From Prevotella sp. (GTDB lineage: Bacteria > Bacteroidota > Bacteroidia > Bacteroidales > Bacteroidaceae): a stretch of 48,790 nt of DNA. Where the stretch lies: contig JAFUEP010000013.1 in NCBI GenBank assembly GCA_017470345.1, forward strand, positions 1-48,790, written 5' to 3'. Within the stretch, counting starts at the first letter, position 1; the number at the start of each line of letters is the position of its first letter. The notes beneath the pieces are model-generated. The model made no database searches. It saw nothing but the letters and a program-made list of their open reading frames with translations, and was not told the DNA's origin. Positions 1-48,790 of this stretch are shown here, piece by piece. A program made the translations under genes and the position numbers.

Positions 1-123
1 AAGAATGTGATGAAGTTCTTCAGGGAGCTTTGTCATACCTTATACAATTTATTGAGATTTTTAACCTTGGTGGCCTTCTTGAGGGGCGGGCTGAGACCTG
101 TCCGCCTGGTGGCCGTCAATTAA
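1..123 (+). CDS. Partial open frame, possible 3' end of an insertion-element gene
   Basis: Frame 1 is open from the window edge to a TAA at 121-123 and gives 40 residues rich in Leu, Phe and Arg (ending LRGGLRPVRLVAVN). I do not recognise a family from so short a piece. Its place supports a mobile element: the convergent SpvB/RHS-like gene breaks off 35 bp away, as expected if an element had landed in it. Bases 124-158 hold a GC-rich imperfect palindrome (CCCCGCATCAGGG) that could be an element end, but no second end is in the window. The gene start lies outside. This is inference from context only. Confidence 0.3.
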   Translation, partial: KNVMKFFRELCHTLYNLLRFLTLVAFLRGGLRPVRLVAVN

Positions 124-158
124 TCAGTGAACACTAATTAGAAGTCCCCGCATCAGGG

Positions 159-899
159 TCAGAGAGAATTAGTTGAAACCTCAAACCATGTCGTTGTCGC
201 ATTGTCATTGTAGTTACCATGCACGACAACTCTCGTGAACGGGTCACCTTCAACTGTATAAACAGCTCCATTTTGCCCTGAAATGCCAGATTGAAGAATC
301 AGACGCTTGCCATCAATGAACAGATTGTCGCTTGCTGTATATGTAACTCCAGCCTGCTTACCATCATGGAGCAAATCGTGTCCTCCTCTTGTAATTGCAG
401 AGATTCCTGTTATATTGAATCCATATCCTGCAAGGCCATATCCACTAAGCTGGCTATTGTAGGATAATCCTATCTGTGGCGTTAGCGTACCCCCATATGG
501 AACTCCTATTTCTATGTTGTAGGTTGCAGCTCCTGAGTTACCGACATAAATGGCACCTTTTGGAGTTCCAACAGGAAGCCCCGCATTTGGATCTTGGGTA
601 TAATCCGAGGGCATTGGCTCGACTGGTTCAATAGGATTAGGTCTTACAGGATCTGGATCTATGTCTATTGGCTTGTACGGGAATAGAGGCTTATCATCCA
701 GTGGAGGCACAGATGAAGTTCCAGCTGATACCACACTCCTGGCAGGTGCATTATGTAGACAAGTATCGGGAATCGTGCCCAGACTGGTATGGACATCGAG
801 TGTGCTTGCAGCATGGATGTTGCTCGAAAGACTAAGCGGTAAGAGGCAAAGAAGATACCATATGGTACGTGCCTTTTTTATTTCTTTATGATTTTCCAT
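159..899 (-). pseudogene. N-terminal fragment of a SpvB/TcB/RHS-like secreted protein
   Basis: The 246-residue product has a signal peptide (residues about 8-31), a Pro/Asp-rich linker (65-100) and then the start of the SpvB/Tc-toxin B-type N-terminal domain: GTPKGAIYVGNSGAATYNI, PQIGLSYNSQ and GYGFNITGISAITRGG match the family signature for YD/RHS shell proteins. Such proteins usually exceed 1000 residues; this one stops a few residues after FEVSTNS, with no YD-repeat shell or core. It overlaps the upstream sorting-tail gene by 22 bp, so the two were translated together. The cut, next to a possible insertion-element end, indicates a broken gene. It could still be secreted as a stub, but I consider it non-functional. 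Confidence 0.7.
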
Positions 900-1312
900 G
901 TTGTTGCGTCATCATTGATAGTTATTTTGAGTAGGTAGATGCCAGTGGGAAGATTGCTAATGCTAATGTCTATATTATCAGTTTCTATGCTTTTTTTTAA
1001 AACTTGCATTCCCCGAGACGTATAGACCTCTAAGAAACTCTCGTCTGTCTCCTTCAATCCGGAAATACATATATTCAAAGACTCGTTAGTAAGATTTGGG
1101 AATATCTTTATAGAATGGTCACGCAGCATGTCAGAGAATCTCTGGTTTTCTATGGAATAGTTTTGCTGCTTTGCCATATTTTTTTGAACTGGCATAACGA
1201 TTTCCCGCTTCACACGATTACCTGAGGCATCATAACCGTATCCAATTCTGCCTTGTGCAAAAGATACGGCTGGAACCAAAGCCAGGTAAAGAAATAAGTA
1301 AATAGCTCTCAT
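878..1312 (-). CDS. Small secreted protein with one YD motif and a T9SS sorting tail
   Basis: The 144-residue protein begins with a clear signal peptide (MRAIYLFLYLALVPAVSFAQ). A YD-type motif (YGYDASGNRVKREI, residues about 24-37) follows, then a low-complexity linker. The last 75 residues resemble a type IX secretion type A sorting domain: IKIFPN, VYTSRGMQVLKK, ISNLPTGIYLLKI and the final WKIIKK. It should be exported to the periplasm and then handed to the T9SS. It is the first gene of a two-gene leftward operon and overlaps the truncated SpvB/RHS-like gene by 22 bp. Small sorting-tail proteins with a single YD motif sit in front of RHS-type genes in other Bacteroidales, so it may be a partner or carrier of the big protein. 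No enzymatic role is visible. Confidence 0.7.
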   Translation of the reverse strand: MRAIYLFLYLALVPAVSFAQGRIGYGYDASGNRVKREIVMPVQKNMAKQQNYSIENQRFSDMLRDHSIKIFPNLTNESLNICISGLKETDESFLEVYTSRGMQVLKKSIETDNIDISISNLPTGIYLLKITINDDATTWKIIKK

Positions 1313-1501
1313 GTTTATTCTAGTTATGTTTTGTTAATGGATTCTCATCTTCAGCAGAGATTGATTATCGTCATGCTGCAACAGACATTCTGCCTATTGC
1401 GGATAATTTGTGATGTGGCGATAACCATTTTCTGGTCGTTGCTAATTCCATTTTCTTTGATTTGAGCATCACGGTGCCAATCTCAATTTAGAATATGGCT
1501 G

Positions 1502-1509
1502 CAAATATA
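1502..1509 (-). promoter_or_regulatory. Bacteroidetes -7 promoter element for the sorting-tail/RHS pair
   Basis: On the minus strand this reads TATATTTG, matching the Bacteroidetes TAnnTTTG -7 consensus and followed by C as is common. It would give a leader of about 185 nt before the start codon at 1312. No clear TTTG -33 box is present. Between 1313 and 1500 I see only AT-rich sequence. Confidence 0.5.
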
Positions 1510-1757
1510 CAAGTATTTTTTGTATATGACAAGTTTTTTTCCTTTTTTTTCGCCTAACTTAAATAAAAGAAAACAGTAAAAAGAAAACAGCTTGGTTAAG
1601 AATACAGCAGGCTGTAAGAAACAGTATCCTGCAAAAGCACAAACATGCAAACAGAAGCAAGTGAACACCAAAATACCTTTCTACCGCTCATGACAGCATA
1701 TCCGCCGAAGGCAAAAGGCAGTACAGAGTAGCGTCGAAACCAAATTTTGGCCGGAAC

Positions 1758-1785
1758 CAAATCAATTTTGGCCAAAATTGATTTG
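1758..1785. repeat. 28-bp perfect palindrome of the TTTTGGCCAAAA family
   Basis: The sequence is a perfect inverted repeat centred on GGCC at 1770-1773, with arms ending CAAATCAATTTTGG and its complement. An imperfect extension (ATTTTGGCCGG on the left at 1743-1753, TTTCGGCC on the right at 1787-1794) makes a longer cruciform-like structure. The core recurs at 29239-29298 and partly at 48494-48507. It lies in the 720-bp gap between divergent genes. Apart from this and the two promoters I see nothing coding in 1313-2034. Confidence 0.8.
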
Positions 1786-1893
1786 ATTTCGGCCATTATT
1801 TCGTTTCATGCCCAGACCTCGGCGGGGCAAGAAGAAACAGACAATACTGAAAAAGTCATGCTCCAGAATGGTACACTATTCAAAACTTTTTTG

Positions 1894-1901
1894 TATATTT
1901 G
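1894..1901 (+). promoter_or_regulatory. -7 promoter element for the flavodoxin-family gene
   Basis: TATATTTG followed by CACC fits the TAnnTTTG consensus. The next rightward gene starts at 2035, giving a leader of about 125 nt. A -33 TTTG at the usual 20-bp spacing is not evident. Confidence 0.5.
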
Positions 1902-2034
1902 CACCGAAATTAGTGTAAGTCATAGCTTTGTGTCAGTAGCAACGGGCAGATGTTTGTGGCAAGTCCGGACTTTGCTGCAAAGCTAAAGTGATTACCTGGA
2001 TTAGTAGAAATGCATTAACTAAACAATACGCGAA

Positions 2035-2679
2035 ATGAAGAAGATTATTGTTGTCGACGGAGGCCCAAGAAAAAACTTCAATACGGCCTCAATGCTACAG
2101 AAATTTGCCGAAGGCGCGACCTCGGCGAGTCAGGAAATCGAAGTAAAGACCATCCGGCTCTACGGTCTCGACTACAAGGGCTGCATGGCTTGCATGGCCT
2201 GCAAGATAAAGGGCAAGGCATCGAATGTCTGCAAGTTTAAGGATGCGCTGACGCCCGTTCTGGAGGATATAGCCGAGGCCGATGGACTGGTGTTGGGATC
2301 GCCTATCTACTTTGGCGACGTGACGGGGCAGATGCGCACCTTCCTGGAGCGCCTGTCGTTCCCCTGGCTTTCCTACAACGACTACAGCATGACGGCGCCG
2401 AAGCGCATGCCCGTGGTGCTGATGGAAACGATGAACGGACTGCCCGACAGGAACAACAGCCAGGGCTATGGCTCGATGGAATACTGCATAACCAAGGCCC
2501 TCGGACAGCCGGAGCATCTGAACGCCTACAATACCTATCAGGTGAAGAACTACGACCGCTTCGAACTGGCCAGTTTCTCTGAGGAGGCCAAGCGGCAGTA
2601 TCGCGACGAGCATTGGGAGCAGGACCTGCAGCGGGTCTTCGATGCAGGCAGGCGGATGGCTGAGGATATTCTGAAATAG
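2035..2679 (+). CDS. Flavodoxin-family NAD(P)H-dependent oxidoreductase
   Basis: This 214-residue cytoplasmic protein has the FMN-reductase fold signature: an N-terminal beta strand and phosphate loop (IIVVDGGPRKNFNTASML, residues 4-21), GCMACMACK at about 49-57, and LGSPIYFGDVTGQMRTFLERL at about 86-106, the usual isoalloxazine-side loop. The cysteine cluster (CMACMACK plus a later Cys) resembles iron-sulfur flavoproteins of the WrbA/NADPH-dependent FMN reductase group, though a full FeS ligand set is not certain. It likely transfers electrons from NAD(P)H to quinones or other small acceptors. It stands alone, with its own -7 element. The start ATG has a downstream Lys-rich first turn typical of the family. 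The physiological substrate cannot be read from the sequence. Confidence 0.85.
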   Translation: MKKIIVVDGGPRKNFNTASMLQKFAEGATSASQEIEVKTIRLYGLDYKGCMACMACKIKGKASNVCKFKDALTPVLEDIAEADGLVLGSPIYFGDVTGQMRTFLERLSFPWLSYNDYSMTAPKRMPVVLMETMNGLPDRNNSQGYGSMEYCITKALGQPEHLNAYNTYQVKNYDRFELASFSEEAKRQYRDEHWEQDLQRVFDAGRRMAEDILK

Positions 2680-2686
2680 TCACGTG

Positions 2687-2806
2687 GGCGACCGGGGCTA
2701 TTGCCGCATGCCGCTGTCGCGCATCGGCGCCTTTGCCGAATATGCGGCGGTCGACTGTAGTGCGTTGGCCAAGGTGCCCGACTATCTGACCGACGAGGAG
2801 GCCACC
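2687..2806 (+). pseudogene. Fragment of a zinc-type alcohol dehydrogenase/quinone reductase
   Basis: The frame starting GGC GAC at 2687 encodes about 40 residues typical of the catalytic-domain edge of medium-chain dehydrogenases: MPLSRIGAFAEYAAVDCSAL followed by AKVPDYLTDEEA. There is no start, no cofactor domain and no continuation. Homology ends within a few bases of the junction with the duplicated Abi_2 unit at about 2807, so arrival of that unit, or a deletion linked to it, probably removed the rest. Confidence 0.7.
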
Positions 2807-2907
2807 GGCGGCTCGAACGGAGAACGGAAAGACGGGGCTGCGTATATCAGGTAATTTGAGAAAAAATGAGGGAAACTCCTTGACATAAGCGATTTTTCCT
2901 CAAAATA

Positions 2908-2939
2908 TTTGGCCATCTCAGAGGAAAATAGTATTTTTG
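2908..2939 (+). promoter_or_regulatory. Promoter of Abi_2 unit A
   Basis: TTTG at 2908-2911, a 20-bp spacer and TATTTTTG at 2932-2939 form a textbook Bacteroidetes promoter. Transcription should begin near 2946, just before the hairpin. The same arrangement with the same spacer is found in unit B. Confidence 0.8.
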
Positions 2940-2945
2940 CACCAC

Positions 2946-2999
2946 GAGAACCCGCCAAGCCTCTTCACAATGCTTAAATCGGCGGGGCGTTTTATTTTT
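2946..2999 (+). ncRNA. Hairpin RNA before Abi_2 gene A (abiF-motif-like)
   Basis: The predicted transcript folds with CCCGCC (2951-2956) pairing GGCGGG (2981-2986) and an inner AAGC/GCTT stem (2957-2960 with 2972-2975). It is followed by GCGTTTTATTTTT directly before the ATG at 3000, so it looks like an intrinsic terminator sitting at the start codon. In unit B the outer stem is TCCCACC/GGTGGGA: both arms changed together. A structured RNA called the abiF motif has been described upstream of Abi_2 genes; assigning this hairpin to it is my inference. Confidence 0.65.
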
Positions 3000-3888
3000 A
3001 TGGTACATTATTCAAAGACCTACTCATCACCGAGCCAATTAGTCTCGCTGTTGCTATCTCGTGGACTGCTCATTGAGAATGCAACGCGAACGGAGAACTA
3101 TCTTCGCCACATCGGTTATTACAGATTCAGCGCTTATCTCTATCCTCTTCTGACAACACCGAAGGAGAACCATGTTTTCAAGCCCGGTGTCATGTTCAAT
3201 CAAGCCTTGGACATGTATCGTTTCGACAGGCATCTACGTGATGTTCAACGAGATTGAGAAAATTGAGATTGCTGTCCGTAGCGCCATTGTCAACATAACG
3301 AGCCGCGAGACTGGCAATCCTTTTTGGATGACCGACCCGACATGCTTCTATGATGCCAGCACTTTCACGAAGACAAAGCAACTTATCGATGCTGAACTTG
3401 CAAAGTCGCGTGAGGACTTCATCGAGCATTTCCGCAACGCTTATTCTGACCCGTATCCTCCCGCTTGGATGTTGGCCGAGATTCTTCCCTTGGGTGTACT
3501 GACAAGGATATACGACAACATCAAGAGCAACCAGATTCGAAAGAAGATAGCCCAAGAGTTCTCATTAGGTATCCCCGTCTTCAATTCATGGATGACCATC
3601 ATCACGGTTGCCCGTAACAATTGCGGTCATCATGCCCGTGTGTGGAATCGCACATTTGCTTTGCAAGTGCTCACTCAGCGGCGAATGACCCAACCTTGGA
3701 TTACGATACCAGTCAACCAGCGTAAAGCCTATTTCAGCCTTTGCATCATCAAGTATTTCCTGAACATCATTTCTCCCCATAATGACATGAAGGCCAAAAT
3801 CAATGCCCTTCTTGCCAACTATCCAGCCATCGATACCGCCGCCATGGGCTTCCCCCGCGGATGGGAGGATGAACCGCTGTGGCAATGA
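3000..3888 (+). pseudogene. Abi_2 (AbiD/AbiF-type HEPN) gene A, frameshifted
   Basis: The N-terminal half (RGLLIENATRTENYLRHIGY, then YYRFSAYLYPL) reads from ATG 3000 in one frame and stops at 3257 after MYRFDRHLRD. The second half (VMFNEIEKIEIAVRS to the end) continues in the next frame from about 3236. Alignment with gene B places the lesion at 3230-3245, a net change of +1 or -2. The C-terminal half keeps the HEPN RNase motif R-x4-H (RNNCGH) and the ending MGFPRGWEDEPLWQ. Abi_2 proteins are abortive-infection or toxin-type proteins that, with HEPN motifs, are expected to cut RNA. The gene is likely dead, unless the shift is a sequencing error or a recoding site; I see no slippery heptamer. 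Confidence 0.8.
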
Positions 3889-4001
3889 AACTCCCGGTCC
3901 CAGTGAGGGCGGCTCGAACGGAAAGACGGTGCTGCGTATTGGGTAATTTGAGAAAAATTTGAGGAAAATCTCCATGACAGAAGCAATTTTTCCTCAAATT
4001 G

Positions 4002-4033
4002 TTTGGCTATATCAGAGAAAAGCAGTACTTTTG
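4002..4033 (+). promoter_or_regulatory. Promoter of Abi_2 unit B with an upstream palindrome
   Basis: TTTG at 4002-4005, 20 bp, then TACTTTTG at 4026-4033. Directly upstream, TTTGAGGAAAA (3958-3968) and TTTTTCCTCAAA (3988-3999) form an inverted repeat, which could be an operator. In unit A the same palindrome is present but imperfect. Confidence 0.75.
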
Positions 4034-4038
4034 CACCA

Positions 4039-4100
4039 ACAAATCCCACCACGCTTCTCGTCGCAAGACCAGCGGACCAGGGTGGGACGTTTCTTTTTAT
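4039..4100 (+). ncRNA. Hairpin RNA before Abi_2 gene B (abiF-motif-like)
   Basis: TCCCACC (4044-4050) pairs with GGTGGGA (4081-4087), with CGCT/AGCG possible inside, followed by CGTTTCTTTTTAT and the ATG at 4101. Layout, position and stem length match unit A while loop sequences differ, as expected for an RNA kept for its fold and for a partner that has diverged. It could be a free antitoxin or guide-like RNA ending at the T-run, with read-through giving the Abi_2 mRNA. Confidence 0.65.
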
Positions 4101-4994
4101 ATGGAATATACTAAGCAGCCCATCACCCTCGCTGAACAGATAAACATTCTGAAACAGCGGGGGCTTATTATTGAAAACGAGGACGAAGCACTGAGCGTCC
4201 TCAACCACATCAGTTACTTCCGTCTTGCCAGTTACTGGCGCATCATGGAAGAGAACAGCCGCATACATCGTTTCCGTAGCGGAAGCAGATTCTCTTCTGT
4301 CTTGACACTTTACAATTTCGACAGCGAACTGCGCTCTTTGGTATTCACTGCCTTGCAGCATATTGAGATTGCTTCAAGGACAAAAATCAACCAGCACTTT
4401 GCCATGACCTATGGCTCCTTCTGGTTTATGGATTCCACACTCGCAGCCAACGAATACCGCTACGACAAGAATCTGGAATCCCTGCGCACGGAGTTAGGAC
4501 GTTGCCGCGATGAGTTCATTCTGGAGCATTTCCGGAAATACAACTCGCCTGAGTTCCCACCCTCATGGAAGACGCTTGAAGTTGCCTCATTCGGCACACT
4601 CTCCAAGCTCTACAACAATATGAACGACTTCAACCTGATGAAGCGTGTGGCCCGCGATTTCGACATGCCCCAGCACGAATATCTGCGCAGTTGGCTGGAA
4701 AGCCTCACTATCGTCCGCAACTATTGTGCCCATCATGCCCGACTTTGGAATGCACATTTTGCCGTGCGTCCAAAGATAACGCCACGGATGCGCCAGCGAT
4801 GGATAACCAATTTCAATTTCCCAATCGACCGTCTTTATCCTCAACTTTGCTGCATTGCTTATTGGCTCAACAGCATCAATCCCCAGAACACTTTTGTTCA
4901 GGACTTCAAATCTCTTCTGACGAAATATCCCAGTGTGCAACCCTCCATGATGGGCTTCCCCCGTGGATGGGAGAACGAACCGCTGTGGCAATGA
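4101..4994 (+). CDS. Abi_2 (AbiD/AbiF-type HEPN) protein B
   Basis: The 297-residue protein starts at ATG 4101, right after the hairpin RNA; upstream in-frame codons fall inside that RNA and are not used. It has the Abi_2 landmarks: RGLIIENEDEALSVLNHISY and YFRLASYW near residues 20-50, FDSELRSLVFTALQHIEIAS at about 75-95, and RNYCAHHARLWN near residue 215, which contains the HEPN catalytic R-x4-H (RNYCAH). It ends MGFPRGWENEPLWQ like its paralogue. Known Abi_2 members block phage growth by killing or arresting the host cell, and HEPN motifs point to RNA cleavage. It is probably held in check by the RNA encoded immediately upstream. It is intact, unlike gene A, and sits in lower-GC sequence than the rest of the window, which suggests acquisition as a defence module. 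Confidence 0.85.
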   Translation: MEYTKQPITLAEQINILKQRGLIIENEDEALSVLNHISYFRLASYWRIMEENSRIHRFRSGSRFSSVLTLYNFDSELRSLVFTALQHIEIASRTKINQHFAMTYGSFWFMDSTLAANEYRYDKNLESLRTELGRCRDEFILEHFRKYNSPEFPPSWKTLEVASFGTLSKLYNNMNDFNLMKRVARDFDMPQHEYLRSWLESLTIVRNYCAHHARLWNAHFAVRPKITPRMRQRWITNFNFPIDRLYPQLCCIAYWLNSINPQNTFVQDFKSLLTKYPSVQPSMMGFPRGWENEPLWQ

Positions 4995-5091
4995 AACTCA
5001 TCAGCCCAGCGAGGACAGACCTGAAGCTAAAATATAATAAAAGTAGAGAAACAACGAGCGGGTAATCGGCTCCGCCGCTTCGCCCGTCGAA

Positions 5092-5121
5092 GAACCGAGC
5101 CCGAAGATGTCGGCTCGGTTC
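5092..5121. terminator. Hairpin between convergent Abi_2 and beta-barrel genes
   Basis: GAACCGAGCC (5092-5101) pairs perfectly with GGCTCGGTTC (5112-5121) around a 10-nt loop. It lies between convergent genes, so it may end both transcripts, although neither side has a long T-run. Confidence 0.6.
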
Positions 5122-5154
5122 CTGCTGTGTTTAAGTTAAGTATCGATAACAATT

Positions 5155-5757
5155 TTATAAGTTAAATTTGTACCCTACAGTGAATTGAAACACGCTATTC
5201 TTTGAGTCATCATTGTCAACCATCTTTGTGACCCCAATGTTATAACGCCCGTCTATCACGAAATTGTTGAACTCATACGACAAGCCTACGGGAATTGCGA
5301 AATCGAATGACTTGATGTCCACTCCCATGTCCGACAAACTGCCACTAACGTTAATGCCTTGAGTCGATGCCTTATAACTGGAATTCACATTAAAACTAGG
5401 TTGGATGCCGAGTTTGAGTGCAAAGCCCTTAGCCACATAGATATTAGCCAAAATGGGGATATTGATATAGTCCGTCTTGGCTGTCATCTTCACCTTGACA
5501 CCCTGTTCTGTGGTGCTCTCTTTTGCACCCTGCATAGAATAAAGCAGACCTGCCGAGAGGCTAAACATTTTAGTTATCTGATACTCAAACTCTGCACCTG
5601 CAGCAAGGCCAATACGAGGGTCCGAGTCGTCAGAGTTCGTATAATTGGCAATGTTCAAACCGACTTTCGGTTGAATGGTTAAAGAACCAACTTCATGTTG
5701 TGCAAAAGCACCGACGGAAAGCATCAAAACTGATGCGACAAGAAAAAATATCTTCAT
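5155..5757 (-). CDS. Outer-membrane beta-barrel protein (PorT/OMP_b-brl_2-like)
   Basis: The 200-residue protein has a signal peptide cleaved after GAFAQ and then alternating amphipathic strands: LTIQPKVGLNIANYT, GLAAGAEFEYQITKMFSLSAG, YINIPILANIYV, FAIPVGLSYEFNNFVIDGRY, ending FQFTVGYKFNL with the terminal aromatic residue favoured by BamA. This is the common Bacteroidetes small porin-like barrel of about eight strands. A specific cargo or ligand cannot be named. It lies 56 bp downstream of the terminator of a strongly folded RNA on the same strand, so it could be expressed by read-through from that RNA's promoter or from an unrecognised promoter in 5758-5813. Confidence 0.8.
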   Translation of the reverse strand: MKIFFLVASVLMLSVGAFAQHEVGSLTIQPKVGLNIANYTNSDDSDPRIGLAAGAEFEYQITKMFSLSAGLLYSMQGAKESTTEQGVKVKMTAKTDYINIPILANIYVAKGFALKLGIQPSFNVNSSYKASTQGINVSGSLSDMGVDIKSFDFAIPVGLSYEFNNFVIDGRYNIGVTKMVDNDDSKNSVFQFTVGYKFNL

Positions 5758-5813
5758 AATCTTTGTCTTTTATAAATGTTAAACAATAAATCTCAATCAT
5801 CAAATACGCTCTA

Positions 5814-6002
5814 TAAAAAAAGAAAGCGCTGACTTTCGCCATACGCCTCTTAAGGTTTACCACAACCTCCATCTGATATATGGGAATGCCAGCGCCTGTG
5901 CGCTTGCACCCAATAATCAGATGTATTTGCTCTTTAGTTCTTTGGTGTGGTAATTTTAAGAGGCTATTGAGCAGTCTAATGTCTTGCGTTCCTTTCGGAT
6001 TG
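5814..6002 (-). ncRNA. Structured 190-nt RNA resembling 6S / Bacteroidales-1 RNA
   Basis: Read on the minus strand, the RNA starts about 7 nt after a TAATTTTG promoter and ends in GAAAG-loop-CTTTC plus seven U. Nested stems are: 5956-5964 with 5845-5853 (9 bp), 5946-5953 with 5857-5864 (8 bp), 5916-5923 with 5870-5877 (8 bp, CATCTGAT), and an apical helix GGG/CCC, TGC/GCA and AGCGC/GCGCT. Between the second and third stems lies an asymmetric bubble of 22 nt against 5 nt. Length, one long rod with a central bubble, own promoter and own terminator all fit 6S-type RNA, which binds RNA polymerase by mimicking an open promoter. The alternative is a terminator-controlled leader of the beta-barrel gene. 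Confidence 0.65.
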
Positions 6003-6008
6003 CAGCTG

Positions 6009-6016
6009 CAAAATTA
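6009..6016 (-). promoter_or_regulatory. -7 promoter element for the structured RNA
   Basis: Minus-strand TAATTTTG followed by CAGC matches TAnnTTTG and places the transcript start near 6002, so the RNA has its own promoter. Confidence 0.65.
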
Positions 6017-6100
6017 CACAATTTATTCCAATTCGCGGTGATTGTAGACAAAAATATTAGTTTTTTGTGGATTCCTATGGGGAAATGATGGGGATTTTTG

Positions 6101-6108
6101 TAGTTTTG
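6101..6108 (+). promoter_or_regulatory. -7 promoter element for the flavodoxin lipoprotein gene
   Basis: TAGTTTTG followed by CAGG, 85 bp before the start codon at 6194. It is divergent from the promoter at 6009-6016, leaving about 85 bp between the two. Confidence 0.55.
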
Positions 6109-6193
6109 CAGGCGTATTTAAGTGAATTTGGAATATAACAATACAATTTAGAATATAAGAACAACTATCAAAGAATACAACTAAAAAAAGCGT

Positions 6194-7030
6194 ATGAAAA
6201 CATTGAAGATGATGCTGGCCTTCGTGGCAGCAGTGCTGGCTGCCGTTTCGTGCGGCACGAAGAAAGAGGCACCACAGCAGAAGGTGCTGGTACTCTACTA
6301 TTCGCAGGCGGGAAGCACCAAGGCCGTTGCACAGGAACTGGCCACGAAGCTGGGTGCTGACATGGAGGAAATCATTCCCGTCACACCATACGAGGGAGAC
6401 TTTCAGGCGCTCTTGGTCCGCTACCAACAGGAGGTGGAGCAGGGCATACTGCCGGAACTGAAGCCAATCAAGGCTGACCTTGCGCAGTATGACGTGATTT
6501 TCCTCGGCTTTCCCGTCTGGAACGGCACATACGCACCGCCCGTGGCCGCCTTCCTCGAAACGGCAGACCTGAGCGGCAAGAAGATTGTACCGTTCTGCTC
6601 CTTCGGCAGTGGCGGTCTGGACACGAGCGAACGCGCTCTGAAGGAGAAACTGCCGGGTGCCGAGATTCTGCCTGGCTATGGCGTCCGCAAGGCCCGCTTG
6701 CAGGCCATGCCTGCCGAGGTCGACAATTTCCTGAAAGCCAGCGGATTCATCGAGGGCGAGTATACCCCGCTGCCCGACTTCACTGGGCAGCACGCCGTCA
6801 GCGAGGAGGAGTCGGCTATCTTCGACACCGCCGTTGGCGACTACCCGATGATCAAGGCCAAGGCCACGACCGTAACCCAGCGCACCATCCCCGGCGGCAC
6901 CGAGTACCTCTTCACGGCAGCCAATCTTCCTCGCGAGGGTGCCGCTCCCGATGAACCCACGGGCGAAATCAAGGTCTATGTGACGGTATTGGAGGGACAA
7001 GCCCCTGAGTTTACCCAAGTTTTGAGATAA
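6194..7030 (+). CDS. Flavodoxin-like lipoprotein
   Basis: The 278-residue protein has a lipoprotein signal with a lipobox ending at Cys20 (AVSC). A flavodoxin fold follows: VLVLYYSQAGSTKAVAQELA (about 31-50) carries the FMN phosphate-binding YSxxGST loop, and IFLGFPVWNGTYAPPVAAFL (about 98-117) and FCSFGSGGLDTSERAL hold the usual flavin-contacting loops. An additional C-terminal segment of about 90 residues has no clear relative. It should sit in a membrane facing the periplasm with FMN bound, as an electron carrier. Lipoprotein flavodoxins of this kind are common in Bacteroidales. The PepSY-type membrane protein 185 bp downstream would be a plausible redox partner, but that gene looks degenerate. 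Confidence 0.8.
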   Translation: MKTLKMMLAFVAAVLAAVSCGTKKEAPQQKVLVLYYSQAGSTKAVAQELATKLGADMEEIIPVTPYEGDFQALLVRYQQEVEQGILPELKPIKADLAQYDVIFLGFPVWNGTYAPPVAAFLETADLSGKKIVPFCSFGSGGLDTSERALKEKLPGAEILPGYGVRKARLQAMPAEVDNFLKASGFIEGEYTPLPDFTGQHAVSEEESAIFDTAVGDYPMIKAKATTVTQRTIPGGTEYLFTAANLPREGAAPDEPTGEIKVYVTVLEGQAPEFTQVLR

Positions 7031-7088
7031 TATTTAAGAATTAGGTCTTGGCAGAGACCAGAGCCACGACTCGAAACTCTCCATCAAC

Positions 7089-7184
7089 ATGATGAGGAAA
7101 GTAATTATTTTGATGGTCGCCTTCGACAACGGCTACAAGACGGGCGCCGTGCGCGACTGGCTGTTTAATCAGACTAAAGAATAA
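7089..7184 (+). pseudogene. 31-codon remnant, possibly an esterase C-terminus
   Basis: ATG 7089 opens a 31-residue frame ending DNGYKTGAVRDWLFNQTKE. The final GY..GAVRDWLFNQ resembles the last helix of dienelactone-type alpha/beta hydrolases, in which an active-site His region precedes a WLxxQ end. The rest is absent. It may be a scrap left by a deletion that also removed the 5' end of the next gene. Weak evidence. Confidence 0.25.
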
Positions 7185-7215
7185 GGAGGACGGAAATATA
7201 CGAAAGATTTGTTTA

Positions 7216-7962
7216 ATGATTCACCGCTGGCTCGGACTTGCTCTGGGCGTATTGATTTCCATTATCTGCTTCTCAGGTGCAGCCATCGTGTTCCAGGATG
7301 AATTTAAAGGGATGATGCCAGACCCGGCGTTCATCGATGTAGCCAAGAAGCTGCACCGCTTTCTGCTCGATGTGCCCGAAAACCCACATGGGGGAATGTC
7401 CGTGGGGCGCTTCATCGTCGGTTCTGTTGCCATCTGCTTCACCTTGATACTGGTGACAGGCATGGTGGCATGGTGGCCACGAAACAGAAAGATGCTGAAG
7501 AACCGCCTGACGGTGAAGACCTCGAAGGGCTTCCGGCGCTTCGTCTATGACAGCCATGTATCGCTGGGCATTTATGCCGTGCTCTTTCTGCTGCTGATGT
7601 CGCTGACGGGGCCCAGCTGGTCGTTCCACTGGTATCATGAGGGAGCAATGGCGGTGATGGGCGCCGATGTCCCGAACATGGAACACCATGGCAAGCCCGA
7701 CGACAAGGCCATTCAGATGCCTGCCCCTCAGAAAGGCGATGGACAGCAGATGACGCAGCCCGACGCTCACTTCAAGCCAGACGGCCAATTTAAACCCGAC
7801 GGCAAGAAGCCTCCTCAGGCCCTGCTGAAGGAACTGCATACAGGCAAGTGGGGCGGCCTCTTGATGAAGATTATCTATTTTCTTGCAGCCCTGATTGGTG
7901 GGTTCCTGCCTATCAGCGGCTATTATATGTGGTGGAAACGCACCCATCCGGCCAGAAAGTAA
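7216..7962 (+). pseudogene. Degenerate PepSY-associated transmembrane protein
   Basis: The 248-residue frame keeps the family's membrane parts: HRWLGLALGVLISIICFSGA (helix 1), VGRFIVGSVAICFTLILVTG and MVAWWPR (helix 2), a middle helix around LFLLLMSLTG and a last helix before YYMWWKR. The large periplasmic PepSY domain that normally separates helices 1 and 2 is reduced to about 20 residues. In-frame codons before ATG 7216 read IRKICL, as at the family's usual N-terminus, but have no normal start. A Met/His/Pro-rich linker (MEHHGKPDD, FKPDGQFKPDGK) remains. At 248 residues against the usual 370-500 it looks like an internally deleted, 5'-damaged gene. Intact relatives reduce or handle iron chelates near the inner membrane. 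Confidence 0.65.
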
Positions 7963-7994
7963 TTTCATATTTCTTTTGCCAGCTCGGAACGAAT

Positions 7995-8039
7995 TTGGTA
8001 TACTGCCGATATACCGATGGCATATCGGCAGTATACCAA
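7995..8039. repeat. 18-bp perfect-stem hairpin (GGTATAC...GTATACC)
   Basis: The arm TTGGTATACTGCCGATAT (7995-8012) pairs perfectly with 8022-8039 around a 9-nt loop. No T-run follows, so it is a poor terminator. The ends carry GGTAT/ATACC, similar to the five palindromes at 16016-16118. It lies 33 bp after the PepSY remnant. Confidence 0.75.
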
Positions 8040-8077
8040 TCCATCCGCCAAATCATATCCTATGTTATAGAAAAACT

Positions 8078-8161
8078 GAGGACTTAACCGCTCTTTCGTG
8101 GTCAAGTCCTCATGTGGTGGTCAGAAAGGTCCAGCTTGAAAACATGCTCCGCGAGCATGTT
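8078..8161 (+). terminator. Two successive hairpins upstream of the glycan operon
   Basis: GAGGACTT (8078-8085) pairs with AAGTCCTC (8104-8111), and AACATGCTC (8141-8149) pairs with GAGCATGTT (8153-8161) around CGC, followed by the T-rich GTTTCG. Together they probably insulate the glycan operon from upstream transcription. Confidence 0.5.
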
Positions 8162-8236
8162 GTTTCGCGCCCTCTGACGACATTCTGACGCTGCAAGATA
8201 CGCACTTTTTCTCAAACAAACAAGTTTTTCAAGAAG

Positions 8237-8282
8237 TTTTTCCCGAATTGCAGTAATAATTCGGGAAAAATGTGTAATTTTG
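8237..8282 (+). promoter_or_regulatory. Glycan operon promoter with an overlapping palindromic operator
   Basis: The -7 element TAATTTTG lies at 8275-8282, followed by CACC. Directly upstream is a perfect 13-bp inverted repeat, TTTTTCCCGAATT (8237-8249) and its complement (8258-8270), with an 8-bp centre. It covers the -33 region, where no TTTG is visible at normal spacing. The T-run precedes the stem and the A-run follows it, the reverse of an intrinsic terminator, so a protein-binding site is more likely. Confidence 0.65.
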
Positions 8283-8426
8283 CACCCGCTTCCGTACCAC
8301 GCCGGGCCATATTCTTGCAAAAGAAGTGGAGCGGTGAAGCGCTCGGATCGCAGAGACGCTTGCCCGAGCAAGGAGGGGGAAGGGAGCACTACATATTGAG
8401 AAGTGTTTGCTAACGCTTTGTTTTTG

Positions 8427-8637
8427 GAACTATTGAACCTAGGAAACTCAATAACCCAAATCAAAGACATTGCAGAGGTAGGCACTGCGGGTAGGTATAT
8501 GGATACACCGTCCCGGCAGCGTGCGGAGGCTCGTGCAGCCTCAGGCACGCTTTAGGGGCGTAATATATATATACCAACGGCGTGGGTGTCAGAGTCTGTT
8601 TGTTTATTTGAGAGGTTTTCCTAGGACCCAATAGTTC
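8427..8637 (+). ncRNA. Large structured element in the 460-nt leader of the glycan operon
   Basis: A long-range stem closes this region: GAACTATTG (8427-8435) with CAATAGTTC (8629-8637), CCTAGGAAA (8438-8446) with TTTCCTAGG (8617-8625), and CTCAATAA (8447-8454) with TTATTTGAG (8604-8612). Inside are GGTATAT/ATATACC (8494-8500 with about 8569-8575) and a strong hairpin at 8519-8550 (GCGTGC/GCACGC around AGGCT/AGCCT). Another hairpin, GCTCGG/CCGAGC, lies upstream at about 8338-8366. I do not recognise it as a known class. It sits between the promoter at 8275 and the first gene at 8744, so it may control elongation into the operon. Confidence 0.6.
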
Positions 8638-8743
8638 GAACGAGCAGAGGCAAGATGCCCCGCTTTCTTTTTGTGTGGTCGAGAACTTGAAGGTAAACCT
8701 GTCCGCTGTTGGGCGTTCGGCGGACGATTGACACGCAAAAGGA

Positions 8744-9376
8744 ATGAGCATTCCAGAAAAGAGAGGTTTCTACAGGAACTACGCCAAGCGTGGTCTTGAC
8801 GTTGTGCTGTCATTTGCTGCGCTGTTAGTGCTCTGTCCGATTCTGCTTGTCGGCTATATCCTTTTACGCATTGCCAATGGTAAGGCTGGGGCTTTCTTCC
8901 TACAGGAAAGGCCCGGCAAGAATGGACGCATCTTCCGTATTGTGAAGTTCAAGACCATGAACGACCGCCGCGATGCCGACGGCAAACTACTGCCCGATGC
9001 CGAACGGCTCACGCGCATTGGCCGCATCGTGCGCTCCACCAGCATTGACGAATTGCCACAGCTCTGGAACGTACTGCGCGGCGATATGTCGCTCATCGGT
9101 CCTCGCCCGCTGCTGCCCCAGTATCTACCTTTATATAATAAAGAGCAATCCCGCCGCCACGAGGTGCGACCTGGCATCACCGGCTGGGCGCAGTGCCACG
9201 GGCGCAACGCCATCTCGTGGACGGAGAAGTTCCGCCTCGACGTGTGGTACGTTGATCACCTCTCGCTGTGGGTGGACTTACAGGTCATCCTGCTCACCGT
9301 CAAGAAAGTCCTTGTCCGCGAGGGCATCAACGAGACAGGGCAGGCCACGATGGAAGCATTTAATGGAGCAAATTAA
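8744..9376 (+). CDS. PglC-like undecaprenyl-phosphate sugar transferase
   Basis: The 210-residue protein is a monotopic phosphoglycosyl transferase of the small PglC class. It has a membrane-reentrant N-terminal hydrophobic segment (VVLSFAALLVLCPILLVGYI, about 19-38), FFLQERPGKNGRIFRIVKFKTM (about 51-72), the catalytic Asp-Glu in STSIDELPQLWNVLRGDMSL and IGPRPLLPQY, and RPGITGWAQCHGRNAISW (about 142-159). It would attach a phospho-sugar from a UDP-sugar to undecaprenyl phosphate at the inner face of the membrane, starting a glycan. It is the first gene of the operon after a long leader. Length equals the family norm, so it is not part of a larger WbaP-type fusion. Confidence 0.9.
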   Translation: MSIPEKRGFYRNYAKRGLDVVLSFAALLVLCPILLVGYILLRIANGKAGAFFLQERPGKNGRIFRIVKFKTMNDRRDADGKLLPDAERLTRIGRIVRSTSIDELPQLWNVLRGDMSLIGPRPLLPQYLPLYNKEQSRRHEVRPGITGWAQCHGRNAISWTEKFRLDVWYVDHLSLWVDLQVILLTVKKVLVREGINETGQATMEAFNGAN

Positions 9377-9389
9377 AAACAAGATAACT

Positions 9390-10046
9390 ATGAAGGACAT
9401 TGCAATCTTTGGTGCAGGCGGATTTGGCAAAGAGGTGGCCTGCCTGATAGAGAGAATCAACGAGACAACTGAGCTTGACGAGTATAAATATCGTTTGATT
9501 GGTTTTTTCGATGACGGTGTGGCCAAGGGCACACAGATTTCTGTCTATGGCAAGGTGCTGGGTGGAATGGACGAGCTCAATGCCTGGCTCACCCCTTTGT
9601 CTGTAGCCATCGCTATCGGCAGTCCACGTGCACTGCAATTTGTGCAGCAGCGCATTGTCAATCCCGACATCGCTTTCCCAAACCTCATTCATCCAAATTT
9701 CAGTGTAGCAGACGAACGTGCTTTCAGCATTGGCCGGGGCAATATCATTCAAGGTGACTGTTTTGCCTCGTGCGACGTAAAGATAGGCTCGTTCAACGTG
9801 CTTAACGGCTCAGTGGTGATGGGCCACGACGCACAGATGGGCAACTATAACGTCTGCATGCCAGACATACGCATATCGGGCGAGGTATCCATCGGCGATG
9901 GCAATCTGCTGGGCGTAGGCAGCATTGTGCTGCAACAGCTGAAGATAGGCAACGGCGTGCGCCTTGGAGCCGGTGCGGTGCTGATGACGAAGCCCAAGGA
10001 CGGCGGCGTCTATCTGGGTAATCCTGCAAAACTTTTCAAATATTAA
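9390..10046 (+). CDS. PglD/NeuD-like sugar acyltransferase
   Basis: The 218-residue protein starts at ATG 9390 (MKDIAIFGAGGFGKEVACLI), a Rossmann-like N-terminal domain of the NeuD/PglD family; an in-frame ATG at 9363 is possible but overlaps the previous gene. From about residue 105 on, imperfect hexapeptide repeats form a left-handed beta-helix (SIGRGNIIQGDCFASCDVKI, SIGDGNLLGVGSIV, IGNGVRLGAGAVLM). PglD acetylates the amino group of a UDP-amino sugar before PglC transfers it. The adjacent carrier protein and KAS genes suggest the acyl donor here may be an acyl-ACP rather than acetyl-CoA, which is inference. Confidence 0.85.
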   Translation: MKDIAIFGAGGFGKEVACLIERINETTELDEYKYRLIGFFDDGVAKGTQISVYGKVLGGMDELNAWLTPLSVAIAIGSPRALQFVQQRIVNPDIAFPNLIHPNFSVADERAFSIGRGNIIQGDCFASCDVKIGSFNVLNGSVVMGHDAQMGNYNVCMPDIRISGEVSIGDGNLLGVGSIVLQQLKIGNGVRLGAGAVLMTKPKDGGVYLGNPAKLFKY

Positions 10047-10069
10047 CCCTTATAAAACTCATTACAACT

Positions 10070-10300
10070 ATGGAACTGAAAGAATTTATCGAGAACTTTG
10101 CCAACCAGTTTGACGACACCGAAGCCAGCGTGTTCGCTGCCGATACCCGTTTCCACGACCTCGACGAGTGGTCGAGCCTCATTGCCCTGAGCATCATCGC
10201 CATGGTCGACGAGGAGTACGACGTGACGCTGAAGGGCGACGACATCAAGAATGCCCAGACCGTAGAGGAACTGTTCAACACCGTTAAGGCAAAACAATAA
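10070..10300 (+). CDS. Dedicated acyl carrier protein
   Basis: The 76-residue acidic protein fits the acyl carrier fold of four helices. The phosphopantetheine site is Ser36 in LDEWSSLIAL, where EWSSL replaces the usual DSL; this spelling is common in glycan- and secondary-metabolism carriers and differs from the housekeeping AcpP. It overlaps the next gene by one base (TAATG), so it is translationally coupled to the first KAS III-like enzyme. It probably carries a short acyl intermediate made by the following enzymes. Confidence 0.9.
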   Translation: MELKEFIENFANQFDDTEASVFAADTRFHDLDEWSSLIALSIIAMVDEEYDVTLKGDDIKNAQTVEELFNTVKAKQ

Positions 10301-11373
10301 TGGCATTTCTGGAATTCAAAAACGTGAGGATAGCCGGACTCTGTGCCGGCGTTCCTCGTTTCACGGCCAGCAACTTGCATCCGCTGGACGATGATGGTAT
10401 TTCAACGGAATACACGCCTGAAGCCTTTGTGGAAACCACGGGTGTGCTGGAGCGCAGAATATCGGACACGCTCACTACTTCCGACCTGTGCTTTGCTGCT
10501 GCAGAACAGCTCATTGCCGACCTGGGATGGGAGCGTAAGGAGATTGAGGCTCTTGTGTTCGTTTCACAGACCGCAGACTACATCCTGCCCGCTACGGCCT
10601 GTATCCTGCAAGACCGCTTAGGCCTGTCGAAGGAGTGTTATGCCGAGGACGTTGCTCTGGGGTGTTCGGGGTGGGTCTATGGACTCAGCAATGTGGCATC
10701 GCTGCTTGCTAACGGCACGATAAAGAAGGCCTTGCTTTTGGCTGGTGACGCCAAGAAACGTGCCGCAGGGCCGCGCGACCCGCTGTTTGGTCACGCCGGT
10801 ACGGCTACGGCTGTGGAATACGTGGAGGGTGCAGATGGATTCAAGTTCCACTTTGGTACAGACGGAAGCGGATATGATGCCATCATCACACCCGACGGCG
10901 GCAGTCGCAATCAGGTGTCACCCGCCTCGTTCGAGTTGGAGCAAATTGACGGGAAACCCATGCACCGCATGCAGACCCGTATGAAGGGCATGGACGTTTT
11001 CTCGTTTGGTATCAGCACTGCTCCCAAGTCTGTAAAGAAACTGGCCGAGCATTTTGGTTTCGACTATCAAGAGGCAGACTACTTCGTGTTCCATCAGGCC
11101 AATATGAAGATGAACAACATGATTGCGAAGAAACTGAAGTTGCCAGCCGAAAAGGTGCCGTCGTGCATGTATCACTTTGGCAACACATCTTCAGCGAGCA
11201 TTCCTCTAACGATTGTCACGCAATTAAAAGAGCCTTGCAGCACGCCTAAGGCCTTCGTCTGTTGTGGCTTTGGTGTTGGTCTTTCATGGGGTACGGTGTT
11301 CTTCGAAACGGATCATTTGGTCGTTTCTGATTTGGTGGAAGTAGATGAAAATACAGAAGCACAATGGGTATGA
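10300..11373 (+). CDS. 3-oxoacyl-ACP synthase III-like enzyme, copy 1
   Basis: The 357-residue protein has the thiolase fold with the KAS III catalytic triad: Cys122 in ALGCSGWVYGL, His265 in VFHQANMKMNN and Asn295 in FGNTSSASIPL. It opens LEFKNVRIAGLCAGVPR, the N-terminus of the FabH-related group found in glycan and polyketide loci. It would condense an acyl-CoA starter with malonyl-ACP. Position between its own carrier protein and a FabG-like reductase, with overlaps on both sides (1 bp and 10 bp), supports one assembly line. It is related to, but clearly diverged from, copy 2 at 12132. Confidence 0.9.
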   Translation: MAFLEFKNVRIAGLCAGVPRFTASNLHPLDDDGISTEYTPEAFVETTGVLERRISDTLTTSDLCFAAAEQLIADLGWERKEIEALVFVSQTADYILPATACILQDRLGLSKECYAEDVALGCSGWVYGLSNVASLLANGTIKKALLLAGDAKKRAAGPRDPLFGHAGTATAVEYVEGADGFKFHFGTDGSGYDAIITPDGGSRNQVSPASFELEQIDGKPMHRMQTRMKGMDVFSFGISTAPKSVKKLAEHFGFDYQEADYFVFHQANMKMNNMIAKKLKLPAEKVPSCMYHFGNTSSASIPLTIVTQLKEPCSTPKAFVCCGFGVGLSWGTVFFETDHLVVSDLVEVDENTEAQWV

Positions 11374-12122
11374 ACAACTACAATCCATTTTCATTAGAAG
11401 GGAAGACCGTGCTTGTCACCGGAGCCTCGTCGGGCATCGGTCGGGCCACGGCCATTGAGTGCTCGCGCATGGGAGCAACGGTTGTTGTCACTGGCCGGAA
11501 TAGCGAACGTTTACAGGAAACACTGGAACAGTTGGAGGGCACAGGACATCAATCGTTTCTCTGCGAAATGACTCGGCAGGAAGACGTGGAAGCACTCGTT
11601 GCCAACGTGCCAGCCTTGCATGGTGTTGTGCTATGCGCCGGTCGTAGCCGTTCGTTGCCTATTCTTTTTTCTACAAGGGAAAAGTTCGATGAAATATTCG
11701 ATGTAAATTTCTTTTCGCCAGTTGAGCTTCTTCGACTGCTGTGCAAGAAGAAAAAGCTCACAGGGCCTTCATCAGCAGTATTCATCGTTTCGATAGGTGG
11801 AACAAAAAGGTGGACTCCAGGAAATGCCATATATGGCGCTTCAAAGGCCGCACTGCAAGCCGTTGTCAACTATTATGCCGTTGAACTTGGTCACAAGAAA
11901 ATCCGTGTGAATGGCATCAATCCCGGCATGGTGGAAACACCACTTATTCATCATGGCACGTTGACACAGGAACAGCTCGATGCCGACCGTCTGAAGTACC
12001 CACTGGAGCGGTATGGGCAGCCAGATGACATAGCCCATGCTGCCATCTATTTGCTGTCTGATGCATCATCGTGGATGACAGGGCATTGCATGGTGATTGA
12101 CGGAGGGATAACAGCTCGATAA
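11364..12122 (+). CDS. FabG-like short-chain dehydrogenase/reductase
   Basis: The 252-residue protein is a classical SDR: the nucleotide-binding motif TGASSGIG (19-26), the catalytic Ser143 in FIVSIGG, and YGASK with Tyr157 and Lys161. The end MTGHCMVIDGG is the usual substrate-side tail of FabG-type enzymes. It probably reduces the 3-ketoacyl group made by the KAS III-like enzymes to 3-hydroxyacyl with NAD(P)H. It overlaps copy 1 of the synthase by 10 bp and lies 9 bp before copy 2. Confidence 0.9.
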   Translation: MGMNNYNPFSLEGKTVLVTGASSGIGRATAIECSRMGATVVVTGRNSERLQETLEQLEGTGHQSFLCEMTRQEDVEALVANVPALHGVVLCAGRSRSLPILFSTREKFDEIFDVNFFSPVELLRLLCKKKKLTGPSSAVFIVSIGGTKRWTPGNAIYGASKAALQAVVNYYAVELGHKKIRVNGINPGMVETPLIHHGTLTQEQLDADRLKYPLERYGQPDDIAHAAIYLLSDASSWMTGHCMVIDGGITAR

Positions 12123-12131
12123 GAAACAGCA

Positions 12132-13193
12132 ATGGCAATACTCCATTTCCAGAATGTGGGCATCACGGCCCTGGCGGCCTGTGTGCCCAAGAATACGATT
12201 GACAACTACCACTACGGTCTGGACCTCTGGCCAGAGGACGAGGTGAAGAAGGTTGTAGACAAGGTGGGCGTGCGCGAGCGGCGCTTTGCCGACGAGCACA
12301 CCTGCGCCAGCGACCTGTGCTTTGCAGCAGCAGAGAAGCTGATTGCAGATAACAATATCTGCAAGGATGATATTGATCTGCTGGTGTTCCTGTCGCAGAC
12401 GCCAGACTATCGTATGCCTGCTACTTCCATTTTGCTGCAGAATCGGCTGGGCTTGCCTATGTCTGTAATGGCATTTGACATCCAGTTAGGCTGTTCCGGC
12501 TTCATCAATGCGCTCAGCATCGTCTATGCCATGATGCAGAACCATGGATTCCGCAAGGCGCTGCTTCTTGACGGCGAGACACGCTCAAAGGTGTATAGCC
12601 GCAAGGACCGCCGCGAGGCTTATATCTTCGGCGATGCTGGCGTTGCAGCCTTGATTGAGCGCGACGAAAAGTTCGGCGAGAGCCACTTCTCACTGAACAG
12701 TGACGGCTCGCGGGGCGACCTCATCATGATAAAGGGCGGAGGCTATCGGAATATGAGTTCGGCAGAGACGCTGAGAGAGAAGGTTGTCGATGAGTACGGC
12801 AATATACGCTCCGACGAGCAAGGCAGCATGAAAGGTGCCGACGTGTTCAATTTCGTCATCGTGGAAGTGCCGAAGGACATCAGGCGCCTGATGGCTGCTA
12901 CGGGCGAGGATTTGCAGGCGATGGACTTCTACGTGTTCCACCAGGCCAATGCGTTCATCAACAACTACATAGCAAAGAAATTGCATATAGACAAGGAGCG
13001 CATTCCCTGGACCATCCAGAAGTATGGGAACACATCGTCCGTATCCGTTCCTTTGACTATTGTCAGTGAGCTGAAAGACAAGATGCAAGGCAGGAAGAAA
13101 CTGATGCTCAGTGCCTTTGGCGTAGGCATGGCGTGGGCCACGGCCATCGTGCCCTTCGTGGACTGTAGAATCAGCGAGATGGTGGAAGTATGA
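12132..13193 (+). CDS. 3-oxoacyl-ACP synthase III-like enzyme, copy 2
   Basis: The 353-residue protein carries the intact triad: Cys121 in QLGCSGFINAL, His270 in VFHQANAFINN and Asn300 in YGNTSSVSVPL. It shares the start (MAILHFQNVGITALAACVPK) and overall layout with copy 1 but differs widely elsewhere, so the pair may use different starters or form a heterodimer. It ends in ATGA shared with the start of a truncated reductase, showing that a KAS-reductase pair was once duplicated here. Confidence 0.9.
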   Translation: MAILHFQNVGITALAACVPKNTIDNYHYGLDLWPEDEVKKVVDKVGVRERRFADEHTCASDLCFAAAEKLIADNNICKDDIDLLVFLSQTPDYRMPATSILLQNRLGLPMSVMAFDIQLGCSGFINALSIVYAMMQNHGFRKALLLDGETRSKVYSRKDRREAYIFGDAGVAALIERDEKFGESHFSLNSDGSRGDLIMIKGGGYRNMSSAETLREKVVDEYGNIRSDEQGSMKGADVFNFVIVEVPKDIRRLMAATGEDLQAMDFYVFHQANAFINNYIAKKLHIDKERIPWTIQKYGNTSSVSVPLTIVSELKDKMQGRKKLMLSAFGVGMAWATAIVPFVDCRISEMVEV

Positions 13194-13330
13194 ACCATCC
13201 GTTCTCTCTGGAAGGAAAGACCATCGTGGTGACTGGCGCATCGTCGGGCTTTGGCCGACAGTGCGCCATCATTTGCTTCTTTGCTATGGACTGGCAGAGT
13301 CTCGCCATTTACGATTTCCAGACTCAATAA
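13190..13330 (+). pseudogene. Truncated second short-chain dehydrogenase
   Basis: ATG 13190 overlaps the stop of the previous gene (ATGA). The 46 residues begin NHPFSLEGKTIVVTGASSG followed by FGRQCAII, closely matching the N-terminus of the intact reductase (NPFSLEGKTVLVTGASSGIG). After about 29 residues the match ends and unrelated codons run to TAA at 13328. More than 200 residues, including the catalytic Ser-Tyr-Lys, are missing. Confidence 0.85.
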
Positions 13331-13368
13331 AAAATGAGGAAATCTTTCGTGTTTTCACAAAATAGTCG

Positions 13369-13376
13369 TAACTTTG
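13369..13376 (+). promoter_or_regulatory. -7 promoter element for the tannase-like gene
   Basis: TAACTTTG followed by CAGA, with a TTTC about 20 bp upstream (13345-13348) as a possible -33 box. The leader to ATG 13521 is about 138 nt and contains a dispersed repeat and a conserved RNA motif. Confidence 0.6.
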
Positions 13377-13393
13377 CAGATGAATCTGCGAAG

Positions 13394-13443
13394 ATGCTCA
13401 CGCTCGGCAAACTGAGAGCACGCTCTCTTTGCTCTCGCTTAAT
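13394..13443 (+). repeat. Dispersed repeat (CTCACGCTCGGCAAA ... TTTGCTCTCGCTTA), leader copy
   Basis: The two conserved ends flank a variable centre of about 17 bp. An inverted copy with the same ends lies inside the following coding region at 14822-14875. Here it is in the untranslated leader of the tannase-like gene. Confidence 0.75.
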
Positions 13444-13472
13444 CGCATCATTGCAATCGTTTTTTTACATTT

Positions 13473-13519
13473 GAAGCAGCCTGGTAGGACTGTGGGAGGC
13501 CGCTGGCCTCGGAAACTCC
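13473..13519 (+). ncRNA. Conserved leader motif GAAGCAGCCTGG, copy 1
   Basis: The 47-nt stretch ends one base before the start codon. It has GCAG pairing CTGT (13476-13479 with about 13490-13493), a GAGGCC-GCT-GGCCTC hairpin (13495-13509) and a final GGAAACTCC. The same order occurs at 47190-47240 before an unrelated transporter gene, with a different but again self-complementary hairpin. It may be a riboswitch-like or translation-control element. Confidence 0.6.
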
Positions 13520-13520
13520 A

Positions 13521-15164
13521 ATGAAACTTATGTCAGTCAAAAGAATCCTATCCATTCTGTGCGCAGCCTCACTTTCCTTGACGGCTATGGCGCAAAGTGC
13601 ACTAACGTTCGATGCAAATGCAGGCGTCAGGCAGTCGATGACCGTCTATGACGGCACGGAGGTCAGTTTTACAGCTTACGAACGGCTGTTCTATGTGACC
13701 AACGTGGAGGACTCCACCTACCAGTACCTCAATGTCTATGTGCCCGACGGAGCTACGCAGCAGACGCCCATCTTCCTGCGTACCTACGTCGGCGGCTATA
13801 TGGCCTCCCCGGCCGCACAGCCGCAGGCAGGCGATGCGTCGGGACGGGCGCTGAAGGAAGGCTACGTGGTGGTGATTCCCGGCACGCGCGGACGCAACTC
13901 TGCGATTGTGGCCGACAAGGCATATGCCAAGACGCATAAGGGCGTGAAGAAGGGACAGACCATCTACACCGGTCGTGCACCCAAGGCCATCCTCGACCTG
14001 AAGGCCGCCATCCGCTATCTGCGCCACTTCGACAAGCAGATGCCGGGCGACGCCGAGCGCATCATCACCGACGGCACGAGTGCCGGCGGAGCCATGTCGG
14101 CCCTGATGGGTGCCACGGGCAACAATCCCAACTACGACCTCTTCCTGAAGGCCATGGGAGCAGCCGACGAGCGCGACGATGTGTTTGCCTCCGTCTGCTT
14201 CTGCCCCATCATCGACCTTGACCATGCTGACATGGCTTACGAATGGCTGTACGGGCAGACCGATTCCCGCCAGGCGCTTGACGACACCCACAAAGGCTAC
14301 AGCAAGGAGTTGGCAGCCCTGTTCCCTGCCTACGTCAACAGCCTGAACCTGCGCAAGCCCGACGGCACGCCGCTCAATGCCGATAATTACCTGGACTACA
14401 TCAAGAGCGAGATCATCCGTGCCGCTCAGATAGCCAAGAATGCCGGCGCCGACATTCCCGACAGCATCGGTTTCTCGTTCACGTCGGAGGCTGGTGGTAT
14501 GTTTGCTGCACCGATCAATGGGCAAGCCTCTCCAAGTCATTTCCATGGAAGGGATGTTAGGGAAGGCAATCAGACACCCCCTCCCTTTGGAGGGGGCAGG
14601 GGGAGGCTCCGTGGCGGCAAACGGGTAGGTGAATACATCACCGACCTCGACATGCAGAAATACCTGAACTACGTCGTATCGACCCAACCCCTGAAGGGCG
14701 TCCCTGCCTTCGACAGCCAGATAGAGGGTATCAACGATGCCAGCGGCGAGAACGAGGAGTTTGGCGACGAGACGGGCAGCAGCGTGAACTTCACCGACTT
14801 CACCGCCCAGAAAAACGCTGCGAGTAAGCGAGAGCAAAGTCAAGACAACTTGAACTTTGCCGAGCGTGAGCAGGGTCGAACGAAGTTCAACAACACCGTG
14901 CTGACCAAGGGCGTCAATCTGAAGGTGGCTCTGATGAACCCCATGAACTTCATCGACGACCCCAACACGACGGTGGCCACGCACTGGTACATCCGCCACG
15001 GAGCCCGCGACCGCGACACGGCCTTCCCCGTCCCCCTGAACTTCGCCACCAAGCTGCAGAACGCCGGCAAGGACGTGAACTTCCTCCTGGCCTGGAACCG
15101 CCCACACAGCGGTGACTACGCCCTCGACGAACTGTTTGAGTGGATAGCCAAAGTAGTGAAATAA
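13521..15164 (+). CDS. Secreted tannase-like alpha/beta hydrolase (subtype B)
   Basis: The 547-residue protein has a signal peptide ending TAMAQ. The nucleophile elbow is GTSAGGAMS with Ser187, as in bacterial tannases and related feruloyl-type esterases, and the C-terminal HSGDYALDELFEWI supplies the catalytic His (about 529). WYIRHGARDRDTAF shows a further conserved catalytic-region motif. It likely cleaves esters of plant phenolics or a similar substrate in the periplasm or outside. Two stretches look foreign and are encoded by dispersed repeats accepted in frame: residues about 340-366 (TPPPFGGGRGRLRGG) and about 435-452 (SKREQSQDNLNFAEREQ). The expression leader carries an RNA motif shared with a transporter 34 kb away. 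The natural substrate is not known. Confidence 0.8.
   Translation: MKLMSVKRILSILCAASLSLTAMAQSALTFDANAGVRQSMTVYDGTEVSFTAYERLFYVTNVEDSTYQYLNVYVPDGATQQTPIFLRTYVGGYMASPAAQPQAGDASGRALKEGYVVVIPGTRGRNSAIVADKAYAKTHKGVKKGQTIYTGRAPKAILDLKAAIRYLRHFDKQMPGDAERIITDGTSAGGAMSALMGATGNNPNYDLFLKAMGAADERDDVFASVCFCPIIDLDHADMAYEWLYGQTDSRQALDDTHKGYSKELAALFPAYVNSLNLRKPDGTPLNADNYLDYIKSEIIRAAQIAKNAGADIPDSIGFSFTSEAGGMFAAPINGQASPSHFHGRDVREGNQTPPPFGGGRGRLRGGKRVGEYITDLDMQKYLNYVVSTQPLKGVPAFDSQIEGINDASGENEEFGDETGSSVNFTDFTAQKNAASKREQSQDNLNFAEREQGRTKFNNTVLTKGVNLKVALMNPMNFIDDPNTTVATHWYIRHGARDRDTAFPVPLNFATKLQNAGKDVNFLLAWNRPHSGDYALDELFEWIAKVVK
14573..14606. repeat. C/G-rich palindromic repeat (CCCTCC...GGAGGG) inside the tannase-like gene
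   Basis: CCCCCTCCCTTTGGAGGGGG followed by CAGGGGGAGG is a hairpin plus a half-repeat. Related sequences are in-frame in four fimbrial-locus genes (35605-35862, 37314-37364, 38964-38996, 46359-46455). The surrounding bases from about 14530 are unlike the rest of the gene in composition, so the inserted block is larger than the hairpin. Confidence 0.75.
14822..14875 (-). repeat. Dispersed repeat (CTCACGCTCGGCAAA ... TTTGCTCTCGCTTA), coding copy
   Basis: TAAGCGAGAGCAAA (from about 14824) and CTTTGCCGAGCGTGAGC (to about 14872) are the reverse complement of the leader copy at 13394-13443. It is translated as SKREQSQDNLNFAEREQ within the hydrolase without breaking the frame. Confidence 0.75.
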
Positions 15165-15183
15165 AAGACGGGGCAGCCCATGA

Positions 15184-15366
15184 AGGCTACGCTCAGCGTC
15201 GGTGAAACTGCAGACGCTGAACGTCAATGGCTACTACATCTTCAACCGCCGCCACTTTTCCTATCCTGCCGCCTTCGCCCACAGTTATGTGCAGCGGAGG
15301 TCGGCAGGCAGTCTGGTGCTGGCCGTCTCGGGGCAAGGGCAGCGGGGCGAGACGCAGACGGATTAA
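15184..15366 (+). pseudogene. C-terminal fragment of a DUF4421 protein
   Basis: The frame open from 15184 to the TAA at 15364 encodes LQTLNVNGYYIFNRRHFSY followed by PAAFAHSYVQRRSAGSLVLAV, matching the conserved core of the Bacteroidetes DUF4421 barrel-like proteins (FNxxxFSYPAAF, QxRSAGS). No start and no remaining 300 residues are present. Confidence 0.6.
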
Positions 15367-15371
15367 ATAGT

Positions 15372-15533
15372 ATGGCTTTCAGACACAATATCCTAACGCT
15401 CCTGTTCCTTGTGGCGGCTGCGGCCATGGCCGACGAGCCCAAAGGCGGTGTGCGCGGAGTCGTTCCCAAGAAACAAAAGTATCAGCACGTCTGCTTGTTT
15501 TTTGCAAAAATTATCGTATCTTTGCACCCATGA
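15372..15533 (+). pseudogene. Signal-peptide-bearing fragment of a secreted protein
   Basis: ATG 15372 encodes MAFRHNILTLLFLVAAAAM then ADEPKGGVRGVVPKK, a good signal peptide followed by 30 residues before the frame runs into the promoter of the next gene and stops. It is probably the 5' end of a deleted secreted-protein gene, perhaps related to the DUF4421 fragment just upstream. A functional 53-residue peptide cannot be excluded. Confidence 0.4.
15517..15524 (+). promoter_or_regulatory. -7 element directly before the DUF6078 gene
   Basis: TATCTTTG followed by CACCC and then ATG at 15530. Transcription would start near 15531, so the mRNA would be leaderless or nearly so, or a later start codon is used. 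Confidence 0.6.
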
Positions 15534-15979
15534 ACACTATAAACGGAGTATTTGTCGATATCGATCATGTGGCGCCATCGTGGCGGTTCTGCTTCTGCGA
15601 AGGGTGCCCCCAACATGGCGGCTGTCTGCGCTTCCAGACAGGTCTGCTCGTGCCCGACAGCATGACTTGTGGTAGCGCCATCTTTCCCTCGGCTTTCAGA
15701 AACGGCAGCTGCAGGCACTTCAAGCAAATCAGGATCATCCACGCCGCCTACGGCTTCAGCCCCCTCTTTCGCGAAGTGAAGCAGAAGGACTTCACGATGC
15801 TGCGCACGCAGATGAAGAAATACCTGGGCGGACACGGTACGTACTACCGCTATAACCGGGGCGAGCGGCTGCTCACGCCTGAGCAACAGGAGTGGATCCT
15901 GCAGCTCTTTGCCCGCCATGGCTACACGGAAAACATGGGGTTTGAGCACTATCGCGACGTGCTCGACTTCTCGGAATGA
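15530..15979 (+). CDS. DUF6078-like cysteine-containing protein
   Basis: The 149-residue protein has no signal peptide. Cysteines are clustered at FCFCEGCPQHGGCLRF (about 20-35), MTCGSA and NGSCRHFKQIRI (about 58-69), a pattern suggesting a bound metal. The C-terminal half, FREVKQKDFTMLRTQMKKYL, TYYRYNRGERLLTPEQQEWI and LFARHGY, is typical of the Bacteroidetes DUF6078 family, whose function is unknown. The proposed start codon lies almost on the predicted transcription start. It is monocistronic, followed by the 22-bp repeat array. The family call is from memory of its signature residues. Confidence 0.65.
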   Translation: MNTINGVFVDIDHVAPSWRFCFCEGCPQHGGCLRFQTGLLVPDSMTCGSAIFPSAFRNGSCRHFKQIRIIHAAYGFSPLFREVKQKDFTMLRTQMKKYLGGHGTYYRYNRGERLLTPEQQEWILQLFARHGYTENMGFEHYRDVLDFSE

Positions 15980-16015
15980 CCACCTGTGGCGCGGCTGATC
16001 ACGCGACTGAAGGGC

Positions 16016-16125
16016 GGTATGCCGGCTACCGCTGCGTGGTATGGCGCATACCGCCATCTGGTATGGTGTGTACCGGGCGTTGGTACGGCCAGTACCAGCC
16101 CTTGGTACGGCCCGTACCTGGCGCT
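16016..16125. repeat. Five 22-bp repeats, each with a GGTA-N7-TACC palindrome
   Basis: Copies start at 16016, 16038, 16060, 16082 and 16104, exactly 22 bp apart. Each 15-bp palindrome (for example GGTATGGCGCATACC, GGTACGGCCCGTACC) is followed by 7 variable bases. Bases inside the palindromes vary, in several copies symmetrically. The array lies 36 bp after the DUF6078 gene and about 160 bp before the promoter at 16262-16294. The remaining sequence 16126-16260 shows nothing else. Confidence 0.85.
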
Positions 16126-16261
16126 GATCTGATGTAAGCTGCTGCGGGGGCTCGCTTCTACGGCACGAGTGCCATATATAGTAAAAGGTATGGCCCTACC
16201 ACCGAGCGAACTCTTAAAAAAAGCAAAAATCATGAGATTCTACACTTTCTGACCGCATTTT

Positions 16262-16294
16262 TTTGAAAATTATAAAAAAAATGCTCTATCTTTG
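16262..16294 (+). promoter_or_regulatory. Promoter of the sorting-tail protein cluster
   Basis: TTTG at 16262-16265, a 21-bp spacer and TATCTTTG at 16287-16294 followed by CATC. The leader to ATG 16386 is about 85 nt. Confidence 0.75.
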
Positions 16295-16385
16295 CATCAG
16301 CATAGCGTGAATTCTTCTGAGTACTCTTGCAGCATCAACTTGGCATTTTTCAGAAAAACAAACTCTTTAATAACATCAAAAAAGC

Positions 16386-18161
16386 ATGAAAAAAATTCTA
16401 CTCACCTTAACACTTGCCGCTGCCATGACGGCAGCGGCTGCCCAGACACCTGCGGCGACTGACTCCCCCCACAAAGTGTTGAACAAGATCGCGCTGACGG
16501 AAAAAGCCGGGCTGCGACTGGCCGAATCCATCCGCAAGGCGGAAGACGCAGGCATGGAGCTGATCAAGGAACAGCCGGAAGGCAAGGTGATCAGCATGTC
16601 GCGCGAGGCACGCGTGAGCACCGTCGTCCACACGCCGCAAGGCACCGTGCCCGAGGTGAACTATCTGGCCAACCTGATCAGCGAGATAGTGGAAGGCACC
16701 GACGGCAACCTCTACATCAAGAACCCCTTCACCTACTACCGCACGGGCACCTACATCAAGGCCGTGAAGGGCGAAGGCAACCAGTATATCGTGCACACGC
16801 CGCAGCTGGTGCTTGAGCAGCAGAACGGCGCCAAGTACTATCTTGGCAAGATCTGCGTCAACGACGTGGCCGAATACGAAGACTCGCAGTTTGGCGACCC
16901 CACAGCCGAAGAGGGCAACGACATCGTGTTCACCTACGAAGACGGCGTGCTGAGCGAGGTGACCCACAAGGTGTGGACCTTCGACAATGGCGGGCAGCGC
17001 ACGCAGATTGACGCCTCGCCCATCCTCGCGCTCGTCACGTCGAACTACTCGACCAAGGGCTATTCGGCCAGCTGGACGGGCTACGGCGACCACAACATCG
17101 TCATGGAGCCCGTCACCGACGAGGTGTGCGTGCTGCCTGAGGAAGCCAAGGTAGAGACCTTCGAGATGACCTATCTGTATATGGGCATCGAGGCCAAGGG
17201 CTTCGTCAAGATTGCCTTCGAGGGCAACGACGTCTATCTGAATGCCTTCAGCGACTACATGAAAGACGGCTGGGCCAAAGGCACGGTAGAGGGCGACAAA
17301 GTGGTGTTCAGTGGTCAGCAGTATCTTGGCCCCTACCTCTCGGCTCCCGAGCGCGAGCAGTATGCCCACATCTACCTGGTGCCGTGTAAGTATGCCGACA
17401 CGGTAAGCGGCGAAGACGTCTACGACGTGACCGACGAGCTGGTGTTCGACTACGATGCCGAGACCCGCACGCTGACCACCGCCGACGCATTTGCCATCAA
17501 TGCCGGCAAGAAGACCATCAACGAGTTTATCATCTACGACAAGGCCAAGCTCTACCCCTACGTAGAGGTGCTGACGGACCTGACGTCGCCGGTCATCTTG
17601 GAAGACGACACGGCCCCCGTCAGCGACCCGATATATCTGGATGAGAACGGGCACGGCCTGGGCAGCTTCACCTTCGAGCTCTCCGACAAAGACCTGGGCG
17701 GCAACCTGCTGAACACGTCGAACCTCTCGTTCACGCTCTACAAGGACGACGTGCCGATGGTGGTGACGCCGGAGCTCTTTGTGGGTGTGCCCGAGTCGTT
17801 CGTAGGCGGCACGAACATCCCCTTCATCGCTTTCACCAGCGGCGACGACTTCTATTTCGACTTCAAGATCGGTGCCTACTATTTCCTCGACACCCCCAAG
17901 ACCATGAGCGTGCGCATGAACTACGTCGACACTGAGGGTCAGGTGCACCACTCTTTGCGCAACGGCTACGACTTCGTGGAGCGCAAGGTGCTCGTGGACA
18001 TGGGCGAGCCCGCCGAGAATCCCGCTGCCATCGACGCCATCGCCTCTTCGTCAGACACGCAGGGCTCGGTATTCGACCTTGCAGGACGCCGCATCAGTGG
18101 CATCAAGAAGGGCCTCAACATCGTCGTTGACAACGGACAGGTACGCAAAATCATCAAATAA
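16386..18161 (+). CDS. Secreted protein of unknown function with a sorting-type tail
   Basis: The 591-residue protein has a signal peptide ending AAAAQ. The body alternates beta-rich stretches without a recognisable enzyme motif; a segment around residues 90-210 (YLANLISEIVEGTDGNLYIKNP, IVFTYEDGVLSE) looks like a beta-propeller-like or lipocalin-like unit often seen in uncharacterised Prevotella exported proteins. It ends VFDLAGRRISGIKKGLNIVV plus a basic tail KIIK, the short C-terminal module shared by the next four genes and by the giant protein at 39756. It is probably secreted and attached to the cell surface. It lies 12 bp before the 1468-residue gene, forming an operon with it. Confidence 0.7.
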   Translation: MKKILLTLTLAAAMTAAAAQTPAATDSPHKVLNKIALTEKAGLRLAESIRKAEDAGMELIKEQPEGKVISMSREARVSTVVHTPQGTVPEVNYLANLISEIVEGTDGNLYIKNPFTYYRTGTYIKAVKGEGNQYIVHTPQLVLEQQNGAKYYLGKICVNDVAEYEDSQFGDPTAEEGNDIVFTYEDGVLSEVTHKVWTFDNGGQRTQIDASPILALVTSNYSTKGYSASWTGYGDHNIVMEPVTDEVCVLPEEAKVETFEMTYLYMGIEAKGFVKIAFEGNDVYLNAFSDYMKDGWAKGTVEGDKVVFSGQQYLGPYLSAPEREQYAHIYLVPCKYADTVSGEDVYDVTDELVFDYDAETRTLTTADAFAINAGKKTINEFIIYDKAKLYPYVEVLTDLTSPVILEDDTAPVSDPIYLDENGHGLGSFTFELSDKDLGGNLLNTSNLSFTLYKDDVPMVVTPELFVGVPESFVGGTNIPFIAFTSGDDFYFDFKIGAYYFLDTPKTMSVRMNYVDTEGQVHHSLRNGYDFVERKVLVDMGEPAENPAAIDAIASSSDTQGSVFDLAGRRISGIKKGLNIVVDNGQVRKIIK

Positions 18162-18173
18162 AAACAGCATAGT

Positions 18174-21100
18174 ATGAAAAAGTTATCCACAAAAGTCGTC
18201 CTGTGGGTGATGGCCCTGCTGCTCTTGCCGGCAGCGGCCCATGCCCAGCAGACGGCCACGACCAAGGGACTGGACACCCCCGACGGCGCAGCAGGCATCT
18301 TCCAGCCGGCTGCGCAGATGAGCCATGCGCCAGCCCTTAGCACCATGCGCCGCATCAACAGCAATACGGAGATGTACGGCATCTTCCAGAAGCGCGGCGA
18401 GTCATTCTTCGGAAAGGGCAAGATAGCCAACCCGATGTCGCTCGACATCATCATGTCGAGCCTGACCAATCCGAGCATTGCCTCCATCAGCGGCTGCGCC
18501 CTGGTCGACGGCACCATCTACACCGTCTACCAGAACCCCATCTCCTTCGACTACACCCACATGCTCGAGATGCGCAGGTTCAGCGCCGAGACCGGCGAAG
18601 AGATCGGGTCGATGAGGGAAGTGTCGCCCATCTACCTCTCAGAGCAGTGCACCACCGACCCCATCACGGGCGAGGTGTGGGGCCGCTTTGCCGGCAACGT
18701 GGCCGGCGACCGCTGGGAGATTGCCTGCGTTGACTTCCGCTCGCTCGACCGGCGTGCCGTAGGCTTGGCCCGACGCTCCTACATCTGCATGGGCATGACC
18801 AACACCCGCCAGCTCTATGCCGTAGGCCGCGACGCCAACCTCTACCGCATCAGCACCGAGGATGGCAGCGAGACGCTCATTGGAAGCACCGGCCTCAACC
18901 CCGACGACTTCATCGATGAGTCGGGCTCAAACTACTACATGAACGGTGCCATCGACCCCGAAGACAACACGTTCTACATGACCTATGCCACCAACAACCT
19001 GGAGTGCTCGCTCATGAGCATCGACCTGACGACGGGCAAGGCTACCGAAGTGGCCACGTTTGCCGAACAGCCGCTGCTCGGACTGGTCATCTTCTTCCCC
19101 AACAACAGCGCGGAGGACGATGCACCGGCTCAGGTGAGCGACTTTGAAGCCAGCTTCCCCAACGGTTCGCTCACAGGCAACGTCTCGTTCAACCTGCCCA
19201 CCAAGACCTACGCAGGAGCAGCCCTCACAGGCCAGCTCTCATACGTGGTGAAGGCCGACGGCGAGGTGGTGGAGACGGGCACGGGCAATGCCGGCAGCAA
19301 GATCACCTCGAAGAGCTTCACGCTGAGCGGCGAAGGGCTCCACGGCGTGGAGGTCGTGGCCTCCAACGACAAGGGCAAGGGAGCACAGCTCTTCCACTCG
19401 TTCTATGCCGGCATCGACGCGCCGACGGCTCCCTCCGGCATCGTCGTCAGCGTCAACCCCAACAACGGTCATGTGCAGCTCTCATGGACTGCCCCCGGCG
19501 GCAAGAACAACGGCTACGTGGGCGACCTGACCTACACCGTGGTGCGCTATCCCGACAACGTCGTCGTGGCCTCAGGACTTACCACGACCAGCTTCTCAGA
19601 GGACCTGGATGCAGCACGCGACATACAGCCCTACACCTACGGCGTGACGGCCTCCAACAGCAAGTTCACGGGTGATGAGGGCATGTCAAACAAGTGCGTC
19701 TTCGGTGCTCCGCTCGACGTGCCCTACCAGGCCTACTTCGGCGACATCGAATACTTCACGATGGTCGACGTCAACAACGACGGCCGCTCGTTTGCCACTT
19801 CGTATGTGTCGTCGTCGAAGATATACCTCCTGGGCCAGTATTATGGCACCAGCTTCGCCGATGTCGGCGAGATGGACGACTGGCTGATTACGCCGAAGAT
19901 CAACCTGGAGGCCGGCAAGAGATATAAGTTTGCCATCCCCCAGTTCACCAATCCCAATCTGACGCTCTCTATCCACTTCGGCAAGACCGTCGACGTGGAG
20001 GACATGACGGGTGTCGTCATGGCGCCCACCAGCATCGCCAAGGCCACCGACTGGCAGTCGCTGGAGCAGGAGTTCACCGTGCCTGAGACCGGTGCCTATC
20101 ACATCGGCATCCACTCTGTCAACGCCGAGAAGACCACCCGTGGCATCTATATCCGCAACACCTTCACGCTGGACGAAGTGGCAGGCGAGAGCGTTCCCGC
20201 TGCTCCCACCAACCTGCAAGGCACCGGCGGCGAAAGAGGTGCCAAGAACGTTCACCTCAGCTTCACCGCTCCTACCAGGAACGCAAAGGGCCAGACGCTG
20301 ACCGAGACGCTGAAGATGAACGTGCGCTACCGCAACCGCATCGTGAAGACGGTGGAGGACGTTGCCCCCGGCGCCAACGTGGAAGTTGACTATGCCAACG
20401 ACTATATCCCCGACGGCTACAACACCTTCTCCGTGACGGCTGAAAACGCCGACGGCAACGGACAGCCCGCCGAGACCAGCATCTACGTGGGCGTCGACAC
20501 GCCTGTCATGGCAGGCGACGTCATCGTGGTCGACCAGATCAGCAGCCAGAAGATTTCGTGGACTCCCGTCACGACCATTGGCAAGGAGAACTACTACGTC
20601 GATCCCGAAGAGGTGGAGTACGTCATCTACGACGTGACCTACAGCGAGGAAGACGGCACACCCTACTACGAGGAGCTGGCACGCGTGAAGGGCGCCACGA
20701 CCTACGTCTATCAGGATCCCACCAACGAGGACGAGCAGCACGAGACCTACAAGGGCGTGAGAGCCGTCAACAAGAAGGGCGTGAGCAACATCATCGTCTC
20801 TGCCCCCCTCATCAAGGGCGCTCCCTACGGCCTGCCGTTCGAAGAGACCCTGTCGGGCGGAACAACCAACGGAAAGCTCTGGTGGGTCGACGAGAGCAAC
20901 ACGTCGACGGGCTGGGACATCGGCCAGGAGTCGTACGACACGGGCAGCGGATGCTTCACCTGGACGTCGGGCGCCAACAACGAGCGCGCCGGCCTCTATA
21001 CCGGCAAGATCTCGCTCAAGGCTGCCAGCAACAAGCCCGTGGTGTCATTTGCATACTATGCCGTGCCCGGCCAGAACTCTACCATCATCCTGGCAGCACA

Positions 21101-22580
21101 GACTCCCGACGGCACCGACCATCAGCTCACAAGCGTGGCCATGAGAAACCTCGAAGGCAGCACGGGCTGGCGCGTGGTGAATGCCGACCTCAACCAGTTT
21201 AAGAACGAGGAGTACGTCATCATCAAGTTTATTGCCACCACCTCTCGTCGCGACGACCGCATCATGATTGACGCCATCAACGTCTACGACATGCTGAAAT
21301 ACAACCTCGCCATCAGTCTTTCTGCACCTTCCACCCTGAAGGCCGGCATGGAGGGCAAGGTGACGATCACCGTGACCAACACCGGCGAGGAGCCCATCTC
21401 CAACTATACGGTACGTCTCTCGGCCGACGACGAGGAGGTCTTCTCTCAGACCGTCAACGAGGCGCTTGCTTCTCAGGACCACAAGGAGATTGCAGCAACC
21501 TACAAGCCTTCGGTCAACCAGGAGGAAGGACTCGTCATTCTGCTGGCTGAGGTTGAGACCGACCTCGACCTCGACGACAACGACAACTGGATTGAGGCCG
21601 AGGTGGACATCCGCGAAGCTACCGCAGCAGAGCCGCTGAACGTACGCGTGGTACAGAAGCAACTGCTGATGTGGGATACGCCGGGCGTCACCACGGAGGA
21701 AGTGACTGAAGTGCTCGACGAGATAGAGTCATACGACAACGGCGGCATCACGACCGACAACTTCCTGGGCAGTCTGGGCGACTGGACGGTCTACGACGGC
21801 GACGGCCGTGAGGTGTACAACTTCAACGTGAACTATCCCGGACGCACCACGATGGCACTGGCCTGGATGGCCTGGGACACGACGACGCAAGCCGATGAGG
21901 CACGCCGCGCTCCTGTAGGCACGAAGTACTTCGTCTCGTTCAACCCCATCATGGGCCGAGCCGACGACTGGCTGATCTCGCCCGAACTCAGCGGCGAGTC
22001 TCAGACCGTATCCCTGCAGCTGAACGTCTTGGGTGCTGCTGAAGACACACCCGCCGGAACCGTGGAGATACTCTACACGACCGAGGCGTTCGACGAAGAC
22101 AACCAGGTAGACTTCTTCAATTCGTTCACCACCGCTTCGCGCCAGGAGCTGAACTCGTTCGACTGGAAGGAAGTGACGGCTTCGCTGCCCGCAGGCGTCA
22201 AGCACTTCGCCGTGCGCAACATCTCCAACAGCGGCATCGGCGTGGCCGTGACGCTGCTCAGCTACGAGAAGAGCCGTCCGGCTCCCATCTCGTTCAACGT
22301 CTATGCCGACGAGGCGCTTGTGGCCAACACGTCGTCGCTGGCCTACGCGGTGAACGACGCTTCCAAGACGTGGGCCGTCTCTGCCGTCTATGCCTCCGGC
22401 GAGGAGTCGAGAGCGGTAGAGGCTTATGAGTCTGACGAGGAGCTCCCGGCCGCCATCGCATCGGTCGCTGCCGACGCCACCGCCAACGACTTCTACCGCC
22501 TCAGCGGACAGAAGGCCGGCAACGCCAGACTGAAGAAGAGCGTCTACGTGCAGAAAGGCCGCAAGGTCATCACGAAATAA
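18174..22580 (+). CDS. Large secreted adhesin-like protein with choice-of-anchor J and Fn3-type domains
   Basis: The 1468-residue protein has a signal peptide ending AHAQQ. Residues about 75-330 resemble a beta-propeller reading of the family 'SIASISGCALVDGTIYTVYQ'. Then come Fn3-like modules (APSGIVVSVNPNNGHVQLSW, APTNLQGTGG) and three cleaved-adhesin/choice-of-anchor J jelly rolls marked by DDWLITPKINLEAGKRYKFA, PFEETLSGGTTNGKLWWV and DDWLISPELSGES. Such jelly rolls in gingipains and other Bacteroidetes proteins bind glycans, haem proteins or matrix. A CARDB-like Ig module (LSAPSTLKAGMEGKVTITV) precedes the last jelly roll. It ends FYRLSGQKAGNARLKKSVYV with a basic tail, so surface delivery is expected. 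Ligand unknown. Confidence 0.8.
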   Translation: MKKLSTKVVLWVMALLLLPAAAHAQQTATTKGLDTPDGAAGIFQPAAQMSHAPALSTMRRINSNTEMYGIFQKRGESFFGKGKIANPMSLDIIMSSLTNPSIASISGCALVDGTIYTVYQNPISFDYTHMLEMRRFSAETGEEIGSMREVSPIYLSEQCTTDPITGEVWGRFAGNVAGDRWEIACVDFRSLDRRAVGLARRSYICMGMTNTRQLYAVGRDANLYRISTEDGSETLIGSTGLNPDDFIDESGSNYYMNGAIDPEDNTFYMTYATNNLECSLMSIDLTTGKATEVATFAEQPLLGLVIFFPNNSAEDDAPAQVSDFEASFPNGSLTGNVSFNLPTKTYAGAALTGQLSYVVKADGEVVETGTGNAGSKITSKSFTLSGEGLHGVEVVASNDKGKGAQLFHSFYAGIDAPTAPSGIVVSVNPNNGHVQLSWTAPGGKNNGYVGDLTYTVVRYPDNVVVASGLTTTSFSEDLDAARDIQPYTYGVTASNSKFTGDEGMSNKCVFGAPLDVPYQAYFGDIEYFTMVDVNNDGRSFATSYVSSSKIYLLGQYYGTSFADVGEMDDWLITPKINLEAGKRYKFAIPQFTNPNLTLSIHFGKTVDVEDMTGVVMAPTSIAKATDWQSLEQEFTVPETGAYHIGIHSVNAEKTTRGIYIRNTFTLDEVAGESVPAAPTNLQGTGGERGAKNVHLSFTAPTRNAKGQTLTETLKMNVRYRNRIVKTVEDVAPGANVEVDYANDYIPDGYNTFSVTAENADGNGQPAETSIYVGVDTPVMAGDVIVVDQISSQKISWTPVTTIGKENYYVDPEEVEYVIYDVTYSEEDGTPYYEELARVKGATTYVYQDPTNEDEQHETYKGVRAVNKKGVSNIIVSAPLIKGAPYGLPFEETLSGGTTNGKLWWVDESNTSTGWDIGQESYDTGSGCFTWTSGANNERAGLYTGKISLKAASNKPVVSFAYYAVPGQNSTIILAAQTPDGTDHQLTSVAMRNLEGSTGWRVVNADLNQFKNEEYVIIKFIATTSRRDDRIMIDAINVYDMLKYNLAISLSAPSTLKAGMEGKVTITVTNTGEEPISNYTVRLSADDEEVFSQTVNEALASQDHKEIAATYKPSVNQEEGLVILLAEVETDLDLDDNDNWIEAEVDIREATAAEPLNVRVVQKQLLMWDTPGVTTEEVTEVLDEIESYDNGGITTDNFLGSLGDWTVYDGDGREVYNFNVNYPGRTTMALAWMAWDTTTQADEARRAPVGTKYFVSFNPIMGRADDWLISPELSGESQTVSLQLNVLGAAEDTPAGTVEILYTTEAFDEDNQVDFFNSFTTASRQELNSFDWKEVTASLPAGVKHFAVRNISNSGIGVAVTLLSYEKSRPAPISFNVYADEALVANTSSLAYAVNDASKTWAVSAVYASGEESRAVEAYESDEELPAAIASVAADATANDFYRLSGQKAGNARLKKSVYVQKGRKVITK

Positions 22581-22622
22581 CTGTCAACCCATTGCTAATA
22601 ACATCAATCATCTATAACCATT

Positions 22623-24230
22623 ATGTATCATACAATCAAACAATCACTGCTGGTGGCTACCCTCATGGGAGCCACCGCACTGACGATGCAGGCGCAGACG
22701 CTGAAAGTGGCTGGCACTGCCGTCGCCGAAACCACCGCCTCCGTGACCGCCGAGAACGAGGGCTGCTTCATCTTTGGAACTGTCAGCTACGACGCCGACA
22801 CCAAGACGCTGACCTTAGACGATGCCATCATCAAAACCAACCTGAATGGCATTGAGTGCGACGACGACCTGAACATCGTGCTGAAGGGCGACAACAAGAT
22901 TGTCGTCGACAGCCACGTTTCTAACACCTTCGCCCTCGTGCTGACTGGCGCCAACGTCACCATCAGCAGCGAGGATGGCAAGGGCAACCTGACCATCATC
23001 GGTTCCGACATGGAGGAGAACGACACCGACAATGCCGACCTGGCCTACTTCCAGACCATGCAGCTTGGCGAAGCCACCAACCTCACCATCGACCACGCCG
23101 CCTTCATCACCTACGAAGGTGTGCATCCTGCCAGCCAGAAGTTCTTCAGCCCCAGCAGGTACTGCGGCCATCTGAAAGTGAAGGACGCCGACTTTGAGAC
23201 GCGCACCGACCTCGACGAGAAAGCCCGCAATACTCAGGGCTGGCCCACCGTATGCTACTTCGCAAGCGTCACGCTGGAGAACAGCAACCTGGTGGTGCCT
23301 GCCGACGGCAAGTACGACACGACGGTCGGCCAGTTCATGTCAGAAGAGCTGGGCTACGATGGTTTCTACTATGGCGTGGTGAAGATTGTCCGCGAAGGCA
23401 GCGACGCTCCCGAGCCCGAGCCCACGGAGGCTGTCTACATAGCCGGTCTGAAGGTCACGGCAACTACCGCCGAGGTGGTTCCTACGGCCGAAGGTTCTGA
23501 GATTGCTGCCGGCAAAGTCAGCTACGACGCTGCAAGCAAGACGCTGACGCTCGACAACGCCACCATCAAGTGCTACATTCCCAATGAGTATAGCGACAAC
23601 AACATGGAGAACGGCATCGAGAACGAGGTAGACGGTCTGACCATCAACCTCATCGGCGAGAACCAGATCGTCTACGGCTGGGGCAAGGGCTTCGTCGCGA
23701 AGGCTCATGTCACGCTGACGAGCGCCGACGGCAACGGCTCGCTCACGATCGGTCCGGAAGACAGCAACAACCTGAGCTATCCTGATGCGCTCATCGTCGA
23801 CGAGTCGGCCACGCTGACCGTAAGCAATGCCATCCTCAGCATCAAGACCCCCGTCAACATGTTGGGCGACGACGAGTTTGGCATGGGCGGCTCGCTGGTC
23901 GTCGACAATGCCACGATGGAGATTACCAAGGGCAGGAACTCCGGCTATCTGCAGAATGTCACCAGCCTCACCCTCAACGGCACTACCGTCTACGACGCCG
24001 AGGACAACGAGCTGACCTTCGATCCCGACAAGCACATGGTGGTCAACGAGAGTGGCGCACGCTACAAGGGTGCCATCACCATCAAGCCGACCATTGGTGA
24101 TACCGTAGGAATCGACGAGCTCAACGCCGCTTCTGCCGATGAGACCTGCTACAACCTCAGCGGACAGCGCGTGAGAAACGCTGCCAAGGGCGTATTCATC
24201 GCCAACGGCAAGAAGTTTGTTGTGAAGTAA
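22623..24230 (+). CDS. Secreted two-repeat beta-structure protein with a sorting-type tail
   Basis: The 535-residue protein has a signal peptide ending TMQAQ and two homologous halves. Each starts with a 'TVSYDADTKTLTLDDAIIKT' or 'KVSYDAASKTLTLDNATIKC' segment, followed by I.LKG.N.I and 'NGSLTIGPED'-type strands, a pattern of right-handed beta-helix or carbohydrate-binding-like repeats seen in Bacteroidales surface proteins. The end CYNLSGQRVRNAAKGVFIAN plus GKKFVVK is the shared sorting-type tail. No catalytic residues stand out. It is followed by a good intrinsic terminator. Confidence 0.75.
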   Translation: MYHTIKQSLLVATLMGATALTMQAQTLKVAGTAVAETTASVTAENEGCFIFGTVSYDADTKTLTLDDAIIKTNLNGIECDDDLNIVLKGDNKIVVDSHVSNTFALVLTGANVTISSEDGKGNLTIIGSDMEENDTDNADLAYFQTMQLGEATNLTIDHAAFITYEGVHPASQKFFSPSRYCGHLKVKDADFETRTDLDEKARNTQGWPTVCYFASVTLENSNLVVPADGKYDTTVGQFMSEELGYDGFYYGVVKIVREGSDAPEPEPTEAVYIAGLKVTATTAEVVPTAEGSEIAAGKVSYDAASKTLTLDNATIKCYIPNEYSDNNMENGIENEVDGLTINLIGENQIVYGWGKGFVAKAHVTLTSADGNGSLTIGPEDSNNLSYPDALIVDESATLTVSNAILSIKTPVNMLGDDEFGMGGSLVVDNATMEITKGRNSGYLQNVTSLTLNGTTVYDAEDNELTFDPDKHMVVNESGARYKGAITIKPTIGDTVGIDELNAASADETCYNLSGQRVRNAAKGVFIANGKKFVVK

Positions 24231-24246
24231 ACACCATCTTACAGCT

Positions 24247-24280
24247 AAGCAGGGAGCGTCAAGCACGCCCCCTGCTTTTT
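24247..24280 (+). terminator. Intrinsic terminator abutting the C10 protease start
   Basis: AGCAGGG (24248-24254) with inner GCG pairs with CGC and CCCTGCT (24270-24276), followed by TTTTT. The next start codon is at 24292, only 12 bp beyond the T-run, so no promoter fits between them. Confidence 0.8.
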
Positions 24281-24291
24281 ATCGTTAAGTG

Positions 24292-26532
24292 ATGAAGGAA
24301 AGACTATACCTCATACTATATGCCACCCTCATGGCCGCCGCGCTGCAGGCGGCTCCCCGGTCGGACCGCCAGATGCAAGAGGCCGCCCGGGCTGCCATCA
24401 TGCGCACGCCTGCCGCTCAGCGGTCGATGCCGCTCGGGCAGCTCAGCCGTCTGAAGGCCAACAGCCACTTGCAGGTGCTGGGCTACGCCGACGGTCCCTT
24501 TGCCGTGGTGAGCCGCGACGACCGCCTGCCGGAAGTGCTGGCCGTGGCCGAAGGACGCTTCAATGAGGACAACCCCGGACTGAACTGGTGGATGGAGGCC
24601 GTCGGCCAGGTGGCAGCCCAGGTCGAGAAGACCGGACGCCGCCACACGCCAAGCCTGCCGTCAGCAAAGAAACATCCGCCCAAGGTGGAACCGCTCATCC
24701 AGACCAAGTGGGGGCAGGAGGCGCCCTTCAACGACCTCTGCCCCGTCAGGGGCAATGAGCGCACCGTGACGGGGTGTGTGGCCACCTCGATGGCGCAGGT
24801 GCTCTTCTACAACAAGTACCCCGCCCGTGGATGCGGGGGCACCAACAGCGTGACCGTGCCATACGACGACCCCGACGGCGACGTCTACGAGCTCAACTTC
24901 GACGAGCTGACCTTCGCTTACGACGACATGCTGCCCGACTATTCCGACGGCTACACCGAAGAACAGGGGCTGGCCGTTGCTCAGCTGATGTATGCCTGCG
25001 GCATTGCGGCCAACATGCACTACGACGTGAAGAGCGTAGGCGGCAGCGGCACCCTCTCCAACTATGCTCAGACCGGCCTGAACAACTTTCTGGGCTTCGA
25101 GGGCGTGAAGTTCATCTATCGCGACGCGATGGACGACCGGCTGTTTATGGACATCGTCTATACCGAGCTGGCTGCCCACCGGCCGATGATCTATGGCGGA
25201 CAGGGCAGCCAGGGGGGCCACTCGTTTGTGCTCTGCGGCTACAACGAGGAGGGGCTGGTCTACGTCAACTGGGGATGGAACGGCGACGCCAACGGCTACT
25301 ACGACATCGACCTGCTCAATCCCAAGAGCTACGCGTTTCCTGACAATCAGGACCTGGTCTACAACATCAAGACCTTCGACTACGAAGAGCCCGCCGTCGA
25401 GGTGGTGGTCGCAGAAGCCGGCACGCTGCATCAGGTGCTGCCTGCCGCCATTGAGACGGGGCTGAAGGTGGCAGGGGCCATCAACAGCACCGACCTGAAG
25501 ACCATCCGCACGCTGCTGGGATGCACTGACCGCGGGGTCTATACCGACGTGCCGCGCCTCAACGTCGACCTCTCCGAGGCGACGATAGTGGCCGGCGGCG
25601 AGCCTTATCTCATCGAGGGCAACAAGAAATACACGACTGCCGACAACGAGATTCCCTACAAGGCGTTCTACAACTGCCAGAGTCTGCGCCGTATGAAGCT
25701 GCCGAAGGAGGTGGTCCACATTGGCGACGGTGCCTGGGGCAACTGCGTCTCGCTCTGGACGGTTGTCGACAACGATGCTGAGCAGAAGGACTTCTGCATC
25801 GAAGACGACTGTATCTACAGCGCCGACCACACCGAGCTCATTGCTGCGCTGCCCGTAGAGCGCCTCCTCTCCGACACGCTCGTCGTCGGCGAGGGGGTCA
25901 CCACCATCCATCCTTACGCCTTCTCCGGCTATCAGGAACTGGCGTTTGTCGACCTGCCCCGCACGCTTGCCAGCATCGGGGCTGGCGCCTTCCAGAACAG
26001 CACCGCCATCAGCGGCATCAAGCTGCGCGCCAAGGAGCTGCCTGCGCTCGGCAAGGATGCCTTTGCCGGCATGTCGGGCAGCTGCAGGCTCTACCTCTGG
26101 GCCGGACTGAAGCAGGCGGCGCAGCGCAAGTCGCAGTGGAAGGACTTCTACGACATCATCGAGTATGGCACTACCATCACCGCCACTCATGCCACGCGGG
26201 CCAGGGGCGAAGAGAACCCCGCCTTCGGCTATACCACCCTCGGACAGCCCGTACAGGGACAGCCTGAGCTGGTCTGCGATGCTACGCCCGACAGCCCCGT
26301 CGGCACCTACGTCATCCGCTGTCTGCCCGGCACGATTACGGCCAGCGACGTTGACTACGTCGACGGCAGGCTCATCGTCACCGACCCCGACCCATCGGCC
26401 ATCGCCCACCAGCACGCGGCGCCCGACGCCCAGCACGCGGCGCCCGCCTACGACCTGCGGGGCATTTCCCCTCACGCAGCGCCCAATGCCCGCATCTCCA
26501 TTTCGAAAAAGCGCAAATTCATCGTCAAATAA
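24292..26532 (+). CDS. C10-family cysteine protease with BspA-like repeats, copy 1
   Basis: The 746-residue protein starts at ATG 24292 with a signal peptide ending LQAAP. A prodomain (residues about 25-125) is followed by the streptopain-like catalytic domain: TVTGCVATSMAQVL with the nucleophile Cys162, GGHSFVLCGYN with His310, and YVNWGWNGDANGYYD. Next come BspA-like leucine-rich repeats (CQSLRRMKLPKEVVHIGDGA, FVDLPRTLASIGAGAF), an MBG-like module (YGTTITATHATRARGEENPA) and a basic sorting-type end (ISISKKRKFIVK). This is the interpain architecture of Prevotella, which degrades host proteins. Near the end the peptide QHAAPDA is doubled by a short direct DNA repeat. Expression must come from read-through of the terminator just upstream or from a promoter I cannot see. 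Confidence 0.88.
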   Translation: MKERLYLILYATLMAAALQAAPRSDRQMQEAARAAIMRTPAAQRSMPLGQLSRLKANSHLQVLGYADGPFAVVSRDDRLPEVLAVAEGRFNEDNPGLNWWMEAVGQVAAQVEKTGRRHTPSLPSAKKHPPKVEPLIQTKWGQEAPFNDLCPVRGNERTVTGCVATSMAQVLFYNKYPARGCGGTNSVTVPYDDPDGDVYELNFDELTFAYDDMLPDYSDGYTEEQGLAVAQLMYACGIAANMHYDVKSVGGSGTLSNYAQTGLNNFLGFEGVKFIYRDAMDDRLFMDIVYTELAAHRPMIYGGQGSQGGHSFVLCGYNEEGLVYVNWGWNGDANGYYDIDLLNPKSYAFPDNQDLVYNIKTFDYEEPAVEVVVAEAGTLHQVLPAAIETGLKVAGAINSTDLKTIRTLLGCTDRGVYTDVPRLNVDLSEATIVAGGEPYLIEGNKKYTTADNEIPYKAFYNCQSLRRMKLPKEVVHIGDGAWGNCVSLWTVVDNDAEQKDFCIEDDCIYSADHTELIAALPVERLLSDTLVVGEGVTTIHPYAFSGYQELAFVDLPRTLASIGAGAFQNSTAISGIKLRAKELPALGKDAFAGMSGSCRLYLWAGLKQAAQRKSQWKDFYDIIEYGTTITATHATRARGEENPAFGYTTLGQPVQGQPELVCDATPDSPVGTYVIRCLPGTITASDVDYVDGRLIVTDPDPSAIAHQHAAPDAQHAAPAYDLRGISPHAAPNARISISKKRKFIVK

Positions 26533-26536
26533 ATAT

Positions 26537-26623
26537 GGACAGAAATTATCATCATTATCATAATATCAGATGAGCGCAGTCTTATGCGCAGCCAAATGAC
26601 ATGAATGATGATCATCTCTGTCC
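26537..26623 (+). repeat. Palindromic 87-bp dispersed element (GGACAGAAATTAT ends), copy 1
   Basis: The element starts GGACAGAAATTATCATCATT and ends with a near-complement of it (ATGATGATCATCTCTGTCC). Its centre contains CAGATGAG and TTATGCGCAGCCAAATGACA. Two further copies in the opposite orientation lie at 29356-29507. Size and imperfect terminal inverted repeats suggest a MITE or REP-like element. The rest of the gap up to 26659 holds nothing else visible. Confidence 0.75.
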
Positions 26624-26659
26624 TCATCGCTTGTATCAACTAAATTTGAGTAGTTACTT

Positions 26660-29182
26660 ATGAAAAGAATCATCTTACTTTCTACTTCGCTGGTCGTGGC
26701 TCTCTCGCTTCAGGCCGTGCCGCGCACGCTGGAGCAGATGAAGCAGATTGCTGTGCAACAGCTCCACCGCGCTCACACTGCCGCGCACCACCACGCCATC
26801 GCATCCTCGTCGGTCATGCTGATGGAGGAGCACGACCATCTGTCGCTGCTCGGCACGGCCGACGGCGCCTGCGTCATCGTGACCAACGACGACAGGCTCC
26901 CTGCCGTCCTCGGCGTCATCCCCGCACCCTCAACGACTGGCGACCGGCAGTCGGCGCCCAACCCTGAGTTTGCCTTCTACCTCGAAGCGGCCGACGCTGC
27001 CATGGCACAGGCGCTCAACGCGCCCTCAGCGGCGCCCTCCTACCGCCGCGTGCAGCCCAACACTGCGGTCTACCCGGCTGAGGTGCCCAACCTCCTCAAG
27101 ACCACCTGGAGCCAGGACGAGCCCTACAAGAACCACACGCCGCTGATGCCCAACGGCGACAACTACGTGACGGGCTGTGTGGCCACGTCGATGGCGCAGG
27201 TGCTGGCCTACCACCGCCTGCCCATGCGCGGCACCGGCGAGGCGCAGCTGACGGCTCCCGACGGTTCCGTCATGAAGGCCGACTTTGGCCATACGCTCTA
27301 CGACTGGGACAACATGAAGGCCGCCTACAACCACGTGGAGAAGGACTATACCTTCGAAGAGGGCGAGGCCGTGGCCACACTGATGGCCCACTGCGGCGTG
27401 GCCACCAACATGACCTACGGCGAGGGTGGCAGCGGCACCAACAACACCGAAGCCCTGAATGCGCTGAAGACCTACTTCGGCTATCAGGACGCACGCCTCG
27501 CCCAGCGCACGAACTACAGCAACGACGAGGCATGGATGAACCTCATCTTCGACGAGCTGGCCCATCGCTCGCCGATCATGTACGGCGCCACCAGCACCTA
27601 CGGCCATTCGTTTGTCTTTGCCGGCTACAATGCCGACGGCTTGGTCTACGTCAACTGGGGATGGGGAGGCGACCACAACGGGTGGTTCGACGTCAATGTG
27701 CTCGACCCCGACAACAATGGCGGCTTCGTCAACAACCAGTCGATGGTCATCGGCATTCGCTCCTACCAGCCCGACGTATGGGCCGAGACGGTCAACACCA
27801 CCGCCGGCGGACAGCTCGCGTCTCTGCTCAACGCCTCGCTCACCTACGGCGAGCTCAAGGTGGTGGGCCCCATCAACAGCGACGACCTGCGCCACCTGCG
27901 CGAGCGCATCAACAGCCAGAAGCGCAACAGCTATCCCAACGCTGCCGACACCTATAGCCTCGACCTCTCTGAGGCGCAGATTGTCGTGGGCGGCCAGCCG
28001 TTCCTGACCGAGGGGAAGAACCAGTATCAGGTGGTGGCCGACGACTGTCTGCCCGACCGCGCCTTCTACGGCTGCACCAACCTGCGCTACCTGCGCCTGC
28101 CGGCCTCGCTGAAGGCCATCGGCAAGGGTGCCTTCGCCGGCTGTCAGGCTCTGACGGCGCTTGAGGGAGAGGGTGACGACTTTGTCTGCGACGGCAACAT
28201 CGTCTACAATGCCGACCGCACGCAGGTGCTGGCCGTGCTGGCCGACGCCATGGGCGAGCTCGTCATTCCCGAGGGCGTGACCGACATTGCCGACTATGCG
28301 CTCTCCACCGTCTATGCCACGACCAAGATCGACTGCCCCGCGTCGCTGGCCAACATCGGCACGGGCGCCTTCCCCACGTCGGAGTCGCTCGTCGCTCAGG
28401 TGTGGATGCGCGCCGACAAGGCGCCGAAGACGGCCGACCGCAACGTCTTCAACACCGTCGGGCCGCAGGCCGACCTCTATGTGCACGCTGCCTACGAACG
28501 GGCTTACCAGACGGCTTCGGCCTACAGGCAGTTTAAGAGCACCCGCCTCTTCGGCTCTGTCGTGACGGCCACTGGCGCCGTGCGCGAATACGGCGACGAG
28601 AACCCCACCTTCGGCTACAGCCTGAAGGGCGAGCAGATTCAGGGCGAGCCGGCCTTCGTGACCGAGGCCGACATCCATTCTCCGGCCGGCACCTACGTCA
28701 TCATGCCCACTCAGGGCAGCATCACCACGCCCGACGTGGTGTTCCAGGAGGGCAAGCTCATCGTGCAGAAGGCTCCGCTCACGGCCCGTCCCGACGACTG
28801 CAAGCGCTTCATGGGGCAGGACAACCCCGAATTCACCATCAGCTACAGTGGCCTGAAGAACGACGACACGCCCGACGTCCTGACTCAGCAGCCCATCGCC
28901 TCGACCACGGCCACGGCGCAGAGTGCTGCCGGCACTTACCCCATCACGCTCAGTGGCGGCGAGTCCGACCGCTACGAGCTGACCTTCCAGGAGGGCACGC
29001 TGACCGTCGTCGACGGCTCCGACCCGATGGCCATTCAGACGCTCTCTTCTGCTGCCGCAGACGCTCGCCAGCCTCTCTACGACCTGACGGGCCGCCGCGT
29101 AAACGTCCGGCAGTCGTCGCCCGCTACGCTCAAGAAGGGCATCTACATCAGCGGAGGGCGAAAGACAGTCGTCGGCAAGTAG
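26660..29182 (+). CDS. C10-family cysteine protease with BspA-like repeats, copy 2
   Basis: The 840-residue protein has a signal peptide ending LQAVP, a prodomain and the catalytic domain: YVTGCVATSMAQVLAYHRLP with Cys173, YGHSFVFAGYN with His316, and YVNWGWGGDHNGWFDVNV. BspA-like repeats follow (CTNLRYLRLPASLKAIGKGA, AFAGCQALTAL) and then two MBG-like modules (VTATGAVREYGDENPTFGYS; LTARPDDCKRFMGQDNPEF), one more than copy 1. It ends LYDLTGRRVNVRQSSPATLK then KGIYISGGRKTVVGK. The two proteases share domain order but are well diverged, so the duplication is old. It is probably secreted and surface-attached, taking part in host-protein breakdown. Confidence 0.88.
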   Translation: MKRIILLSTSLVVALSLQAVPRTLEQMKQIAVQQLHRAHTAAHHHAIASSSVMLMEEHDHLSLLGTADGACVIVTNDDRLPAVLGVIPAPSTTGDRQSAPNPEFAFYLEAADAAMAQALNAPSAAPSYRRVQPNTAVYPAEVPNLLKTTWSQDEPYKNHTPLMPNGDNYVTGCVATSMAQVLAYHRLPMRGTGEAQLTAPDGSVMKADFGHTLYDWDNMKAAYNHVEKDYTFEEGEAVATLMAHCGVATNMTYGEGGSGTNNTEALNALKTYFGYQDARLAQRTNYSNDEAWMNLIFDELAHRSPIMYGATSTYGHSFVFAGYNADGLVYVNWGWGGDHNGWFDVNVLDPDNNGGFVNNQSMVIGIRSYQPDVWAETVNTTAGGQLASLLNASLTYGELKVVGPINSDDLRHLRERINSQKRNSYPNAADTYSLDLSEAQIVVGGQPFLTEGKNQYQVVADDCLPDRAFYGCTNLRYLRLPASLKAIGKGAFAGCQALTALEGEGDDFVCDGNIVYNADRTQVLAVLADAMGELVIPEGVTDIADYALSTVYATTKIDCPASLANIGTGAFPTSESLVAQVWMRADKAPKTADRNVFNTVGPQADLYVHAAYERAYQTASAYRQFKSTRLFGSVVTATGAVREYGDENPTFGYSLKGEQIQGEPAFVTEADIHSPAGTYVIMPTQGSITTPDVVFQEGKLIVQKAPLTARPDDCKRFMGQDNPEFTISYSGLKNDDTPDVLTQQPIASTTATAQSAAGTYPITLSGGESDRYELTFQEGTLTVVDGSDPMAIQTLSSAAADARQPLYDLTGRRVNVRQSSPATLKKGIYISGGRKTVVGK

Positions 29183-29238
29183 CCGCTTTGTTCCGCCACT
29201 GCGACACAGCAAACGGCTATTCGTGACGCAACAAAACC

Positions 29239-29298
29239 GAATTTTGGCCAATATTGGATGCATTCCGGCCGGAATACATCCAATATTGGCCAAAATTC
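29239..29298. repeat. 60-bp palindrome with one mismatch (TTTTGGCC family)
   Basis: The arms start GAATTTTGGCCAATATTGGA and meet at CCGG|CCGG (29265-29272). The only mismatch is C29261 against A29276. It lies after the protease gene and before a convergent gene, so it may act as a bidirectional terminator or cruciform. The core is related to the palindrome at 1758-1785. Confidence 0.85.
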
Positions 29299-29355
29299 AT
29301 CCCATTGCGCAGCTCTTCAGGGAGTCGCCTGCGGCGAGAAAAGCTGTCAGATTTA

Positions 29356-29507
29356 GACAGAAATTATTATAATTCATGTCATCTGGCTGCGCATAAGGAC
29401 TGTCCCCACCTGATATTATGATAAGACAGAAATTATTATAATTCATATTATTTGGCTGCGCATAGGACATTTCTCTGATATTATGATAATTATGATAATT
29501 TCTGTCC
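29356..29507 (-). repeat. Two adjacent copies of the GGACAGAAATTAT palindromic element
   Basis: The right copy (29425-29507) is nearly complete, reading on the minus strand GGACAGAAATTATCATAATT through TATGCGCAGCCAAAT to AATTTCTGTC. The left copy (29356-29424) lacks its outer GGACAGAAATTATCAT end, as if the right copy had replaced or landed on it. Both are opposite in orientation to the copy at 26537. This fills most of the gap 29299-29583; no gene is present there. Confidence 0.75.
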
Positions 29508-29583
29508 AAAAAAAAACTAAGACAATTTCTGTCCCCGAAACCCGCCTGAACAAAACTAAAAAAAGAGTGAAGCTTTTCGTGCC

Positions 29584-30114
29584 TCACTCTTCACCCTTTT
29601 GACGATTCTTGCCCCTCTGATATTCCAGAGGGGTGCAGCCCATCTCCTTCTCAAACCAGCGGTAGAACGTCTTGCGGCTCACGAAACCGCACTCGGTGCT
29701 GATGGCCGCAATCGAGAAGTTCGGATGCGCCTTGATCAGCCGGCAAGCCTGCATGATGCGATGGTGGCTCATCAGCCTGTACAGGTTGCCGTAGTCTTCT
29801 GAGTGGGCAAAGAACAGCTTCAGGCGGGTCTGCGTCACGTTGAGCATTTCCGCTACGTGACGCAGGCTGACGTTCTGATCCAGATACAGCTGCTTTTCGT
29901 CAATCAGCTCCACCAGCCGCTCATGCAGCCGTTCGTCGGTGTCGCTGTTGTCAACCTTCCTTCGCCGAGGGCCCGTCGCCTCCGTAGCTCTGCCGAGGCC
30001 GTCCATCCTGCGCATCATCAGGCTCATGCCCTCCTTCAGCTCTTCGATGTGGTTTTGCTGAGTCTTCAGTTGTTTTTTCAAGTTTTCCAGTTCGTTGTAT
30101 ACAATGTGTTCCAT
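29584..30114 (-). CDS. AraC-type transcriptional regulator next to the fimbrial locus
   Basis: The 176-residue cytoplasmic protein starts at minus-strand ATG 30114 (MEHIVYNELENL); an upstream ATG at 30222 lies before the predicted promoter at 30182-30189 and is rejected. The N-terminal 45 residues form a coiled coil (ELENLKKQLKTQQNHIEELK), and the C-terminal part is a two-helix-turn-helix AraC domain: SLRHVAEMLNVTQTRLKLFF and SIAAISTECGFVSRKTFYRW with the closing TPLEYQ. It is divergent from DUF3575 and is the likely regulator of the fimbrial genes. The coiled coil in place of a sugar-binding domain suggests dimer control by partner or oligomerisation rather than a small ligand. Confidence 0.85.
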   Translation of the reverse strand: MEHIVYNELENLKKQLKTQQNHIEELKEGMSLMMRRMDGLGRATEATGPRRRKVDNSDTDERLHERLVELIDEKQLYLDQNVSLRHVAEMLNVTQTRLKLFFAHSEDYGNLYRLMSHHRIMQACRLIKAHPNFSIAAISTECGFVSRKTFYRWFEKEMGCTPLEYQRGKNRQKGEE

Positions 30115-30181
30115 CACTTCTGTTAGGCAGTTGTATGTTCGTGTGCTAAAAAAATTACCCCCCATCAAAGGAAAAGTTTGG

Positions 30182-30189
30182 CAAAGATA
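30182..30189 (-). promoter_or_regulatory. -7 element of the AraC-type regulator gene
   Basis: Minus-strand TATCTTTG followed by CCAAA. It gives a leader of about 60 nt to ATG 30114 and decides the start codon. Confidence 0.7.
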
Positions 30190-30317
30190 GCACTTTTTCT
30201 TCAATCTCTCACTTTGTTTCAATCCAGAGTAGTGTCATTTTAAGTTTTCTGTGTATGTTTTTACTATTTTGATACAACAACCATTCTGTTTTTATCAGTA
30301 AACTGACCAAAAGTTAA

Positions 30318-30325
30318 TAATTTTG
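30318..30325 (+). promoter_or_regulatory. -7 element of the fimbrial locus
   Basis: TAATTTTG followed by CACGC, 62 bp before the DUF3575 start. No TTTG box stands at the usual -33 spacing, which would fit dependence on an activator such as the divergent AraC-type protein. Confidence 0.65.
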
Positions 30326-30387
30326 CACGCTCAAAAAAAGCTTTGGTCATCGACCGAGAGCCACTACTATTTAAATAAAGTACAAGG

Positions 30388-30969
30388 ATGCAACCCATGC
30401 AATCACTGAAGGGCAGGATGCTTGTCCTGCTAATGGCATTTGTCGCCAGCTGCGGCATCAGGGCGCAGGTCGCGCTGAAGAACAACCTGCTCTACGACGC
30501 CAGTCTGACGCCCAACGCGGGTGCCGAGATTGGTCTGGCCCGCAAGTGGACGTTCGACACGACGTTCGGCCTGAACCCGTGGGCGTTCAGCGACAACAAG
30601 AAGATCCGCCACTGGCTGCTGCAGCCCGAGCTGCGCTACTGGTTCTGCCAGAAGTTCAACGGCCATTTCGTGGGCCTCCACCTCATGGGCGGCGAGTTCA
30701 ACGCCGGCGGCGTCAGGCTGCCGCTGGGCATCGCGCCCTGCCTGCGCAACAACCGCTACGAGGGGTGGTATGCCGGCGGCGGTCTGGTCTATGGCTATCA
30801 GTGGCCCGTGTCGCGCCATTTCAGCGTCGAGACGGTCGTCGGCCTGGGCTATGACTACCTGAAGTACCGGAAGTTCCCCTGCGAGCACTGCGGCACCGAG
30901 ACGGGTCGCGGCCACTACAACTACGTAGGCCCGACCAAGGCGGCACTCAACCTTATTTATAATTTATAG
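30388..30969 (+). CDS. DUF3575 protein of the fimbrial locus
   Basis: The 193-residue protein has a signal peptide ending GIRAQ, then the DUF3575 pattern: VALKNNLLYDASLTPNAGAE, FDTTFGLNPWAFSDNKKIRH, LLQPELRYWFCQKFNGHFVG, EGWYAGGGLVYGYQWPV, KAALNLIYNL. It should be an outer-membrane or periplasmic beta-barrel-like protein. DUF3575 genes habitually start Bacteroidales fimbrial operons together with DUF3868; a role in biogenesis is assumed from this linkage, not proven. CEHC near the C-terminus (Cys-Glu-His-Cys) may form a disulfide. Confidence 0.85.
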   Translation: MQPMQSLKGRMLVLLMAFVASCGIRAQVALKNNLLYDASLTPNAGAEIGLARKWTFDTTFGLNPWAFSDNKKIRHWLLQPELRYWFCQKFNGHFVGLHLMGGEFNAGGVRLPLGIAPCLRNNRYEGWYAGGGLVYGYQWPVSRHFSVETVVGLGYDYLKYRKFPCEHCGTETGRGHYNYVGPTKAALNLIYNL

Positions 30970-30982
30970 GAAAGGCAAGACT

Positions 30983-32473
30983 ATGAACATAAGATTTCTT
31001 CGGATCATGCTTTCGGGTCTGCTGCTGGCAGGCCTGCTGCCCGCCGCCGGACAGACGCTGAGCGACGGACAGACGGTGGCGCGTAATGTCGTGCTGACGC
31101 CGCAAGGCCAGTGGATGCAGCTCTCGATGGACCTCTGTCTCGACGACCTGCGGCTGAGCCACAGCAAGTCGGTGGTGGTGCATCCCGTGCTGGTGTCGCT
31201 CGACGGCACCCGCCAGTCGGCCTTCGAGCCGCTGGTCATCGACAGCCGTGCGCAGCACGTGCTCTATGAGCGCGGCATCGTGGGCGAGACTTATGCCGGC
31301 GTGCGCCATGTGGCCCGCCGCAGCGGTAAGCCCCAGACCGAGGCCTACCATTCTGCCGTCCGGTTCGAGCCCTGGATGCAGGAGGCCTACGAGCTGCGCT
31401 TAGGCGAGGACCTGTGCGCCTGCGGCGACCTGAGCGAGCTGGCCTACGTGCCCGCGCTGCGCCGCGACGTGCCGCCCAACCCGCTCGACCTCATCGCCCT
31501 GAGCGACGCGGAGCCGAGCCCGCTGAAGCCCGCCCGCAACCTGCACGGCACGGCGTTCATCAACTTCGTCGTCGACCGCTGGGAGATGAAGCCCGACTAC
31601 ATGGACAACCGCCGCGAGCTGCGCAAGATCACCGATACGCTGAATATTATGGTGGCCGACCGCAACATCACCGTCGACCGCATCAAGATCCACGGCTGGG
31701 CCTCGCCCGAGTCGCCCTACGAGCACAACCGCATGCTGGCCACCAACCGCGCCCAGTCGCTGACCGACTACATCCAGTCGTTCTACCGCCTGCCCGACGA
31801 GGTCTTCGCCCGCGCCGAGGCCACGCCCGAGAACTGGATCGGCCTCTTGGAAGCGCTCGACACGATCCCCGCCAGTGTGCTGCCTCACAAAGCTGAGTTC
31901 CGCCAAGTGGCGCAGAAGGTGCTCGCCGACGTCGCCCGCGGCGTGACCACGCAGGCCGACCGCGACGAGCTGGGCCTGAAGGCCCGCTACCGCTCGGAGT
32001 ACGACTACCTGCTGAAGACGGTCTATCCCCACCTGCGCCGCTCCGACTACGAGATCACGTTCCGCGTCCGCGAGTTCACGCTTGAGGAGGCCTGCCAGAT
32101 CTACCTGACGCACCCCGACCAGCTGTCGCTCTACGAGTTCTGGCAGGTGGCCAACACCTACGAGCGCCACGGCGCCGACTACAACCGCTGCATGGAGAAG
32201 GCCTTCACGTACTATCCCGACTCGACGGTAGCCGCCCTCAACGTAGCCAACGCCGCCCTGCGTCAGGGCGACGTGCAGCGCGCGAAGGTGCTGCTGACCA
32301 AGGCCGGCCAGTCGCCCGAGGCCACCCAGGCCCGCGCCGTCCTCGCCATCCTCGAGCAGCGCTACGACGAAGCCGCCCGCCTGCTCGACGAGGCCGAGCG
32401 CCAGAGCACCGCCGCCCCCCTCCGCGCAGTCATCGCCAAGAATCGTGAGGCGATTGGGAAATTAAAAAAATAA
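30983..32473 (+). CDS. DUF3868/OmpA-like/TPR protein of the fimbrial locus
   Basis: The 496-residue protein has a signal peptide ending LPAAGQ. The N-terminal 200 residues match DUF3868 (VVLTPQGQWMQLSMDLCLDD, VLYERGIVGETYAGVRHV). An OmpA-C-like region follows (ITVDRIKIHGWASPESPYEH, NRMLATNRAQSLTDYI), expected to bind peptidoglycan. The last 120 residues are TPR-like helices (DYNRCMEKAFTYYPDSTVAA, ALRQGDVQRAKVLLTKAGQS). It follows DUF3575 by 13 bp in the same operon. It probably anchors or guides fimbrial assembly between the peptidoglycan and the outer membrane; this is inferred from domains and neighbours. Confidence 0.85.
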   Translation: MNIRFLRIMLSGLLLAGLLPAAGQTLSDGQTVARNVVLTPQGQWMQLSMDLCLDDLRLSHSKSVVVHPVLVSLDGTRQSAFEPLVIDSRAQHVLYERGIVGETYAGVRHVARRSGKPQTEAYHSAVRFEPWMQEAYELRLGEDLCACGDLSELAYVPALRRDVPPNPLDLIALSDAEPSPLKPARNLHGTAFINFVVDRWEMKPDYMDNRRELRKITDTLNIMVADRNITVDRIKIHGWASPESPYEHNRMLATNRAQSLTDYIQSFYRLPDEVFARAEATPENWIGLLEALDTIPASVLPHKAEFRQVAQKVLADVARGVTTQADRDELGLKARYRSEYDYLLKTVYPHLRRSDYEITFRVREFTLEEACQIYLTHPDQLSLYEFWQVANTYERHGADYNRCMEKAFTYYPDSTVAALNVANAALRQGDVQRAKVLLTKAGQSPEATQARAVLAILEQRYDEAARLLDEAERQSTAAPLRAVIAKNREAIGKLKK

Positions 32474-32538
32474 AAACGCGTCCCGCGCTCTTTGACATAC
32501 TGACACACACAATCCAGCGAATCTTTTCTGTCAAAAAT

Positions 32539-32570
32539 TTGGCAGATAAGAAAAACTTTGCTATCTTTGC
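32539..32570 (+). promoter_or_regulatory. Promoter of the small membrane protein pair
   Basis: TTTG at 32539-32542, 20 bp, then TATCTTTG at 32563-32570 followed by CATCG. Transcription would start near 32577, which selects ATG 32593 as the start of the following gene. Confidence 0.8.
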
Positions 32571-32592
32571 ATCGTCGAAACCATTAATCGCA

Positions 32593-32775
32593 ATGACAAG
32601 ACGACGCGAGAGAGCCAAACCGCAGCCGCAGCTGAACAGACAGCTGGAACAGTCCGCAGCCCCCCAACAGCCAAGGAAACAAGGCCGTTGGAAGGAAAAC
32701 TTGGGCAAGTATCTGCTTGATGTCTCTAAGTATGTGTTGACAGGTGTCGTCATAACATCCTTGTTCGAGGAATAG
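32593..32775 (+). CDS. DUF6722-like small membrane protein
   Basis: The 60-residue protein starts with a basic, Gln/Pro-rich segment (MTRRRERAKPQPQLNRQLEQ) and ends in a single hydrophobic helix (LGKYLLDVSKYVLTGVVITS, then LFEE). The LGKYLLDVSKxVxxGVV pattern is that of DUF6722, a small Bacteroidetes family of unknown function. An in-frame upstream codon at 32539 lies inside the promoter and is not used. It has its own promoter although it stands inside the fimbrial locus. Confidence 0.75.
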   Translation: MTRRRERAKPQPQLNRQLEQSAAPQQPRKQGRWKENLGKYLLDVSKYVLTGVVITSLFEE

Positions 32776-32780
32776 TAACT

Positions 32781-32891
32781 ATGGGCATGTATATGATTTT
32801 CATGGTAGTCACCGTACCGTGCATCTTCTTCCTTCTCTGGTGTCTCACACCGAATGGAAAGAATTGGCTCAGAGCCAATAATCTGATTTAG
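32781..32891 (+). CDS. 36-residue membrane microprotein
   Basis: ATG 32781 starts five bases after the previous stop. The product has a hydrophobic helix (MYMIFMVVTVPCIFFLLWCL) and a tail TPNGKNWLRANNLI. Microproteins with a TPxGKxWLRxN end accompany DUF6722 genes in related genomes as I recall, so the pair may form a two-part membrane complex. The spacing and clean ending favour a real gene. The following 250 bp up to 33142 hold a strong hairpin and no further gene. Confidence 0.6.
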   Translation: MGMYMIFMVVTVPCIFFLLWCLTPNGKNWLRANNLI

Positions 32892-33014
32892 CCGTCCCAA
32901 GGCGGGCCGGTCAAGGCACCCGCAGGGAAAATGTTTTAATTTCCGGAAATTTCTTTCCAAAAAAAGAACAACCCCCAATTTCTTTCCCCAAAAAGAAAAC
33001 ACTGGATTGTGTGT

Positions 33015-33042
33015 TCCCTCGATTGCTTCGGCAGTCGGGGGA
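33015..33042 (+). promoter_or_regulatory. UUCG-capped 12-bp hairpin upstream of the Mfa1-type gene
   Basis: The arm TCCCTCGATTGC pairs (with two G-U pairs) around a TTCG tetraloop with GCAGTCGGGGGA. It lies 100 bp before ATG 33143. There is no T-run, so it may be a leader stabiliser or a processing site that lets the major subunit mRNA accumulate. No TAnnTTTG element is visible between it and the gene. Confidence 0.55.
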
Positions 33043-33142
33043 TCATTGTATGTGTACATTGATGACATGGGACAGGAAGACAATAAACGAACATATTAAT
33101 AACGACAGTATTAGTTACAAACATTTTAAAAATTTAAACAGT

Positions 33143-35044
33143 ATGAAGAAGTTTTCTTTCTTTACGCTCGCAGCAGCAGGAATGTTGCTCGCAGCATGCT
33201 CCAGCGAGGATGCCATCAACGAGCAGACCGCCGGAACATTCACCTCGGGCGACGGCTACGTGGGCATCGCCATTGAGCTGCCCAGTGCTCATGCCACGAC
33301 GCGTGCCAACGACGACCTGAACAACGGTCTCGAGGGTGAGTTTGAGGTGAAGTCGGCCCGTCTCTACCTGTTCAAGGGAGCCAACGAGGCTGACGCAACC
33401 TTCGTTCAGGCTTACAACATCTCCGACGCAGCCTTCGAGAAGGACACTCAGGGTGCAACTACCGACGCCAAGACTCAGGAGAACGCAACCAAGATCACCT
33501 CGACGGCTGTCAAGGTGGCCAAGATTGAGAAGCTCACACTCGCCAGCAACGAGGACCTCTATGCCTTCGTCGTGCTCAATGGTGCCGGCAATGGCTATGA
33601 CACTGACCCCAACGTCGGCGACAAGTTCGGCGAGTGGATTAAGACTGAAATGCAAGCTGCCAACATCGGCGGTGACGTCACGGGTAAGATCAGCGACAAA
33701 GGTATGCTGATGACCAACGCCCCCGTCAGCGCAACGATGGGTGGCTCGCAAGCATCCAAGGGCGACATCACCGTGGCTGCCAAGCTGAACAAGGACGCCA
33801 TCAAGACCACCGAGAAGGATGCTAAGGATACGCCTGCCGGTTGCGTCTATGTGGAGCGCGCCGCCGCCAAGGTGACCGTCACCGACGCCACCACAGACAA
33901 GGAGATTAAGCTGACCTCTGACGAAGACAAGATGAAGTTCGAGATCGTCGGCTGGCAGGTCATCAACATGGAGCCTACCTTCTACAATGCCCGTCAGGCC
34001 AACGTGACCGATTGGCTCGGCTACGACAGCGACCTCGGCACGATTGTCAACACGGCTAAGTACCGTTTCGTCTCGGCTGACCAGTTCCTGCCCACGCTGC
34101 CCTCGACCGTCGGCCATGCTACGGCTTTCCGCACCTACTTTGCTCAGGACCCCAACTACGACAAGTTCACTGATAACAAGCTTACTCCCACCGTGGCTGG
34201 TGGCGAAGGCGTGGTTTGGAACAAAACCGGTGACAATGCCTACATCACCGAGAACACCTTCGACGTGGCTAACATGACCTCGAAGAACACCACTCAGGTC
34301 ACCCTTCAGGTGAAGTTCAACAATGGTAACAGTTTCTACACCATCTCGGGCGATCCCGCTGCTTATGCTACTGACAAGATCAACGATGCCATCACCGCTA
34401 AGATGGAGAAGACAGCCCAAATCGGTAGCTGGCTTGCAAAAGTCAACAAAGAGCTGTCGCAGAAAGACGACAACAAGGGCAAAGAGGTTAAGGGCTCTGT
34501 GAAGGTCACCGTGCCCACCGAGGCTACAGCTGGTGTGCAGGAACTGACATTCGCCTATAAGTTTACGGTTGGCGATGCAGAGGCAGACATTGACGAGACT
34601 CAGAAGGCAGAGTGGGAGAAGGCTGTCACCGAAGCCAAGAAGTACTACACCGTGACTTGCTACAAGGACGGTATGTCCTACTACAACGTCCGCATCCGCC
34701 ACTTCGGCGAGGCTGAGACCCCGTGGGATGATATCAAGGACGCCGACGCCCAAGCCGACTCAAAGGCTAAGTTCAAAGTGCAGCCGGGTGAAAACGTTGA
34801 GCAGATTTACGGCTACACCGAGGCTAACAAGGAGACTGCCAACAAGCGCTTCCTCGGCCGCTATGGCGTGGTGCGCGACAACTGGTACAACCTGTCTGTC
34901 AACAGCATCAGCAAGCTCGGTTCGGCTACGCCCACAAGCGTCGTTGACGAGACGCCCGACGACCAGATTGACGAGGAATACTACATCAGCGTCCACGTGC
35001 ACATCCTGCCTTGGGTGCTCCGTCTGCAGCCCATCAACCTGTAA
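33143..35044 (+). CDS. mfa1: Mfa1-family major fimbrial subunit
   Basis: The 633-residue protein starts at ATG 33143, where a lipoprotein signal ends at Cys19 (LLAACSS). The body has the two-domain fimbrillin pattern of Mfa1: VGIAIELPSAHATTR after the signal (the ATTR site suits Arg-type processing), YVERAAAKVTVTDA, EIVGWQVINMEPTFYNARQ, SYYNVRIRHFGEAETPW, RYGVVRDNWYNLSVNSISKL and the diagnostic ending YYISVHVHILPWVLRLQPIN. In the family, lipidated subunits reach the outer membrane, are trimmed and polymerise by C-terminal strand exchange. At 633 residues it is longer than Porphyromonas Mfa1 (about 560). It is the first of five clustered fimbrial genes. Confidence 0.92.
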   Translation: MKKFSFFTLAAAGMLLAACSSEDAINEQTAGTFTSGDGYVGIAIELPSAHATTRANDDLNNGLEGEFEVKSARLYLFKGANEADATFVQAYNISDAAFEKDTQGATTDAKTQENATKITSTAVKVAKIEKLTLASNEDLYAFVVLNGAGNGYDTDPNVGDKFGEWIKTEMQAANIGGDVTGKISDKGMLMTNAPVSATMGGSQASKGDITVAAKLNKDAIKTTEKDAKDTPAGCVYVERAAAKVTVTDATTDKEIKLTSDEDKMKFEIVGWQVINMEPTFYNARQANVTDWLGYDSDLGTIVNTAKYRFVSADQFLPTLPSTVGHATAFRTYFAQDPNYDKFTDNKLTPTVAGGEGVVWNKTGDNAYITENTFDVANMTSKNTTQVTLQVKFNNGNSFYTISGDPAAYATDKINDAITAKMEKTAQIGSWLAKVNKELSQKDDNKGKEVKGSVKVTVPTEATAGVQELTFAYKFTVGDAEADIDETQKAEWEKAVTEAKKYYTVTCYKDGMSYYNVRIRHFGEAETPWDDIKDADAQADSKAKFKVQPGENVEQIYGYTEANKETANKRFLGRYGVVRDNWYNLSVNSISKLGSATPTSVVDETPDDQIDEEYYISVHVHILPWVLRLQPINL

Positions 35045-35114
35045 GCACTATCAACCCAAACACAAAGTCAGTCATTTTTAATAACGTAAGTTAGTAATTT
35101 AAGAAGTGAATACG

Positions 35115-36545
35115 ATGCAGTTCATCAAACCGATTATTGCGCTTTGTGCCACGGCAGCACTCGGGGCCTGCTCGCTGATGAAGGACGAGCTGGACGACTG
35201 TCCGCAGGGCCTCACGGTGCAGTTCGTCTACGACTATAATGTTGAGCGCGCCGACATGTTCAACGACCATGTGGGCAGCGTGACGCTCTACGTCTACGAC
35301 GCCACCGACGGCCATCTGGTGCGCGTGCAGACCGAGGACAACACGCCCTCGGCCCAGCCCCTGCGCAACGTGAACTACCGCATGACGGTCGATGGACTGC
35401 CCACTGGCGAATATCGGCTACTGGCGCTGGCCAACCAGCGCCGGTATGCCGACATCAGCCAGCTCAATGGCGTGCGCTATCTGCGGGCCGGCGAGTCGGA
35501 GGGCATGACGTCGCTCAACGTCGCGCTCGCCGACCTGCCCGCCCGTCAGGCAGCGACGGCCATCAGCCAGCCGCTCGACACACTCTGGCACGGCACGCTG
35601 AGGACCTCCCCCGACCCCTCCGAAGGAGGGGAGGTGCTGGCGCGCTCCTCATACGCAACGCACACCCCTCCTTCGGAGGGGCCGGGGGAGGTGCTGTCGC
35701 GCTCGATACCCGCAAGGCACACCCCTCCTTCGGAGGGGCCGGGGGAGGTACTGTCGCGCTCGATACCCGCAAGGCACTCCCCTCCTTCGGAGGGGCCGGG
35801 GGAGGTACTGTCGCGCTCGACATCCGCAAGGCACACCCCTCCTTCGGAGGGGCCGGGGGAGGTCGTCACCGTGCGTGAGCATCAGCTCACGAACTGCGTC
35901 ATCTCGCTCGTGCGCGACACCAAGCGCCTGCACCTCAGCATCCGCCAGGCCGACGACCCCGCCCACTGCGACATCGCCGACTACGACATCACCCTCGTAG
36001 ACTGCAATGGCCGCATCCTCTGGGACAACACCGTCGCCACACCTACCACACCTACGGAACCTACCATACCTACGGAACCTACCACACCTACCGAACCTAC
36101 CATACCTACGGAACCTACCACACCTACCGAACCTACCATCACCTACACCCCCTTCGCCCGCTGGAACACCTACTACGACGGCCTGACCGGCCAGAGCCCC
36201 CAGCAGCGCCCCGCCACCGACGATCAGCTCGAGGAGACGGCCCACGCCGACCTCGACTTCAATCGCCTGATGCTGCGCAGCGCCGAGGAGCCCGTGTCCC
36301 CCGCCATCCTCACCATCACCCACCGCGCCGACGGCCGTCAGGTGGCCCGCATCAACCTGCCCGAGATCCTGGCCCAGGGCCGCGGCGCCTTCGAGCGCTA
36401 TGCCTACAGCCCCCAGGAATTCCTCGACCGTGCCTACGACTACCGCCTCGACTTCATCCTCGTCGGCGGACAGTGGCGCTACATGAGCCTCGGCATCCAC
36501 ACCCTGCCATGGACCATACGCTGGCAGAACGTAGACCTCGACTGA
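35115..36545 (+). CDS. FimB/Mfa2-family fimbrial anchor lipoprotein with repeat insertions
   Basis: The 476-residue protein starts at ATG 35115 (a GTG at 35106 is in frame), with a lipobox at Cys19 (LGACS). FimB/Mfa2 signatures are DDCPQGLTVQFVYDYNVERA DMF, VTLYVYDATDGHLV and the end GGQWRYMSLGIHTLPWTIRW. In Porphyromonas, Mfa2 anchors the fimbria and limits its length. Here two insertions are added: five copies of a 19-residue repeat (HTPPSEGPGEVLSRSIPAR type, residues about 164-249) and a PTTPTEPTIPTE repeat (about 310-341). Family members normally lack both, so they are in-frame expansions that may alter surface exposure or length. Confidence 0.88.
   Translation: MQFIKPIIALCATAALGACSLMKDELDDCPQGLTVQFVYDYNVERADMFNDHVGSVTLYVYDATDGHLVRVQTEDNTPSAQPLRNVNYRMTVDGLPTGEYRLLALANQRRYADISQLNGVRYLRAGESEGMTSLNVALADLPARQAATAISQPLDTLWHGTLRTSPDPSEGGEVLARSSYATHTPPSEGPGEVLSRSIPARHTPPSEGPGEVLSRSIPARHSPPSEGPGEVLSRSTSARHTPPSEGPGEVVTVREHQLTNCVISLVRDTKRLHLSIRQADDPAHCDIADYDITLVDCNGRILWDNTVATPTTPTEPTIPTEPTTPTEPTIPTEPTTPTEPTITYTPFARWNTYYDGLTGQSPQQRPATDDQLEETAHADLDFNRLMLRSAEEPVSPAILTITHRADGRQVARINLPEILAQGRGAFERYAYSPQEFLDRAYDYRLDFILVGGQWRYMSLGIHTLPWTIRWQNVDLD
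35605..35862. repeat. Five in-frame 57-bp repeats with CCTCC/GGAGG palindromes
   Basis: Each unit contains CCCCTCCTTCGGAGGGG followed by CCGGGGGAGG and a spacer (GTGCTGTCGCGCTCG type). Units 2-4 are nearly identical, unit 1 is diverged and unit 5 is cut off. Encoded repeat: HTPPSEGPGEVLSRSIPAR. Near-identical units suggest recent expansion or gene conversion. Confidence 0.85.
36041..36138. repeat. 18-bp in-frame tandem repeat (PT[TI]PTE)
   Basis: About five and a half copies of ACCTACCAYACCTACSGA encode alternating PTTPTE and PTIPTE, a threonine/proline stalk-like linker. Copy number is likely to vary between strains by slipped-strand events, without frameshift because the unit is a multiple of three. 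Confidence 0.8.
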
Positions 36546-36550
36546 ACCCA

Positions 36551-38209
36551 ATGAAACACTATATCACCATACTCACATGCCTCGGCATGCTGCTCACGCT
36601 GGCAGCCTGCAGCACCTTCGAGGCCGACCCCCGCTACGACGATCCGGGCGCAGTGGACAGCCTCTACGTGGCGCTGACCATCAGCCTCGACCGCGGCGGC
36701 GTCAGCTCGCGTGCCGCTGCCACACCCATGGGTGGCGAGGAGGGCGACGGCTGGGAGTATGGACGCGACTATGAGAACCGCCTGCATGACTTCACCGTCT
36801 TCGTGCTCGCTGGCGGTGCCGACATCAATTCGCCCGCCGAGACGACCTTCGCCGGCAGTCGCTACTTCAGCGAGGACGATGTGAAGCAGGCCACGAAGAT
36901 TGAGCATGACAAAATACCCACCGAGCCGTACAAATACGAGAACAAGGACGTACTGACCTACGACTTCACCATCCCCGTCGTGCGGCGCCTCACACTCCCA
37001 GAGGTGGGCGCGCTGCGCTTCATCATCGTGGCCAACATGGGCGACTGCACCAGGGAATTCATGACGCTCGGCGAACTGCGCGACGCCCAGCCCACGCAGA
37101 CCTGGACGCCCGCCACCAAGGACGACAAGACACCCACGCGCTTCGTGATGACCAACGAGAACGATTTTTACTATGCCACCGGCGAGGGCACCATCGAGGA
37201 TCCGCTCCGCCTGCACGTCATGCTCGAGCGCATGGCGGCCCGCATCGACTTTGATCCCACGGGCGCAACGGTAAAAGATAAGAGTTTGTGCTATGAGCTA
37301 AACCAAACAGCCACAGCCCCCTCCAACCTCCCAGCCCCCTCCAACCTCCCCCAAAGGGGGGAGGCTTTGCAAGCGCGTCTCTATGTTGACAACATGCGCG
37401 TGGTGAACGCTGCCCAGCCCGCCTCCTACCTCATCAAGCGGGTGGCCGACGACCTCGTGGGCACCAACCTCCGCTACTTGGGCGACGAACTGCCTGTGCC
37501 CAGCGGACAGCCGCAGACCAACTGGGTGATTGAGCCCAACACGGCCAAGAAGACCGCCGACCCCATCGCCGACGCCGCGCTGCTCTCGACCCTCTATGGG
37601 AAGACGGCCCTTTCGACCGTGGCCACCAGCATCACCGCGCTGACTGAGCCCGACGTGCCGCTGACCACCAGCGCGCCCACGACGCTGGCCTACACCAACG
37701 AGAATACCTTCAGCCGCGAAGCCACGCTGAGCAGCTATGCCACGGGCGTCTGCCTGCGCTGCCGCTTCGAGCCGCTGCACGACTACTATACGGCCTACGA
37801 CGCCACGACCGACGAACGGACCCCAGGGACGTACACCCTCGGCCAGACTTTCACGATGGTCGAGGTGAACGACCCCGAGCTGAGCGAGCCCCGGCGCCTC
37901 TACTTCAAGAATAAGGCCGACGCTGAGGCTTATGCCACCAATACGGCCCGCAAGCACTTCGCCACCGTGACTACCTATGAAAACGGCGTCTGCTACTACT
38001 TCATCTGGCTGCGCCATGCCAACAACGTCGACGTGATCCACGACGTGATGGAGTTCGCCACCGTGCGCAACAACATCTACCGCTTCAGCATCCTCAGCAC
38101 CTCGGGCCCCGGCACGCCCACGCCCGACGCCCGCCACCCCGAGCAGCTGCGGGCCCGCGTCTACGTGAAGAAGTGGCTCCTCGTGGAGCACCCGACGATC
38201 CTGATGTAA
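36551..38209 (+). CDS. Fimbrial accessory lipoprotein (Mfa1-like minor subunit), copy 1
   Basis: The 552-residue protein starts at ATG 36551, 5 bp after the previous stop, with a lipobox at Cys20 (LAACS). The pattern of fimbrillin-type proteins is seen in SLYVALTISLDRGGVSSRAA, RLHDFTVFVLAGG, VMLERMAARIDFDPTG, NGVCYYFIWLRHANNVDVIH and VRNNIYRFSILSTSGPGTPT, ending RVYVKKWLLVEHPTILM. It probably is a minor or tip-proximal subunit. A dispersed repeat encodes TATAPSNLPAPSNLPQRGEA near residue 256-275. It is close in layout to the Mfa1 gene but lacks its C-terminal HVHILPW element. Confidence 0.82.
   Translation: MKHYITILTCLGMLLTLAACSTFEADPRYDDPGAVDSLYVALTISLDRGGVSSRAAATPMGGEEGDGWEYGRDYENRLHDFTVFVLAGGADINSPAETTFAGSRYFSEDDVKQATKIEHDKIPTEPYKYENKDVLTYDFTIPVVRRLTLPEVGALRFIIVANMGDCTREFMTLGELRDAQPTQTWTPATKDDKTPTRFVMTNENDFYYATGEGTIEDPLRLHVMLERMAARIDFDPTGATVKDKSLCYELNQTATAPSNLPAPSNLPQRGEALQARLYVDNMRVVNAAQPASYLIKRVADDLVGTNLRYLGDELPVPSGQPQTNWVIEPNTAKKTADPIADAALLSTLYGKTALSTVATSITALTEPDVPLTTSAPTTLAYTNENTFSREATLSSYATGVCLRCRFEPLHDYYTAYDATTDERTPGTYTLGQTFTMVEVNDPELSEPRRLYFKNKADAEAYATNTARKHFATVTTYENGVCYYFIWLRHANNVDVIHDVMEFATVRNNIYRFSILSTSGPGTPTPDARHPEQLRARVYVKKWLLVEHPTILM
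37314..37364. repeat. CTCC-type repeat inside the minor fimbrial gene
   Basis: AGCCCCCTCCAACCTCCC occurs twice in a row, and the second copy continues into CCCAAAGGGGGGAGG. It belongs to the same family as 14573-14606 and is translated in frame. Confidence 0.7.
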
Positions 38210-38229
38210 TTATCAATGACTCAACAAAA

Positions 38230-39714
38230 ATGCGTACATCGTTTGTGAAAGGATATCATATTTCGGTTCTGGTTTCGGTCCTCTTCATCTGGCTCTTTTC
38301 AGCCTGTACGGAGCAGGATGTTCCCGCCGATGTGCCTGCTGGCTACGGTCGCGTCCAGTTGCGCCTGACGGCCCCCTTCGCCGGCCAGACCCGCGCCACG
38401 GGCGACTGGCTCGACCCTGTATCAGCCCCTGTGTCAACTGACGAGCTGATTCATCGCTATTGGGTCGTGTTCGTCGATGCCAAGGGGCAGGTGGCCCAGA
38501 TCGTGAAGGGCGATGCACAGGGGGCTGAGTACCACGACTTCAAATTCATTCTACCGGCAGGTAAATACACATTGTTTGCTTTAGCTAACATTTCTGAAAG
38601 CTATTTTGAAAGTCTTAAGATTCATGAAAACACACAAATGCCCGACCTGACCGCCGTTCGTTATAAGACAACGAACGGCTGGTCAGGTCAAATTTCCATG
38701 TCGAACGACGGACAGCAGGAAATCGTCGTCGCCGAGCAGGAGAACCAGTCGTTTGAGGTGCCTCTGACGCGCATGATGGCCAAGCTGGAGCTGCAGTTTA
38801 AGAACACCACCGGCTTCGACATCGACATCCTCGGCTGGGAGCTGTCGCCCTTAGAGAAGACCTCCGTCCCCCTGCTGGCCTACACCGACGACCAGCGCGA
38901 CCACGAAGCGCTGACCACCGACACCACGACCTTCAAGCAGGTGCTCAGCACCCCGCTTCATATTCCCCCCTCCCTTGGGGAGGGGTCGGGGGTAGGCTTT
39001 ATAACCTACATCAACGAGACCAACGCCTCAGCCACCGCTACCGCGAACCAGTACTCGCTTCGATTGAAGCTGCGCCGCGGCGGAGCCAAGGACATCCTGG
39101 GCAACGACGTCAAGGGCGTCGAAGAGGTGCGCTTCGGCATCACCCTGCCCAAGGAGGAGAAGGGCTTCAGCATCATCCACCGCAACGACTGGATCCGCAT
39201 ACCCATCGTGCTGGGCGATTGGCAGTTCCGCATCGAGGCGCTGCCCTTCCCGCCGATTGCCGGGTTCCAGGCTCGCGAAAAAGCTTCCGACGCCCTGAGC
39301 ACAACGTTCGAGACCGGCGGCTACGTGGCCCTGAGCCCCATGTTCCGCCGCACGGACGACCCCGCTGGTGTCTGGCGCAACTTCAGCGACGGCAGCGTCG
39401 TCTTCAAGCCTACGGGCACCTACACCAAGAAGGACGACCGCACCTACGAGGACATCGACCCCGTGAGCGGCACGGGCATCATCATCCGCGGCGACATGCG
39501 CATCTTCGAGCCGAGCGATAGCCAGGAGAGCGGCCTGATGCTGTTCAAGCAGATCGACGCCTCGACCATCGTCGGCGAGCTCCTCACGGCGCCGCCCACG
39601 GGTTATCAGCAGGGGATGGTGACCATCACCCTGAAGGTGAAGCTCGGCGACTATAACGACCATGGCATCTTCGTAGGCTATCACTATCAGTTCGACTACA
39701 ACATCCTGCGTTAG
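38230..39714 (+). CDS. Fimbrial accessory lipoprotein, copy 2
   Basis: The 494-residue protein starts at ATG 38230, with a lipobox at Cys26 (FSAC). It has fimbrillin-like strands: GRVQLRLTAPFAGQTRATG, HRYWVVFVDAKGQVAQIVKG, PAGKYTLFALANISESYFES, VPLTRMMAKLELQFKNTTGF, HRNDWIRIPIVLGDWQFRIE and a beta-rich end (GIFVGYHYQFDYNIL). It does not end in HVHILPW. It is a likely minor fimbrial component or adaptor between the shaft and the giant protein encoded next. Its 38540-38700 segment is strikingly AT-rich and contains a long hairpin, and a CTCC-type repeat is encoded near residue 245-256 (PLHIPPSLGEGSGVGF). Confidence 0.8.
   Translation: MRTSFVKGYHISVLVSVLFIWLFSACTEQDVPADVPAGYGRVQLRLTAPFAGQTRATGDWLDPVSAPVSTDELIHRYWVVFVDAKGQVAQIVKGDAQGAEYHDFKFILPAGKYTLFALANISESYFESLKIHENTQMPDLTAVRYKTTNGWSGQISMSNDGQQEIVVAEQENQSFEVPLTRMMAKLELQFKNTTGFDIDILGWELSPLEKTSVPLLAYTDDQRDHEALTTDTTTFKQVLSTPLHIPPSLGEGSGVGFITYINETNASATATANQYSLRLKLRRGGAKDILGNDVKGVEEVRFGITLPKEEKGFSIIHRNDWIRIPIVLGDWQFRIEALPFPPIAGFQAREKASDALSTTFETGGYVALSPMFRRTDDPAGVWRNFSDGSVVFKPTGTYTKKDDRTYEDIDPVSGTGIIIRGDMRIFEPSDSQESGLMLFKQIDASTIVGELLTAPPTGYQQGMVTITLKVKLGDYNDHGIFVGYHYQFDYNILR
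38644..38689. repeat. 19-bp stem hairpin inside coding sequence
   Basis: GACCTGACC-G-CCGTTCGTT (38644-38662) pairs with AACGAACGG-C-(T)-GGTCAGGTC (38670-38689), leaving one bulged T and a 7-nt loop. It sits in an AT-rich patch unlike the rest of the gene. Confidence 0.75.
38964..38996. repeat. CTCC-type repeat inside fimbrial lipoprotein copy 2
   Basis: CCCCCCTCCCTTGGGGAGGGG followed by TCGGGGGTAGG, the same two-part design as the other members, again in frame. Confidence 0.7.
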
Positions 39715-39755
39715 CAGCATCCGCATACGACAACCATCAACCCATCATCACGACA

Positions 39756-42700
39756 ATGGCACGCAACATCATCACGACAATAACAACAACCACAAAATCA
39801 GTCGGCAGCACAGCACTCATCCTGCTGTGCCTGCTTTTTGTGGCAGCAGGGCAGGTGAAGGCTGACGCCTACTTCTACCTCCGCTTCCGCAACGGCGCCC
39901 GGGCCCGCAGCTACGTCTGCGACCAGGGCGTGGGCCAACAGCTGCGCATCGCCAACCGCAACAGCGCGGGCAACAGTGCTGATGACGACCGCCTCTGGAC
40001 GTGGGATGATGGCCGCCTGCGCAACCGCGCCGGTCACTATATCGCCCGCATGGCCAACGGCAACTTCACCACCACCGACGATGCCGCCGAGGCCGAGACG
40101 TTCACGCCGTGGTACGACGCGTCGGCCTTTCTCTCTCTGCTGAGCGGCAGCGACAGCATGGCCATGGGCAAGAACAACGACAACGCCAATGCCACCGTGG
40201 TAAAGAAGAACAGCAGCGATGCCAACACCCGCATCGAACTGGTCTACCATGAGCCCGACGAGCGGCATGTCTTCGTGCTCCGCTTCACGGGCAGCGGCAA
40301 TCAGGACAACAACTACCTTTATGCAGCCAAGGACGGCGCCGACCTGACCACTACCAACGGCCATGTCGAGATTACCCGCATGCAGTGGCGCATGGAGCCG
40401 GCTGATGATGGCGGTTTCCGCCTGCGCAACGAGCGGGGGCACTACATGGCATGGAAGACTGAGACGAGCCGCTACGTGGCCACGGCCGACGCTGTTGCGG
40501 CCACCAGTTTTTCGCTCACGCGCTCAGCCACGGGCGACCTCAGTCTCGTGCGCAACGGCGGCATGGCCATGACCCGCGTGAAAACCAACAACGATACGAA
40601 CAGTGATGTCGGCGAGGGCACGGCGGGCGCTCAGAGCTACGTGGAGTTCGTCGAGAGCACGGCGGAGCAGAACTGGCCCGAGTTCAGCAGTGGCCAGCGC
40701 TACTACCTGCTGTTCCAAAATAACAACCAGAACGGTCAGAAGGGCATGCTCGACCTGAAATACATCTACGGCGACGGCGACCTGGAACTGAAGGTGAACG
40801 TCGACGGACTGGCCATGTCGTGGATGCTCGACGGCACCCACGACGCCTTCCGCATGCTGCGCAGCGACGGCCGCTACATCGCCTGGGTGAAGGATCGCTA
40901 CTATGCCACGAGCGACGCCGCCAAGGCCGCCACCTTCAGTTTCGTGCGCCAGCAGAACGGCTGGGCCATCCGGCGAACAGGCTCCGACTACCTGACCTTT
41001 GCCACCAACAGCAATGGCAACGACAACTTCTTCCGCGACATCGAGGCCGTCGACCGTTCTCGTGTCTTCCTGCGGGCTACCGACGACGACTTCAATGCGC
41101 TGAGCCGTGCCACCGAGCAGATGGCGGTGATCCACCGCCAGAGCGTCTTTGCCGACCGTGCCGACGAAATCGGCGACGCCTTCCCCGACGAGTTCCTGAA
41201 GCCCGGACAGGGCTGGACGACGGCCGCCGACGGCGCGACGCAGGTGCAGAACACGTCGGAATACCACATGACACGCTACGTGAAGCGGGGCGACTACATC
41301 CCCCTCTACCTGACGATGACCAACGGCACGAGCGAAATCAAGCACCGCCGCTACCAGCGCTGGTACTTCTACGACACGGAGAAGCCGCTGACGCTTGACT
41401 ACTACTACCCGCAGACCTGCGCCAGCGTCTACAGCAACGGTCTCGTGATGGGCAACAGCATCAAGCAGCCGACGGCCACCAGCCGCAGCAACGTAGCCGG
41501 ACAGCTGGCCCTCATCGCGCGGCTGCCGGAGCGCTCGGTCTATGCCGGCGACACGCTGCGCATCGCGGGCGACATCAGCCGCTACAGCGACATGACCTAC
41601 GACGTCCCGAAAGCAACCTACGGGGCCGACGCGGGCAACCTCGTGGAGCCCACGCTGACGCTGCGCCAGATCTTTACCGTCATCGACGCCAACGTCATGG
41701 CCCGCAAGCTGACGGCCATGACTGGCGACGACTGGCTCGAGGAATACACCGTCCACTTCCCGGCGCGGCTGCTGGGCACGGTGGCCTACGAGGTGCTGCC
41801 GCTGGAGCTGGGCTTGGAAAACTACTGGATGTACCGCGACGGCATCGCCGACGACGACCATCTGGTGAATATCGTCAGCGACGACTACGTCACCTGGGAG
41901 GTGGACGACCCCGACGGCACGGGCATCAAGATCCTGGGCTTCGAGGATGCCCCCGACAACAACCGCACCCGCTTTGTGAGCAACACGCAGAAGAAGCGCC
42001 GCCGACTGCTGAAGTTCCAGTACCCGGCGGGCTACAGCGTCACGGCGGGCCGTCAGGTGGTACTGAAGGTCTACGGCCGCGACAGCAAGACGTCGTCGGC
42101 CCGCTACAATATAGCCCGCTTCACCATCATCTTCGACGAGGCCAGCGAGACGCTCTACTGGAAGGACGTCGTCGGCGACGATGCGCCCCGCAGCGAGCGC
42201 TCGCCACAGAGCCTGCGCCAGCTGTGCGACGACCACGACCCCGTGGCCCACATCGACTTCGACTACCCGTCGCAGTATAGCTTCCAGATGCCCCCGAACG
42301 GCGGCGAGTACAACGCCGGCAACGACATCAAACTGTCGTGCGCCCTGCCCCTACAGTATCAGATGACGAACTATACCTACGGGCAGGTGACACCGAGCTG
42401 GGCCAGCTACGGCATCTGCACCGAGAGCAACTACGCATTTAGCAACCCTGTGCAGAAGATGCGCCCCGCGAGTGAATATACGGGTGTAAAGTATTCCGAC
42501 CGCTACGACGCCGGACTCATGTATGTGGACGCGAGCGACTTCCCCGGCACGGTGGCCACCATCAAGTTCAACGGCTCTTTCTGCGTCGGCTCGCGCCTGA
42601 TGTGCAGCGGCTGGATAGCGTCGGTCAGCGGCACCAATGCCGGCAGCGGGAAGGCGCCCAGCTCGATTATCCTGAGCGTCGTCGGCAAGAAGGGCGGCCG

Positions 42701-45700
42701 CGAGCAGACGCTCTACACCTTCTGCCCGGGTCAGGTGGACAACCGCACCGTCCGCCAGGGCTCCACCGCCATCGTGAACTATAAGGACGAGGGCAACCAG
42801 GCCATGTGGCACCAGTTCTACTTCACCTTCGTGGTGACCGAACTCTACGAGGAGTACGAGCTGCACATCGAGAACAACAGCCGTTCGACGGCGGGTGCCG
42901 ACTATCTGATCGACGACGTGTGGGTGTTCGCCAAGCTGCCCAAGGTGCGCATGGCCATGTCGTCGCCCCTGTGCGGCGGCGAGCTGGCCGTGATGAAGCT
43001 TGAGACCGACTTCGAGTCGCTCCTCTCGGCCCAGGGCAAGCAGGAGGCCACGGGCGACGACCCCGGCCAGGAGGACTACCTCTGCTGCGTCTATCTCGAC
43101 CGCACGCAGTTCTATGCCGGATTCCGCGAGATGCTGGCCGCCGACCACAGCCTGACGTTCGACGACTTCGATACGTTCCTGGCCCGCGTCAATGCCGGTG
43201 CGTTCGATGACGAGCAGTATTTCGAGAGCTACCAGAAAGCCTTCGATGCCGCCCTGATGAAGGTCGACGCCGTCGATGCGCAGGGGCAGGTGACGGGCCA
43301 GCGCGTGCCCTACGCCAACTTCCGCTGGACCACCAACTTCAGCCTGATGCCCCCCTATACGTTTGCCCGCATGGCCAAGGACGAGGACATGACCGTCTTT
43401 GCAGGCACTGAGGCCGGCGTGCGCAAGCTCATCTTCAACGGCACGATGGGCATCAACACCTGGGAGGACTACAAGAGCTACACCCTGCTCACCATCCAGC
43501 CGGGACGCGCCATCAGCGATGCCGACGTGCCGGAGTTTGCCCGTCTGTTCAACCTGCTCGACGAGTGTTCCAACCAGAGCTATTTCAAGCTGCTGCCCAA
43601 GATCGAGGTCGTGGGCCACGTCGGCCGGCAGACGCTCGACGAGATCACCTTCTGCGAAAACTCTGTCCAGACGTTTGCCATCGAGCTGGCCGGATATACC
43701 TTCAACGACGAGGGCGACGAGGCCACCTACGTGCTCGACAACGTGAACTTCGACTGGTGGATCGGCGACAGCCTGACGTCGGCCACCGTCAGCGAATACC
43801 GCCGCGTGACGAGCGACGACGGCAGCGTCAGCCTTGAAGTGGCCCTGAAGCGCTTCCGCCTGATGAACCCCTTCGCCACCGACCTCTTCACCGGCATCAG
43901 GCTCGGTGCGCCCGAGCTCTATCCCGACCAGGAGTTCACCGAACCCATGCTGGCCCTGCTGCGCCAGCTGGCCGCCCCCGCCGACGGGAGCTATCCCACG
44001 TTGTTCCTCAACAGCAAGCTCATCGACGTCAACCTGAGCCAGAAGTACATGAAGATTGTCGAGGAGCCCAACATCGAGGGCACCACCGACCGCTATGTCT
44101 ACGTGGCGGCCATTCCCATCGAGACCCAGATCAACAAGGAGACCGAGAACTACGTCTTCATCTGCTCCGACCCGCAGCCCGTGAAGCTCAAGGTGGACGG
44201 CGTGGCGCCCGTCGTGCAGACGGGCTTCAGCGAGAAGCGCTACCCCGACGACATCGGCATGCTCAGCGTGCGCATCTCGAAAAGCCAGTTCGAGAAGGTG
44301 CGCCAGCGCGGCACCGCCGTGCCTCCCTGTCTGCACATCCCCCTGCGCGGCGTCCGGCTGGCCCACACGGAGGAGGCCGTCGGCGTGACCATGCCGGCCG
44401 AGGCGTCGGCCCGCGTCGTGCTGCTCACGGGCACCACCGACCCCCTGATGGAGCAATTCATCATCGCGGGCTACCAGAACCTGCTGCCGCCCGTCGTCGG
44501 ACGGCTGACCTACCTGCAGGCCACGCCTGAGGCAGGCCCCGACGACGAGAGCGGGAACGTGGGCGACGTGACCGAGTGCGTCAAACTCTATTTCGACGAG
44601 GGCTTCCGGGTCCGCGAGGGCTATAGCTACACCATCCGCTTCCCGTTTGTCGAGCTCATCAGCAGCGGCTACGACGACATCGAGTCGTGCGAGGGCAGCA
44701 CGGGCGTGGAACTGAAGATCGTGCCCGACTACGAGGTGTGGACCGGACAGGCCGACAACGTCGACTGGAGCAACGACGACAACTGGCGACGCGCTGACTT
44801 CGACGAGCTCTTTGCCGGCAACGGTCAGCGGCTCACGGCCGACCCCGAGGCCGACAACTACTACATGACCAACGACGTGAACTACGTCAGCGACGACGAC
44901 CGCCTGCGGCGACGCGGCTTTGCGCCGCTCTACTGCACCAACGTGCTCCTGATGAACGGCGAGACGGCCCCGGCCCCCGTGCTCTACGATGACGGCGACG
45001 AATACGCTGACGACGGCCAGCCGACGGGATTCCCCGCCCTGCGCCCGACGGCCTCGCCCATCATCCGCTACGACTTCCAGACCTATGAATGGACCGACAG
45101 CCACGACGCCGAGGCGACCGACAAGGAGCGCAGCGTGCGCCAGGTGGGCGACATGATCACCGAACTCTACCACACGAACACCTGCGACGGGATGGTGCTG
45201 CAGTCGGAGGCCGAGCTGCTCCACAGCGAACTGCTCAACTACGGGAAGGCGTGGTTGGAGTATGCCCTCGGCAAGAACCGCTGGCACCTCGTCGCCTCGC
45301 CCCTGAAGGACATGATCTCGGCCGAGTGGTACGCCCCGACGTGGAGCGCCCGCCAGGAGACCACCTACTTCGAGCCGGTGACGTTCGACGAGCCCCCCGT
45401 GGCCATCGTTGCCACGGCCGTCGCGCAGCCCTACAGGCTGGGCTACGACCGCTTTGCACCGGCCGTCTATCAGCGGGCCTGGGACAAGGCCAAAGCCGTC
45501 GTCTACGAGCATGGTGCGACGTGGAGCGCCGACGACGGCGACCAGACAAAGGACAACACCGGCGACGCCAGCCAGGGCGGCTGGACGTGGCAAGGCGACG
45601 ACAATTTCCAGACGTGGGACAGCCACAATGCCGACGACTATCTGGATCGCATTGCCTACCGTCCCATGGGTCCGTCGAAGGCCAACGTCGCCATCCGGGG

Positions 45701-47078
45701 CACGTGGAGCGGCGTCTACAATGACCACAGCGTGCCCTACAGTGCGGGCGGGTTCTGCGTGATGCCCATCAACAGTCTGAAGGCGCACGACGACGAGGCG
45801 CAGCCCGCCGTCTTCCGCCTGCCCAAGGAGGACGGCTATTACGACATCTGGGACTGGAGCAAGGGCTACGACGTGGAGAACCGCGTGCGCATCTTCATCA
45901 GCGACGGACAGACAGCCACGACGCCTGCCGACCGGACGCTGACGCTGCCCGACCGCGGCCGACTGCGCACCGACGACCTGACGGCTGAGGCACCGCAGCT
46001 GAGCGTCACACTCAAGAACGAGGGGCAGGGCAGCGTGGGCTATTTCCTGGCAGCCAACCCCTTCGTCTGCGGCCTCGACATGCAGGCGTTCTTCAGCGCT
46101 AACCCGCAGCTGGCGCCTTTCTACTTGGTTCTTGAGAACAGCGACATCGCCATCGGCGACTCGCTGACCGTGGGGCGCGACTGGCGATGGACCGACGTGG
46201 TGGTCAATGGCTCGGCTGAGGACGCCGACGCCTTCGCCGGGCGCCGGGTGGTGCCGGCCCGCCGCGCATTCTTCGTCAAGGTGCGTGACCCGGAGGCCAG
46301 TCAGGACAGCGTCACAGTGGTGTTCAACACCGCGATGATGACCGTCGGACGAGAAGGAGCACACCCCCAACCAAGAGAAGCCCACCCCCAACCCCTCCCA
46401 AACGGGAGGGGAGCTTCAATGGTTCTCCCCTCCCGCTCGGGCGGGGGGGGACTCCTTCTGCATGCTGAACGCCATGGCAACGTGAGCGAGGCCCGCGTAG
46501 TGATAAGCCCCGATGCCCAGGATTACTTCGACCCCGACGAGGACGTGGAGGCCTTCACGGTAGAAGGCATCACGGACGACGTGCCCGTGGTCTACACCCT
46601 CTGCGGCCGCCTGGCCACGAGCATCAACCGCCTCAGCAACTTCGGCGTGCTGCCCTTGGGCATCACGTCATCCAGTAGCGACCCCTGCATGGTCAGCTTC
46701 AGCGGCGTCGGCAGCCTCGGCACGGATAGTCTGATGCTCTACGATGCAGCCCATCAGACGCTGACGCCCCTGACCGAGGGTCTGCAGGTCACGATGCCCG
46801 GACGCACCGAGGGCCGCTACTTCATCGTCAGCGGCATCGGGCGCGACCAGCCCTCGGGAGCCCCGTCGATCAGCATTACGCCCCTGCAGGGCGCCGTCGG
46901 CGTGGAGGCAGAAGGGCAGGAGATCAGCCTGGTCAGCATCTACAATCCGCTGGGCCTGACCGTCGCCTCAGTGCAGCCCCGCCGACGGGCGTGCACCGTC
47001 CCGCTGCCATCGGGCACCTACATTGTGCTGGCCGCCACGGCCGATGCGCAGGCCGTGCGCAAGATAGTGATCAGATAA
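39756..47078 (+). CDS. 2440-residue giant surface protein, candidate fimbrial tip adhesin
   Basis: The protein has a long signal peptide (hydrophobic core TALILLCLLFVAAGQ, about 19-33). Residues about 38-440 contain repeated beta-trefoil-like units (YFYLRFRNGARARSYVC, GGFRLRNERGHYMAWKTE, DAFRMLRSDGRYIAWVKD), suggesting carbohydrate binding. A jelly-roll-like segment lies at about 905-1070 (VATIKFNGSFCVGSRLMCSG to YLIDDVWVFAKL). VWTGQADNVDWSNDDNW near 1660 is common in large T9SS cargo. The C-terminus (LVSIYNPLGLTVASVQPRRR, SGTYIVLAATADAQAVRKIV) is sorting-like. It closes the fimbrial operon, where Porphyromonas encodes the tip protein Mfa5; there is no VWA domain as in Mfa5. A CTCC-type repeat block is accepted in frame at 46359-46455. 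Ligand unknown. Confidence 0.8.
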   Translation: MARNIITTITTTTKSVGSTALILLCLLFVAAGQVKADAYFYLRFRNGARARSYVCDQGVGQQLRIANRNSAGNSADDDRLWTWDDGRLRNRAGHYIARMANGNFTTTDDAAEAETFTPWYDASAFLSLLSGSDSMAMGKNNDNANATVVKKNSSDANTRIELVYHEPDERHVFVLRFTGSGNQDNNYLYAAKDGADLTTTNGHVEITRMQWRMEPADDGGFRLRNERGHYMAWKTETSRYVATADAVAATSFSLTRSATGDLSLVRNGGMAMTRVKTNNDTNSDVGEGTAGAQSYVEFVESTAEQNWPEFSSGQRYYLLFQNNNQNGQKGMLDLKYIYGDGDLELKVNVDGLAMSWMLDGTHDAFRMLRSDGRYIAWVKDRYYATSDAAKAATFSFVRQQNGWAIRRTGSDYLTFATNSNGNDNFFRDIEAVDRSRVFLRATDDDFNALSRATEQMAVIHRQSVFADRADEIGDAFPDEFLKPGQGWTTAADGATQVQNTSEYHMTRYVKRGDYIPLYLTMTNGTSEIKHRRYQRWYFYDTEKPLTLDYYYPQTCASVYSNGLVMGNSIKQPTATSRSNVAGQLALIARLPERSVYAGDTLRIAGDISRYSDMTYDVPKATYGADAGNLVEPTLTLRQIFTVIDANVMARKLTAMTGDDWLEEYTVHFPARLLGTVAYEVLPLELGLENYWMYRDGIADDDHLVNIVSDDYVTWEVDDPDGTGIKILGFEDAPDNNRTRFVSNTQKKRRRLLKFQYPAGYSVTAGRQVVLKVYGRDSKTSSARYNIARFTIIFDEASETLYWKDVVGDDAPRSERSPQSLRQLCDDHDPVAHIDFDYPSQYSFQMPPNGGEYNAGNDIKLSCALPLQYQMTNYTYGQVTPSWASYGICTESNYAFSNPVQKMRPASEYTGVKYSDRYDAGLMYVDASDFPGTVATIKFNGSFCVGSRLMCSGWIASVSGTNAGSGKAPSSIILSVVGKKGGREQTLYTFCPGQVDNRTVRQGSTAIVNYKDEGNQAMWHQFYFTFVVTELYEEYELHIENNSRSTAGADYLIDDVWVFAKLPKVRMAMSSPLCGGELAVMKLETDFESLLSAQGKQEATGDDPGQEDYLCCVYLDRTQFYAGFREMLAADHSLTFDDFDTFLARVNAGAFDDEQYFESYQKAFDAALMKVDAVDAQGQVTGQRVPYANFRWTTNFSLMPPYTFARMAKDEDMTVFAGTEAGVRKLIFNGTMGINTWEDYKSYTLLTIQPGRAISDADVPEFARLFNLLDECSNQSYFKLLPKIEVVGHVGRQTLDEITFCENSVQTFAIELAGYTFNDEGDEATYVLDNVNFDWWIGDSLTSATVSEYRRVTSDDGSVSLEVALKRFRLMNPFATDLFTGIRLGAPELYPDQEFTEPMLALLRQLAAPADGSYPTLFLNSKLIDVNLSQKYMKIVEEPNIEGTTDRYVYVAAIPIETQINKETENYVFICSDPQPVKLKVDGVAPVVQTGFSEKRYPDDIGMLSVRISKSQFEKVRQRGTAVPPCLHIPLRGVRLAHTEEAVGVTMPAEASARVVLLTGTTDPLMEQFIIAGYQNLLPPVVGRLTYLQATPEAGPDDESGNVGDVTECVKLYFDEGFRVREGYSYTIRFPFVELISSGYDDIESCEGSTGVELKIVPDYEVWTGQADNVDWSNDDNWRRADFDELFAGNGQRLTADPEADNYYMTNDVNYVSDDDRLRRRGFAPLYCTNVLLMNGETAPAPVLYDDGDEYADDGQPTGFPALRPTASPIIRYDFQTYEWTDSHDAEATDKERSVRQVGDMITELYHTNTCDGMVLQSEAELLHSELLNYGKAWLEYALGKNRWHLVASPLKDMISAEWYAPTWSARQETTYFEPVTFDEPPVAIVATAVAQPYRLGYDRFAPAVYQRAWDKAKAVVYEHGATWSADDGDQTKDNTGDASQGGWTWQGDDNFQTWDSHNADDYLDRIAYRPMGPSKANVAIRGTWSGVYNDHSVPYSAGGFCVMPINSLKAHDDEAQPAVFRLPKEDGYYDIWDWSKGYDVENRVRIFISDGQTATTPADRTLTLPDRGRLRTDDLTAEAPQLSVTLKNEGQGSVGYFLAANPFVCGLDMQAFFSANPQLAPFYLVLENSDIAIGDSLTVGRDWRWTDVVVNGSAEDADAFAGRRVVPARRAFFVKVRDPEASQDSVTVVFNTAMMTVGREGAHPQPREAHPQPLPNGRGASMVLPSRSGGGGLLLHAERHGNVSEARVVISPDAQDYFDPDEDVEAFTVEGITDDVPVVYTLCGRLATSINRLSNFGVLPLGITSSSSDPCMVSFSGVGSLGTDSLMLYDAAHQTLTPLTEGLQVTMPGRTEGRYFIVSGIGRDQPSGAPSISITPLQGAVGVEAEGQEISLVSIYNPLGLTVASVQPRRRACTVPLPSGTYIVLAATADAQAVRKIVIR
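46359..46455. repeat. CTCC-type repeat block inside the giant gene
   Basis: A degenerate CACCCCCAACC pair is followed by CCCCTCCCAAACGGGAGGGG and a second hairpin TCCCCTCCCGCTCGGGCGGGG. Encoded peptide includes HPQPREAHPQPLPNGRG. It interrupts an otherwise regular beta-rich region. Confidence 0.7.
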
Positions 47079-47162
47079 AAAGAAGCGACAGAGAGGGCGG
47101 AATAAAAACAAACAATTCATACATTTTCCGCCTTTTCATGTCGCACTTTCGGAGTTTTTTTG

Positions 47163-47170
47163 TACCTTTG
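47163..47170 (+). promoter_or_regulatory. -7 element of the MFS transporter gene
   Basis: TACCTTTG followed by CACCC. The transcript would start near 47177 and its 75-nt leader is almost entirely occupied by the conserved leader motif. Confidence 0.65.
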
Positions 47171-47189
47171 CACCCGATTTTCACCAACT

Positions 47190-47240
47190 GAAGCAGCCTG
47201 GCAGAGCTGTGAGGGGCTGGCAGCCAGTTCCGAAAACTCC
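47190..47240 (+). ncRNA. Conserved leader motif GAAGCAGCCTGG, copy 2
   Basis: Nineteen of the first 22 bases equal copy 1 at 13473. GCAG pairs CTGT, then GGGGCTGG-CAG-CCAGTTCC forms an 8-bp stem with two G-U pairs, replacing the different hairpin of copy 1, and the motif ends CGAAAACTCC. It is 11 bp before ATG 47252. Confidence 0.6.
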
Positions 47241-47251
47241 ACCCATGACTT

Positions 47252-48451
47252 ATGACAAACAACACCGTCTCAAAGCGCGTGACAGCCACCATCCTGTCCA
47301 TGTCGCTGCTCACCGTGATGGCCGGAGCCGCCATCGCCCCTGCGCTGGGCATCATCAAGGCTCATTTTGCCGGTGCACCGGCGATGCTCGTGCAGCTGAT
47401 CGTCAGCATCCCCGCCCTGCTCATCATCATCACCAACCTCTTCTTCCTGCCGCTCAGCCGGGTGCTGCGCACACGGGCCATCGCCACCACGGGCCTGCTG
47501 CTCTACGTCGTGGCTGGAGCTGGGTGCTTCTTCGTAGACGACCTCTACCTGCTGCTGGCCATGCGGGCGCTGCTGGGCGTCAGTGTGGGGCTCATCATGC
47601 CGCTCTCCACGGGCCTGCTGGCCTATTATTTCCCGCCAGAAGAGCAGGCACGGCTGATGGGCCTCTCGGCTGCCATGAACCAGATGGGCGGCGTGGTGGC
47701 CACGCTTCTGGCCGGTCTGCTGGCCACGATATCGTGGAACGATGCGTTTCTGGTCTACCTGCTGGGACTGACAGCCCTGGTGATGGTGTGGCTATGGCTG
47801 CCCGACGAGCAGTTGGGCAGTGCCAACAAGCGGGGCGTGCCGTTTCAGCCGCGACAGTTGCTGAAGTTTCATCCGTCGGTGGTCGGCATGCTTCTGCTGA
47901 TGACCATCTTCTTCATCTTCCCCACCAACTTCGCCATCGTGGCCAGTCAGCAGCAAGGACTGTCGACGGGAGTCATCACCGCCGTCATGGTGGGGCTCGA
48001 CGTGGTGGCTTTCTTCGTGGGCCTCGGCTTCGGCAGCCTGATGAACCGCTTCAGGCGGAGCGTGAAATACTTCGCCCCGCTGCTTTTCCTGCTGGGCTAT
48101 GCGGCCTATCTCGTGCCGACGGTGGCGATGGCCGTGGTCGGCTCTGCCATGATCGGCATGGCCAACGGCGTGGGCGTGCCCTACCTGAACACCATTGCCA
48201 GCATCAAGGGCGGCAAGAACTCGGCCACGACGGTCATGCCGCTGCTTTCGGCTGCGCTCTACCTGGGCCAGTTTGTATCGCCGCTCATAGTCATGCCCCT
48301 GTCGAAGACCCTCTTCGGCCCTGCCGACATCGTGGCGCCCTATAAGGTGGGCATCATGCTCTGCCTGCTGTTTCTCTTTCAGGTATGGAGCACGCGCCAT
48401 TTCCAGAGTCTGCCGCCGTCGCAGGGTGCTTCAAGCGAACACGCCGCATAG
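47252..48451 (+). CDS. Major facilitator superfamily transporter
   Basis: The 399-residue protein has about 12 hydrophobic helices. The conserved loop 2-3 region and motif around RALLGVSVGLIMPLSTGLLA (helix 4), MGLSAAMNQMGGVVATLLAG and the Arg/Lys loop FGSLMNRFRRSVKYFA (between helices 8 and 9) are typical of drug:H+ antiporter-like MFS proteins. It probably exports a small molecule using the proton gradient. The substrate cannot be told. It is monocistronic and ends at a strong bidirectional terminator. The interesting part is its leader, shared with the tannase-like gene, which may mean both are controlled by the same signal. Confidence 0.85.
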   Translation: MTNNTVSKRVTATILSMSLLTVMAGAAIAPALGIIKAHFAGAPAMLVQLIVSIPALLIIITNLFFLPLSRVLRTRAIATTGLLLYVVAGAGCFFVDDLYLLLAMRALLGVSVGLIMPLSTGLLAYYFPPEEQARLMGLSAAMNQMGGVVATLLAGLLATISWNDAFLVYLLGLTALVMVWLWLPDEQLGSANKRGVPFQPRQLLKFHPSVVGMLLLMTIFFIFPTNFAIVASQQQGLSTGVITAVMVGLDVVAFFVGLGFGSLMNRFRRSVKYFAPLLFLLGYAAYLVPTVAMAVVGSAMIGMANGVGVPYLNTIASIKGGKNSATTVMPLLSAALYLGQFVSPLIVMPLSKTLFGPADIVAPYKVGIMLCLLFLFQVWSTRHFQSLPPSQGASSEHAA

Positions 48452-48510
48452 ACTGCCTGCGCATCGGCCATTCATGCCTGCTGTCAGCGCAGGATATTGG
48501 CCAAAATCAT

Positions 48511-48553
48511 ACGAAAAAAGGCCGGAATTGTCGAAATTCCGGCCTTTTTTCGT
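48511..48553. terminator. Bidirectional terminator between MFS and Crp/Fnr genes
   Basis: ACGAAAAAAGGCCGGAATT pairs perfectly over 19 bp with its complement at 48535-48553, with T-runs on both strands. Just upstream ATATTGGCCAAAAT (48494-48507) repeats the core of the palindromes at 1758 and 29239. Confidence 0.9.
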
Positions 48554-48618
48554 GCCAGCCTCTCAGGGGCACGACAGTCAGACTGCCACTGTCAGGATGC
48601 TCCATAAGGCTGACGCCG

Positions 48619-48790
48619 CTACATGAGCAGGCGCTCGAGCGACGGCACCTCGATGCGACCGCGGCGGAGCAGCAGAAACCCCTCACGCTGCAGGGCGTTG
48701 AGCGCACGCGACACGTCGAGACGGCTGCAGCCCAGCTGCTGCGCCAGCTGCGTCATGAGGATGCGAAACTCTTTGTGGCCGGCGGGATAG
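48619..48790 (-). CDS. Crp/Fnr-family regulator, C-terminal part
   Basis: The frame enters from the window edge and ends at TAG 48619-48621. It encodes the winged-helix DNA-binding domain: ILMTQLAQQLGCSRLDVSRA then LNALQREGFLLLRRGRIEVP, with LDVSRAL as the recognition helix, and SLERLLM at the end. The cyclic-nucleotide-like sensor domain is outside the window, so the signal is unknown. Convergent to the transporter gene. Confidence 0.8.
   Translation of the reverse strand, partial: YPAGHKEFRILMTQLAQQLGCSRLDVSRALNALQREGFLLLRRGRIEVPSLERLLM

Follow-up and report, generated by a model that had tools for sequence, protein, structure and literature searches.

In C. difficile, according to the available portions of the report, AbiF is toxic, is bound by the RNA RCd22 and is neutralised by it in cis and in trans, with read-through of a terminator between RNA and toxin gene (PMC12373285). 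The same source names antitoxin repeats as a key feature of type III systems, and reports abiF copies at neighbouring positions. A second pair, PbAbiF-AbiFr of Zilberzwige-Tal et al., is taken here as described in parts of PMC12737573 and PMC12373285; the former holds that Cas13 probably descends from AbiF, and that the AbiF RNA was a forerunner of guide RNAs. An abiF sRNA has already been published for the cyanophage S-CREM1, and the part of that account at hand lists three further phages in Rfam (PMC9964418). Known AbiF biology – a type III toxin with an RNA antitoxin, as in PbAbiF (8vz6) – accounts by analogy for each of the two units described below, where a small hairpin RNA probably restrains an enzyme that cuts RNA and kills its own cell.

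Anatomy of the locus

The window, that is, the whole stretch of DNA analysed, is the 48.8-kb (48,790 nt) contig JAFUEP010000013.1 of a Prevotella-like bacterium, from a draft genome (assembly GCA_017470345.1, 61.55% complete, 68 contigs). A tandem pair of 1.1-kb units lies at ca. 2811–4994, and each has the order promoter, hairpin, T-run and Abi_2 gene (Table 1), as the original prediction had described. The perfect TTTG-N20-TAnnTTTG promoter claimed for each unit was located in both, with a spacing of N20 in each. This arrangement is of the Bacteroidota -33/-7 type, and there are 3 perfect copies of TTTG-N19/20-TAnnTTTG in the 48.8 kb (both strands), compared to 0.15 in base shuffles. The ATG codons at 3000 (A) and 4101 (B) are both 13 nt past the hairpin, with a T-run after each hairpin. 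By eye, a weaker counterpart of the inverted repeat at 3958–3998 is present upstream of unit A.

Table 1. Features of the two units and their upstream flanks
Feature	Position	Strand	Basis
Zinc-type alcohol dehydrogenase relic (127 nt of the middle, and 3' end)	2684..2866	+	Intact in relative L086
Unit A promoter, TTTG-N20-TATTTTTG	2908..2939	+	TTTG 2908-2911, TATTTTTG 2932-2939
Unit A putative antitoxin RNA core, abiF RNA, A-class	2951..2987	+	RF03085 56.4 bits, gathering 37
Unit A predicted toxin gene, first piece, 85 aa, stop after frame change	3000..3257	+	PF07751 positions 1-47
Unit A predicted toxin gene, second piece, other frame, HEPN RNNCGH	3238..3888	+	PF07751 47-184; 8vz6 E 1.5e-89
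Second copy of dehydrogenase 3' end, GGSNGKTVLRIG stop	3908..3946	+	By eye; L086 protein ends likewise
Imperfect inverted repeat, directly 5' of unit B promoter	3958..3998	+	By eye
Unit B promoter, TTTG-N20-TACTTTTG	4002..4033	+	TTTG 4002-4005, TACTTTTG 4026-4033
Unit B putative antitoxin RNA core, B-class, then T-run	4044..4087	+	Outer stem TCCCACC/GGTGGGA
Unit B predicted toxin gene, intact, 297 aa AbiF/AbiD-type HEPN protein	4101..4994	+	PF07751 174.5 bits

Protein B has one Abi_2 domain, scoring far over the PF07751 cut-off of 25.6 bits; Cas13 has two HEPN domains and goes with a CRISPR array and its guides. It also matched the PADLOC AbiD model (252.7 bits) and, over its full length, 8vz6 (E 1.5e-60), and its HEPN motif is RNYCAH, with R206 and H211. 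In this assembly a frame change interrupts toxin gene A. Its pieces score 45 and 118.5 bits with PF07751 and cover family positions 2-79 and 80-297 in different frames. The change may be an assembly error of the draft genome; it had been overlooked in the original prediction. The proposal of an Abi_2 HEPN toxin gene and an abiF-type RNA in each unit agrees with the family, 8vz6 and RNA matches. Since toxin gene A is broken, there is no support for the further claim that both pairs work here and are independent of each other.

Unit B is most probably (ca. 85%) a complete AbiF-type, or type III-like, toxin-antitoxin module, and unit A one of the same kind that has lost its toxin frame. The sequence establishes the anatomy, the homology, the covariation and class locking described below, and the broken frame. 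Toxicity, RNA binding and neutralisation would be expected of the window's own proteins and RNAs by analogy with the systems above, and phage infection would be the trigger.

Two classes of hairpin

The outer stems are CCCGCC/GGCGGG in hairpin A, which spans 2951-2986, and TCCCACC/GGTGGGA in hairpin B, with both arms changed; this claimed compensatory change is also real in relatives. By eye, an outer pair went from G-C to A-U and an inner pair from A-U to C-G, both sides having changed. The A-class core has an AGC/GCU inner stem and the 3' strand UAAAUC, and the B-class core a 7-bp outer stem, an A bulge, a CGC/GCG inner stem and the 3' strand GACCAG. A search with the Rfam abiF family (RF03085), which had been suggested as a check, gave a divided answer: hairpin A is a member, while the unit B RNA stayed below gathering, the 1401 bases searched giving no match even with an E-value limit of 10. 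It is therefore called B-class – related to the curated family, but outside it.

Folding of single sequences was too weak to serve as evidence and was set aside, so that support for the hairpins is comparative. Folded alone, hairpin A was no better than shuffles (z -0.95) and hairpin B modestly better (z -2.11). The inner stem formed in hairpin A only among four hairpins folded singly; in the predicted fold of hairpin B the outer stem formed and the CGC/GCG inner stem did not.

Covariance support in homologous loci, on which the original prediction had staked its RNA, was found for hairpin B. A script found the hairpin-B architecture in 62 of 64 B-clade loci and in 4 of 192 shuffles. In the B-class alignment of 39 distinct hairpins (after removal of duplicates, of A-class sequences, of anything scoring <24 and of three chance matches to the C class), covariation was 0.340 compared to 0.168 in shuffled alignments, and none of 500 shuffles reached it. 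Within this alignment 94.4% of cells were paired, 7 of the 10 pairs had double changes, and RNAalifold returned the same 10 pairs unprompted. One control, the number of further pair types, was not above shuffles (11 vs 12.9). RNA B scored 69.5 bits with model R1, in which it is itself one of the 39 sequences.

The B class and RF03085 have in common an outer stem, a one-base bulge, a 3-bp inner stem, a loop and a 6-nt 3' strand. The difference is one of score: unit A is a member, but B-class scores are mostly below threshold, with RF03085 passed at their own hairpin by 3 of the 17 B-clade loci given to it and by none of the 13 B-class viral loci given. Judged by sequence, the unit B RNA is of a class related to abiF that is missed by Rfam, and present annotation does not catch such RNAs.

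RNA class and toxin clade

The HEPN R-x4-H motif is conserved in both toxin clades (alignment A2) – R in 22 of 22 rows and H in 21, the exception being a Y. A HEPN fold and a dimer are to be expected of the unit toxins from homology to 8vz6. Along the protein tree, which was built quickly and had long branches flagged, RNA class made 3 changes for 4 classes in 119 labelled rows, which is the minimum. Hairpin class and protein clade are locked together, as expected if RNA-toxin pairs are specific. Sequence comparison suggests that the class-specific part is the hairpin's apical half, which comprises the inner stem, the loop and the single-stranded 3' segment. The view that each unit is a toxin with its own RNA fits the anatomy and the class locking; it falls short at the broken gene A.

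Nearly all toxin genes have a hairpin – 106 of 107 A/B-clade loci for which the start of the gene was covered (99 distinct upstream sequences, some genomes being met twice, and 4 rows lacking the gene start left out), and 103 of 104 with a frame of at least 255 aa. By clade, a hairpin precedes the gene in 64 of 64 B loci (two passes together) and 42 of 43 A loci. The B class would be a natural second lock-and-key pair for AbiF with specificity confined to the apical half, which makes RNA-toxin specificity testable.

In the mechanism proposed, one promoter would yield a short hairpin RNA ending mostly at the T-run, and occasional read-through would give toxin mRNA, with its start codon 13 nt behind the hairpin. 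The dimeric HEPN RNase toxin would be held inactive by the hairpin, the apical half of which would set the toxin class served. A drop in RNA supply, for instance during phage infection, would free the toxin to cut RNA, and growth would stop. Unit A would be a module of another class with its toxin frame lost and its promoter and RNA kept, and RNA A an antitoxin outliving its toxin.

Hairpins without toxins

In 299 same-genus genomes, 198 hairpins could be assessed; the toxin gene was intact behind 87, broken behind 43 (taking in two orphans, G190 and G208, from which the next unit is >200 nt away) and absent behind 68 (taking in some hairpins that keep a few toxin codons). These 198 derive from 228 RNA places, of which 3 were unfetched and 27 of the remaining 225 were excluded for contig edges or short downstream DNA; the count covers the R1 matches listed with at least 41 bits and the RF03085 matches over cut-off, 6 others falling under it. 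Toxins nearly always with a hairpin, and hairpins often without a toxin, are the asymmetry expected of an antitoxin.

There is an even chance that the stand-alone hairpins of bacteria are functionless, decaying relics of deleted toxin genes. The promoter box TAnnTTTG was found at 49 of 67 toxin-less hairpins and 84 of 87 with an intact toxin (Fisher p 3e-5), the median model score of B-class hairpins was slightly lower without a toxin (57.0 vs 60.6, p 0.04), and by eye the first toxin codons are kept behind several hairpins. However, most toxin-less hairpins fit the model well (matches <41 bits being uncounted), one slot has differing apical classes despite near-identical right flanks (131/134), and viral hairpins vary with pairing kept.

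Both A- and B-class hairpins were found in viral contigs. The toxin was absent in 67 of the 79 that have a good stem; pattern matches lacking one, 16 of 55 in class B and 6 of 46 in class A, had been dropped. Outer stems are compensated and tRNA genes often adjoin (the phage set used for tRNA counts includes near-copies, e.g. L348, L353, L358, L371 and L373). A chance origin of the matches was rejected on the excess of outer stems over those obtained when right arms were dealt among contigs: at least 5 pairs were formed in 27 of 42 distinct B hairpins compared to 4.5 when dealt, and, a smaller excess, in 28 of 40 distinct A hairpins compared to 10.7. Pairs with double changes in the viral alignments were equalled by 52 (B) and 106 (A) of 500 shuffles, and further pair types in the A alignment were reached by 23 of 500. 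RNA without toxin, the pattern of a phage mimic, was found: Abi_2 was present in 0 of 10 isolate records searched and in 5 of 40 viral contigs, which may be fragments. B-class RNA was not found in GenBank phage records by blastn with three queries, the matches seen being A-class; two weak matches to one query lie inside a regulator gene. The toxin-less hairpins of the genus, and A and B classes in viral contigs mostly without toxin, are new.

A tentative reading, somewhat short of even odds, is that phage abiF-type hairpins are decoy antitoxins against host AbiF, that toxin-less bacterial ones are anti-addiction antitoxins, and that apical halves are swapped. Hairpins of either class, many of them within tRNA clusters, would be spread among phages of unrelated hosts, and such a hairpin would hold the host AbiF toxin inactive during infection. 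Toxin-less bacterial hairpins, RNA A included, would act as anti-addiction antitoxins, and exchange of the apical half would change the toxin class disarmed. If this is true, abiF-type hairpins are a widespread, free-standing RNA counter-defence, for which the available part of the literature holds one worked-out RNA-only example, PhiTE against ToxIN.

That the hairpins are mere cis attenuators or 5'-UTR elements setting toxin expression, with no antitoxin role in trans, is improbable. Such elements could have this terminator-like T-run and lie just before the start codon, and RCd22 does repress in cis through its terminator; yet RCd22 also acts in trans, in the portion of the report available (PMC12373285). 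The tracking of protein clade by apical class is not predicted by plain attenuation. Hairpins persist without an intact toxin in bacteria and in viral contigs, at the counts given above, and since these misfit attenuation it is kept only as a rival to the antitoxin reading.

Origin of the pair

The DNA upstream of the two units is better conserved than the proteins, as had been claimed – 107 of 124 aligned bases are identical, compared to 38% (83/221) of residues. For the two Abi_2 genes the DNA identity obtained, 73%, was not relied on, as the alignment is full of gaps. The stretch shared upstream consists of the promoter and the 3' end of a dehydrogenase gene, which is thus present twice, an origin that had gone unremarked. 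L086 has an intact alcohol dehydrogenase at 1846-2847; window 2684-2810 is 89% identical to L086 2095-2221, window 2822-2964 is 77% identical to L086 2817-2958, and window 3908-4223 is 93% identical to L086 2809-3123.

Both RNA classes are found in many genomes of the genus, and each protein has closer relatives elsewhere: 98% for protein B, and 416–432 bits for protein A with three A-clade loci (L110, L122 and L127), compared to 160 bits between A and B. With the dehydrogenase 3' ends, these observations make the pair look like two ready-made units brought together, and make the earlier idea of divergence in place doubtful. It is unlikely that unit A is an in-place duplicate of unit B with both arms diverging later, since the conserved flank and twice-present dehydrogenase end that speak for it amount to a young repeat of the flank alone, whereas 38% identity and closer relatives in other genomes mean that the units were already distinct. 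Tandem toxin genes as a widespread arrangement were rejected: 0 of 153 loci outside the window's genome had neighbouring Abi genes (the flanks covered being at most 1.5 or 3 kb). At the RNA level, counting the window's own, 14 pairs of neighbours on the same strand lie no more than 4 kb apart, and 4 of these combine A and B.

Comparison with known systems

As in type III systems, the putative antitoxin RNA is 5' of the toxin gene with a terminator between them (by eye, stem and T-run); repeated antitoxin motifs were not found in the window's units, which have one hairpin each. AbiF-RCd22 of C. difficile has the same order of promoter, RNA, terminator and toxin, the abiF motif and the HEPN motif, but RCd22 contains two motifs and is found within the lysis module of a prophage, in the part of the report consulted (PMC12373285), while the window's units lie behind a dehydrogenase relic.

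PbAbiF-AbiFr is homologous to both units at the E-values given above and shares R-x4-H, the C-terminus and a hairpin RNA; protein B is in another clade, with a B-class hairpin. The B-class 3' strand is taken for the counterpart of the 'single-stranded bulge' that inhibits PbAbiF, and is mostly nACCAG or nACCAC rather than yAAAUC or yAAAUG.

S-CREM1 is a further case of a phage with an abiF RNA; the available part of that account names no anti-AbiF or decoy role, B class, covariation, toxin absence or tRNA neighbourhood (PMC9964418). The pseudo-ToxI of PhiTE, acting against ToxIN, is likewise a phage RNA resembling an RNA antitoxin. As far as the available part of that report goes (PMC3475682), ToxI belongs to another toxin family and is a repeat that forms a pseudoknot, and in PhiTE the repeats had to be expanded; the viral abiF RNAs, in contrast, are hairpins, mostly single and with a complete stem, and occur in phages of several host genera.

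Two units in tandem

As predicted from the sequence, the window holds two tandem modules, units A and B, each made of a promoter, a hairpin with a T-run, and an Abi_2 gene.

Features of the two tandem Abi_2 units in the window
Feature	Unit	Position	Strand
Tandem units, ca. 1.1 kb each	A and B	2811–4994	+
Promoter TTTG-N20-TAnnTTTG	A	2908–2939	+
Promoter TTTG-N20-TAnnTTTG	B	4002–4033	+
Hairpin, then T-run	A	2951–2986	+
Hairpin, then T-run	B	4044–4087	+
Abi_2 gene start	A	3000	+
Abi_2 gene start	B	4101	+

Protein B (297 aa) matches Abi_2 (174.5 bits), PADLOC AbiD (252.7 bits) and, over its full length, a Prevotellaceae AbiF, PDB 8vz6 (E 1.5e-60). Gene A is in two pieces: 3000–3257 encodes Abi_2 positions 1–47, and another frame, from ca. 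3238 to 3888, encodes positions 47–184 and matches 8vz6 at E 1.5e-89. The pieces cover family profile positions 2–79 and then 80–297 with none missing in between, so the split is most simply explained by a small frame change. Because the assembly is a draft of 68 contigs at 61.55% completeness, an error in it may account for this change. The toxin gene is continuous in the A-clade relatives L110, L122 and L127.

The DNA upstream of the units is more conserved than the proteins, as originally predicted – 107 of 124 bases are identical between A and B, versus 38% protein identity. Its plain source is the 3’ end of a dehydrogenase gene plus the promoter. In Prevotella sp. RGIG4836 (locus L086), a B unit with a broken toxin gene lies directly 3’ of an intact zinc-type alcohol dehydrogenase gene (1846–2847). 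The window keeps a 127-nt middle piece of such a gene (89% identical) and its 3’ end twice; the stretches containing these ends are 77% (before unit A) and 93% (before unit B) identical to L086. One dehydrogenase 3’ end with its promoter thus exists in two copies, and A and B units, already of distinct classes, now stand in tandem. No side-by-side Abi gene pair was found at 153 other loci outside the window’s genome, in flanks of up to 1.5 or 3 kb.

An inverted repeat, TTTGAGGAAAAT/ATTTTTCCTCAAA, at 3958–3998 directly 5’ of the unit B promoter, and weaker before unit A, is a possible operator. Elsewhere in the window, 24289–26532 and 26660–29182 encode adjoining Peptidase_C10 proteins that match leucine-rich repeats; one of them also has a Spi inhibitor domain. 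The 2440-aa ORF at 39756–47078 matches nothing in Pfam at 1e-6 and lies downstream of genes encoding fimbrillin C-terminal domains.

A second class of hairpin

Hairpin A matches the Rfam abiF family, RF03085 (56.4 bits; gathering threshold 37); hairpin B gave no abiF match in the Rfam search even at E up to 10. Comparison of related loci shows that hairpin B represents a genuine class of RNA. A strict-pairing script found its architecture at 62 of 64 B-clade toxin loci, versus 4 of 192 shuffles; a second script recovered the two missed loci and itself missed three others, so together all 64 were scored with a hairpin at least once. In an alignment of 39 distinct B hairpins, a selected set, 94.4% of cells are paired, 7 of the 10 pairs show double changes, and RNAalifold, unaided, returned the identical ten pairs. 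Covariation was 0.340 versus 0.168 in shuffled alignments (reached by 0 of 500) and 0.02–0.09 in slid controls; further pair types were no more numerous than in shuffles.

By scripts and by eye, the B class has a variable outer stem of 6–8 pairs, a one-base bulge, an inner stem that is mostly CGC/GCG, a loop of 11–17 nt, and a 3’ strand that is mostly nACCAG or nACCAC. In A-class hairpins the inner stem is AGC/GCU and the 3’ strand yAAAUC or yAAAUG. Among the loci submitted, Rfam abiF scored all 15 of the A clade, none of the three in a third group and, at the hairpin itself, 3 of 17 of the B clade. A third RNA class, C (inner stem near GGCA/TGCC, with GATC or GAAC before TGC), precedes a separate Abi_2 clade, including L128, L145 and L153; the three C-class loci tested gave no abiF match.

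In a tree of 123 distinct proteins (41 A, 56 B, 5 B2, 17 C and 4 without a label; a quick method, long branches flagged), the four RNA classes require three changes, the minimum possible. RNA class is thus locked to protein clade, which supports, without proving, specific RNA-toxin pairing.

Three same-genus genomes (G190, G208, G194) carry a toxin-less hairpin at one common chromosomal slot: class B in G190, class A in G208 and G194. The left flank is 92% identical between G190 and G208, and 85% between G190 and G194 over 115 shared bases; right-flank identities are 131/134 (G190/G194), 127/147 (G190/G208) and 117/143 (G208/G194). By eye, G190 and G194 are identical in the outer stem and the bases just 5’ of the hairpin; they diverge in the inner stem, the loop, the 3’ strand and, in part, the promoter. 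The apical half of the hairpin thus appears to have been exchanged between classes. The shared left flank (86%) is joined in G136 to a complete B unit. The complete unit adjoining the slot hairpin in G208, and likewise in G190, is of the opposite class.

Hairpins without toxins in bacteria

Among 299 same-genus genomes, the B-class model built from the 39 hairpins matched 119 and RF03085 matched 84. Of 228 merged RNA places, 225 were read. Behind A-class hairpins there were 46 intact toxin genes, 13 broken and 33 absent, with 13 at edges or too short; for the B class the counts were 41, 30, 35 and 14, giving an intact toxin behind 87 of 198 assessable hairpins. Conversely, where the sequence includes the start of an A- or B-clade toxin gene (107 loci, both window units among them; 99 distinct upstream sequences), a hairpin is present at 106; among the 104 whose open frame reaches 255 aa or more, it is present at 103. 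At the sole exception, the A-clade locus L139, the open frame is long and the hairpin just upstream of the gene at 1059 is missing its 5’ arm; the same genome (G119) has another unit, L143, with a complete hairpin. Toxins nearly always have a hairpin and hairpins often lack a toxin, an asymmetry that an antitoxin role predicts, without showing that toxin-less hairpins work. A promoter box accompanies 49 of 67 toxin-less hairpins versus 84 of 87 with an intact toxin, which points to decay in some of the former.

At L009, an A-class abiF RNA (1297–1333, – strand) with a promoter and no Abi gene comes right after a complete B unit plus a terminator-like hairpin. At L263, L265, L287 and L304 (G258:C19, G122:C21:45961, G304:C34, G288:C90), A-class hairpins lie, by eye, directly 3’ of the stop codon of apparently the same gene, without the usual promoter box; these are perhaps released from the mRNA 3’ end.

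Hairpins in viruses and phages

A scan of IMG/VR with two patterns matched 55 contigs (B) and 46 contigs (A). A filter of at least 4 outer-stem pairs, mostly not demanded by the patterns (the two innermost bases are preset in the A pattern), passed 39 B and 40 A hairpins. Behind 67 of these 79 there is no Abi match within 1.2 kb; the toxin is intact in 4 and partial in 2, and 6 end too soon. Covariation was 0.484 versus 0.165 in 29 distinct B hairpins (among them L338, which has a partial toxin) and 0.250 versus 0.094 in 27 A hairpins, each reached by 0 of 500 shuffles; the invariant apex in these alignments is a product of the search patterns. The B-class model matched 35 of 35 submitted viral B loci; Rfam abiF matched 0 of 13. 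Abi_2 was found in 5 of 40 submitted viral contigs, namely those in which the hairpin is followed by a toxin match. One ORF from each of ten B-class contigs gave named PHROGs in four (terminase twice, primase/helicase, DnaB), unknown families in two and none in four.

A blastn search of GenBank phages with an A-class query returned 50 records (Mycobacterium 37, Aeromonas 4, two each of Acinetobacter, Salicola, Arthrobacter and Synechococcus, and one without a genus name); B-class RNA was not found in GenBank phages. Ten records were fetched: nine score above the Rfam abiF threshold (the Arthrobacter record is below), nine hairpins lie in gaps between annotated genes (that of Baka overlaps a hypothetical gene), and none of the ten has Abi_2. 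Toxin B homologues occur in 71 phage records, from Streptococcus, Clostridioides and other Bacillota phages plus some without a genus name, and share no named genus with the hairpin list. For 35 of 83 phage hairpins, near-copies included, a tRNA gene is no more than 300 nt away, versus 615 of 4150 places drawn at random from those loci.

Viral contigs L417 and L421 have 23 tRNA genes, and L417 has, by eye, a second abiF-like stretch just 5’ of its hairpin. Sub-threshold DUF3800-IV RNA matches lie near the abiF RNA of mycobacteriophages Thibault (L436, 2881–2962) and LittleE (L437, 2530–2611).

Mechanism and known systems

AbiF of C. difficile is reported to be toxic and repressed by the RNA RCd22 both in cis, through a terminator, and in trans, by binding (PMC12373285). 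PbAbiF, the 8vz6 protein, is described as a dimer with one RNA per monomer, its RNase blocked by two nucleotides of a single-stranded RNA bulge (PMC12737573). By hand count, these would correspond to the ends of the 3’ strand, a segment in which A- and B-class hairpins are unlike.

The abiF RNA of cyanophage S-CREM1 and of three phages in Rfam has been published (PMC9964418), and its role is described as unconfirmed in a review (PMC12197685). A second hairpin class, toxin-less bacterial abiF RNAs and a decoy role were not found in the literature searched; a Cell 2025 AbiF paper and a 2017 paper on structured RNA motifs may cover part of this. The toxin-less hairpins of bacteria resemble anti-addiction antitoxins as described in PMC12548467, and those of phages resemble, in idea, the pseudo-ToxI of phage PhiTE (PMC3475682), an RNA like the ToxI antitoxin of ToxIN.
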